DNA from: Thuidium tamariscinum
Taxonomy: Eukaryota > Streptophyta > Bryopsida > Hypnales > Thuidiaceae
DNA length: 64,000 bases
NCBI GenBank assembly: GCA_947034885.2
Contig: OX344752.2
Span: 10,788,001-10,852,000, forward strand
Direction of reading: 5' to 3'
Part shown: positions 1 through 64,000 of the stretch, in pieces
Numbering within the stretch: the stretch's first letter is position 1
Layout of the letters: each line of letters starts with the position of its first letter
Program-made: the position numbers and the translations under genes
Notes under the pieces: model-generated
The model's input: the letters and a program-made list of their open reading frames with translations, nothing else
What the model was told of the DNA's origin: nothing
Databases searched by the model: none

Positions 1-767
1 TGTGGAGAGAGGCCGCAAGCAGACTGGGCTTTTTTTCGGCATAAAGTTAAGACACGTCTAACCTCATAGGGCGCAGCCTCACAGGGCACATTCTATGAGG
101 CCGCACATTGACGGATCACATGCGGTGATGAGCCGGGCGGTTAATCTTAGATTCCTGTTCCTTTGGCATGCGTGAAGCAGATCGTAATTTTCTTATGAAA
201 ATTTCATTTCCTGTCAACTACGCCGGAAGTTTCTCTTTGAGTTGACGAGTTATTTATTATGTGCTTGAAGGATGCCGGGCATGGAATTGCTTGGGGTATA
301 TATCATGAACAAGGCAAGCATATATAACTTGACTTGGCATTCTTTTCATAGCATAAATAACCATGATAATTTGAAGGGGTGATGACCTTCTATATAATTT
401 TCTAAGCTGTGACAAGCATCTGTCTGATTTTGTCAACCTCGCCCCATTCTTATTGATTTTGGCGGAGACATCTTAGCTGCAGGTTCTAAAGTGATATTGC
501 TCATAGTGTCATATTATTAGTGTCCTGTCTCGTGTGAGGTGGAGCTATGAAAACTATTATCATGGCAATCTTTCTTTAGAATCAACAGTCTTGAGGAGTA
601 CCAAATCCAACCTTCAGTCATGTGGAAAATCTGGCGTCTGGTCCTATTCATGAAATTTACAGTTCTGGACAGTATCATAGTTTCCAGGTGACCGATTTAA
701 TTTGTCCATCTATCTTTTCTTCGTGTGGGATGATGACATTCATATCTTGCTCATTGTATCTGTGCAG
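1..767. other. Intergenic or 3' flank, no gene recognised
   Basis: No ORF of convincing length or composition is seen here. The stretch is moderately AT-rich and ends in a pyrimidine-rich tract and TGTGCAG that could be a 3' splice site (see the next entry). It could be an intron or the 3' flank of a gene lying to the left of the window. Confidence 0.4.
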
Positions 768-913
768 GTGTAGAAGCAAGGAAGTTACAAAAGATTAGTG
801 GCGCAAATAAGCGGTGTTGGAAGCACGTTGCTGATGGACCTGAGCGAAATTGGGAATATGTAGCGTCTCAGAAGGCAACCAAGGAAGCAACGATGGAGGT
901 TTTAGCTCCGTGA
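768..913 (+). CDS. Possible terminal exon of a gene starting left of the window
   Basis: After a plausible acceptor (TTGTATCTGTGCAG) one frame stays open for 47 codons to a TGA. It encodes a Lys/Arg-rich, Trp-containing peptide that includes KRCWKHVADGPERNWEYV. The composition looks more protein-like than its surroundings. I recognise no family, and no upstream exon can be joined with confidence. It could equally be 3' UTR or chance. Another frame of the same stretch contains a hydrophobic 97-codon ORF, which I did not accept. Confidence 0.22.
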
Positions 914-3587
914 CGAGAACATGGAGAAGCTCTGTCATCTCAGTTGTCGACAATCATATTCGCTTTCTTCGTGATGTGATCGCAGGCATATTTCTTTGTG
1001 GGCTAATTATTTGGTCAGCTTTCCATAGCGAGCTTTTAGTCATTGCCTTGGTTGTTCTATTACAAACTGGGCATGTCAGACTGTCGAATGCTTTCAGAAG
1101 CAGATCTCTCTGTAGAAGGATTGTAGGACTCATCTCAAGCTGATCCTTGTCAGACAGTTGCATAGTCTGGATGTAGATGAAGAGAAAGCTTTGCCTGTCA
1201 AAGGCAATTCGCATGCCAGCACCACGTTTTGCAAGCAAGGAAACTTTGGTAACTCCTCGAAATTTCAAGCGTTTGGCTGATTCTTGACCTATCCCTCTTG
1301 ATTCTCGTCTGTGATTGCACATTTGCACTCGTTTTGTGAAACTGTCAAGCAGATGTTTCTATATTTAAATCTTTCAATCAAAGTAGTTATTAGAGTTTTT
1401 TCCAGGGATTCATCTCACATGCATAAGACTGCGCATTATGATCTAAATCGGTATTTAGGCTACGATTCCAAATTACAGCGATTCACATGAAAATCATCAC
1501 AGGATCAATTTCCACCCTTACAGTGGTGGTAAATTCATCACCGAATGAGACCAATTGCATCCCGAAAGAATTCAAAATTTTAATTTAATTAGAGTTGGAG
1601 TTATGCAATGATAGAAGTAATAATTGAAAGATGACATCATGTGTTAAATTCTACTTCAATTGCAATTTCAATCACCATTTATTTAGTGTCCATTTAAGAC
1701 CTAAAAATTAATTTTGGGGAGTTAAACTTCTTGAAATACTTTTTTCAATAAATTTTCTTGAAAAATAGATGGAATTGGCATCTAGTACCTAAGTCATTTC
1801 ATATCTTTTGAAGCTTCATAGAATTAATTACAATTAGTACACACCTCTTGAAATGTAGACTATTTGTACATTGCTAATGTAATGAAAAAGCAAAATGCAC
1901 AAATATTGTAGATTTTAGGATGTAGATAATTTTAGAGCTTAATAAACCTCCTACTTTAACCCCTAAATGTACAACCATCCACACAAAAGATGATCAATGT
2001 TGTAGAAAGTGAACTTCATCCAAATGAATTAATATTCATTGTGAAAGCTTCAAGAAAAGTTATGTAGGATATCAATGGAAGGAAGATAAAATACTCTGCA
2101 TCATAATGTGATTATATGAATTCTAAAAAATTCCTTTAAATTAAAGTAATCTTATTATCTTTTGATGAAGCACTTGGAAAGGAATTTCTCTCTCTAATGT
2201 TTCTTGGAGCTAGTGAGCTTTTGTTTTCTTGATGGAAGCATGACATGCACCTAAGAATCCAAACAGATCAAACGAATTATCCAATTGTAACCATCCATCC
2301 TTCATTCATCTACAAAGTAGCAAACTTCATCCAAATACAAATTTTGACACTTCATAGGCATGATTTTGCTAATTTCATCCACATTTTTGTTTTGTTTTCA
2401 TTCTAATGCAACAAGAACTAGCTAAAAAATCAAGTAAGATTTTAGCAACTAATGTGGGTAGATCCCAAATTGCACCTTGTCTAAAACTTCTATTATCAGT
2501 CTTTATACATTTCCAAAATCAATAAAGACCTATGTTCAAGAAACAATTTTAGAACATTTACTAAGAAAATTTTGATTGCTCGTAACTTTTTTATATGGTA
2601 TTTGAATGTTGCATTCTTTGGTGTAATTGAACCTCCTTTCATTCACCAACAAGAAAATATGAAACTTTGAGTAGTGTACTGTAATTGTGTATTAGTGGGG
2701 AAAAAAAAGGTGACGCTTTGAGGTATGAAACTTTGAACAGTCTATTGTACCTATGTATTAGTGAGAAAAAAAAGTGATACTTTGAGATGTTCTTAGTTCC
2801 CTACCCTATTCACCAACAAAAATTTCAAAGCTTAGAGCCACTCCCCATAGAGGATACTAAATCCTCCCTTCACAGTGGGCTGAGTAGGTGGATTTATCCT
2901 AGAAATCAGTACATGAATTTTTTTACTTTTAGCATATAATTTTTTTTACAAATTCTGAATTCATATTGCAATCAGAGACTCTTGATTAGATAGGAGAGGT
3001 CTAGAGCATAGCATACAGTGGAAACACCCAAAACCGTCCAAATAAAGAATTCAGCATGGTTGGAGGCATCTATTTCTAAAATTGATATTTTCTAGTATTA
3101 GCGAGAGAAAATAATGAATATTAAAAAAAAATTAAAATTTTCAGAATTAGTATGTAATTTCTACAAATTTTCAAAGAGGTGGCTCCCTAGACCACTAAAA
3201 CCGTCCTATAGGTGTACCCTAAACTGAACTCTGCTGGAAATCAGTTGTCAGTGAATGAAAATTATACATGTGTCTTACATCCGCGTCATCAAATTAGAGT
3301 TAAACACTTGTCAGACACTGTAATGAACGCTTATGGACAGATTTAATGACACTCTAGGAACCAAGAATAGGTACAGGGACGGAAATGGGTGTTTCTCCCT
3401 TAGATACAGCAAAATGGAGGGGAAATACCCTACTGGACCCACTTCGAATGGAGGATTTAGTGTCCTGCCTCCCCCATACAAAAAAGTGAGAGAAAGAAAG
3501 CAAGGGCATGCCTGGGTTAACTTACTTATCCAGGCGTTCACCAATGAAACGCTGGCCCTCCCCCTTCCCATCTTCCCTTCCTGACGA
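914..3587. other. AT-rich intergenic region
   Basis: No gene is supported. The stretch is strongly AT-rich with homopolymer A/T runs and scattered degenerate repeats, including one clear 66-bp direct repeat listed separately. From about 3.3 kb the GC content rises towards the petN promoter. Confidence 0.6.
2658..2789 (+). repeat. Tandem pair of ~66-bp direct repeats
   Basis: Two adjacent units start with TATGAAACTTTGA at 2658 and 2724. Both continue through GTATTAGTG, an A-run and a GTGAYRCTTTGAG end. They differ at several scattered positions, so this is an old local duplication. No coding capacity is seen. Confidence 0.75.
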
Positions 3588-3594
3588 GATAAGG
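3588..3594 (+). promoter_or_regulatory. Candidate I-box (GATAAGG) upstream of petN
   Basis: The sequence GATAAGG lies 224 bp before the petN start codon, in a GC- and CT-rich promoter or leader region. I-box motifs of this form are common in promoters of light-regulated nuclear photosynthesis genes. The match is exact, but it is only seven bases and could be chance. Confidence 0.28.
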
Positions 3595-3817
3595 CCCCCA
3601 CGCCCATGACCACACACCCGCGACCACACTCCCGCTACCCCAGTGGCGCCCCAAGTGCTGCACACACGCCTCTCATCACTACTGCCGAAGAAGCCCCAAT
3701 TGCATCACACTCCGTCTTCGCTGCTTCCCCAATCTGCCCACCCACCTCGCTGCAATCCGCAATCAGCCACTTCCATTTCCCATCACTTCCAATTCATTCT
3801 TTTGCTCCTCCTCAGCC

Positions 3818-5517
3818 ATGGCCGCTCTCGCTGTCGCCTCCGTGCCTATCGTCGGCGCCTGCGCCTCCTTGGCCGGGGAGAAGCTCAACCTCGCCCCAGC
3901 GCGCACCACCACGTTCGCCGTCCAGGTAGGATGCTCACATTGCTAGGCTTGCATTGTGTTTCAATTGGCCTGGATCGTCGCTTCTCCGCTTTTCGAATTT
4001 ACCGCAACATGAATGAGCGTGTGCAGTTTCGGTGAGTGGTATTGCTCTGTGGAGGGAGCTCTTTGTCCTGGTTTGAATTGTGGTGGTTTTTTGAGAGATT
4101 TCGTTTTGTGGAATTTGGATTTCGTGTTTTTTTAAATTCTTGTGCAAGCGATTTACATCACGTGTTCGGAAGCAATGCGTGTTCATGAAATTTGTGTTTA
4201 TGGAAACCGCATTACTGTACATTTAATGGAGAGAATGTACGTGAGGTGTACATTTTAGGAGGCGGTGTAGCATGTGGAGCTCCCGTCTCGTTGGACGCTC
4301 GTTTGAATTGCCGCGGTTTTTGATACCCGTCGCAATTCTAATTTGTTTTGTGAAATTTGGAATTCGTGTTTGTTCAATTCTTGTGGGAGTGATCTACAGC
4401 GCTTGTTAGGGAAGCAATGCGTGTACGGGAAATTTGTGTGCATAGAAATCGCATTAATGCGCAGTTTATGGAGAGAATGTACCTGAGATGTATATGTCAG
4501 GAGAGAGTGTCCCCTGTGGTGCGCTCTTCGCATTTGGATTGTGGCGAAATTTAATTCGTTTTTTTTCAATTCCTGTGGGAGTGATTTGCATTGCATGTTG
4601 GGAACGTTTGTATGTGTGGAAACCGCACAATGTACATTCTATGGAGAGAATGTACCTGAGGTGGTGTCTCCTGTGGAGTGTTCGTCGCTCATTCGAGTGC
4701 GGCGGTTTTTGACAGATTTGTTCTCTAGAATTTGAAGTCTTGTTTTTTTGATTCATTGTGGACGTAATTTTCACCGTATGTTGTGAACCTATGCATGCTC
4801 GGGAAATTCGTATGTATGGAAACCACATTAATGGACATTCCATTGAGAGAATCTACCCTAGGTTTACATTTTTAGAGAGTGTCCCCTGCTCAGCACTTTC
4901 TGCTAGACTGCTGCTAATGGGACACTTGGTGAGTGTTCTAAGGGGAGAGTGTACTTCAGGTGTACGCTCAGGGGTGATGTACCCCTGTGTGGCACTCGTC
5001 ATTCAAATTGCGGCGGTTTTCATTACATGTGTTTAGGAAGTTCGAATTTCTAGGTCCTCCATTGTTTGTTGAAATTATTGAAACTGCATTCTCGGAGCAA
5101 TTGATTCGCACCATCGTCAAAATGAGTATCGACTTCTGTGCAATGAACTTGGAATCGCATTTCGATGATGTTGATAACGAAACGGCAATGGCGTCCTTGT
5201 TGTGTCCGTATTGCAATGTGGTGGCGTTTTTTCTGTGTTGCGATCAAGTACGAGGAGTGATTTACGTGACTGTTTGAAATGATCGGCAGATGGCGCCCGT
5301 GAGATGCTCGACCCAACGCAAGTCCGAGAGCGAGGTCGTCATCAGGCAGCGCGCCATAATGGCGGCAGCGTCGGCGTCCATGATGGCCATCGCCACGCCT
5401 GCGTTGGCCGCCTCTGATTCGGTGCCTTTGGACCTCACAAGCGTGGCATGGGGAGCCTTGATGGTCGTGTTCTCATTCTCGCTGTCGCTGGTGGTGTGGG
5501 GGAGGAGCGGGTTGTAG
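3818..5517 (+). CDS. petN: PetN, cytochrome b6f complex subunit VIII, nuclear-encoded precursor
   Basis: PetN is the single-helix subunit VIII of the thylakoid cytochrome b6f complex, which passes electrons from plastoquinol to plastocyanin. Exons are 3818-3925 and 5290-5517, joined in phase 0 across a GT-AG intron to give a 111-residue precursor. Residues 83-111 align without gaps with the 29-residue plastid PetN and end in [12 protein letters not shown]. Residues 1-42 resemble a chloroplast transit peptide (Ala/Ser/Thr-rich, basic, few acids). Residues 55-76 (basic RQR, then an Ala/Met-rich hydrophobic stretch ending TPALA) resemble a thylakoid-transfer domain with an AxA-type processing site. 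That would place the mature N terminus in the lumen, as expected for PetN. The first ATG has no upstream in-frame competitor. Most plants keep petN in plastid DNA, so this is a functional-looking transfer to the nucleus. Neighbouring genes are unrelated. The identification is firm; import and processing are inferred. Confidence 0.92.
4085..5040 (+). repeat. Degenerate tandem repeats filling the petN intron
   Basis: At least five diverged copies of a unit of about 100-240 bp fill most of the 1,364-bp intron. They are anchored by GGAGAGAATGTACSTGAGGTG-like motifs at about 4228, 4470, 4643, 4844 and 4944. Associated shared motifs are GGAAACCGCATTA, GAGTGTCCCCTGTGG and TTTGAATTGCGGCGGTTTT. Spacing is irregular, so units have gained and lost pieces. 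ORFs here are shadows of the repeats. Confidence 0.8.
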
Positions 5518-6693
5518 AATTCAGCTTCGGTGATGGTGGGAGGTTCAGCAAATGCATCCCACCAAACACAAGATCCGCCATTTCTCGGTCCTCGCAGCAG
5601 AAGATTAGTCGATAACTTTCCGGCTTCCATTGTTTCTGGGCTGAATGTGGAATTCGGTCCTGCTCATTCCTCCCCAAGGGATGTGCATGGGTTGTAGATC
5701 TCCTATTTCGATGTATCTTTAATACACATTTCTTCTTTCCATTCTTGTCTTGTGGTTTAGTAAGTGGTGCAAATTGCGCTTTCTCAGGAGTGGTGATTAT
5801 GAGTTTGTATTGTGTTGACCTTGATTATTGAGGAAGAATGGCAGCACAAGGGAATATAATCACTCGCTTACTGTGAGATCTGCCATGAGAGCCACGAAGT
5901 TGAAGACAACTTGATTACCCGCACATTGTGTCATAGTCATGGATCAACATACACGTTCTTGCGTTAGGTTACAGCCATGTTACAGCTAGGAACAAGAGAA
6001 CGAGTACTGGAACGAAGGAAATAATCTATTGTATCGAAATTTAATCGGATGTGTATGTACCTCATTTTTTGATTCTGAAAATTTTGCCATTCACTTGTAA
6101 GCTTACATTGTCTCTCATCCTGTAGATATGTGTAGTTCCTTGACAAGAGATTAAGTGAGCAAGGCCTCAATAGAAAACGCCAATCACAGGGGAGGAACAT
6201 CGAAATGATGTTGGATACTGAATTGAGGAGTGCTGCTAAAATCCAAATGTAGAAGGCCGATGCTACGAGCATGACAGGATTATCCGAATCCCTGGCCATT
6301 GAGAATGTAGAGAGGTCATCTCAAAGAGTACATGAATCTGAAACTACGCCTGGAAATTCTATGACAACTGAACAGGAGTATTTTGATCCTCTCACAGCAG
6401 TTAAAAACTTCAAAATATAGTCTTCCTGTCAGTAGAGAATTCCGGGGAACTGCCCGCAAGGATTCAATCAGAGATGATTTTATACCTAAATTCTGCTGCC
6501 CTTAGAGCATTGTGAGGAGGAAGAGTTTGTGACTTGCACTTCTGTTTCTTATGATGATGAGTAATGAAGTTCTGTTTTTCAAAGCGACGCAAACTCAAAA
6601 AGTCCTACTAGCTTCGTCGGAATCTCCCGCCACTGCATCGTGATTCGAAGTGCGAAGTGATCATCGTGTCTTGAACCCGTCGTACACAATCGA
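5518..6693. other. petN 3' flank and spacer
   Basis: This holds the 3' UTR of petN (an AATACA-type polyadenylation candidate near 5720) and then spacer. One plus-strand frame from about 6195 to 6420 reads as about 75 hydrophilic codons, including KADATSMTGLSESLAIENVE, interrupted by a single TAG. It may be a decayed exon. A minus-strand ORF in the same place has a hydrophobic stretch. Neither is recognised. Confidence 0.45.
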
Positions 6694-8150
6694 TTATGTA
6701 GGAGGAGGAGCCATTTCGTCTTCAGTCAGTTTTAGTACCGATAACCAAATTGCCAACAGGACGAAGAGACTAGAAAACAGAACTTTAAGGGGCAGTGAAT
6801 CTCTGAACGCATCAATTCCATAGCCTTTGAGGTACAGCAGAATTTCAGATGCCTTCGCTTGCTGAGTATGTTCTTGTGCATTTGCTTCGCTCGTTCCTTC
6901 TGATGTCTCTAATGAGGCTGGTTCATCTTCGCACTGGTGGAAGTTGTTCTCCCCTTTTGAACACTCTTGCACATCTGGTGCCTCAATGATTCTTAGATCG
7001 TCTTCAACAACCTTTTCGTCTTCAGGCTTCTTGTCCTGCGGAGATGTGGTATTGCTAAACTCCCTGCAATCTGCTCCTTGGGACTCGTCGGTATGGCCGT
7101 TGTCAATTTCCTCAGAGATTGAATCAGGGGAATCCACAGCTTTGACCCCACAGGATAGCGACATCTGTTTCTCCGAACCCGCAATGTCGGGATTTTGGTC
7201 CGGCTTAGTTTTCAACAAATCATCGAAGTCATCATTACCAAGAGAGAACCAGTTCATAGTCAAAGTTGAATTCAGCACGTCCAAGTCCTTAAAATGAGGT
7301 CCAGGGTCAGGCTCTCCCACGGTAGTAATGCACTTGGTCTCGTCCGGTTCAATATACTTCAATGATATCTCATTCGAAGCCTCCTATTTCACAATCCATG
7401 TAAATGTGCAAGCCCTCAGAAAAAGGTGCAAAAAGTTAGTAAATACGCTAAATGCAATGCAGTGGAAAGCAATTGGTGACCAGATCTTCCTTGCTGACAA
7501 CTAGGGCGGCATCTCGAACAATAAGACCTAGAAAAATCAATTTCAATTGACAACGCACCAGTGAAGTCACATACGAAGAGGCACTCTGGAACTTGTATAC
7601 GAAACTCTAAAGTTCTTGATCTCAAGTTAACTACAGCAGTAACGGGATGAAACGACAAAAATTAGGAGAAGGTGATTACAAATTCTGTGCTGGTAGTCTC
7701 AGAGGAGCATTCGGAGGTAGAAAACGTCGCATCCTCCAGGGTATCCTTCGTTCCCTGGGACGTCTGAATGAACATGCGATATGAGTAAGTTTACTAAACA
7801 ATGGTAAGGAATGACATACCGATCCTATAAGAGACTTGGTCAGGTCCGTGTTAGTCAATCCACTTAGTCACACCGAAGAGAATTAGACATAGACAATAGT
7901 TTCGGGAGGATTTCGTCAATGCCTTGCGATTGAAAGCAGCATTTCCGCCAGGGAGACCTTTCCTCCCACACTCTGAGTCGGAAGAGCTGGTTGGCGGAGA
8001 CTTTGCAAAAGATCCTTTCATAGACTTCATTGAAGAAACTCGAACAAGACGCTTGAGAGGCGAACTCGCCGAAGTACAGCTCGCCAATTGCTTAGATGCC
8101 TTCTTGGCTTTGGTACCAGTCGTCTGCGTAATGCGGTTCTCTTCCGTCAT
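6694..8150 (-). CDS. Unrecognised acidic protein with C-terminal membrane anchor
   Basis: I do not recognise this gene. The last exon (7383-6694, after AAATAG) is secure: 229 residues rich in Asp, Glu, Ser and Thr. It ends in one hydrophobic helix (LPLKVLFSSLFVLLAIWLSV) followed by a short tail, the layout of a tail-anchored protein. A middle exon (7763-7680, CATTCAG before, GTAATC after) adds 28 residues and joins it in phase 0. The probable first exon starts at ATG 8150 and encodes a basic Lys/Ser-rich region (TKAKKASKQLASCTS). Its 3' end is unresolved: one option uses a donor near 7874 (GGT|GTGACT), which keeps phase 0. A pyrimidine-rich acceptor-like site near 8220 suggests a further 5' exon or a UTR intron. 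The whole protein would be about 350 residues. Confidence 0.55.
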
Positions 8151-11100
8151 CGCGTAGATCGGTTGATGAGGTCCAAGGGCGCACCAAAATGCACACTTCG
8201 CTGCCACCACAACGATTGCTTAAAAAAAGTGAGAGAGCACAGCACTGGACAACTGAAAACACGAAAGAATGAAATCCAGAACTGCGAACGTCACCAGTCA
8301 TAGAAATTTACAATTACAATCCCGCAAATGCTCGTGAAAACATCCAGGAAGTCAAATTTAGAGAAATAAATGTCAAGACAGATTTTAATTATCAAATGCT
8401 GGAGCGACACACCATGGCCACATTTAGCGGTTTCAGACGCTAATTCAACAAGCAACGCTTACTAATTACACCGCAAAATTAGACACCAATCCAACAAGTC
8501 GCTCTGCATGCCGGAGAATCTCCAAATGCTTGTGCACGGCGCTACATGAGAGCACTCTGCCCAAGCTTCCCCGCCGCTTCGACCTGCACCTTCGGAGGTC
8601 GCGAGAAACTTCTGAATGAAGGTGACGCACAAGAATGAAATTACAGATCTCCTTATTATCACACACTCTAATATCACTTCAGTTGTTTCACATACGGATT
8701 GGACAACCTTCACATGTCAAGTTCTGAATAGCCTACAGTACGGTTCAGCTTTTTTTCTTTTTTTTAGTTTTTAAGAAAGTGTCAAGATGGCAATCACTTA
8801 AAATTTGGTGAAGCATTGTATTTTTACATCCATTTTTATTAAAAAAAAAAATTCAGTAATATTCATGTACTTTTTCAATCATTCAAATTTGACAATTTTA
8901 TCTATATTTTGAATAGATATGAAAAATGTGTGGCAATTAAAGTTTATTTTTATCCAGCAAAAAGTAGACATTTATTTTGAAATGGTGCAATCTAATACCA
9001 TAATGCAATCTAACATCATAGTGCCGGAATAAAAGAACTTGTAGGGTTACATTTGGCATAAATTATGGGGTCTTTTTGTCAAAAATGTCTCATGTCATTG
9101 AATAAGTAGTAGAGGACAATCGTTGAGTGAAGGAAATTCTAACAAACAAGAAGCTACTAAGGAGGGCAAATTTCAATGAAGAATGTATGTTTTTTGTGGA
9201 AATTTCTAGCAATGAGGAGATTGTTGAAAATAAATACATGTCCAATAATGGATGAAATATATGATATACATGTAATCACCAATTATATAGATTTTATGTT
9301 TGAAGAAGAGATAATAAAGAAATAATTTGCCTACCTTTTGAACAAGACATTTCTTAATGGAGATTTATGTTGAAGTGATGTGGACCATTCATGATATGAT
9401 TTTAAGATAATTCAAGTTCTATGTGTCTTTGTTAAAAGTGACTCTCATGTACAATACATGAAGTTGGAATTTTGAAGTCTTAAACTAATAAAATAAATAT
9501 AGGAGCTCTAAATGTATGTTGAATTGATTCATTCAACTCTAATAGGTTCAAATAGATTATTTGCATTATAATATAAATGTATTATATGTAAAAAATCTTT
9601 ATTCTAATTTTTTTGTGTAATACAATTGCTATAACATTATACAAATGAATTTTTAAGCTACAAGCTTAGAAAAGTACTTGCCAATTCAATCCAATTAAAA
9701 ATGTGCCTGCTATAAAGAATGGATGCTTACTAGTGAAGAAGACTATCATGATGATTGAACCTAGTGTTTAATGGCCCTTTACTATTGTATACATAAACTT
9801 GTTTGTGAGATATGATTTTTGACTATATGATGGCATGTATCTTTTCCAATTTATATGTTTGTTGAATTTCTAGCATTTAAAAACTACAAACTATTGTGTC
9901 TCCAAGTCTCCAACTCTTATTGAGGTGAACTTTTTTCTTGTTGAATAATGCTTTAATTATATATCTCTATGTCTTCCTTTCTTGAAAGTTTTCTAAAATT
10001 ACCATTAAGGCCTTTGAAAATCCAAGAAATAAAGATATTTACAATACAATTGCGACTAAAATAACAAAATAAAGTCACCTAATATACATATGTAGATGCA
10101 TGAGTGTAGTTGCTACACCAAACAAAGTTGCCTCTAAAATGAATATTCAGGTAGATAAATACAACTCCATTTTCAACAAATATAACATTTAAGTAGATTT
10201 TTTTAAGAGTTTCACATGTCTTAATTACCTAGTATGTTTCTTATTATTAAACTCATCTATAACCTACATATAAAAGAGGTATATAGAAGGTTGAAAATGA
10301 AAATTGGAAACTAGTTGTTAAGATAGTAGTATTAGAACCCAAAGCAACTCATTACTAGTAAATCTTGAAACTACTTGAATTTGTTTATAGAGCCTATAAA
10401 AAATTTTGAGCGAAAAAATTAAAAACTATAATTTGATTCAATATAGGATATTAACAATGAGATTCATAGCATATTATTAACTAACAAATACTATAGAATC
10501 AAAGTCTATAGAATAAGTCAAAGATGCTAATAAAATCATCATAAAATAAAAACAAAAATAAAAATGATTGAACTTAAAGACTTGGTATTTTGAAGGAATT
10601 AAAGAAGTTAAGTTACACTTCTAATGAATTGCTTACATTTTAAAAGGATCAACATTTATTGGGCCTTAGCCTAAATTCAACAAATACTCAACTATAGTTG
10701 ATTATAATGATTTCATCCTTTTAAGGGTCACATTGTTGATATTAATTTTCTTGCTTTTGGCAATAGAACCTTTAAAGTAATTTAATATGATTGAAGTCCT
10801 TAATTACAGTAATATATGTTTTGGAGCTTTTTGTTTAAATTGCATTTGTGAAAACCTTTAAGGAATATTTAGAAAGTGTTTGTGGTTTTGCTTCTTCCTA
10901 GGTGAGAATTTCAAAGAGATTTCTCTTTGGTTTGTAATTTTAACAATTGATCAACTAGCTGACTTTTTTTAATTTTTTGTTTAGGACAATTGGCCTATGA
11001 GACATTTTTGACATAGATGGTATTTGGTGTTTCTAGACTAGGATTTGAGAATGGCATGCACTATTATTTGATTGAATGTGGAAATTAGGATAAAGGTGTG

Positions 11101-11454
11101 GAGATTGAAATTGAACTTGCAATTTTGCAATTTAAAAAGCAAGTCTTGTTTTTTGGAATGAAATATAACTTACTTTGATATAGAATCAAAATGTTGCTAA
11201 TTGAGGTTTGATTTTATATGCTGCAAGAGATTTTGAAGGTTTTATGTTGTGGAATTTGTATGAGTACTTTAGGTGTGCAATAGTGAAGAGGGAAAATGAG
11301 AAGCTTAAATATTTGATATTTTTTTAATAGATGAGCATTACACGCAAGTATATAGAAGTAGCATGCATCTTTGTTGTAGTATTCAAATAGAGGTGCCATC
11401 TATAGAATCCCCCTATGAAGATACGATGTTTGTTTGTTTGTTTGTTATATTGAG
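8151..11454. other. AT-rich intergenic region
   Basis: No gene is supported. The first 550 bp may include promoter and 5' UTR of the minus-strand gene ending at 6694. The remainder is low-GC sequence with long A/T runs, no convincing ORF, and a short TGTT microsatellite near 11430. It looks like decayed transposable-element DNA, but no element ends were found. Confidence 0.55.
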
Positions 11455-13150
11455 ATCTCTCGGACCGTGAGTCCCCTGGTGTCGGGTAGAGAGGAGCGCG
11501 CCTAGGAAATACGCAGGGTGTCTGGCTGCAAGTCGTTGAGTGAGTGACAGGTAATATCGAAAACTCGAATCTTCACTCGATTTTCACTTCAATCTTCACT
11601 TGAATCTTCCATAGGCCTATCATGTGGTGACTTTATGGGGCCAAAGGTAAGGGTGTGTAATAAGAAACAAGGTCTCGGACGGGTAAAACGAAACGGCCAA
11701 ACCACGAGCTAACTGTCCGAAAGAATGGCTCCTAAACTTCAAACCTATAGTGATCAGGAAGCGCCTTTTACCGGTAGGAACAACATAGAAGATCGACCAT
11801 GTGGGTGATCAATCCCACTTCGTCGCCACAAACAAGAAATTGGGCTAATAACTATCATAAGAATGACTCCATAGCTCGCAACCAAGTTTACAATGTAAAA
11901 TGAAAATAACAACTAGCCTCCAAAATCGGCTGGAAAAAAACAAGGAAAATCACAATGAGCCTCTAAAACCAGCTAGGAAAAACAAGCCACAAGCCACACA
12001 CACAAATCTTCAATCTTCTCCCCTCTTGAGTCCCAAAATCTTCAACCTTGAGTCTTGAAAACTTCTCTTACTTTCAAACTTGAAGAAATCCTAACAAGAA
12101 CTAAGTAAAACTAAGTTCCATACAAGCTGCAACCTTCCATCTAGTGTCACAGGTGCTCTAGGAACTCAAATGCTAAGTGCTTTAGCAATTTAGAAATCTA
12201 AGAGCATGAACTAATCACTCACAAAATTTGAGCTTATTCTAAGATACTATTCTAAGATACTGTCCAAAAGTAATATGAGAGCAAAGTAGAGGTCCTCTTC
12301 CTTCTTCCTAACCAATTATTGCCTCTTTATATCGCAATAACTTTTGATTGAAAGCTCCAAATACTAAGTGTGATAAAAATTTAGAAAGCTCTCACTAATG
12401 TATATAACTTGTAAAAATATCACAATGATCTAAGATACTATCCAAAAGTTATGAAAGATAGAGTCTCGGCCTTCTTAAATAAGAAGGTATGAAACTCCTC
12501 AACCTTTGATACTACATAACTTTTGCATAACAACTTCAATTCATATAAATAAACTCAATTTAGAAAGATAAATTGATGATCTAATACTTCTCAAAATTTC
12601 AATTTCATAAAAGAAATTGACCAAAAGTTGTGGGTGTTGAAGCTACGGCCTCCCTCCTTCAAGCTGAAACTCCACTCCAAACTTCGGTACCTCATAACTT
12701 TTTGATACAAACTCTAAACAACAAGTATCATATCCTTTTAGAAAGATACACACAAAGAAAATACACCCTCCAAATCTCAAGTCAGACAAACAAGTATCAC
12801 AAAAGTTATAGCTTGTTGAAGCCTCTGACCTCTCAATGATCATAACTTTTGACTCTCAATTCCAAATTCAACTTGTAAACACTCTTTGAAAAGCTCTAAA
12901 CACAAGGAATGTTATGTCAAAATTTCATTACTCAATTCTTCATGTTCAATGAGCTACATTTACCCGAAATTCGGCCAATAAAACTCTCCAAAACACACAC
13001 ACACTTCTCTCTCTCCACACACACCAACTAAGCATCTTTTCCCTAATTTCCTCTCCACCATAAGTGAGGGGGTGAGGCACATTAACCTATACCCCTACCA
13101 AGACCCCACCTAAGATTCCAATCACTTCCCCATTCACACTCTTCCTTATC
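11455..13150. repeat. GC-richer insert followed by a degenerate ~180-bp tandem array
   Basis: Around 11455-11860 composition shifts abruptly to higher GC (GTCGGGTAGAGAGGAGCGCG, CGGACGGGTAAAACG). From about 12200 to 12970, related units recur, marked by ATAACTTTTG at about 12341, 12517, 12698 and 12842. Associated motifs are TTTAGAAAGATA and CAAAAGTTATAGCTTGTTGAAG. Similar noncoding units occur at 17.5-18.0 kb, apparently in the other orientation. This is probably the internal noncoding part of a decayed LTR retrotransposon or an old satellite. No protease, reverse transcriptase or integrase motifs were seen. Confidence 0.5.
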
Positions 13151-13305
13151 ATCAAACCCCAAGCTAATTTTCCTATCATCAAATCTTCATCCTACATTTA
13201 TAATCACACATTGCGATTAAAATAAAATACTCAAAATATAAAATTAAAAACTAACATTCAATAAATGTTTATTAGAAGTAAAAAACTAGAGGTTCAATTG
13301 AAGCT

Positions 13306-13764
13306 TCACTTCATCTGTAGAAACTTGAGGATGCGTTTGATTGTTGCGACAACATAATTAGTACGTTCCGCCTTAGTCAAAGGATTCACCGGTCCTTCTA
13401 ACCATCGTTCATGACCGCGGCTCCCTTCGATAGGCCTCACTATACCAAAGTATTGTTTGTCGTTTAGACCTTCAAAACATCCTTCAAATGTCATTTCACG
13501 ACCTCCGAGCTCAACACACCTAACTTGTAATAAGATTACCAAAGCTCGAGCATCTCGTTGAAGGTTCCCGTGCCACCATTGCTCCACACGAGGTTGTTTC
13601 CGCGATCGAGAAGGCCCAGCTTCATCCCGTAGATGCTCACATGGCAATACAATATCTCGCAGCAGAATAGGTTGATCCGACAGTTGTAACAATGAAAGTT
13701 CGAATTTAGTCTCCAGTTAAGGCTCTTCATCTTGAGACTCAGAAAAAACCCTCCAGTTCGACAT
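13306..13764 (-). pseudogene. Unrecognised gene interrupted by one in-frame stop
   Basis: From ATG 13764 the frame reads 15 codons (MSNWRVFSESQDEEP), meets a TAA at 13719-13717, and then continues in the same frame without a stop to 13306. That gives about 150 codons in total. The downstream part includes VEQWWHGNLQRDARALVILL and ends in KRILKFLQMK. A TATAAG-type box lies 69-76 bp upstream of the ATG, so promoter, start and body are all laid out as in a gene. I know no family for it. It may be a recent pseudogene, a polymorphic stop or a sequence error. An alternative is a shorter protein from an internal start. Confidence 0.45.
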
Positions 13765-13831
13765 TCTAATTCTAATGTAGAAACTAAACTCACTAACAAA
13801 ATCCAATGAAACTCCAAGGCAAAATCGTGTT

Positions 13832-13839
13832 CTTATATG
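13832..13839 (-). promoter_or_regulatory. TATA-like box of the broken gene
   Basis: On the minus strand CATATAAG occurs about 70 bp upstream of the start codon at 13764, a normal plant TATA-to-ATG distance with a short leader. The match is visual only. Confidence 0.4.
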
Positions 13840-14557
13840 GATGTCGTATACTTCAATAGAACAGCGTCACCTTGAAGTTATTCAAAAATTAACGTCAGCT
13901 TGAAGCTATCCAATAAAATATATTATAATATGTTTGTACACTATATAGAAATTTACAACAGGACACCGGGTGCGTGTTTAGTACCGTCGGAAAGCCCTCG
14001 GCAAGGAGGGGTGCACGGGCTTTGATTCATGGTGTTCCAACCTACGGCATGAAAGTTATTGAATTTTGAAGTTTCTATACATTAAAAAAATTAGACTGTG
14101 GCAACGGCACGGGCCACCCTAGTAGCTACTATATTCATTGAATATGGAATCCTCAAATTTTATAATAATATTCTTTTTAATTACGTAATGTAAAGGTTTG
14201 AAAAGTTTCAATTGCTATTTTCAAAGCAAATAAGTTAAATTTTTTATTTGATACTACACTAAAAATCAATTATTTATTATTTATTACATGTTATATTGGT
14301 ATATGTGAGAAGTCTACTACTTCTTATTTAGAGCATACATAGAGGGTCATCTAGAAATACTCCATACCTTTGGTTTTTTAAAGAATTTTAAATGATTTAT
14401 CTCAAATTTATTCAATAGCATTGGCTAGCACTGCCTTCTCTCAACACTGGAGGGTGTGGATATTGGAGCCTCCAACAGTGCTTCATCAGCAACTTACTAC
14501 TAAAGTAACTGAACATATGAAAGATGGAAAAGCTGCTTCTTCTCCTTCAACTCTGCC

Positions 14558-16773
14558 ATGGCTGGCGCTTGTAGTGATCCACCGCCGATGTATCGGGCTG
14601 ATGTTGGTGTTTGTCTTATCAATGAGAAGAATCAGGTTTGTCTTTCGGCTTGAAGTGTTTCCATTGCGAATTTTTGTTTTTTGGAATTCTTTACGCCACT
14701 TGTTGGAGATAGTTATGTAAATCTTGTTTAGAAGTCTTACAAGTGCCTGAAGAGTGGTGAACATGATTGTCTTCATGAACCTTTAAAAAGCGAAGAATTC
14801 ATGGTACTACAATGACTAATTCATTCGATTAAAGGTATGAGTGTTGGAGTCATACTTAGGGTTTCATCTATAGGATGACATTCATTATAAGCCAACGACT
14901 TTAGGGCTTATCTGTGTATATAAGCCTGGCCTCTAAACTTATTTAGTCCTTTTAAACTTACGTCACAGAAGCTACAGTACTTCTGTCTTTGTCTATATGG
15001 TATCAGAGCTATAGGCAAAGACAGAAGTATTGTAGCTTCTGTGACGCGAGTTTAAGAGGACTAAACAAGTTTAGAGGCCAGGCTTATATACATAGATAAG
15101 CCCTAAAGCCGTTGGCTTATAATGAATGTCATCCTATAGATGAAACCCTAAGTATGACTCCAACAATGAGAAATGTAATTCTGATGGGGGCATATTTATG
15201 TCAATGAAGAGCGTTGTGTCTGTTGGTCGAAAAATCGATGAATGAGACACAGAAAAGCTCTCATATGACCTTCTCAAATCTCTTTTAAATAGCATGAGGC
15301 CCAGTTTGGATCCTTTGAAGGGTTAAGAGAATGTGATATTATTCGAATTTTGGAAGGAAGGTCATATGAACTTATTTAGTAAACTTCATTGAGGGTATTT
15401 TTTTGCACATTTTCAGCTTCTTGAAACGATTCGCTACTGTTAAAAGAACAAGTGACGAATTCAGCTAGATGCTTGCGTTTTTTGTGTTGTCAGGTTTTTG
15501 TAGCGCAGCGATTGGATATTCCCGGAGCTTCGCAAATGCCCTGGCAGGTGTGATGAACTTCTTCCATGTATTGTCCTGGAAATTTCTCCGGTGGTCAGCT
15601 ATATTTATTTTTGAAGTACCTATTTTTGTGAGGACGTTTGGATTTACCATGGTAAGCGCATGGTAATGGGAGACAACCACATAGTGAATGGTGAGAAATA
15701 TGGGGAGCTGGTTACTGCAGGGAGGTATAGATGGAGAAGAAGACCCTCGAGCAGCAGCTTACAGGGAACTGAGGGAAGAGACGGGCGTTATTACCTCTGC
15801 AGAGTATTTGGGAGAGGTACGAGTACTTTCAAAATATTTTAAGGTGCGAGTAACGTCGTATTTCTTGCTTGGCTCAGTTTGAAATGGGCGATTTCAGAAA
15901 CTTGCTTGCTTTATAAACCTTTTTCAAAGAATCTTTATTGACCTGTTGCTACTCTGTCGAGAATATCAGACTGCACCCAGCGCTCTGCTTGCGATGTTAA
16001 TCTTCCGCATTGCTTTATGATATCACGCTCTGCCGAATAGGTTTGCAGGTGCCTGAGTGGTTAACGTACGACTTTCCACCCGAGGTGAAGGCAAAGCTTA
16101 CTAATTTGTGGGGAACCGAGTGGAATGGGCAAGCCCAGAAATGGTCAGTGTAAACTCTTGCCAAATTTAGGCAGTTCTCAACAGCGTTGATATGTAGAAT
16201 TTAGTAGAGTACATGGCGATGGAAAAGTTGGGACTCTCAAGTTGATCACGTTTGCGTTGATACGGTTGCCTTTGTACGTACCAGAGGATTAACTTGCATG
16301 TCTCATATTTGTTGTTAATTACGTAAGAGTGCCTTTCTGTTCTGGATATTGTTCTATCGTGTTCCTTGATTGAAATCTGCATGTCTATTCAGGTTCCTGT
16401 TCAAATTCACGGGGAACGAGACCGAGATCAACTTGCTAGGCGCGCGATGGCTCTGCAAAACCTGAATTTTCTGAGTGGAAGTGGGTGCCAGTTGAAGAAG
16501 TCATCAATAATGTACGGCTAATTACTAATAATCTTCATACTAGTGCTTCTAGGCTTCTGCTTACTGCCTTCCATTTACTGAAATTGAGTTGTAGCTTCCG
16601 ATGTTGTTCGGACATAATTTTGTGATTGCTCATGATTGTTAGAATACTGAAAAGTACATCAGTATTATATGCTTCTGGCCTTCTCATGAGACAAGAGGTG
16701 TATTCAGGCTGTGGAATTCCTGAAACAAGTGTACGAACAGGCTTTCAAACATCTGATCAAGCTGATGAATTGA
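14558..16773 (+). pseudogene. Nudix hydrolase, NUDT25/26/RppH-like, with a frameshift
   Basis: Relatives hydrolyse diadenosine polyphosphates (plant NUDT25/26/27) or RNA 5' pyrophosphate (RppH). Six exons fit: 14558-14635, 15494-15547, 15721-15816, 16049-16143, 16393-16511 and 16708-16773, about 164 residues. The Nudix box GX5EX7REUXEEXGU is intact in exon 3 (GGIDGEEDPRAAAYRELREE, then TGV). Family landmarks follow: WLTYDFPPEVKAKL, WNGQAQKW, FLFKFTGNETEINL, PEFSEWKWVPVEEVIN and EFLKQVYEQAFKHL. Three oddities stand out. Exon 5 is one base too long, with a shift inside a GCGCGC run near 16441-16446; read straight, it stops after INLLGARWLCKT and loses the C-terminal third. The conserved GAWQMPQGG reads GASQMPWQGG. 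One extra residue follows the Nudix box. The intact splice sites and box suggest recent damage or a sequence error. Intron 1 carries the palindromic insertion at 14842. The start is the first in-frame ATG after a stop. Confidence 0.82.
14842..15165. mobile_element. 324-bp palindromic LTR pair around a tRNA-iMet PBS, 5-bp TSD
   Basis: Two 156-bp arms, 14842-14997 and 15010-15165, are inverted copies with about eight differences, all transitions. Exactly between them sits TGGTATCAGAGC (14998-15009), the primer-binding site typical of plant Copia retrotransposons, matching the 3' end of initiator Met tRNA. The outer ends are TGTTGGAGTC and GACTCCAACA, the usual TGTTGG-type Copia LTR start. The element is flanked by ATGAG on both sides (14837-14841 and 15166-15170), a 5-bp target duplication as made by Copia integrase. 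Each arm carries a TATATAAG-like box and AAACCCTAA. It therefore looks like a short LTR, its PBS, and the same LTR in reverse, integrated as one unit in intron 1 of the Nudix gene. No internal coding sequence is present. Confidence 0.85.
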
Positions 16774-19700
16774 TGTTGTGTTTGCGAAGACGCTTCTGCA
16801 GAGGCCTGGTGATCGAGCTCGGGGCAGAATTTTAACGCAGTCAAGGAACTCTGGTTATGAGTTCTTAAATTTGATCTGTCTTGTTCCATGGAATACAGTA
16901 TCTGGGCACACAGTTATCTCACACCTAAGCAAATTTTCTATTGGGTGAGCTCATGCTCAATACTAGTACCTCATTTAAGGGCATGCATCATGTTCTTCAG
17001 TCACTGTTCAAGCACCTTGTAACGCAGCAACCCTCTGGAATTTCGTTTCTTAACCCCAAAGTGACATTCAATTTTGGGGGTTCAAAAACATCATTGCTTT
17101 TGAAGCTTTATGGATTTGAATGTCTTCATGTTATTCAAATCTCAACCGTACAATCTTGTAATTTACATGTTGTAGATGACATGTACAAAATTTGAAGTCA
17201 TTTGACCGTATAGATTGCAAGATCATAATGTTTTAATGTTGAAAATGGATGTTGAATTTCTCCAAAAACACATTTGGAGGTGAAATCTGATTTCTAAACC
17301 TACTCAAATGAAAAAACTTTATACTACAAAATGATTCAAAACTAGTATACAAACACATTGGTGGAAAAAAAAATTCATTCAATTGACTCATTGTGTCTAC
17401 AAAACGACTTTGAAATGTCAAAAATCAGCAAGAAAATTGCAAAAAACAAATCTAAAGTAAAACCTCCTTCTACTAGAATGCTTCTCAGTCACTCATTAAT
17501 TCTTGGATTAGCAAGAAATTTTAGCCACACAAACAAGACTATTATGCGCAACTTTTCAAAAAGGAATTATTGGAAATGGCCTTTGTATGAAGAAGAAACA
17601 AGCCGCCAAAGTTCACTATACTTGAATAATGGCAGGATGTTGAACTTTGAATCGCTCCAAAACATTCAAAACAACTTGGATTGATATGAAAATTTTATCA
17701 CAATAAGTAGACTTCAAAGGGAACAAAACCCATTAAATTTTACTGAAAACAAACATTAGATGAAGTAGATACAAGCCCCCTAAGTTGCAGCCTTAAAATG
17801 CAGTTTGGTGAAATCAAATTGAGCTGTAAAGTTTGATTGGCCACCAAAATTTCATTATAACTTGGATTGATTTGAAATTTTTATCAAACAAACTAGAAAA
17901 TATTGCGCAACTTTTCCAATAAGTTTCATTGAATTTGGACCTTGGATGCAAAAGTTACGGCACTTTGAATTGGACTTGAAACTTTGTGAGGACACTTTTT
18001 GTCCTCTTCATTAGAGAAAAAATGGACCTTATAAAGGGCCTTCTAAGTTTGACAAGCAAGTCTATATGTGGGTCATAGGAAGCTACTCAACAAGATAGAA
18101 AATCTGACAGAAAACCATCGCTATCTTGCCTGACTTCCCCTAGGTAAAGAGTGCTTGCAGTGAAGTCAATTTCAATTTTCCCTCCCAGTTATGTTTATTT
18201 TAATTGCATAATGTTGAGTTCCCCTGTATCAATCTGTAGCATTAGTTTATTATTTCTCTGTCAATTTGTACCATTAGTGACAGCTAGTGACAGTTTTCAG
18301 GGATTAAAGAAAGAACTCAACTCAAGTACATCCACTTTAGTCCACCAATGAGAACCTTGCTCCCCGTCCTATTGTCATGATGGAAAACTATTGTCAACAT
18401 GGGCGGATATAGGGGATTAGTTCATCGTCCTAATAAAGAAGTACACATTTAAATGTAATCAAGGGTCCTCTTGGCAATTCTAATGGGGCCTTCTATTGGG
18501 TTCCTTTTTTCTCTAATGTGTCATTTTAGGGTTAAGAGGTAGTTTATATCAAAGGTAATGAATTGAGTAAGTGGTAAAGATTACTTGATACGTAGTAACG
18601 TTTTCCCCATTGAGGGAAAGTTTGGCTTTCATGTCAATGAATATTACTAGCAATGCCTTCAAAATGTACAGAAGTTTTGTGTGCAAGTTCTCTAAGGCCA
18701 AATCATACATCTTTTTTCTTGAGATTGCATTAATCAATGACTGAGTATAAACTGATTGTGCTTTTTGATGTCACAAGGGAAGAGACTAAGGGCCACTTCA
18801 CACTATGTCTCAAGTTCCGCAATCTTATTGGGGAGCTCAAAATTGGAACTTCATGCTCCACACTATGTGCAAAGTCCAAAGTCCATGACTGCACTTTTTG
18901 GGATTTTTGGCATCAAAGAAGTTAGATGTGGATGTTGAAATGGGTTTTGCAAAAATTGAAATCAACTTTGCCTCTGAGTTTCAATCATATTTTTGAATAT
19001 AAAATGAATCATATAAAGCATTCTTGTGGGGTTGAAATTTTGGCCAATGCAAATTTGAAGCAATAAGTGCCTCCAAATAAGATTTTGACTTTGTGACCTA
19101 TTTTCTAAGTACTTAATTGCTACAGAATATGGAATAATAATTTACATGAAACAAGTTGAAATTAAGATTGGGTTTTGGTCTTTACATTATGAGGTCCCAA
19201 GTCTTATATTTTTGCTCATAGAGTACTTTTTATTCACCTTCTTAAATCTATAAAACTTGGAATTTGGCCTTAAATTGTAATTTCAAAAGTTGGAACTTAA
19301 ATTGCTATGTAAAGAGACCCTAAGTAAAGTAATTGGTTTTTATCAATTGCCAAAAATAGACCTCCAAATGACATTTCCAACAAGTATATAGGAAATTTGG
19401 ATTTTTTGTAACTACATTTTACTAAATTCATCCAAATGAAGGTTTATTATTTGTCAAATTTTACTTATTATTATAAACTATGAAATACAAATTTTATATA
19501 TATACACACTTAAAGATAGTATATATTGACTTTATTTTCTTATAGACCTTTATTAGATGAGTGACATGGCTAGATAGTAAAAAATTTACCTTGCTCCTAA
19601 GAAGCTAAAGGTAATTGCATCTAAGAGTATATTTGATTGAACTTATTAGAGCTCTAAGAGATATCTAGTAGATTCTCCATTGCATCTAAGCACTCATTTA

Positions 19701-22700
19701 GCCTCTAGCCCTTATTTTTGAAAAATGGAGATCTAGATGGCTTGGAGTGTGGTTTGGGAGATAGCAGTTTTTGTTGAGAGACAAAAATTTCAACTATAAT
19801 TCCTTGAAAACTTGACTTTTGTAGTTTTGAGGGGTAAAAGTTCAATTTATAGGCTTAAATCTAACTCTTAGCTCTAGTTTTAGAAAAATGTGAAGAACAA
19901 TGATGATTTCTAAGGAGTTGGTTTTTGAAAACTGAGTGTGAAGGAAACAAATTGAAGACTCTAGGTCCATTTGGAGTATTCATCTAGCTTTAGAGGGTCT
20001 TCTAAATGTTGGTTCTCCAATAAGGCAATAGAAATTGACCCTAATTCTAATTTTTTTACAAAACAACCCCTATAGATTCTTCTCTAAATTCACTACCTCT
20101 ATCTATAAGATTCTAGAGGTGTTTTTAGGTTCATCTATTTTTAACAATTAAAAAATTCATAGTTTTATACACAAGGTCCAAAAAATGCATGAAAAAGGAT
20201 CTAGAATACTTTTTTGACTTATAACAATTGAATTATTTGTAAAGTCCTCCCCACTTTGGGCATGACTTTTTTTGAAGTTGAAAAAGCAATTATAGATGAA
20301 GCGTCAAACTTTTTTGCAAGATACTTATGTCACACAACTTCAAAAGTGGGGACCAAACTTTTGTAGGCACCATTTTTATGGAAAAATAAGTTTCATGCCC
20401 ACTTTCATTTCGACTTTTTTAATTCAACCGGCTTTTTCACAAAACTCTTGGGTTTAAACCTCGGTTTAGTGTACTTTACGAATAACTCAAATATCAAACA
20501 AAATATTAGGCAATTTAACAATAGGAATTGTGATGAATTGTGTTTTCAAATGCATTCAAGAGTAGTCATTTTACTACATTATTTATTAAAAAATAAGGAG
20601 AAAAACAATGAAGTGGGAACTTGTTAGTAGTTTATTAAAGCAAGTGGCTACGGGTCCAAAGGATTGATGACAAATATCAAAGAGTCTTTTTTCCATTTGA
20701 TCAACCTTTTTGTATCTCATGTCATACATTTGAGATGATAAGAGAATTGAAAAACTTACATTTCAAAATCCATGAAATCAAGAAAAGAATTAGTTTTTAT
20801 TAATTGTACCTATAGAAAGAGACAAAGTAATGGTATATGTCAACTGAAAAAATCCAAAGCTACATATTTAAATGAAAATGATGCCTATCAATCCAAGAAA
20901 TGAATTTCTTTACTAGTACAAATTCAAATCCAAAATTGTAAAAAATTGTGTTACATCAATTTCAATGTGTTAGAAGTAATATAATATTTTGTGTATAATA
21001 AAAATCATTGAAAACAATTGCAACAAAGATGTATTGGTCTTAGACTTCCTTCTTATATGAAATGGATACTAAGCAAAACTTTCCAGTTATCTTGAATATA
21101 ACATGATTATAGTGATTACAATGGAAATGGTATTTCTAGCAACATACATTGAAAGCATACAAATAATGAGGAATAATCTAGATCAAGGTGTACATACAAA
21201 TACTTATATAAAGAATGCAAAAGGTTAGTAGAGAATTTAGTTGAACTTTGGACCTTATTTAAATATATGAATTTATTTTTTTCTAATTTATTTTTATCTA
21301 AAAAAATTAGAAAAATTGAAAATAATTTCCTTTCAATTCAAATATTTGTTTGTGGTTTGAATCCTCCATTCAAAAGTTGTAGACAAAATTTAGAGAGGTA
21401 TATGGAAGATTATTTTTATTTGCTTCTACCTAAAATTTGTGTTTAACTTTGAAATAACAAAAATATATATCAAAATACCTTGATTTTGTATTAATATCTC
21501 ATTCATTATATAATTGTATAATACATGAGGAAGTGCAAAATAACACATGACATTGAAGCAAACATTGCCACATGTTGTATACAAAGAACAAAGAGGTGTT
21601 GAGATTGTTCTATTTTTGTTTAGTATCTACCATTTCAACCTTCAAAAGGTATTTTATTGTATGCTATTTTCAAATAATGCACCCAATAGTGATTATTCAA
21701 AATGAAAAGTCCATCATTATCAATGAAGATTTGTAGGTGGTTGTCTTGCATCATCATATAAAATTTAGCCCATGAAGATTCTTATAATAGCATCTAATAT
21801 AAACTTTTATTTAGTATAAAAACATCAATTGAAATATGATTTTAAGAAACATGTGCTAATTTGGGTGCATTTTCATAATATTCATGTTTTTCTAGGTGTA
21901 CTTTAAAATGAATATTTTTAAAAGTTTCAAAGAATATAGCCGAAAAATATTTGAGAATATTTCAAATTTTTTTACCAAACAACTTGCAACTTACCATAAT
22001 ATAGGGAGGTCTTAATTCATAATGTTAAAAAATTTAGAATTTTTTTTGAACTAATACATAATGTACAAATTAATGTACTTGCAATTATGAGTAAGACATA
22101 TACAAGTAAATAATACTACATATGTATAAATTTTTGTTCTAATAAAATAGACTTAAACATAAGGATTAGGGAATTTAAAAAAAATTATATGGTCAATTAC
22201 TGGTCTACATATGTACTTGGGTGGATGAAATATTGCATGTATAGGAGGCAACCTACTCCTGATCACCTCTCATTCTATCAATGTAGATTGTTTTCTTTTC
22301 ATGTAGGAAGAGATAAATGGTGATTAAGTATGACATAATTCTTGATGTAGTTGTGGTGTAGTTGTAGCACATTATGATTGGGTACAATGTTTTCAATATT
22401 GCAATCAACCCTTGGTGGATTTTGCATCTAATCCTTGCTCAAAAATAAAAAGGTCTATATAAATAGGATGTATTGAATAGAATCTTCAACTAAAAATTCA
22501 TAATAATTATATTTTTTAAAATAGAAATGTGAAAAATTATAGGTTCGTTCTAAACTCAAATTCTACACACAAGAAAATTTCGACATTGAAGAAACCTATA
22601 GATACATGTATCTACTTTAAGTGGTCAGAAATGTCTTTGGCCTCCCTTAACTACACTAGACATTAAATCCTTCCATCAAAGGTGGGCTTAGTAGGGTAAA

Positions 22701-24000
22701 TTTTGAGTTCTCTACGATAAAAGTGAAAAAAGACCCCTACTTTGTGCTATGTCTAGGGTATGTTTTTCATATCTTTTAGGCTAATTTGGGGTCTTTGATT
22801 GCAAGTATGAATTTAGTATTTGCAAAAGAAATTACTTGCAAAAAATAAAAAATTCTTGTGTTTTCTTGTGAGGTAGATCCACCTTGTTGGACCCACCTTC
22901 AATGGTCGGTAGGATTTATCAATCTAGGTGAATTGGTCCCCTTGTTCAATTAGTCTAAGTCATCTCAAAACAAAAAGTTCCCTATTCGGGGCTTGAAAAA
23001 TTGTCTCTAATATATCTCCTAGCTAATTTAGGGTCTTTGATTGCAAATTTGAATTCAAAAATTGTGAATTTTATCATGAGTGAGAAATAAAAAATTTCAG
23101 TGTTTTCCTAGTGGCCAAGTGAAGGGGTCAATTCACCCTAGCCGATTTAACGTCCTTAAGAGCATCCCACAAGGCCTTAGGGAGTGATGCAAACACTGCA
23201 AATGACCGTGCCCAACTGCAAATCTTGCCCCACATGAGGCACTGTGAATTGAAAAAAATAACAGGCCACGGCCAAAAATGGCCAAGAGACGGCCAAATAG
23301 TGGAGACTGGCAATGGCTCGATATGTCAAATGATACAATCTTCCATGTATAAAGCGTAGCATTGAAGACTTTTTTCTGCATGTAGGAGGCACTATGAGCT
23401 TTTTGTGATAACTTGGCATTCTTACAGTCTTGGTTCCTATGCCAAGTCCCTTTCCTTGAGTCTTATGCCCGTCTCCCTATGGACCAATGGAGCGCCAAGT
23501 GACCAGCTGCATCACTTCAGCTCTGCAAACCAGCCCTGCCTGTGCTTCTCCATTGCGCAACCCGTGGGGATGCTCTAAGCACTCATTAAGACCTTAACCT
23601 TAACTTGAACCCTCAATCAGTCTGGATGAGATTGGAGATGAATCTGTTCGTTGACGGATTTCTGGTCAGGTCGTCTCTTTCAATCTCGTGTGCGACTTGT
23701 ACTGTAGTTTGGGACCATTGCGGCCATGTGCAACTAGGGGTGCGGAAAACATTGTGTCTACAGTATGTGTGATTTGGGTTGCGGGAAACACTCCAGCCGC
23801 GTGCGGCTTGGACTGTGGGAAACATTTTGGGGGTTTCAGGTCGACAAATGCGTGGGAAATGCCAAGTGTGCACGGTGTCGCAACCGCAAAGAATCGACCC
23901 CCTTGTAGCTTGCAGTTGTAGGGTTAACGGACAAGTGCGCAAGGCACGGCAGAGCCGGCCTCAGATGATTCAGCTCCCATCTAAAATATCTCCCCCCGAA
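16774..24000. other. Long repeat-rich intergenic region
   Basis: No gene is supported in about 7 kb. The part at 17.4-18.1 kb has degenerate ~180-bp units listed separately. 18.4-23.0 kb is low-GC with no convincing ORF. From about 23.1 kb GC rises and several overlapping minus- and plus-strand ORFs of 60-110 codons appear. They overlap one another, lack recognisable motifs, and most likely reflect base composition near the UMP synthase promoter. Confidence 0.55.
17500..18000. repeat. Degenerate ~180-bp repeats, related to the 12-kb array
   Basis: AACTTGGATTGATNTGAAAWTTTTATC recurs at about 17671 and 17860, and GCGCAACTTTTCNAA recurs at about 17547 and 17913. A conserved tail AAAAGTTACGGC plus TTGAATTGGACTTGAAACTT is also present. 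The reverse complement of the 12.2-12.97 kb array shares this theme (AAAAGTTATGAGGTACC and GTTTGGAGTGGAGTTTC). This suggests one dispersed noncoding family in two orientations. Alignment was by eye. Confidence 0.45.
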
Positions 24001-24604
24001 CCCTAACTGCTGACATCCCAAGCAATTCCGCCAATTCACCATCACCGTCGCAACCTTGTCCAATTGTTTTCTCAAATTTTTCCCGAATTGTTGTCTCGCA
24101 ACGCCGACTTCAGTTTCAATGTACGTGGGTCTACACTTCTCCTTTCTGGCAGTCTTGGATTTGACTCAGCATTGCCGTATTGCTGCATCCATTGCCGGGG
24201 GCTTTCAGGGTTCGGGGTTCTGGTCTGGGGTTGAGGGTTTTAGGATTGTTGGAGTGTAGTCCTTGTTGTGATGAATTTTGTGTGCGGTTGTCTGCTGGAC
24301 GTGGTTGGTATGGGTTTACTTAGAGGGCTTGGGGTGCTGGGAAAGAACTTGGGATTGGTGTGTTGAAAACAAGCTTCGGGTTTATTTTGAGGGATCTTGC
24401 AGTGTTTAAGGTTTAGGGTTTTAGAGGTCCCTCTCCTTCAGTCACGAAGATCACAACAACAGCACATCTGGTTACTATTCCTCAAATGGGAAATCCCACT
24501 AACCAGCTTCGTCTCTCTCCTCTGCTGCAGAATTCTCCCGCGCGGTGTCCGTCTGGCAGCTCCCGGCGTTCACTTCGCGGAACTCTTCTCACTCCCTCGT
24601 GCAG

Positions 24605-24751
24605 GTATCTCTGTCGGTTTCTTTTTTGGAGCAACAGCTTCTGTTTGGTGTCTTCAAGTTTGAAAGTTTGAGTCCCGGACTTAGGGACGAGGAGCGCTTA
24701 CCCTCATACCTATCTCATTAGAGGCTTGCATTGGAGTTTTGTCTCGTGCAG
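24605..24751 (+). other. Probable 5' UTR intron of UMP synthase
   Basis: CTCGTGCAG|GTATCT at 24605 and GTCTCGTGCAG|TGATGG at 24752 would bound a 147-nt GT-AG intron ending two bases before the start ATG. A Py-rich stretch and an ATTAG branch-like context precede the acceptor. This removes the TTG-initiated N-terminal extension of the long ORF. Confidence 0.5.
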
Positions 24752-24753
24752 TG

Positions 24754-26184
24754 ATGGTGGATGCGGCGGTGGATAGCTTGGTCCTGGCCCTGCACAATGT
24801 GGAGGCAGTGAAGTTCGGCGAATTCAAGCTCAAAAGTGGCATCATTTCCCCAATCTACATCGACTTGCGAGTGATAGTCTCCTACCCGAAGCTCTTGCAG
24901 CAAGTTTCGGAATCTGTTTGGGCCACCGTCTCAGGCGTGGAGCAGGATGTGATCTGTGGTGTTCCTTACACGGCGCTGCCCATTGCGACCGCCATTTCGC
25001 TCAAGCACGATGTGCCGATGGTGATGCGGCGCAAGGAGGTAAAGGATTACGGCACGAAGAAGGCAATTGAAGGTTTCTTCACGCCTGGGCAGAAGTGCTT
25101 GATCATCGAGGATCTGGTGACGAGCGGGGCATCGGTGTTAGAAACCGTGGAGCCTCTGGTGGCGGCCGGGTTGAAGGTGACGGACGTGGTGGTGTTGATT
25201 GACAGGGAGCAAGGCGGGCCGCAGACTTTATCCAAGCATGGGCTGAAATTGCACGCGGCGCTGAAACTGACGCGGATTGTGGAGGTTCTTGTGCGCCATG
25301 GCAAATTGACGCAAGAGGTCGCGGACTCGGTAGGGAAGTTTTTGGCCGCGAATCAGACGTCGGTGAGCATGCCGCTCGTTACGCTGACTCCTGCAAAGGG
25401 GAGACGGTTGCCGTTTGGAGAGAGGGCGAGCTTGACGAAAAACCCTACCGGAAAGAAGCTCTTCGAGATTATGGAAAGGAAACAGAGCAATTTGTCGGTG
25501 GCCGCTGATGTGAACACAGCTCGGGAGCTTCTAGCACTCGCGGATGCCGTTGGACAAGACATTTGCGTGCTGAAAACGCACGTTGACATCTTCCCCGACT
25601 TCACTCCGGAGTTCGGTCGCCAGCTTCGTAAAATTGCTGACAAACATGATTTTCTGATTTTTGAGGACCGGAAGTTTGCGGACATTGGGAACACGGCGAC
25701 CATGCAATACGAAGGGGGCATTTACAAGATAGTGGAGTGGGCAGATATCACGAATGCCCACATTGTCCCTGGTGCAGGCATTGTGGATGGTTTGAAGTTG
25801 AAGGGGCTTCCGAAGGGGCGTGGACTTTTGCTTCTTGCAGAGATGAGCTCGAAAGGGACCCTCGCCAAAGGGGAGTACACCCAGGCGGCTGCTCAGATTG
25901 CTGCAGATCATCCCGACTTTGTTATTGGATTTATCTCAACCAACCCCGCTGCTTGGGTGGGAGGGCCTGGCAGCCCCACATTGATTCATATGACTCCTGG
26001 CGTTCAAATGACTGCTGGTGGGGATGCTCTCGGCCAACAGTACAACACGCCTAGCTCGGTAATTGGGGAGAGAGGCAGTGATATTATTATTGTAGGACGT
26101 GGTATTATCAAGGCTGCAGACCCTGCTGCTGCTGCAAAGGAGTATCGCAAGGCGGGATGGGCAGCGTACGAGCAAAGTCTGTAA
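24754..26184 (+). CDS. UMPS: UMP synthase (orotate phosphoribosyltransferase / OMP decarboxylase)
   Basis: This bifunctional enzyme makes the last two steps of de novo pyrimidine synthesis: orotate plus PRPP to OMP, then OMP to UMP. The 476-residue length matches the plant and animal fusion enzyme. The N-terminal OPRT half shows the mobile catalytic loop [16 protein letters not shown] (about residues 92-107) and the PRPP-binding motif [12 protein letters not shown] (about 116-127). The C-terminal decarboxylase half has K about 274 in [11 protein letters not shown], the catalytic [10 protein letters not shown] (D305, K307, D310), the phosphate-binding [10 protein letters not shown], and a terminal VGRGII. 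All key residues are present. The reading frame opens at a TTG at 24739, but ATG 24754 directly after a probable UTR intron is the sensible start. There is no intron in the coding part, unlike the other large genes here. No transit peptide is obvious, so a cytosolic enzyme is likely. Confidence 0.97.
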
Positions 26185-26981
26185 GCTCAGAATTGTTTGC
26201 ATTGCCACAGTACTCCCAATGTCAGCAAGTTTTGGTCTATCGAATCCTCTGCAAGGCTGGATTGTTAAGATAGTTGGGACATTGGGAATACAAGTGTATG
26301 TTTGCAACGTGAGCTTTCAGGGAGGGACTGTTTCCAATGCGCTGCGGGACAGTGTTTTTTAGGCCACATTGCAGCATTAGGCTTCGTTCTGAATTGACGT
26401 GCTGTGAGAACGTTTGTTATGTTTTTGGAGAATAATTAAAAAACACATGAAGGATTTGCTTCTTGCAAATGTATCAGACTTTATATGCACTTCTATTGTG
26501 GAGCTGTCGACTCAGGAGCACAGCTTTGTTGATTGCAATGTTGGCTCATCAAAAGCTTCAATTGTGCAGATTTACAATCTTTCTGATCTTTTAGCACTTA
26601 TCAATACATATGTTACATTGACTGTACTTAGTATTCGAAGATGCGGAGCTTGTTTTTATTCGAGCACGTCAGACACACAGGTTGGATATAGATCTCGTCC
26701 CTCTCAAGATCAATCATAAGTATGGGAAACAAATCCGAGTTGGTAACCTTTTGATTAAGGAAAATAATCAGGTTCTAGAGGCTCGAGTAAAAATAACGGA
26801 TCGTCACCATGCTTTATTCCATTCTATGTATTACATATTACAAGCCCAGTCTCAAGCAACTTTCTCATCTTCGACAGGTGATTTCTAGTCCAACTTCCTT
26901 GATGTGTCTTCATCCGTTTCCTTTTCCACTTGCTTGGGTGAGGCAAGAATGTATTGTATTGTTGTTTCTGAATAAATCTGG

Positions 26982-27240
26982 ATGTTGGCGCTATCCAGTC
27001 TTTTTCTTGTTTTGGTTGCGAACCAGCGCGGTTGTCAACAACCCATTTGTGAAGTATTCCGGGTTGAAAATATTACGAATAAGAAACTGGTTTTGGATTT
27101 CAATAACAACATGCTGGAAGATTTGAGCATCTATTCTCTTCATATCTCTTCATCAGAATACGAAGACCTTGGTGTTGGCGATGTATGCGGCCTTTCTCGT
27201 GAAGCCAGCGATGAAGAAATCCACGAAAATCGGAAGAGGT
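26982..27240 (+). pseudogene. Exon-like fragment, possibly a J-domain remnant
   Basis: An open frame ends in YEDLGVGDVCGL then SREASDEEIHENRKR, followed directly by a good donor (AAGAG|GTATGT). This resembles the start of a DnaJ J-domain (YEDLGV..ASDEEI..YRK), but with an insertion after LGV. No downstream exon with the essential HPD motif was found by reading to 27960. A second open stretch at 26682-26888 (KINHKYGKQIRVGNLLIKEN) precedes it in another frame. This is most likely a degraded fragment; the family assignment is weak. Confidence 0.22.
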
Positions 27241-28226
27241 ATGTTGCGTGCTTTATCTTGCAATCAGTTTTCAGGTTCCTGGGAGTCAAACTGCAATTAT
27301 GAGTCCACCTGGAAGCTGTTAATTCATGTTACTTTCGTCTTAAGCCACGCTAATTTGAGTTTGTTTTTGAGTTGACATCCTCGGGGACTGAGACTTTCTT
27401 TCAATCGCTAGTATGGGGTGAACGAATTTGCGGAAAATTAGCATAGCATGTTACTTCCCGGCTGATGTTAGTGAGGGTTCATGAGGTTCTGAGACAGTTC
27501 CTGTGTTCGTCATTTATTTGTAATTTACCAGGTCATGATTTCCTTTCACTTTCCTTCTATTTGTTTTTCTTGAGATCTATCTCAGTATTACGATCCTCGT
27601 ACTGTTAAGGTCCATATTGTCACTAAAGATGTGAGGATGCTATGGTGTTGCTATGCCTTCAGCAGCAAGCTTTTATTTGAAACGGATACTGTGCCTACTG
27701 TTTGTTTTGTTTTCTTTCTGAGGAGCTTATTCAGCTTCTGTGAACAAGAAAATTCTCGAAACTCTTGAAGAGTCTCAGCCTCGGCTAAGTTTATTGATCG
27801 TTGATTCCGCTCCCTTCAGTCCTTCGCAGCAGAGCCAGACAAAAACAAAACAGATTCCCTTGAGATAAAAAAAGGAGGCAGGTAGCATTGTTGATTGCGT
27901 AGCGTCACCTTAGTGTAAATGCTCATGTCTATAAGTCTATCATTTGTGATTTGTGCAGGTCAATAACCCAAGGTACTACTGTGTTGAAATATTATTCGTC
28001 TCGCGAATGAGATTTGTCTTGTTATTGCAACCCAAAACCTACTAAGGTAGAAACATCCATTCGTGCACTTGTTCTTATTCTTGGACCCTAGACTCCCCAA
28101 TTATGTCCTAGACTTTGGTTAATGTGTCCTCCAAATGCCTAAAGGTGATCCATAGATGCATTTGAAGGACACACTTATCTTTGATAGATTGACAATTAAT
28201 TTTTGCAGAATTTAGGTATATGATAG

Positions 28227-28267
28227 TTTTAATAGTCTGCAAAAATAGTTTTTGCAGACTATTAAAA
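28227..28267. repeat. Perfect 19-bp hairpin with 3-nt loop
   Basis: TTTTAATAGTCTGCAAAAA is followed after TAG by its exact reverse complement. It lies in AT-rich spacer and may be the centre of a small fold-back element. No flanking target duplication was identified. Confidence 0.7.
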
Positions 28268-29653
28268 TCATTAAAAAATTATATAGGACATTCAATTTTT
28301 TTTATTTTTTTGGAATATTTATGATTTTCATTCACTAATACTACAAAAATATTATTTTTTGGAAGAAAGGTGTTTCCAATTATGTTGAATTGTTTATATT
28401 GATGGCTTTGGGTGTTTCGACCTTAATCTTCTAAAGATGAATTGGTCACCATAGAAATCATCTTTTTTGAAAGTATAAATCATCTAGTTTAAAACAGTCA
28501 AAGTGTTTATTAGAGACCAAGCTACTATTTATGATCTTTTTTTTGCACACAATTCTAAGGATGAACAATTATTCTTTTGTCTAACATACAAGACTTCTTT
28601 GTCATCTACTGGACCATTCTAGTCAGTGGCATCTTTAGAAGGTTAATTTGTTGAAAAACTTAGAATCAAAAATATTGAGGTGATTGTTAATTGAAGAACA
28701 TTGAAGTGAGTAACATTTGGATACTATGAGTACTTTGAAGAAGTTTTTAGCCCTTCTAGGTTTGAGAAGCCCAATTTGGATTTTAGCATAGTTTATTTTT
28801 GTGTATTTGACATACAAAAGGATTGAATTGACATTTCTAGTGATTACAAAAGTTTGTATTTATGTTGAGCAAGATCCAATGACACATAACTCTTCAAATT
28901 TAGATTATTGTTGAACCTCTTACATACATGAGAAATTGTGAAATGGCTACAAATCCTAAATATATGAGGTGGTATGGAAACAATATAAGATAAAGATATT
29001 AAAATGATGTCCTAATGAAAGATTTTAGGTGTGGAATCTTCAATCCAATGGTATATGTCATATTTTATTATATATCTTAAAAGCATTTTAAAAGCAAGAT
29101 ACAAGATTGTATATATGGTACCTATTAGATATCCATCAAGGGTTAACTTGGCTTAAATGTCCCATACTTATATACTTCTTCTTAATATTAGACAAGGTTG
29201 TGAAGAAGGTATACTTTTTTTTGGTTGTAAGTAATGCTTAGCCATACCTAGTTTCTTTTTCTATTAAATAAATAATGTGGATTGTCGAAGAGTTGCTAAT
29301 TCCCAATGAAAACCTATGTGTGCCCAAAATCAATTTATTTATTTATTCATCCACCAACCTTAATCCAAAGTCATTCTATGATGTTTACAAATGGAATGCC
29401 TATTATTGGAAATGGCACATGGACGTAAGTATAGTATGAATTTATGTATTGGAAAAATGGACTCTAATTTAAAGTAAAACCACGTCACTACAATAAGCAA
29501 AGTCTCACATTTGAAGGTGTTAGTAAATTAAGAAGATAATGCATATTATAGATTGAGTTTTTCTTGACATCAAGTATATATATATTCATCTACTTCACAA
29601 ATTCTTGGTCTATTTTCTAATAAACTACTATTTCTATAAATTTTTAATGCAAT

Positions 29654-29750
29654 TTGGATATGGATATGGATACGGGTATAGACTTTGATATGGATATGGA
29701 TATGGATTTTGATACAAATACAAATACAAATATGATGCAATACTGAAATA
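29654..29750 (+). repeat. TGGATA / ACAAAT microsatellites
   Basis: Imperfect TGGATA hexamers run for about 55 bp and pass into ACAAAT hexamers. It is a simple-sequence tract with no other feature. Confidence 0.85.
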
Positions 29751-31055
29751 TAAATATAGATACGGGATACAAGATAATTGTCCTATATTGTTTGTCAGTT
29801 ACATTGGTCTTTGGAAATTACAAGAGGAGGGGAGGGAGGAGGGGGGGGGGTTATGAAAAGATAAAAAGTTAAAAATATTTCGGGGGGGTACGGGGGGTGG
29901 TTAAGGTGAAATTTTTTTAAATTATTTGTGGGTGTAGTTATTGCCTCTGTTAGGTGCACAATTTGTAACTATGGATCCTAAAGAGGTAGTAACTGCCTGC
30001 ATCAGCATCAGTAACTGTCTACATCATTACAAACTAGTGAAATATAAATGCACTTTAGAAAATTCAAAATAAAATTTTTATGACCTAAATTTTGTGTAAC
30101 CATTCAAACCTTCTACAAGGTTGATAACAAATGTTGTGAAAAGAGTAATTTATCAAATTGATTTTTTACTACAAACCTTAATAAAAAAATTATTGCATGA
30201 CATGTGATTTTCATTGTTTTGTAGGTAGCCCGAGAAGCTCAAAAAACTTCTTCAAAAAACACTTTTAAGAAATAAAAATTTGAAGTTGGTTCTTTAGATT
30301 TATATAGAGATGGAAAGCTTTGAATCATTCCATTTGGATTTATGAGATGAAAATTATGAGGTGTTTTAGTTAGTGATAGTTTGTAGGAAGTTATAGAATG
30401 TCTACTCTTAAATAAACTTTGAAGTCCTTTATTTAGATCAATTTTTAATATTTTTGAAAAAAATAAAAAATTTGGGTGTAGATTGTTTATTACAACATTA
30501 CCACCATTGGGATTGCCATTTTTTAATTTAATAAATTAATTGTTAGAAATTTATTATTTTTAATCATTCTCTACTTCTTTCTGTTTACTATTTTTTTTGT
30601 ACATGTTGTATGATTCTAAATGATTTGAAAATTTTCAAGACTTTAGCCAACTTGACTTGAAGAATGAATCCAAAGAGTTACAACCATTTTAGACATTTTT
30701 TCATACAAATGTGGCCCTTTGAAGTGTAGTTGCTTGGATTTCCGCAGTGGTAAAAAAAATAATTCTATGACTTCAAACAATATTATCTTGCAATCTACAT
30801 GGTGGAATTTTTTGAAATTTTTCTATATGCTCTCAACTGGTTCACTAAAAGATCCTAAGGTTATATTATTCCAAAAATATATATTTTTTCTAAAATATGG
30901 TAGTTATTCTAGAAATGACAATTTTGGAGTGGTTTTGGTGAAAACTTAGTCAAAAAACTTTAGGGTTTAAGAGAGATTAGGACCATTTTTTTAATCTTTA
31001 TCTTTCTAACTTTAGTTATAACTAAATTCATCTACTAAAGTAAAATGTCTAGTTA

Positions 31056-31227
31056 CACTAAAAGAAAAAAGGATGTTTTAAGTATAGTCCTACTAGTATA
31101 GTCTTTTAAACAATGACCTTTAAGTAAAGTTTTTAGTAAATTTTTTCTAAAAACCTTACTTAAAGGTCATTACTTAAAAGACTATGCTACTAGGGCTATA
31201 CTTAAAACATCCCTTTCTCTTGTAGTG
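31056..31227. mobile_element. 172-bp fold-back MITE with CACTA-like ends
   Basis: Inverted arms of about 80 bp (left CACTAAAAGAAAAAAGGATG; right end, reversed, CACTACAAGAGAAAGGGATG) are separated by a few bases. They differ at roughly a dozen positions. The CACTACAAGA-type termini are those of the CACTA (En/Spm) superfamily. A clean 3-bp target duplication is not evident (TTA before, GTT after), perhaps through mutation. No transposase sequence is present, so it is non-autonomous. Confidence 0.75.
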
Positions 31228-33418
31228 GTTTCATTCTCCAATTATATCTAGTCCAAATTTTCATCTTCTATCGGAGTTATCAAACTCCAAATTCCAATAC
31301 ACTTGTGTTTATTGAGTGCACTAGTCATTTATGTCGAGTTGTTTAACTCCAATGCATAAATCCATCATTTGTAGATATCCATCTCTAAGTGTTCCAATGC
31401 CCTTGTCATCCAATTGAAATTATCTAATTTGAGTGTATAAACTCAACATCTAGAGATATCTATCTTTGGGCAATCTTTGCTTATCTACTAATGCATATTC
31501 CATCATGAATTAGTTCATGATCATCCATCAATGCATTCATCCATCTAAAGTCATGACAAAAGCCATGACACAATCATTTATCCTTTCATCTATCGATGCA
31601 TCTATCAATCTAAGATTATGACAATGGTGGTGAGAGAAGGAATGAATCTATTTGGATGAACTACTTTCCTTTTTCCATCTCCCATCACTACTATTGCTCT
31701 CAATCATGTGATTTTGTGGCAACCAATTTTATGTAGAAAAAAAACATCTTCACTATGAAACTTTTCATAGCAATTGCAAATCAACTTCTACATATTAGTC
31801 TTGCAACTTTGGTTCAATGGCTTTGGCTTAGGCCAATGGATGAGGTAGTCACGAGTTAAAAATTGGTGGTTTACTTAGTGGGGTGTTTACCACTATAAGT
31901 CAGTCATTCAACTATAGTAGATGGTCGAATGACCTCATTATCATATTAAAATATGAATTTTTTTGGGAAAAAACATCTTGGTTCTAAAATTCGATCTACT
32001 TTTCAATAGAGGCATGGAGGATGGAATTTGCCATTTAAGTCCACAAAGCTTAGATAGTTGATCAATTTCAAACAAATGCTTTGTTTATGATGGTCAATGA
32101 AAGATAAGAAAATAAATAGGAAGAATAGGAAATTCTCATTGAAGAGTATATTGGTGTAGGGTCTCTCCCATGTGAATCAAAGCAAGTTCTAATAAATTTT
32201 ATGAAAAAGAAGAGAGGGAGACACATCCATCACAATTTGATTTAAACTTTTTAAACTCAAATTGAATAAGATAGGGTTATTTAAAGCTTATAGAAGTAGG
32301 TTAATATTGAAGGTCATGTATAAGTATTGCCATCAAATGTCAAACAATTGTCCATGAGTGGTGCAATTGAAGTAAAAAAATTGAAGGCATGCAAACTTGA
32401 AACTCTAACAACATAATGTATGAAAGGTAATTAAATACCCCCATTCTAAGCTAAATGAGAGCAAGTCCATTGTAGGCAAAATTATATGAGTAGTATGTAC
32501 ATTTCAGGACTTGAATGTAGATGACTAATATAGTTTTGTTGACAATGGACATGCTCCCATTTAACTAAGAATGGGGTAGTTTATCTTCATTGTTTAGGAT
32601 AGCACAAAGTATCTTATAGATCCTAATTGGCCATATTATTTACATTGAAATTTTATCTACTTTCAAATCAAACTCAAACTCCAACCAACATAAAACTATA
32701 CAACAATAATCCCCAAATGGCACCAATTCATCACAAGACAATTTTTTATTCATATATTATAAAGTCATGGAATAATAGTAAGAGCAATTCTTGGAACATA
32801 GGCAAAACATGGACAGGGTAATATAAATACCTTCCCCTTCTTCTTCATCAGCGGTTCCATCCATAGCCTCCAAGCCCAGCCTCAATCCAAAAACAATGGT
32901 CATCTTCCTCAGTTGGTTGCATTCCTATCCCAACCAACCAACGTTCCTTTCTCGTCGTGCTTTCCTCCTTTCGGTTCCTTCCGTTCATTGTCGTCTCGGC
33001 TAAGTTGGGGTCGAGCTGAGCAAATGAGAAGCCAACAACACTGGCTGGATGTAAACTAAAGAGCATGTGAGGTGGCAAGCGCAATTCGCAGCAGGTGGGT
33101 GACACTACTTCGTTATGCTTTTATCAGATTTTAAAATTCGAGTTTTGGAATCGCACTTTTGCTCTTGTGGTTTTGATAATTCGGATTTGGAAGAATTTGT
33201 GTTGTTTGTTGCATTGTTGGTCTGTTTATTTGTAGCTTGGAATGGTTTGTAATGGATTGGCGGAGTGAGGGTGAGTGGAGGTGGTTCTGGTAAGAGATGC
33301 AGACAGGGAGGGAGAAGGATTCTATCGATTATTGTTGTGTGGGATTAGAGTGCAGGGTGGTGGGTTGTTGCTCTGGCTATCTTTCCGAATTAGGGTTTTC
33401 GGCTCTCGCTCCCCTGCA

Positions 33419-36400
33419 ATGCTGGCCAGACAGAGCCACGCTGTAGTGTCACGGGGAATTTTTTGCATTCGAAGGGCGCATTATCCAAAGAGATCGTCCT
33501 TTGCGGTTTTGAGTGGCAGGCCAGGTGTTACTGTTGCTGCTGCTACTGGAGCATCTTCGTCGTCATCGTCGTCTTCGTGTTGTTGCTCTAGTTTGCGAAG
33601 CTCCACGGTTTTTGGTTGCGGGATTGGTGAAGAGGCGCCATTGAGTGGCAGGTGTTTCTGGACGAGAAACTCCGCGAGAATGTCAGGCGAGATGGATGGA
33701 GATGAAGGCTCTGCGTCGCACAAGCACACGAATCGTCTTGCGAAAGAGCACAGCCCTTACCTTCTTCAGCATGCTCACAATCCTGTGAGTGTAGCTTAGG
33801 GCTTGATGTTTTGTGTTTTACTTGTCTTTGGTTGAATCTGTAATGTGCTTCATGTATCAGTGGTGTAGTCTGTGTTGGTACCCCAACTTCTGTGGCCAGT
33901 TGTGCTCAAACTGTAGTTTTGTTTTGTTATGATGGCTGTCCAGTTTCGCAATTTGTGTGCTTGTTACCAAAGTGAGCCTGACAACACAACTCTCTGCTTG
34001 TTGAGACTACTGTTTCCTTGCCGCTCTTAGAGTTTTAGAATGTGATTCTGATATTGGCTTTTTCTCCAGACCAGGTCTTAGAATTCTAATGGTGTGAATT
34101 GTTAAGTATGGTCTTTCTTGTTGCCCTATTCTAAATCCCCTCCTTTGTAGCTAAATTTACTATCTTCTCTAATTTTTGATGTCAAAAATATATTGACATT
34201 CAGTATCTTGTGTTCCATGTTGCTGCTTGAAGGTGGATTGGTACCCATGGGGTGAGGAAGCTTTTGCCAGAGCACGAGCTGAGGACAAGCCAATTTTTCT
34301 TTCAGGTATCGAACTTCTCATGATGTACTTTTTCATGTAGTCATTTTGACGCATTTTTCATACCCTTGCTTATGCGATGAAAAATTTGCATGAGATTTTG
34401 CATTTGAATGTGCAATAATTGTCTTCCTGGCATTCATAAGTTGCGTTCCTTTGATATTTCTATATTTTCATTTGTAGATATGGTGACCTCAAACGACTCT
34501 CTTGTATGAATATTATTATGAAATGTAGTGCCTTTTGTGTAGTTTCCCGATAGTGGTTATTTTACTCTCTTGGATCGGTTTCATTCTCTGATTCTTATCT
34601 TGACCGCTGTCTGTTTTTAGTCTGCATAGTAGCTACTGTGGAAGGGAGTTCTATCATTTTCTGCTTTTGTTGCTGACACTTGTGTCTGTTGTGGTCCATC
34701 ATCTGGGGTTTTGATTCTCAAGTCGGTTACAGCACCTGCCACTGGTACGCGTTTATTCCGACTGTTGTTTTCGGTAGTAAGATGCCTTCACTTCTACCAA
34801 TTTTTTTGGTCAAAGAGAGAAGTATAATCAGGTGTATAAGAACATTTTAGTCGTATCAATGAGCTTTATACTTCAACGTACCTGAGAAGAAGTTCAATTG
34901 TCTTGCATGTGTTATGAGACGTAGGCAGTTCTAGGACTTTTAGCATGAATTTTTCCTGGAAGCGTCGCAAAGGGTTTCCTAAATGTTTTTAAAGTGGTTG
35001 CTTCAATATTAATAGGAGTTAAAATGAATCATTTAACGAATGCTACAAAATATACTGATAGAAGACAGCATGCCCTGACTTTTGAATGTTAAGAATATGT
35101 TTCGGAAGTTATCATAATTGGCTATGAACTTTCGAAGTGATACATTTTATTTTAAGTTCAAGTCTTGTGGGGTTCATGAATTCTTTCTGTGGGGTCAGGT
35201 GTCATGTTATGGAGGTGGAATCGTTTGAGAGTGAAGAGATTGCTAAGCTCCAGAATGATTGGTTTATCAACATTAAGGTTAGCTCATCTACCTCACACCG
35301 TGTTTAAGGTTTAATCATGACTTTCCAAAGTCATCTCGGCGAGCATTTACTTGGGTCTTAAGAGGATGGGCAGGCATGGTACTAGTGTAGTGACAAAATT
35401 TGATTTGAAGTAGACAAACTTAAATGAGCTTCTGGTGTTCTTTCGCAGGTTGATAGAGAAGAACGGCCTGATGTCGATAAGGTGCGCTTTGTCCCGTCCT
35501 TACTTCGAGGTCATTTTGAGTAGGCAGTATTAATCAGTATAACGAACTTTGTATTGCATGTCTTCTCATTTGTGGTGGGGATAGGACCTGTAGTGCAGAC
35601 TTGGTATTCTGTAAGACATCAACGGCAATAAAGTCATATCCAAAGTACAGAGGGCCCTAGTGTATTTATAATACCAAAGGTTAATGAGACCAACTCCGTT
35701 GAGACCCTTTTCTGTAAATCTTAATTAGTCTCCCTGAGTGGGTCGGCTTGCACGGCCTAACTGTTTTTCCAACCTTATCACAAACCCTACTCTCTCCGTT
35801 TATTAGGGTTCATTATTTATGAGGGTATTTATCTGCGGGGTAAACCGTACACTGAATTGGGTTTCCTCCTTCGGTATTCTGTAGTATAACTAACCTGTTT
35901 TGGAGATGAGGAACAAGCAAACTTATTAAGTGGAAATAACTTTTTCTGATTGGTAAGGTTTCTGCACACAGGTTTATATGACGTACGTACAAGCTTCTCA
36001 AGGAGGTGGAGGATGGCCCATGAGTGTATTTCTAACTCCTGAGTTAAAGCCCATAGTTGGTGGCACTTACTTTCCTCCGGACGACAAGTACGGGCGTCCT
36101 GGCTTCAAAACTGTTCTGAAGTGAGTTCCGTTTCTGTCATGTGCAAATTTTGGGGGGACGCGGGCTTACACGGATTCTAATAGACTTCTATGTGTTGTAC
36201 TTTGTTTCCTCAATTGGAAGGAACCAAACCTTGGAAGGAACGAAATGCTGTAACATCTTGTTGCTGATCCATAATTCTGGATACGAGGGTTTTCTACAGG
36301 CACTCGGCTTGAGCACTGTGTTCAGCAACTTTATAACAGTTGCTGTCTTCATAGTACAGAACATGGACTTTTGATGTCTTAAATGTTCATTTTTAATTTA

Positions 36401-39400
36401 AACTTTTTTCAGACGTGTAAAGGAGGTATGGGAGTCAAAGAAGGAGTTGTTGCGAGAAACAGGAAAGCAGGTTGTGCAACAACTAGCTGAAGCTACTGCT
36501 GCTGTGGCCCCTACTCCAGAGCTCACTGAGAGCGGTGTTCCTGCGCAAGCTGTTTCACTCTGTGCTATTCAGGTTCTTTTCTACTTCTCCTTAAGAACCC
36601 ATCCACCCTACGTCTACGGTCAGTTTCTTAAATAATTTCAGCGAAACTTGAAGTATTTTCAAATTTGTTTAATTTGTAGACCATCATCCGAAAAACAAAG
36701 AACAATTTATATGAAGGTTATTAATTCTTTGTGAAATCTGAAATGTCAGAATATGAAAATTTCTCAATAACTTGAAATTTAAAAAATTATATTTCGTGCT
36801 ATCTGAATTCCAAAATTAAAATTTTTCAACTCATAAGTGTTGAAAATGACGTAGTGGTACAGTATTTGCACCTTTCATCTGAGATCTTACCCTTTGTTAA
36901 GAATTTGGAGAAAGCAAGACTGTGACCATCTACAGATGCAAGCTGCTGACACTATTTGAGTCAATTAGAATCATTTTTAACAGTTTTAGGAGACTTGTTT
37001 TTGGGAGATAACTGTGAAGGTGTGGACAGATTTGGGTTCAAGAGCCAAATCTGTTGAGGCCAAAATTTATTCCCTTTGTATGAATATCTTGTACAACTTT
37101 CTGATGAAGAGGGAGTCTTTGATGTGGCTGCAGCTTTCCAAGGGATTCGACGCTAAATTGGGGGGCTTTGGAGGAGCTCCCAAGTTTCCTCGGCCCGTCG
37201 AGGTAGCTCTTATGATGAGAAACTACAAGCGTTTGGAGCAGCAAGGCAAAGACTCTGCTGCCACCCGAGCACTTGAAATGGCTCTATTCAGTCTGCAATG
37301 CATGGCAAACGGTGGCATGCATGATCACGTTGGGGGTGGATTCCATCGTTACAGTGTGGATGAGTACTGGCATGGTATGTTGACACCTGCCGAAAGGACC
37401 TCGTGGTTGCGAACTAAATGTGGATGTGTTGTAAGTTTTGGCATGTATGACTCTGAAGTTTTCTGTTGAAGAGGAAATGCGGCATCTAGTGATGAGAAAT
37501 CATCCTTACCGTCAAAGTTGATAAATGTTTTTGAGAACTAGTTTAGAAGCATCAAACTTTGAATAATTATAAAAGGTTCCCAATTTCCCATCAAAGATTG
37601 CAGAATTTCCTTTTCAAGAGTTGAATTTTAACACCATTAGTTATAAATATGTTTTCAATTTATGGTATAGAAGGATGGAAGTTAATGCCAAGAATATCAA
37701 AACTTTATATTTTCTAACTTTGATCAATTCGCAATGGTTCCTTTTGGGTTAAAGGATGATCATTCAAATATGAAAAGTTTGACTACATTGATCTAGATTT
37801 TAAGTGTCTCAATTTTACGTAATATGATTTCCATTTGAATTTTTGATTATCATTATTTGATTGAATGATGAGAATTTGTCACGTGATGGCTTCTGAAAGA
37901 TGCCTTACAACCATATTATGTTTGCATGGTCCCTTAGGGGTTAAAGTGTTATCTTTGTGTCTATAATGCCTTAAGTTGGCTCAGTTTATCATCACAAGTG
38001 TTTATGAAGGTGATCTAGGTCGTGTGTCTAGAAAGTGAAGTACAGGTTTCCATATCCTATATTGGGAGATATACAGTTATCTTCAGTACTTTACTTTGAC
38101 CATGATTCAGTGGGGTCTTGCAATTGTTTGCAGTACCCCACTTTGAGAAGATGCTATACGACCAGGCCCAGCTCGTGAACGTTTATTTGGATGCTTTCGC
38201 TGCTGTGAAGGATCATTCGTACTCGTACGTGGCTCGGGATGTGCTGGACTACCTTATTCGTGACATGACCCATCCCGAAGGAGGAATTTACTCTGCTGAA
38301 GACGCAGATAGTGCCGAGTCTACAAGTTCTACCAAGAAGAAAGAGGGTCTCTTCTACATCTGGACTTTGCAAGAGGTCAGTTTCATCATGACCAACACGT
38401 TGAGACTTGCGACCATCTGCAGACGTTGGTCAATGTACTTGGCTGTACATATTGGAAGGAATGGGAATGCACGAATGATTGTGATTGTAATTATTAAACA
38501 ACTTAATTGCGATGGTCTAGACAATTTCGGTGTTTTCAATCAAATTAGCGTGTACCAGGAAGTTTAGACAACATCTTGAAGAGACCCTCAAGATTTATGG
38601 GGAGATCAGCCTATGGTCATACAGAGCCCTACCTAGGTTCATTCGGAGGCCTCCCTATTTATCATGAGCAGGAGACCTCCCTTGACTTTTGATGAGGATT
38701 TTCTTGTCGCGCTGTCGAAGAGTTCCTGAGACAGCCTGATTACAATTTCACTGTTCAGTCAGTGTTCGTGGACTTTCACTGCTTTAAGAATCTGTTTGTC
38801 ATCGTTGAAAATGTACGATTTGTAGTAAGCTTTTTGTTTTTCAGGATTCTGTTTATGGTATTCGTACCTTTTCTATGCATTTGATTAGTGTGCCTCTATA
38901 AACTTGAGGATTACCAAGTCCTGTGGTCTTCTTCAGTCCGCAATTTGATCTTCAGACACGTAATATGGGTTATGTTGCTGGAGTGCAGATTGAAGAGGTA
39001 CTCGGCAAGGACAGGGCTCAAATGTTCATTGCATACTACTACGTGAAAGCTGAAGGAAACTGCGACCTTTCAAGAATGAGTGACCCTCATGGAGAATTTG
39101 GGGGTAAGAACGTGCTCATCAAACGGCCGACGGTTGATGTTGCAGCCAAGTTTGGGAAAACACCGGAAGAGATTGCTCAGTACATGGGTCAGTGCAGGAC
39201 TCAGCTCCATGCTTTCCGAGCCTTGCGCCCTCGACCACATCTTGATGATAAGGTCACTATCTACCCCGGTATTCCTTTGGGCTGATAATATAGAGTCTTA
39301 CAGTGTCTCGTCTCTACCCCCAAGGTTCAAAATATCAAAAGGAAAGGTGTCCCATTAAAATGATTTATATATTGAAAGCAATAGTTGCATGTTGGGGCCA

Positions 39401-42400
39401 AAGAATGAATAAGTTACCTTGTCTAATAGGATTTTAGCATGTGGTCATAGGAATAGCGATATCTAAGATTGTTACGGAGGGGTTTTGAAATTTTTTATTC
39501 AGTTAGGATTATATTGAGAAATGCTTTTGAAGGTTATAGGGAAGGAGACATCTGATAATTACATTTTTCTATTGGGTAGAGACACTTGCGATAGTGGGCT
39601 TTTTTATTTTCAACCCCGAGACTTCTTCAGAACCTGATCCTGAGTACACTGCTGGCCGCTTCACTGCATCCGCAATATGGCGGATTTGGTGGATTCTCAC
39701 TATAGTTTTGTTAGTCTAGACGAAGCTCAACTCAGTCACAAACTAATCGCAGCTTGTGTTCCTTGAAATCAGGTGATTGTCGCTTGGAATGGTCTGGCAA
39801 TCTCAGCGTTTGCAAGGGCTTCTCGCATTCTCCTTACTGAACCGCCTGGTGTTCGCTACGAATTCCCTGTTACTGGATGCCATGTGATTTTTTCACCCTG
39901 TTGCTCCTCTTTTGAAATATGTCCACTGAGTGTGCACTAATTCTCACCTGAGATGTCATTGTTTTTATTATCTAAAGGTTGTTAAAGCGCTTTTATTTGG
40001 ATTTTTCGTAAAATTAGACTATTTCAGGAACTTTCAGTAAACAATATTATGAAGAGAATCTTACTTATGTCTCATTGAGAGGTCTTCCTACAGTCAAAGT
40101 GATAAGTCGGAGATCTCCTGATGGGGAGGCCTAAATGTAATCACTGTGATCATAAGGAGATTTGCCAATGAACTATGTCTAAGACTTCCTTCATGATGCT
40201 CTTTAAGAGTGCTTGAAACACTTCACTTTTACTGAAAACAGTGTTATTTTTTGCAACAGTACAGATTACCTCTTATTCTCTTTTAAAGGTTACTACTGGT
40301 ATTTCGGAGCTAATGAGTTATGTTGGCAGCGCAGCCAAAGGAGTACTTGACAGCGGCAGAGCGTGCAGCACTTTTCGTGAAATCCAAGCTGTACAATGAG
40401 AAGACCAAAAGATTAACTCGCAGCTATCGAAATGGTCCTTCGAAAGCCCCTGGTTTTCTGGATGACTATGCTTTCCTTATTGCTGGCCTTTTAGATCTAT
40501 TCGAATGCGGGGGTGATTACAAGTGGCTCCAGTGGGCCCTTGAGCTTCAATCTTCTCAGGTGGGCCTCTTCGATTCTCTGCTTGTTAGCAGCTTTTGGCC
40601 TCACATTGAAATAGGATATCCATCTTTCAAAACCGCTATAAGCTCAGTAATGCATGACTCCCTATCTTAATGCGTATCAGTGGTTCAGTCGATCCTCCAT
40701 ATAATATCCATGTATGGTTGTTCTTTTTGCTACCCCCTCCAAAATATAAACCAAATTTAAGTGTTAATGCTGAACTTTTTTGTACCCCTGCCATCGTTAG
40801 GATATGTAAAATGGAATGATCTCAAATGGTGTATTTGAGTGAAAACTAGACATTATAGATGAAATCTGACTGTTAAAAGGTTTTAATTTACAATGATAGC
40901 TTTTCCTACTTCCAATTGTTAATTAATGTGAATGTTCGCCCTTTATCAGGATGAACTATTTTTAGATAAAGAAGGTGGAGCATATTACAGCACTCCAGAG
41001 GGTGACCCATCCATCCTGTTCCGTATGAAGGAGGACTACGACGGTGCCGAACCATCTGGAAATTCGGTGGCAGCCCAAAACCTTCTCCGCCTGTCATTGT
41101 TGGTGGCAGGAGACCTCTCCGAAAGCTTTCACAACTCAGCAGAGCATCTTCTGGTAATGCACTCGTACCTCTTTAATGTCACAGCGTTGGTGCCCAACGT
41201 GCTCGTGTCTATAGGGAGGTCTATGATGCTGTGGCATCAAAGAAGTCTTAGGGATCTCACGAGAACCCGTTTACACTCGTCAAATTCCTTATTATCATAT
41301 TTCTAGATGCAGTTGCTTGTGACATAACAGAGTGAGATAGTGAGAGTACTGCATAAGTTTTGAGCTGGTTACGTCCGTTTTTGTTTTAGTGTTTAGGGAT
41401 ACCAGAGGGGAAGACACTAGAGAATGTGAGGGTTTAGGGTTTTAGGGTTTAGGGTTTAGGTCTGGTGTCATGTTTGCATGTGCTTTTTTTGCAGTGCCCT
41501 GTGGTAGCTGTTATTATTGCTTTGCATTCTATGCTTATCATTGTATGTTTGAATGTTTTTGTTAATACAGGCTGTTTATGAGCAACGGGTGAAAGAGGTG
41601 GCCATGGCTGTGCCCCTTCTCTGCTGTGCATTTGATTCGTTCAATGTTGCTGCTAAGCGCCAAATTATTATTTCTGGTGCTCGAAATGCACCAGATAGTG
41701 AGGCTCTTTTGACTGCTTGTCACGCTCTCTTTGATCCTGACAAAACGGTAAGTGCTCGGAATACCATCGTTTCAGCTCATTCGTCCTAAGATCTTTACTA
41801 AGACCAGGGTCCATATATCAAGTGGTCAGTTTATGAACCGCTTACCTTATTATCTTTAGTTGAACCTTTTTTTGTCACTTAGTGGATGCTTGCTGGTCAA
41901 ATCCAATTTCTGTTTTGATTTTCAACTTTTCCCCAAATATTGACCATTTTATTTATTACACTTGTAAGCTCTTGGGGTTAAAGCCCAAACTACAGTATAT
42001 TGCATGTGCACCTATTGTCTCTCCAAATTTAAACCAATTCTTCATATGAAAAAGTAAATTAGATGACATCTCATTGTAACTTGCACCTTGTTCAACAAAA
42101 ACATATATTTCGAGGTTATTTATTAGTAGTAGTATAATTTTCTTTAGTTTTTGAACTTAAATGTTCTTATTCATTCAGTCTTAAATATTGTTTTTCATTT
42201 GAGAATCAAATAAGACACTGTATTTCATCCATTTATATTATAATCTTGTTGAAGTGGGAATGCTTACCCTGACCTAGAATAGCTATTCAAAAACTGTATT
42301 ACATATTGGTGACCTTGATGTGTCACCAATAGGTAGTGATCTAGTAAACTGCAATCTAAAATGTTGGAAAATCTAAAACGTCTTACAAATTAGTGACCTT

Positions 42401-42785
42401 GGTTGAACCCGTGGATGCTGGTAGATCGTTGTTGGTATGCTGGTGAAATCGTGTCACTGTTGAGAAGAAGAAAAAAATGGGAAGTTCAAAGTGTTTTTTT
42501 TCTTTCATATCATGTGTTTTTATGACAATTTCTATTTCTTTTTGTCTGTAGGTGTTCTTGATTGACGAAACGAATCCAGATGAAAGGGCTTTCTGGCAGT
42601 CGGTCAATCCTGTGGCGTTTGCAATGGCACGGAGAAGCCCCGATGGAAAAGCTTTGGCCTATGTGTGCCAGAACTTCACATGCCAAGCGCCTCTGGCAGA
42701 TCCTGTTGCGCTCGAGCAGCTGTTGCGGCAAACCTTTACAGGACCCAAGATATCCTCATTCAAATTAGGATCAGTGTCGAAGTAA
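33419..42785 (+). CDS. Thioredoxin-domain protein, SPATA20/YyaL (DUF255) family
   Basis: The family fuses an N-terminal thioredoxin-like domain to an alpha/alpha-barrel resembling sugar epimerases and glycosidases; its reaction is unknown. Fifteen exons close in frame to 859 residues: 33419-33784, 34233-34305, 34723-34744, 35199-35277, 35449-35481, 35972-36120, 36413-36572, 37134-37374, 38134-38375, 38989-39252, 39773-39883, 40335-40559, 40950-41153, 41571-41747 and 42552-42785. Residues 1-105, basic and Ser-rich, look like an organelle transit peptide. Then come [31 protein letters not shown], the redox motif GYSTCHWC (C152, C155), [87 protein letters not shown] and a closing VCQNFTC. It is like Arabidopsis At4g03200. 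The start is the first ATG in a frame open from a GTG at 33275. Exon 3 is a 22-nt microexon carrying the first Cys of CxxC. Confidence 0.95.
34723..34744 (+). other. 22-nt microexon encoding the CHWC core
   Basis: Between TTGATTCTCAAG and GTACGC lie 22 bases. Joined to exon 2 (ending in G) and exon 4 (starting with G), they restore VGYSTCHW, the most conserved stretch of the family. Skipping it would delete seven residues, including the first active-site Cys, and shift the frame. It is too short to be found by ORF scanning. Family conservation and both splice phases agree. Confidence 0.92.
41430..41460 (+). repeat. Short interstitial telomere-type repeat
   Basis: About four TTTAGGG units, one with an extra T, lie in intron 13 of the SPATA20-like gene. 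TTTAGGG is the plant telomere repeat. Such short internal runs can mark healed breaks or act as telo-box binding sites. Confidence 0.85.
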
Positions 42786-45700
42786 CTAAACTAGGCTTCA
42801 TGTTCTACAGTCATGTAATTTTCAAGTGCTTGCATGTAGGGTTAGTGTGGACGTGCCCCGTGTATTTTTTTTGTGGTTGTGTACGCTCTACTCTCAATAG
42901 CAAAGCCATTTTATTATACTTGGGACGTCTTAACTGGGCACGAGAGGTCAAGTTAGTGGAAACGATTTGACAGGGTTCAACAGCTTAATTATGTACAGGA
43001 AAGACTTTTGGAATTAAAAGGCTTGTAGAGGTGACTCATGTTTATGAATTATATCAATGTAGAGCTTGTCAATACATGTAACTTGAGGCGTCTTAAATCT
43101 TTAAGCTGCTCCTTTTTGATGATGCGTGTGGATATATTTTACAGAAAGTTTTTGTTCCAATCGCTCACAAAATGTGATGAGGTACTCCATGCAATGCTGT
43201 TTTTTAGTGATAAATTGAGTGTGCTTGATGATCACAGCTCCAACTCATTCTGGTGGGTTGTCTCCCTCTGTTGTCTGTTGTGAGATTTTGTTCTTTGATA
43301 GAAAGCAATGCTTAACCTAGAAGTGCTCCGAAATCCATCATGAGCATATTGCTTTTTAGCAAAATTATCACTTGTTCAACTTCTCATTCATCCAAAGTCA
43401 TATTGGAATCTTTAACCCTTAAATGTTGAGGTGGATGTTTTGTGCCCAATAATGACAAAGAATCTTCCCTTGTATGATAGAAGTGTAGAGGTTGGATGTT
43501 TTGTGTCTAATAAATGACAAAATCTTTCCTTGTAGTATAGAAGTGCAAATATTCATCCTTGGTATTAGGAGTGGAAAGGAAAGATCTTCTATAGTACTTT
43601 GACTCCCAATGAGTATATTTGGTTTATTCAAAGTAGATGATAGTATCAAAATGTATGATTTCCAAGGTTTCCACTTAATCCTTTGAGGGTTAAAATAGAG
43701 CCTTAACTTCTTTTGTTACCTATTTGATGTAAGTGGGAAAATAATATATTTGCATAATGATGTAGGTAAAATTTCGCAAAATTTCAAAAAAGGATGTAGG
43801 TATTAAAGGATACAACATTCTTAAACTTTGTGCAAAGAATAAGGAAAGTGAGTATATCACCACCAAAATTCTAGTCCCACCAATATGTTCATGGATACAT
43901 TCTTGTTTTGAAATGTATTCTTTGTAGAATCATAAGGAGATAATAGAAATAGATAGTGGTAATACAAGTTGGTTCACCTTAGTATTTCTAAGATGAGATT
44001 TGGTACTTACTTACATTTGCTAAAATGGAAAGTTTTATATTAGGCCAAGGTCAATGAATGTAAATCCTACACTTCTTTTATAAATATTTCTTTCAAAGAT
44101 AGACACTTTGTTTAGGTTTTATTGACCTACATAGTGGAATTACTTTTTAGTAAAAATATTCATTCAATTCAACCAAAAGGATAATAGTTTTCTTCTTTTT
44201 TGATTCAATATTTAATATGCATGATCTCTTATGATCTGGATTCTTATTTTGAAGTTACATCTAATACAAAGACTTTATTTGATTAGGATATATAATATTT
44301 ATACTATATTTATTTCAATTATGAAAATGAAAGAGTGCACATGATTTCTTATTTTCTTATCACCTATATTTTGTCTTGAAATGAATACTAAGCCTCTTCA
44401 ATTGGACAAAATTCGATAAAGGTATGGAATATGTAGTAGACTAGTAGGCTCTAATTTGTACTTTCACCATACAATCCTCCCACCTTCAAAGTGACTTTAA
44501 TCCCTTAAAGACCAAAAATCCAATTTTGAACTACAATTTTAAGCACACAAAATGTATTTTTACATTCATCAAATATTTTGAAGATCCTTATGTGAGTTCC
44601 TTAATATTTTTAAGGTATAGATTTTGAAGACCTTACTTTGCTATTATCTTAAATTCAATAGGTACTAGTATGTCTAATCTCAAAAAAAATTATAGTTCAA
44701 AAAATGACTCATAAAAAATAACTTGAATAAAAAAAGAGAAATAAAAGTCTTCAAAATTTACTAAGACTAGAACTTAAAATTTTGAATTTAAAAACAAATT
44801 TTTATAAAAATCACAAATAATCAATCTACAATCCATTTTAGAAAGAATAGTCAATTATTTGTTTTCAATTTTAATTGAAAAATATTGGATTGTGTAATGG
44901 ACAATGGTCCTATATAGGTATCATTTTTTAGAGGCACTAACTAGGTTATTTTTGTTTAAAGCCTACACAATTTGTCTAATTTGTTCATTTGATCAAGTAC
45001 AAACTAAGATCCTTCAATTGAAAAAAAATTATTGCACCTCAACGGAATCAAGATATATATTCCTAACAAGTTGTTTTCTTAAAATTAAATGTTTTTAGAT
45101 CTATTAATAGGGGTGGAAAAAATCACTAAATTTTGGGATTTGTAGGCATGATAGTACACAATTTATTAAATTTTTATTGATACAATTAATTATTTTATAG
45201 ATTCACTTACTAAATGTAAGTCATATCCAAAAATGATATTAAAATAAAATTATTTGATATTCCAAATGCTTGTTTTTGAAAATTCTAGAGACATGGGACA
45301 ATTTTTTTCTAAAAATTAATTTTTCCAACTTAAATATTCATTAAAAATTTCTTAAAATTCTTTGATTCTAATCACATTTGTTTTCTTCATACATTATAAG
45401 TGTCAACAACTAAGGACACATTTAGTGAAGTCATACTTTAATATATTAAAATGATTAACTTATTTGATATATTGACATGTAATGCTTGAATCAAAGCTCG
45501 GGGGGGTAGTGAATGGTGGGAGTAGGAAACTACTCAAACTAGGAGCAAAAAAATGATAGGGTGTTTTAAAAACATGGGAGTAAAAAATTATAAATGGGTT
45601 TAGAGTAATATAGGGTATAGAAAATGACATTGGATGTCTTTAAAGTACTATAGGGTTTGGAATAATAGGCCCCATTAGAAATGCATTAGTCCTAATATAT

Positions 45701-45882
45701 CCCCCTTTATATTAGTTTTTTGGGCCAAAAGTCTAAAAAAGATACTCTCTCAGCTACCTTGTGAGTGGCATATTGGTTTAGGTTAAAGAATAGAAATTTT
45801 TATTACTATATGTATAGTATTGTACCATACCAAATATACTTCATTAGTTCATTTACTACTTTAGAATACCTACAATGGATTT

Positions 45883-45995
45883 ACTACTCTTATAGCAATA
45901 CAACACATAACTTAGTAGCTGACTACTTTTACAACAATACAACACATAACTTGGTGGCTCACTACTCTTACAACAATACAACACATTTGAGATGG
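45883..45995 (+). repeat. 39-bp tandem repeat, three copies
   Basis: ACTACTCTTAYARCAATACA then ACACATAACTTRGTRGCT repeats at 45883, 45922 and 45961 with few changes. Because 39 is a multiple of three, the plus strand reads as a 13-residue peptide repeat (YNNTTHNLVA). The surrounding 82-codon ORF has no known domain and is probably incidental. Confidence 0.8.
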
Positions 45996-47410
45996 TCTGG
46001 GATGGTCCAATAATCCAGCCTTGGCTTTACTACCACTACAGACTGTTGTCTTGGCTACCAATATCCTAGTCATTGCAAATTGACTTGAGTATGATACAAC
46101 TATCAATCTAGGTATCATCGTAGGAACCTAGGTGTACATGTAACTAGATATGGAATATTCTATTTTTTAATACCAACATTGGTAACCTCTTTATAGTCAC
46201 AAAGGTATCAAATGTGCAACTGTAAGCATTGTATGAAGATTATATAGATCATGACCCACCTTCTAGGAAATGTTCTTTTTTTTTACACGTGATCCATTGT
46301 CTTTTGTAATATTTTGTCCCAATTTGTTGAATTGGGTTCAATCTGTGAGGGATGGAACTAAGGTACTAGTGGTCCATTTAAGAGATGATTGCATTTTAGA
46401 GAAATTTGAAGTCCTTGAAGTGTTCTTCAGTAAATTCTAATAGAAAGAAAATCAAATTGGCTTCTAATTCAAGATGCTTCAGATTATTTGAACCTTCAAT
46501 AAGTTCGTTATGAATTTATGAAGTTGAATTACAAAGGTTATCAATAATTTCCACCTCCGTAAATGCAATCTTTTTGAACATTGATGAGGACTTTTTTTTA
46601 GGCTTACTTTGTTTTAAGGCCTCCTACCTTAGTAGTAAAATAGATCAACCTATTACCACCTAGATTTGCTATTGAGAAACTTGAAAGAAGTTATTTGTCA
46701 ATTCACATATTCTTTTAAGGATTGAAAAGGATGATTAATCTTATGTAAGTAGAATGATGACATTTTAACAACAAATGAATTTTCTTTGATTTATTAAAGT
46801 TTCTTGGCAATCAATTGGTAAAGTATGGGGAGACCTATGCCAAACCACATGTTGACATGCATGTCTCTTCTTTAAGTGCATTGTCATGATGCTAAAAGGT
46901 TGCTAAAATTGTGGTAATGGGTGGGTGATTGACTCAAATGGGAGGAGTTAGTAGATGTTGAAATTGAGAAATTAAAAACATTGAGTAGTTCTACCTCAAA
47001 TGGGTTAGAGTTTGCCCTTGCACGATTAGTCTTTTTTGAGGTGTCTCCTTTGGTGTTGGACATTTTTGTTCCACCTCCTTTTTGCAATTGAAAGTGTTTT
47101 TCTTTAATCTTTATGAGTTTATGTTCTCCAAAAAACAAGTTGATGCACAATGTGTCCATACCCATGCACTTGAATTACCATCTCTAGAATTTAGGAATGG
47201 TGGAGTTAGCTTTTTCAAGAGAACTAAATTATAGAGAGGGTGGGAATAAAAAGAAGCCTTCTAAAATGACAAAGGTACATTTTGTAGTATTCTTCATTGC
47301 ACCATCAATGTACAAGAAATGAACCTTTTAGAAGGTGGCCTACTTTAGTAACTACTAAAGTCCATTTTCAAGAATTGACAAAGGTCCAAACTAGGGGGGG
47401 GGGTTTTCTG

Positions 47411-47440
47411 AAAATTTGGTGCAAAATTGCACCAAATTTT
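47411..47440. repeat. 30-bp near-perfect palindrome beside a G-run
   Basis: Arms of 14 bp (AAAATTTGGTGCAA and its complement) are separated by two bases. They lie directly after a run of about ten Gs and TTTTCTG. It could be a transposon end or a cruciform-prone site; nothing more is visible. Confidence 0.65.
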
Positions 47441-48887
47441 TTGGCCTAGCACCAAGCCTATAGGAAAAAACTAGTAAAATTTTGGATGAAATCACCAATA
47501 AACTTCAAATTTTTTTTAAATAGTGGATGAAATTGCCAAATAATGGATGAAAATTAATTATAAATATGCATTATGTGCTAATATGATATTTTCTATCAAA
47601 AATATAGATGAATGTTGAGATTTGGAGCTCCACAGTAAAATGAAATATCGCCACTTTGACACTTCACAAGAATTGAAAAAAACAAACCCTAGTCGAAACA
47701 TCATTTTATATTCTTGTCTAATTTAATACATTGGTGCTAAAATAATTTAATGGAAATTCAATTTAGATTTTTTAGCTATTGACACTTTTTTCATCCCCTT
47801 ATTTTTAGAAACTTCTATTTTTGGAATCGATTTTTTCTATTCATGCAAAAATGTGTTCCTTTTTCTAAAATTTTTTAAGATTAATTTTGGAATGTTCAGA
47901 ATTATCAACAATGAAAGATAATGAGGTTTACATGATCAATATGAATGATATAGAGATTGCTTTTTGATATCAAATTCACTTTTAAACCTATGTTGTTTGA
48001 TTCCATGTAGGTATCTTCACAATATGCACAATAATATGTCAGAATTGTTTTTGTACTATCTATTAAGTTCTAGTTGCAAGTAGTCATTGGAGGTGGGAAG
48101 AAAATAAAGTTTGAAAGAAATTTGATATGGGACAAAAAATGTAGTAGAATTTTTTTCTTAATCTAAATTACCATATCATTTATTCATATCAATTTGAAAT
48201 TCTAAGTAATGCAAGCCCCTTCTCTATTAATCCAAATTAGAAAATTACATAATGATAGCATGTCAAAAAAGAAATAAAGTAATACCCCCTATAAAATAGT
48301 GGTTGGTTGCTCCTATATCCTTATTTTTTTAACACAATGACCCCCCCCCCAAGAATCAAAGATAGCTTAGTTTTGGAGACTTGTATAGGACCATCACCCT
48401 ACTACTTGATCTAATTGTATACATATAATCTATGAATCATACATAACAACTATTGTTTCAGAGTCATTATTAAGTTTTTTTAGTGTCATTTCATGATACA
48501 TCTTGATAATTTTAGAAATCCGGATAATTCTCTTGTCTTGAAGGGGTTGAAGTTTTTGAACTTGCAAAAGCTACTCTTCTTTATATATGAAAAATTAAAA
48601 TTTTCTGTGGCTAGTGCTTCAAAGTATACTACTAATGAAATTTAGTGTTAATCACACTAATTAATTTAAAAATGCTTCAAAATTTTTATTCTTAATGAAC
48701 TTTTCTTACCAACTATATTTGTTGAGATCTCCACTTTGAATAGTATTGATATCTATATTTTTGATAAGAATCTCCATTAAAAGTAATAACACTTATAACA
48801 TTTTCAAATCAATTTGTGTGGTAACACCTAATTTCACTTTTAGAGTAGTGATAGCATAAAAATTTCCCCACTGATTTCAATCTCAAT

Positions 48888-49475
48888 AACTAGTTTTGTT
48901 TGTGTAATTTTGTGTACTTGATGGTGTTTCATCCACAACCAAAATAGTTTGTTCATAATCTCACAACATTCATCCACAATATTCAACAATTACAAGAATT
49001 TTAACAAAACTTCAGTCTCCATAACCAGCTTTGATTGTGCACTTAACACTGTTTCATCCACAAGCAAGATAGTCTGTTTGTAACCTCACAACATTCATCC
49101 ACAAAATTCATGAATTTTTAACCCTAAAGTGTGCCGACGTCCGTATTTTGGATGATGAACAGAGGGCTTCAAGGCCCTATTTCATCCAATTAACCTCTCA
49201 TTTGTCAAATGTAATATTTGAATCTAGAAAAGACAATCTTCTTTAATGATCAAATTCATTAAATTCTGGAAAATGATATATTTGTACAAAGCTATAAGCG
49301 AAAATGTGCAAAAATTCAAAAAAGGATTGAGAACAGAGTTTGGGTTGGCCGTAACCAGCTTTGACCGTCGGTGTGCTTGTCGATGTTTCATCCCCGAGCA
49401 GGATAGTTCATTCGTAACCTGATGATATTCATCCACCACGAAGGCAACAGATAAATGAGTTTTAACAGAGGTGAC
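48888..49475 (+). repeat. Three dispersed copies of a ~100-bp repeat
   Basis: Copies start at AACYAGYTTTG at 48888, 49023 and 49353. They share GTTTCATCCNC, AGNATAGTNNRTT and ACNTTCATCCAC. The third copy is GC-richer (CCGTCGGTGTGCTTGTCG) and the first two look like C-to-T-eroded versions. No coding content is seen. Confidence 0.65.
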
Positions 49476-51422
49476 TCAGGTGAGTGCCTGAGTGGTTCAC
49501 TGCGCGGAGCGCTGCTCAATTCTTATTACGTTAAGGCCGTCTTCGCCTTGCTGCGCGCACTGCATTGCCTTCCCTCCACACTCAATCTCGTTTGTCAAAG
49601 AGTACATTCGCGCACTGTAGCATGATTTTACGCTGTCTCTTCTTCAGTAGACTTATAATTGTGATGATCCATTCGATCAGCAAGCGATGGTGGAAAGCTT
49701 TGTGCCACATGAAGAAGACAACTCGGGAATGCAAGGGCGCGGCATGAAGTGAAAAGGAGTGGCAATGCCATACGCTATTTGCCGAGGATCCGAGCTTTTC
49801 CTGGCGCTAGGGTTAGAGGATTGACGCTGATGTCTGCGGTGCGGCTTTAATTGCTTCGGAGTGACAGCGACGCTCGTGGGGATCAAGAGGCTTGGATGGA
49901 GTGCCGTGAAGAAATGATGTACTTCCAAGGTCACCGGCCTTGTCCATTGCAATTGAATTCAAACTTTTCTGATGTGACTCTTGCGTGCTCTGGTTGAATC
50001 GTCAGTGATCGAATTCCTGTCGTTTTGTTGCATTCTGTGAGTCGTGGTCGTTGATTATTGCTCATTCTGTAGGGGAGTGTTAGTTGCATTCCGAGAGGGA
50101 TGTTTGTTTGGCTTCATCGAAGGAAACTGGAAAAAAAAAGCTTACGGGATTTATCTTCATAATCAGTGTAAGAGTGTTCTTCGATCTGTTAATGTGAAGT
50201 ACTCTGCAGCGAAGGAGATTTCAAATTTGTTCAGAGATCGCATAATTTATGGTGTTGATGCTAAGCCAAACGGTTGTCCTCGGGAGTTACGTTAATTGCA
50301 GTTCATTGCTGGCTCCTCCGGTTGGCGTCGTCATATGACGCTCTTTCGGTGGGGTATATTAATTGAGAGCGCTTCGTTTAGAGTCCGCTTATCGAGTTGA
50401 ATGTAGTACTGTCACGACAGTGTAGGAATAATAAGTTAGAGATCTGTCGCAACAAACTTTGTTGCAATGGAGTAGTGAATTACGTCTGCTTCCGCGCGCC
50501 TCATAGTGAATGGATGCGTGGTGATATGAGTATGCAGGCAATCTCGCTGAATTTCGTAATCTAGAAGAAGTCATGTTACTCCAAGAATAGGCGTAGGGAC
50601 GGATTCGGATACGCCAGCGGACATTCCATGACGTCTATGTCCGATGTTGTGACGATGTTCAGAGGAGAATCGGAGAGGGAAGACAATGGCAGATTTGACC
50701 GATTTTCCAGAGCGACAATTGCTAATTATTTGATTTATTTATATGCTTGCACATTAGAGGCAGAGAGGTATTGCGTAATGGTCAGGATCGTTAATTTTGC
50801 ACTGTACTCTATCCTCTATCATCGTGTACTTACTATATCCGTCTTCCGTCGGCACGGGTGGTGCATTCATTCGATCGGTCGATCGATCGCAGTAGTCTCA
50901 TTTCTCTTCGACACAGATTGCACACTGTAAATTCTTCTCGATCGTTTGCTGTACAGTACTGCAGGGATTGAATGATTGACCAAGATTCTCTCGCTTGAAT
51001 GCACTGTTTTGAACAATGTGGCGGCTGAAAGCGCCTACAAATTCTTTCTATGCAATTATGCCGCGCGCATTCCACTCTGACTGGCCATGGTTCTGAGTAT
51101 TTTGGTGTGCGTGGATATTTCCGCGTTAGTTCTGTAATTCATATATGTGATCGTTTTATATTCTGCCACAGATCGTGCTGCGTCGAATGGGTTAAGATTC
51201 TTAGGATAGCGAAACTCTTCAGTTTCTAAAGCGGAGGAAGGTGACAAGCCAAATGGCTCTCTGCATTCAATCGTATGGCAGAAAAAGAAAAATGGAGTTC
51301 ATGAAGTAACTTTTTTACATAAACCAAGTGGATTTTGGATTAAATCTCGCATGTGAAACACGCTATGTTTAACTAAACTGCTTATAAGGATCGAGTGCAA
51401 CTGTACAATTGTAGTAATCATC

Positions 51423-54400
51423 ATGGCGGATGTCGGACCTTCTTCGGACTACGGATTACAGGTACTCCATCTTACAAAATGAAGTCAGGTTTGTTCACAG
51501 GAACGTAATTTATGTCATCGACGGACGAGGGAATATTCTTTGAGAGACAGAGAGAGCTTTGAATACTCAGATTTTGTCTCCAGCTCCGTACGGATATTAT
51601 CAAACATTCTTTAACTAGTGCGGCTTCCTCTGGTGCGGAAGAGAAATAGAAGACTCAATTGAAGCTGCAATAGATTTTTTCATGGCTCTGAATATCCTGA
51701 CCTCTTCAAGTGTAGTTAACTACCAGGTTTGCATAGTGGCAATTAAATTGTGGAATTCAAAAATATTCTATCTGCGGATTCGTAGCTGATTATAAGAGTT
51801 GGAGTGAGGTTTTGCAACGCAGGAAAACACGCAAATTAGGACGATTCTATTTTTGGCATTTCAGAGCTTTGGGGTGGTCTATGGGGAGCTAGGCACCTCA
51901 CCTCTGTACGTGTTTCGGAACACCTTTTCTGGCAGGCCAAGTTTGCACGAAAGTGATGACGAGATATTGGGCGTCTTGTCCTTTATCTTGTATACGCTGA
52001 CAATCATCCCGCTCATCAAATATGTGTTCATTGTGTTGAGTGCCAGCGACAATGGCGAAGGTGCACAATTCGTACATATTTTCCATAATCCCAGATTGCA
52101 CTGCACTTGTATCTGATTGACTCTGGATGATTGGTGCAGCTTCACGAATTGAAGCCACTGCTTTAAGAATTTGGAGGATGCAATCAGGTCATAACCGTGT
52201 ACCCTGAATCGTGATGTGACTGAACAGGAGGAACGTTTGCTCTCTACTCTCTTTTATGCCGTCATGCCAAGCTCAGCTTATTGCCCAATCAACAAGATGC
52301 TGATTTACAGCTTTCTACTTATAATGTGGAGATTCGTCAACAGACAACGGGTGGATTGAGGGTGAAGGATTTTTTTGAAAAGTTCGAATGGGCTCGAAAG
52401 GGCCTCCTTGTAGTAGTCTTACTCGGGACCTGCATGGTCATAGCGGACGGTGTTTTTACGCCCGCCATGTCAGGTGCGCTGCATTCTCTACGCTTGCCTG
52501 TTTCTGGGCCGCTTCCTATGTCTTTGAAATGCCCCCAAATCATCTGCATTTTCTAACTGATTATTTCAATTTTGTTGCAGTGTTATCAGCTGTTGCAGGT
52601 ATCGAAGTCGCAGTACCGAATCTTCCGGAGGGTAAGTAACAACACCCGCGCTGCTCTCTCCTTATCTTCCCCTCGCGTTAGAAGGTTCAAATTCGGCGAT
52701 TGATGTGTGCCTAACTAACAAGGGTGAGTTATGGGGACAGGTGTAGTTACAGGCCTGTCATGCGGCATTCTAGCGGGCTTATTCTCACTTCAACATCGTG
52801 GCACCCGCCGAGTCGCTTTCTTATTTGCACCAATTGTGCTTTTGTGGCTTTTCTGCATCTCCAGCATTGGGGTATACAACATAGTGGTGTATAATCCACA
52901 GGGAATCTGGGCTGCATTCAATCCAGTGTACATGTACAAGTTCCTAAAACTCACTGGGAAAGCTGGTTGGGCATCCCTCGGTAGTGTCGTCCTGTGCATT
53001 ACAGGTAAGTGCCCTTTTTTTGCATATATGTGATAGGTTTTTCTTGCTAGTACTCAAATCTATGAGAAATTGTACTGCACAATTTATTCCCTCAGTACAA
53101 AAAAGGGAAAACAGAACGCATAACCTACTGGGTTTAATAAGAATTTAGCGAGTGTGCTGTTGTGAAAGGTTTGAATATGTAATCATACAGAAAAAGGCTT
53201 GAGTTCATGTATAACAGGACTGGTCATCGTAACTACTTCTGCTGGTGTATATGTTACAGGAACTGAGGCTATGTTTGCAGATCTTGGTCATTTTAATCAA
53301 CTATCTATCCAGGTATTATTCTAACCTGTCAGAAGAAGTGATGTAATCCGTCGTCTAATTAGTTATAAGTCACTCATGTACTAAAGTTTAGCTCGATATC
53401 ACCTGAGAGACCTGGAAATGGTGGATTAGGTGGACCTATTAATGCCTGTGCACAAAGACCTTATCTCTGCCATTTGCAATTTGATTACAGATTGCATTCG
53501 CCGCAGTGGTGTATCCATCGCTGATGTTGGGATATATTGGGCAAGCTGCTTACTTGACCAAGAACCGGAACGATGTTTCAGAAAGCTTCTACAAGTCGAT
53601 TCCACGTAATCTCAATTCATATCACTGGTTACGTTGGTATGATTGAATTCATGCAACGTGTTTGTTGGCGAACATTACCCTGTGGAAAGTCGGTGCAAAT
53701 CATTTCATTCTGGGATACTTACTAGTGAAGATTTCATATAATGATCAAGCGCACTAGAGGAAAAATTGTATACGTTGTATCAAAATGGGCGCGAGATCGA
53801 GTCTACCCTGTTGTCCGACAGTGGCAATTTGGATTGACAAGTTTCTCTTTATGTCAATGTGCAGAGCCTTTTTTCTGGCCTGTTCTGGTGATCGCAACAC
53901 TGGCAGCTATAGTGGGTAGTCAAGCTGTCATTTCAGCGACTTTTTCAATCATCAAGCAATGCGTATCGCTGTGTTGTTTTCCAAGAGTCAAAGTTATCCA
54001 TACATCACAGGAAATCCATGGCCAAATATACATACCTGAAATCAACTTGTTCCTGTTCGTGTTGTGTATGGCTGTAACAATTGGCTGTAGGAATACCATC
54101 ACTATTGGAAATGCATATGGTATGTACATGCTTTCTAAATTTCAACCAGAGATATCCTTAGAACTCCTATCTCGCTGCAATACGAGTGTTGTTGATTGGT
54201 AATTTACGAAAACCTCTAACAAACGGATAGAATACCAGGTAATTGGGTTGAGTGGCTGAGCTTCTGAGTTGCATGTCTGGGTTCAGTGAGTGAGTTACAG
54301 CTTGGGTGTGATTTAATTGTGTAATAACACGAAAGTATCTATCCCTGAAATGTTTTTTTTTTAATTTCTAATTATTTCAATGTCGAGGAGCCAATAAGTT

Positions 54401-56131
54401 GATTTCGTTGCAGGTCTTGCAGTAATAACAGTAATGCTTGTGACCACATTTCTCATGGCTTTGGTAATATTAATCGTGCGGGGACGACACCTAATTGAAG
54501 CTCTGGGTTTCCTACTAATATTTGGGTCTATTGAGGCACTCTTCATCTCGGTCTCTTTCATGAAATTTCCACAAGGAGGATGGGTTCCGTTGGTGTTGAC
54601 CTCAGTTTTCATGATCGTCATGTTCATATGGAATTATGGGACTTCCAAAAAGTACGAGGCCATGGACAGTGGAATGAAATGGGATTTGATGGTGTCCTCG
54701 AACGCGCTTGACGAAAGGGTTCTTGTCCCCGGTATTGGCCTTTACTACACAGAACTGGCAACGGACGGTGTTCCGCTAGTTTTCTCTAATTTTTACACTC
54801 ATATGCGGGCGTTTCACGAGTTTGTGGTACTGGTCACTATAAAATCTGTTCCAGTGCCTTACATACCTCCACACGAGCGCAATCTCTTCTCACGAATTGG
54901 TCCTAAGCGCTTCCGGCTGTTCAGGTAACTTCAAACCGTTAACTCCCGACTGGTGCAAATTTTCTGGAAAATTGTGGTTTGAAAATTTAATTGGCCAGAG
55001 TGTTACTTTCGAAGTAATTTTGTACAGCTCATCCTTGTGGGATCCTTGTGGGACACTGTCCAGTGAACGGATACGGTAACTCTTTGTTGATACCCTTCCA
55101 TGAGGTCCTCTCAAGTTATGCTTGAATACGAAGATCGTTAAAAAATTGAGCTTCTGTTGATCTATCCGTATTACTGGCAGGTGTACTGTTCGCTATGGGT
55201 ACAAAGACATACCTAAAGCCGATGTGAGGTTTGAGGAGATGCTCTTGGCAGATCTGCGTATCTTCATCTTGGCAGAACACGATGAAGGAGCATACAGCGA
55301 CGAGGGTGAAGCCAATGAGGGAAGGAGACCATTAACATCAACCATTCTCCCAAGGAGCTCAGTTCACCCACTGGAACATGACTCGGATATTCAAATGAGG
55401 CATTTGAAGGGCAAACAACCTCTTGCTTTGGGCTCTGAGGTATCGTCTTCTATTTCCCTTCGTTCTGGTGGTTGTGGGAAGTGTGACTCACTTCTTTGTT
55501 GGTTTCTAACTATGATAGTCTCTCATTCCTGATCCCATAAAGTGGACCAAATAGCATCCTTTTCATCTTACAACAATGGAATTGGATCCAAAATGAACAG
55601 GTTAATGATCTCGAGGAGTCTTCTGTTGCAAGTATTGAGGGAATGGTCCACTACGACTAGCCGCAATTGTATTCGATTTGATGATCTCCATCTTTTGATC
55701 TAAAACCATGCTAGTTCACAAAAGTTTAAACTGGAGTTTCCATTGCAGATGGTGGCACTGATTCAAGCATTGTTTTTTGTTTTTGTTTATGACATCTGAT
55801 GAAGGGCGATGGCAATGAGCACCCTTCACACGCAACTGCTAAGAGGAAAGTGCGTTTCCGAACTGGTAACCTTCAAGATCAAATTCCTTTTCAGAGATCG
55901 GACCAAAGGAAGCGAATGGAGCTCCGAAACCTGGACGAGGAACAGAGAAATGGCGTGGTCTACATTCTGGGTCACTCGTATGTGCAGGCCTCCGGCACAT
56001 CGTCGAGGGCGAAGAAATTCGCTATCAACTATGTTTACGACTTTTTGAGACGGATAAGCAGGGCACCGTCGGTGGAGTTACACATACCTCCAGCAGATTC
56101 CATCGAAATTGGTGTGATCTACGCTGTGTAG
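51423..56131 (+). CDS. HAK/KUP/KT potassium transporter
   Basis: These are proton-coupled high-affinity K+ uptake carriers of plasma or vacuolar membranes. Eleven exons close in frame to 785 residues, the usual length: 51423-51461, 51823-52060, 52228-52473, 52581-52631, 52741-53004, 53260-53312, 53491-53605, 53865-54119, 54414-54924, 55181-55439 and 55805-56131. Landmarks in order are [19 protein letters not shown] (the family signature in the first helix), [102 protein letters not shown] and the cytosolic end [11 protein letters not shown]...[12 protein letters not shown]...IEIGVIYAV. About 12 hydrophobic helices are followed by a long cytosolic tail. Exon 1 is only 13 codons and its identity rests on phase alone; other 5' exons are possible. 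Exon 11 uses GATGAAG as acceptor. The gene runs convergently towards the VFL3 homologue. Confidence 0.95.
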
Positions 56132-56264
56132 ACCGAATCCTCTGGTGTAAACGAACTCTGGTTTCATCATTGCAATTGTGTGAAGGAAATCGATCTCCTC
56201 GAGGAAGAGGGAAGAGGCTCCCCCCACCGGTGTAAATTACAATTAATTTATTTCGGCAGTGAAC

Positions 56265-56434
56265 CATGGGACTCGGGATTCAGTTACTCCAGCTACTATT
56301 ACAGATCAGAAAGAAAACCTTTCTTCAGTGTCTGATACAGAAACACCTGCATGGGACTCAGGATTCCGTTACCCCAGCTACTATTACAGATCCGAATGAA
56401 AACCTTTCTTCAGTGTCTGATACAGAAACACCTG
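56265..56434 (+). repeat. 85-bp tandem duplication after the KUP stop codon
   Basis: Two adjacent 85-bp units start with CATGGGACTCRGGATTCMG at 56265 and 56350. They end in GTCTGATACAGAAACACCTG and differ at only a few positions. Two frames of the unit read as protein-like peptides (PATITD..NLSSVSDTETPA), but 85 is not a multiple of three, so no long ORF results. It probably lies in the 3' UTR. Confidence 0.88.
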
Positions 56435-56892
56435 CATAGACTGTAATTTACAAAAGCCTTGATGCAGACTGTAGTTGCCATAGCTCTTTTGTCGTTCAAT
56501 CTGAAACCGAACAAGTGGAACCGTTACTGTTTTCTCCCATGCCACCTGCTCTACCATCGTTCAGTGGGTACTATGACTGCATTTTGCGAAGGATTTGGCA
56601 AATCCTTGTAATGAGATCAGACAATCATGTAGCTGAGAAAAGCCATTTGTATCGAAGGAGACAGTACCACTACAGAAAAATCAAAGAAATTTGGTCAATG
56701 CTCATAATGTGGTCCATGTTATGAGCATGGTCCAAATTCATATTACACTCAGACGCTCTCTACTTGCGTTCTACAATTGTGAACATTGTTTTTAATGTTT
56801 TTCCTTCAAGGCTGACAAAAGTGAGTGGTTTTGCTCCCCTCTAGGAACTTACACAAATAAGGGCCTGGGTGTAGTGGACTCTGAAACCGTAA

Positions 56893-57209
56893 CTAATCCC
56901 ACCAAGGTCCAAAAAATTTGAAAGAATTTGGGTTAGAGGCATCTTCTTTTTGCTTTTCAAGGCAAATTTTGAGGGGACGAGCATTCCATTGAAAACAGTT
57001 TACTAATCCCACCAAGGTCCGAAAAATTTGAAACAATTTGGGTTAGAAGCATGCTCTTCTTGCTTTTTGAGGCAAATTTTGAGGGGACGAGCATCCCATT
57101 GAAAACAGTTTACTAATCCCACCAAGGTCCAAAAAATATGAAACAACTTGGGTTAGAAGCATACTCCTCTTGCCGTGCAAAACAAACTTTGAGGGGACGA
57201 GCTCCCCAA
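56893..57209 (+). repeat. 110-bp tandem repeat, nearly three copies
   Basis: Units start at CTAATCCCACCAAGGTCC at 56893, 57003 and 57113 and share TTTGAGGGGACGAGC and CCATTGAAAACAGTTTA. Copies one and two are close. The third diverges and is cut off after GGACGAGC. It lies between the 3' ends of two genes and has no known family. Confidence 0.88.
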
Positions 57210-57490
57210 AAGGATACCAACGCTTCACAGGTCGCTTTACGTACACCCACTCTAGATAGCCAGTGCAAACTCGGCGCCTCCTCCCCCTGGGAAGTAGGCA
57301 ATGACTGCAGACGAGTTGAATCAAATAGGGTGATCGTACAACAATATTGATTCCAATAATGAAATGAAATCGATGACTGTTCGCTCAATAACCTACAGAC
57401 CTTGTTGCAATTGATCATTCCTCCCGTCACTTCTTGGTTCACTTGCAGACACGAAAAAAATTCTGTAATTGGAAACTCTCCTACCGCATT

Positions 57491-60400
57491 CTACTTTTGG
57501 GCTGCTCTGGCTTTGGCACTTCTAAGAAAATTCTTGAGAGCGTACAGCCTTGAGTCAATATCCCTAACTTCCTGGTCATCATCGTAGGATCTCTCCACCA
57601 TGACATCAAACATTCCTGTTGCATACAAGCATGCATCACAAAGATGTTTAAAAGATAATCACAATTTCACGACGTATATAATACATGGATGCTGAAACAT
57701 GTTACTTGGCGTCAATTAAGCTGATTGTAAGAATTCGACCACTCTAATAATGCTACCCTCGCCACATGTCAACCAAACCCTTGATTGGATGATAACGAAC
57801 AGTGTAGCCGATAAAAGGGGTTTCAGTAGGGTTGCTAACACTATTAGGTGACCTATAACTAATATTATAGTAAATGACAGATGAAAGATGAAAGCTGGGT
57901 ATGTCAATTTTCTCACCTGATTTGTCTATGGAGGATGCATCACCGTGGAAGTCCTTCAAACTACCACTTGTACCACGCGACTCAGAACAACTAATGTCAA
58001 AACCTTCCATCCTTGCAAACCTTCAAATATGAATGAACAATTAGTCTGAGCCCCACGTCCCTTATATGACGTCTATTAGATCGTATGGGTAACTTTAGAA
58101 ATATCTTCACGCGAAATCACACAATGACAGCAATCAACAAGTCATACTTGTGGAGTTTTGCTTTTACGTCTCTCAAAACGGTGCCTGGAGAGCTGGCCCT
58201 CGAACCACGCCTTGAACCTAAGTGTTCCACTACCTGCAAACAACCATTTTGCGGTTAACAAAGGAATGCATTCGGAGTTTCACAGAGACCATGTCTAGGG
58301 TTAACGATTAGAGATTATATTGGCATCATGTTGGTCGTTGAGACCCAAAGGACATACATTGAAGAAGTCGGTGGTCACCGAATTTTTTAATGAACCCTCT
58401 ACGCAGTACAACCTTGTCAATTTTTACTTGACTGGGAAAAATTATCAGATTCTCTTACAGGCTCATGCTCATCATCAGTAGTGAAGCATCGCGGAGTTGA
58501 TGCCGAACCGGAACCCTTATTGACAAGTCCTCGCATTGGCTGGAGTCCAATATTCCTACTCCTGCAAAGGTTCTGCAAGAAATCTTAGGAAGAATGACGC
58601 AAAAACATAATTCATAAGTAAACAGGTTCCTGGAATAAACATTACCAAACAGGCGACGGACTGATGTTCTCTCGCGCATAACGATGACTCTCCTGAGATG
58701 TTTTGCTCCTTCCTAATTTCGAGCTCGTCTGAGTCTGGGGCACCAATTTGAACGAATCAGAAAAGCAATTGAAAGGATAGCTAAGCTCAAGAATAAAACA
58801 CGCTAAAATCTGATATACGGTACTTAGAAAGACTGAAGTACCTCAACAGGAGATGCAGCTCTGTTTGAGGCACTCAATGGCTCAAGACCATGGCGAGCAC
58901 TCTTTGTCAACACCGAGCGTTGTCTCCCAATTCCAGAAATCTCTCTGCTCACAAGTATGAATACTCCTTAGTTATCAGAGAAGTTGCATGGTTAATATGC
59001 TAATCTGAGAGATAGATTCTCACATTAATGATGCATTCACGAGGTTTGATTAAAAGGCATATGCTATGACCTCACAACTGACAAGAGAGGAAATTGAAAC
59101 TCAATTGTCAAGGAACATCTCTAGATACTCACCTGGCATATGGATCTTCTGATCTCGCTGACGATGGCCGGGAATGTATGTCACGAATGGGTCTCCGCTC
59201 CCCAGGAGAACGTCCTCTGACATCGATACTCCCCTCTCGAGACTGAATGCGGGAGTATCTAAAAGAAGGGCAAGAGGATGGTCGGGAGGATGGTCGGGAG
59301 CCTGCAAAATTAATCATATAACACAGGGTGTTACCACACTAAAGAGACGCAGGCAGTAATGAATACTGCCGGTTCTAGTGCACATGGCATGAATGATAAA
59401 CAAAGTTCTTCCTTCTTCCCAATTTCATGTGCTTCCAAACAATAGTGCCCAGAAGACACTTGCTTCTTCATTGCCATGTCATCTTCAATGTGGCACATTG
59501 CATGCCTAGAGCATGAAAAAATGAAAAAAGAAGTACTAAATCTCTTGTGCCAATCCTCTATTAAAGTGGTTACTTGCTCAAATAGATCGGTGACAGGCTT
59601 CCTCTAGTTTCTCTCTAGTATAATGAGCCTCTTAATTGTTAAGTTGGTCCCCGATTCATATCTTATGGTTAATATGCAGTTGTCAACTTAGTCCGTGAGA
59701 AGCACTTTCTTAAAACTACCGTCAATATTTCTATGACTGCATGTCAATGATTGAGCAAACTAAAGGTTTTGCTTACCAGGGGGAGTTTTCCGCCGTTTTC
59801 CTGTCGGCGTAGCTGTGCGAGTTGACATAGGAGATGGTCTTCGGTGTCCATTAGGAATTCCACCACCCACTCTGGTAGATGGCGCTGAAAAAGTGTCCCT
59901 GACAGATCATTGAAATCTTTAAGCGGAGATATCTACCTTGAAAGGGAATCACCATGTTGCACTTTCTAGAGGTGCAGAGCATTGAAGGTTCCCTCTGAAG
60001 AAAAGCTAATCGCAAGGCAAAATTTAATAAAACTACACACTAAATCGGTGACTTGTCAAAAATGAACCTGGGTCTTGTGCGAGATGGAGGCAGGTCTCTG
60101 GACCCTTGAATCTTCAATCTGCATTCAAGCAGATAAGATTACAAAACATGGACAGCGTATATATATTAGCTACTGATGACTTGAAATATTACATAGACTT
60201 AGCTATGGCGACAGTCATGCTCTGTCCTTAAATAGCAAAGAATATCAACAAGTCCAGATTAATTCAGCGCTTATATTTAATGTACCTCCTCTTCAAAATG
60301 TCAAGTTCACTTTCTGACTCTCGTACCTTCACCCGTAACTTCTTCTCTGAATCTCGTAGATTCCTTACCTGGGCAACCAACGTTCCTGAGGACTTAGCAT

Positions 60401-63174
60401 ATTTCTTCCAATTGACACTGAGTTAAAATGGATGCGACAAAACAATTTTTTGTATGGAACCAAGAGAGAGTATTATGACCACATGCATGTCAAATTTGCA
60501 TGAATCTCTGCAGACCACCTCATTTCGAAGACTCGCAAATTCGACAGATCAAGCATACAATGCCATTACCTGTTCTATAAGGACGGTATTGTCTCCTGCT
60601 AACCGAGTGACCGCTTTCCGATGCACGTTGCGCTCACTTCGGATGTCCTCCTACACCTCCACAGAATAGTAACATCACAGAAGAATTCATATTGACTCAC
60701 TAAAACTGGCTCAACATGATTCGCGAAACAGACACTAGATAAGGATTTTTATCCGAACATGAAGGAAAAATTTAGGTTAGGACAGGCACATCATCAAAAA
60801 TGATGGCGTAATACCCACACGGCTTCACAGCCGGTGAAAATTAACTAACCTTAATCATCTCGGGGCTTAGCAGATCCAAAGAGCAGCCAGTACTTTCAGT
60901 ACGAACGCACAGAGAGATAACCAACCTGTGAAAAGCATAAACCCAAAATGACAATGGGTCCAATTCAAACAAAGTGCCGACACCCTCCATTTTAACGCAA
61001 GTCATACTGCTCAAGAATGAACAATTCCCTTCATTGCAAGTGCAGAGTAGATAGTAAGGTCTGCAGGTTTCTAACCTGTATTTGATCCAGTCTTGCGCGC
61101 AACATTTGTGTTTCCTTTTTCACGTCTTTCTGCAGTCGATGCCTCTCTTTGAGTACGATGAACCCAACTCTTTATCGTCAATGAATAAAAGAAATAATAA
61201 CACGATGGTGTAACAAACGTCTATTGAGAAAGCAAGTTCCGTAAAATCCTCAAATTTTCATGACGACGGTAAAATATTTTTAATCCTTCAAAAATGAGAT
61301 AAATCGACCAACCTTAGCTTCGATTCTGGAAAATAGGAGATCGCACTTCTTTTGAGTGAGGGCAAGTTCTTTCTGGAGCTTCATTCGCTCTTCGTCACCC
61401 TCTCTGCTCGAATAACAGAGAAGTAACAAACAATCGGGGCAATCGTGAGAGATAAACAGGTGTGAAAACAAGAATTCTTAAGCCGCATTACTTAAGGAGA
61501 GGGACAAGACCGTCCTTAAAAATTATTGGAGTGATGAAACTGATGAGCATTCCTAAGAAATCACAAATCAACCTTGAAACTCAAAGTGCAGGAACATTAG
61601 ACATCGTCCATTATTCACCGATGTACCTTCGGTCGGTTTGCGTGCCATAACCGAACATCCTGTATGAGTCCTCCATGCAAGAAAGCTGCAAGGAAGACAC
61701 CAAGACACTTAGGAAATTTGATAAGGCGCCTGGAAATTATCACAGATAAAGCACTACAGCAGAAATCCACATGTAAACAATAAATAGCTTCACCTGAGCT
61801 GTGAGCAGAGAATTTTCCTCCCTTAGTCTCCTAATCTCAGCACAGTCGGGATCAGTGCGAAAGGAATCATCGTCATCGAGCAATTCATGACGATTCTGGT
61901 CCGTCCTCTTTTGTAGCTGAGCCTTAACTTCTTCCAGTTCATCCCGCAGACGACGAATGGTGCGTTTCAATGCCTCTGGTTCGGGATTATCCTCGTGCAA
62001 TAGAGGCAGGGGGTAATGAACTCTGCATAAAAGAAATTGAAATCGATTGACTCAGAACCGAAATGGTCAAATGGAGGAATCATTTGAAATATATTATGAA
62101 GCTTCAAGGAAGGTACCAAATATACCAAACTAAGGAGGAACCATATCCTACAATTAAAAATGGCAAAGAAAATGATTTGGATGTTAAAATATTTGGCTAT
62201 GAGCTTGCAAAGTGGATTTCCTATTTTCACTGTCGGGACTGCAGGTTTGATGTGAATACGACACCAATATGGTAAGCAAAGCAATCGCAGTTTAATCTAA
62301 GAATGCAGAGAAGAGGGGCACCTATCAAACTCCCCAGTGTAGGTGAGGATGAGATATCGTTTATTACTTGTCGCGCTTCGGAGGGCCTGGCATCCCATCT
62401 CACGCAACTTCCTGCTTCATATCCCCAGAGGCTAGTCTCAGTTGGACAAAACCGAGCTGAATACGGACAAACTAGGAGCAATATGGAAAGAAGGGTCCTT
62501 CCTCTACATTTCATGGCAATGGCGTGGAATTGCAAGCGCATGTTTCAGACCTAATGAGCTGAAATCATTGGTCTCAAGAAATGCACCAAAATGGAATAAT
62601 TTCGGGTATTTTCAACGCATTCAATCTCCTCAGAATATTGAAATGGAGAATCATTTGGCTTCCACAACGAGAAAGTGGGCACCTCATTTCAGTCTCTCAT
62701 CATCATCAGCTCTGGGTAAATTTGCAACTCTTAAGATGAAATGTCTCACCTATTCTTCAGCAGTTCAAAGTCTTGGTAAGTTAACAGGTCCACAAACACG
62801 GCGTCTGATTCCTGTAATATAGCAGACCGGAGCATCTTCACGAACACAGAGAATTTCTTAAAGTTTCCTGTCTTTTGAGTGATCTCTTCGATGTCTGCCC
62901 AATCGCAGGCCACAATCATACAACAACCAACCTGCTCATGATTCTGTATGCAAAGCGGATTCACAATAATGGAGAATAACGAGATTCTTACAAGGATTTG
63001 AGTTGAAAACTTACATCTCGCCGTGAAGTCCCCACGCCACCGGGAACCATCGGATTTGTGCTCCGCCTCCACACACAGAGTATCCCCCGGAGCCAAAGAC
63101 ACAGTCAGCAAATACTGAACATTTTGAAATACAATTTCCACCACCTGCTCGAACTCCGACCCGTGGTTGCTCAT
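57491..63174 (-). CDS. VFL3: VFL3/CCDC61 homologue, centriole/basal-body protein
   Basis: VFL3 in Chlamydomonas and CCDC61 in animals are SAS-6/XRCC4-superfamily proteins needed for correct basal-body number, orientation and attached fibres. In a moss this would act in sperm. Nineteen exons on the minus strand close in frame to 670 residues: 63174-63015, 62894-62750, 62411-62322, 62022-61794, 61685-61627, 61403-61313, 61129-61076, 60650-60570, 60404-60286, 60118-60068, 59994-59953, 59898-59777, 59301-59133, 58944-58842, 58734-58646, 58561-58459, 58233-58148, 58011-57917 and 57615-57491. The head domain (1-145) has SRWRGDFTARYIEEITQKTG, NFKKFSVFVKML, VFVDLLTYQDFELLKNR, KRYLILTYTGEFDR and VHYPLPL. 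A coiled coil (about 150-342) ends VRNLRDSEKKLRVKVRESES. A basic Ser/Arg/Pro-rich region and a C-terminal helix (VRDIDSRLYALKNFL) follow, the family layout. The 5' edge of exon 7 is the least certain boundary. Confidence 0.9.
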
Positions 63175-64000
63175 TTTGTCGACACAGGGACACAATTAGG
63201 AACATATGAACACGACTATTACCTCGTCACCTCGTCTCTCTATCACCAACTTCAAATTCCCCACTCCTGAAATCTGAACAATCCTCGAAATGACCGACTC
63301 TAATCTCGCCTATAAACTTTGCCTGACTACTCGTCTCCATGTGAAACTATCACCAACAACAAGAGTTCTGTTCCTTGATAGAGAGTTCCTCATTTTCCCT
63401 CTCATAGTCCTTAATCACAACAGACTGAAATCACTTCTGCACCTAGCAGCTGCAGAATCTGCACTCAGAAGCGGCTTTTTCATAAACAGAGAAGCCAGCA
63501 ATAGGGGTTCCCATGACTTTCCCTGTGCAAAGCGAAAGCCTTCAAGAAAAAAAAGTTCATCATAGCAATGGCAAGAAAATGGAATCCAGCCAAAAGAAAC
63601 CTCATTCACACTGAGCCAAGAAAAGTCAGTATTCAAAACGTTGGATGGACAGCCTTCTACCGTGGTAACTTACCAAATGCAGCAGGCTTAATAACTTCGT
63701 GTGCTTTCAGATGAAATTGCTGAGATGAGAACCTACTCACTAAACATAGCACTTCTCGCAACAGACACTTACTAGAAATACAACGTCATCGCAACGTGTA
63801 ATAGTATATTCAGGAATATGGAAACCTTTGGACTGTACAAGAGCATGCTTCTCTGACTTCTCAACAGATGAAGGTTGCAGTCAAACTAGGTAGATGGACC
63901 TCGTAAGGACAGTTTTTCAAAAAGGATAAATACAGAGTGGGAATTCTCTAATGGTATGCATCTGGCCCCCTATCCTACTTGAAAATTGGGGTCAATAGCG
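63175..64000. other. 5' flank of the VFL3 homologue
   Basis: No gene is supported. Probably the promoter and 5' UTR of the minus-strand VFL3 gene, followed by spacer. Short ORFs on both strands (for example 63290-63565) have no recognisable features. Confidence 0.5.

Follow-up and report, generated by a model that had tools for sequence, protein, structure and literature searches.

In the moss Thuidium tamariscinum, petN has very probably moved from the plastid to the nucleus, where its reading frame follows a presequence derived from psbTn and takes the place of the mature PsbTn part. A nuclear petN in a moss is already known from Sanionia uncinata; what is new is that psbTn appears to be the source of the presequence, that the two genes share an intron and that Sphagnum has this chimera too. 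An earlier note on this DNA, made from its letters alone, had proposed the move of petN to the nucleus, and PetN is indeed encoded on contig C4 while the readable bases of the plastid contig C19 hold no petN; the novelty implied by that note is weakened by the report of the Sanionia gene in 2018 (PMC5877570). No earlier report of a petN presequence derived from psbTn was found in one open-licence library, where a paper on mistletoe (PMC9614478) contains both gene names.

Structure and genomic setting of the nuclear petN gene

The window, i.e., the whole stretch of 64,000 nucleotides analyzed, corresponds to C4:10788001-10852000, where C4 is a 32.5-Mb contig of an assembly of 363,211,507 bases. 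Of the 19 contigs of this assembly, eleven are 17.5 to 54.2 Mb long and the other eight 11.8 to 115 kb. The gene lies on the forward strand and consists of exon 1 (3818..3925, 108 nt, residues 1-36), which matches both exon 1 of psbTn in the same genome and Sphagnum petN, a phase 0 intron of 1364 nt between Gln36 and Met37 (3926..5289, GTAGGA...CAG) and exon 2 (5290..5517, 228 nt, residues 37-111), which ends in the stop codon TAG at 5515-5517. The joined exons translate into 111 residues with zero internal stops, so that the exons, intron borders and reading frame given in the earlier note were confirmed, as were the presequence ending in TPALA and the invariant PetN C terminus (WGRSGL).

Residues 1-36 represent the first part of the presequence, a putative stroma-targeting transit peptide. 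A predicted thylakoid-transfer stretch resembling a signal peptide follows at residues 57-76 (5350..5409, + strand), where hydropathy reaches 1.84 in 12-residue windows; it aligns with RRAMxAxAAASVLAIAxPAxA of PsbTn and ends at the AxA-type site PALA. As read from the sequence, cleavage is predicted after Ala76, which would leave a mature PetN of 35 residues (77-111). The PetN core occupies residues 83-111 (5428..5514, + strand) and matches the Pfam family PF03742 with an E value of 2.7e-12 and 46.8 bits (cut-off 20.3 bits), filling profile positions 1-29 of 29. The PetN chain 6rqf_P aligns to the same residues (E 2.1e-11), with 23 of 29 identical as counted by hand on the alignment, and further solved chains also match the core, including the Chlamydomonas-type 1q90_N (E 4.7e-8) and three more. 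The 6rqf_P alignment is gapless, in agreement with the claim that the C-terminal 29 residues are PetN.

A search of all 19 contigs for the PetN family yielded six matches at E values up to 10; only the one in the window was above the cut-off, and C19 had none of the six. When the petN protein was searched against its own genome, it matched itself, exon 2 of psbTn (E 6.2e-6) and one further place at chance level (E 0.78). Pfam matches were obtained for four of seven window proteins, namely petN, a UMP synthase-type protein, a piece of a K+ transporter and a sub-threshold piece of DUF255. The window gave no blastn match to C19 at an E value of 1e-3; flanking plastid DNA, which the earlier note had named as the mark of a recent plastid insertion, is thus absent and petN sits on a nuclear chromosome amid nuclear genes such as those for the UMP synthase-type protein and the K+ transporter. 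The GC content at third codon positions of petN is 0.857, compared to a GC content of about a quarter in the plastid contig, suggesting an old gene adapted to the nucleus.

Absence of petN from the plastid contig

Two of the smaller contigs appear to be organellar. C19 (115,000 bases) is the plastid contig of the assembly, with plastid genes, and C18 (103,123 bases), to judge by its open reading frames, tRNAs and group II introns, looks like a mitochondrial genome. The usual position of plastid petN is between psbM and trnC. A reading of C19:1-10000, a region free of N, placed psbM at 4497-4601, an ORF of 38 residues at 4770-4886, an AT-rich stretch of about 1.4 kb with no recognizable gene at the expected place of petN (4887-6299, L031) and trnC-GCA at 6300-6372 on the minus strand, followed by a gene that we take to be rpoB. 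No petN is present in this N-free stretch between psbM and trnC-GCA. Elsewhere in the readable 102,500 bases of C19, tblastn with three PetN queries found chance-level matches only (best E values 1.1, 0.57 and 0.18, at unrelated places), whereas all seven tiny plastid proteins used as controls (PetG, PetL, PsbM, PsbT, PsbL, PsbI and PsaJ) were found, with E values of 4e-8 to 5e-21.

Plastid petN is absent both at its usual site and in the 102,500 readable bases of C19, as the earlier note had expected. N fills the other 12,500 of the 115,000 bases, and with about 9 kb less than the plastome of S. uncinata (124,374 bp; PMC5877570) the contig may be incomplete, which leaves room for a relocated plastid petN. 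In tobacco, a stable cytochrome b6f complex has been reported to require PetN (PMC5643376), and a PetN product is therefore to be expected from somewhere in the cell.

Relationship of the presequence to psbTn

A profile search based on an alignment reached P0008, the 'photosystem II 5 kDa protein' (PsbTn) of Physcomitrium patens, with an E value of 2.5e-19. This protein has no PetN domain and matches through the presequence alone. P0008 in turn had three matches in the T. tamariscinum genome at an E value of 0.001, which were exon 2 and exon 1 of psbTn on contig C2 and exon 2 of the petN gene in the window. The psbTn gene (L004 on C2) consists of exon 1 at 2527-2628, a phase 0 intron of 569 bp (GT...CAG) and exon 2 at 3198-3440, with the stop codon ending at 3440. 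The place and phase of the intron are identical in the two genes; it separates VSVQ from MGPVRC in psbTn and FAVQ from MAPVRC in petN, with phase 0 in both.

Between the presequences of petN and psbTn of the same genome, 43 of 72 aligned residues are identical, and the alignment score of 169 compares to a mean of 34.9 (sd 5.7) and a maximum of 64 among 2000 shuffles. The petN presequence of the window is identical to psbTn of P. patens at 45 of 72 residues and to Sphagnum petN at 45 of 74, and the two psbTn presequences share 59 of 72 residues with each other. These comparisons, together with the intron, indicate homology between the petN presequence and that of PsbTn, which is encoded in the nucleus and resides in the lumen. 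The part common to both genes starts with exon 1, includes the position of the intron and extends through the first half of exon 2 as far as the lumenal cleavage region, to about residue 82. The joint in petN lies within a few residues past the AxA site, where PsbTn reads ...PAFAVTEGTP and Sphagnum petN reads ...PALAATEPFDLTGVAWG, and the mature parts of PetN and PsbTn show no alignment (local score 11). The search for a donor of the presequence, suggested in the earlier note, thus led to psbTn with an equal intron position and phase. The proposal that a ready-made targeting exon had been captured was right in kind, yet too narrow in extent, since half of exon 2 matches psbTn as well.

No relic of the mature PsbTn part was seen downstream of petN. 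A single locus with psbTn and petN as its two alternative products was considered and rejected; psbTn lies on C2 and petN on C4, and tblastn of mature PsbTn against the window gave chance-level matches only (best E 0.95). Beyond the exons, blastn of the two gene regions against each other revealed one stretch of 185 bp and short chance-level pieces. This stretch (73.5% alike, E 9e-25) lies upstream of both genes in opposite orientation (window 3019-3202, L004 1685-1865) and is probably a dispersed repeat. When ORFs in 24 kb around psbTn were compared with those in 73 kb around petN (E 1e-3), four matches were obtained. One joins the two first exons, two cover these exons on the opposite strand and one is 49 amino acids long. 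The last of these (65% identical, E 3.7e-18) connects an ORF frame near window position 20366 with L049 near position 3224 on the minus strand and is perhaps a mobile element. The flank ORF comparison thus provided no convincing common neighbor gene.

The chimera in other mosses and the number of captures

A protein search with the window petN found seven proteins, of which four (P0001 to P0004) are considered here and three are plastid-like reading frames. P0001 (111 aa) is 94% identical to the window petN, with 7 differences in 111 residues and none in residues 83-111. Both exons are contiguous in P0001 on a contig of 1118 bp; as this contig is shorter than the 1364-bp intron of the window gene, P0001 is probably the spliced transcript of a relative. 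P0002 (75 aa) and P0004 (77 aa) start with the first residue of exon 2, a methionine. P0003, from Sphagnum compactum (106 aa), is the same chimera of psbTn and petN. Recurrence of the whole architecture in P0001 and P0003 argues against a chance arrangement, and its presence in Sphagnum suggests that the fusion probably predates the Sphagnum split. The first 35 residues of P0035 (71 aa, on a 2443-bp contig) equal those of P0003 up to ...VSVQ and then diverge, by eye, at a valine codon; P0035 resembles Sphagnum exon 1 with translation running on into an intron in that position.

The reach of these searches differed. A region search with presequence residues 1-80, which needs exact shared words, found P0001, P0002 and P0004 and missed Sphagnum petN and psbTn. 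The alignment search scored the 7993 candidates sharing most words and returned the best 120 of 233 matches; a nuclear PetN of P. patens and those of other mosses were absent among these best 120, which is weak evidence. Among the matches fetched, Thr4 and Val6 of the PetN core occur together in 6 of 117 cores (P0001-P0004, P0010 and P0009).

A single capture of the psbTn presequence by petN is favored from these comparisons, and independent captures in the Sphagnum lineage and in that of the window appear unlikely. The presequence of Sphagnum petN is nearer to psbTn (52 of 72 residues identical to that of the window genome and 51 of 72 to that of P. patens) than to the window petN, as would be expected from more than one capture, but this greater likeness could also reflect slower change in Sphagnum. 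The petN chimeras of the window, P0001 and Sphagnum share an additional residue in exon 1, together with a proline, that is absent from both psbTn, they read ALAA at the cleavage site where the two psbTn read A[MF]AV, and they have the same joint. Moreover, five of the six cores with Thr4 and Val6 are of the moss type, the sixth being P0009. The shared intron does not bear on the number of captures, since psbTn has it too.

P0009 is a PetN precursor of 122 aa from a JGI metagenome. A gapless alignment with the moss type covers its last 57 residues (68%), among them the thylakoid-transfer stretch. Its presequence scored above 500 of 500 shuffles against each of four moss petN and psbTn presequences, and BLASTP aligned the last 30 residues only. 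No relatives of P0009 were found in viral_contigs and genome_contigs, as expected for eukaryotic DNA.

Proposed route to the thylakoid membrane

A copy of psbTn, comprising exon 1, the intron and exon 2 to just past the lumenal cleavage site, would have provided promoter-side sequence and a complete bipartite presequence, to which the petN reading frame would have been joined where the mature PsbTn part had been. Lumenal proteins are described as having bipartite presequences that are processed by SPP and then TPP (PMC11754785), and a presequence of that type would carry the petN chain to the thylakoid. If expressed in T. tamariscinum, the precursor would be taken into the chloroplast by the first presequence part, and the second part, similar to a signal peptide, could insert together with the PetN membrane span as a hairpin. 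The thylakoid processing peptidase would then cut after PALA, leaving mature PetN with a lumenal N terminus and a stromal C terminus (WGRSGL), and the nuclear PetN would substitute for the lost plastid product in the cytochrome b6f complex.

PsbTn (PSII-T) uses the Tat route, and it is conceivable, but rather improbable, that PetN reaches the membrane by this lumenal route of its donor rather than by a hairpin insertion like that of PsbW and PsbX. Twin arginines are present in the two PsbTn precursors (NRRAM) and are kept in the petN protein P0004 (QQRRAML). However, they are missing in four of five petN, where RQR is found in the window, P0001 and P0002 and KRC in Sphagnum, and PsbW and PsbX, which are bitopic and have cleaved signal peptides, have been reported to insert without Sec, SRP, Tat or Alb3 (PMC8790069). 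The loss of the twin arginines in most of these petN may mean that a Tat-type signal was relaxed after it had come to precede a passenger with a membrane span of its own.

Direction of the capture and state of the gene

Homology by itself has no direction, and psbTn could in principle have taken its presequence from a nuclear petN. This seems very unlikely, as the PsbTn precursor of P. patens aligns with PsbTn from outside the mosses (8c29_U 66-132 and 9i4t_U 32-102) not only over the mature part but also over the second half of the presequence. Plastid DNA is often transferred to the nucleus, but a recent insertion of this kind or a decayed pseudogene without function is hardly credible here, given the lack of a blastn match between window and plastid contig at 1e-3, the open frame with its high GC3, a core identical in P0001 in spite of a varying presequence, the same precursor in Sphagnum and the missing petN at its plastid place. 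Capture of the psbTn presequence by a transferred petN remains the preferred reading.

Loss of plastid petN in mosses

The first moss reported to lack plastid petN was Tortula ruralis (PMC2841679). The loss from moss plastomes has been on record since 2010, and both a transfer to the nucleus and a connection with desiccation tolerance have been speculated on (PMC2841679). Tetraphis was also found to lack the gene (PMC4035505), as do most Bryopsida (PMC11901946, PMC11202921). In Sphagnum palustre, plastid petN is present according to unpublished data mentioned in PMC4035505 and by implication absent in PMC6726147, and its absence in Tortula atrovirens has been treated as an assembly fault (PMC12430682). 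A loss of petN with subsequent regain in the ancestors of Physcomitrella has been suggested (PMC6726147).

On balance, we consider it probable that the chimera arose once, before the Sphagnum split (and earlier if P0009 is from a non-moss streptophyte), that the nuclear and plastid petN coexisted for a long time and that they were then sorted, with most mosses dropping the plastid copy and Physcomitrium and its kin keeping it; the latter may have dropped the nuclear copy, or that copy may never have been annotated. If this is true, a single chimera followed by long coexistence explains the patchy distribution of plastid petN in mosses without a regain. With a named donor, a common intron and the chimera in Sphagnum, petN loss becomes a single event that can be dated and looked for in every moss genome. 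The gene also points to a route by which a membrane protein of 29 residues whose N terminus faces the lumen can move to the nucleus, i.e., by borrowing the whole presequence of a lumenal protein of another complex.

Comparison with known systems

The closest case is S. uncinata, which also has a plastome without petN and a single nuclear homolog, found by BLAST of a draft genome and confirmed by PCR; this homolog was suggested to serve the chloroplast (PMC5877570). Unlike the present analysis, the accessible text of that report contains no presequence donor, intron comparison or dating, and the signal peptide that it states is for nuc-rpoA (PMC5877570).

The nuclear PetN of green algae (e.g., P0098 of Chlamydomonas incerta and P0082 of Chlorella vulgaris) similarly have the core behind an Ala-rich N-terminal extension, in proteins of about 97-114 aa. 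However, the four algal presequences compared (P0098, P0047, P0062 and P0037) show no detectable kinship to those of moss petN and psbTn; in 16 comparisons between algae and mosses, the observed score was reached by 11 to 312 of 500 shuffles. Judging by these scores, the green algal and moss nuclear petN are probably separate transfers. Four other proteins (P0034, P0099, P0013 and P0018) each contain PsbY (PF06298), then a second Ala-rich stretch and then PetN (PF03742), with both domains above the cut-off in all four. PetN in some alga has thus apparently moved to the nucleus within a PsbY polyprotein, which would be another way into the thylakoid.

The psbTn gene itself (P0008 in P. patens; G000:C2 in T. 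tamariscinum) resembles petN in its bipartite presequence and intron position and differs in its mature product, which is a soluble lumenal subunit of photosystem II with two cysteines and not a membrane span. The precursors of PsbW, PsbX and PsbY appear to work alike, with a bipartite presequence ahead of a small membrane span whose N terminus is lumenal (PMC8790069), but no homology to them was detected by the tests run, the match of P0008 to the Pfam family PsbW being sub-threshold (14.0 bits, cut-off 25.4).

Capture of a transit peptide has also accompanied the transfer of plastid ribosomal protein genes to the nucleus, including rpl22 in legumes and rpl32 in poplar and mangrove. In these transfers, as in moss petN, the moved gene was joined to an existing nuclear targeting sequence, and an intron lies within or next to that sequence. 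By comparison, moss petN would use the complete stroma-plus-lumen presequence of another photosynthetic complex, and would do so for a protein of the thylakoid membrane.
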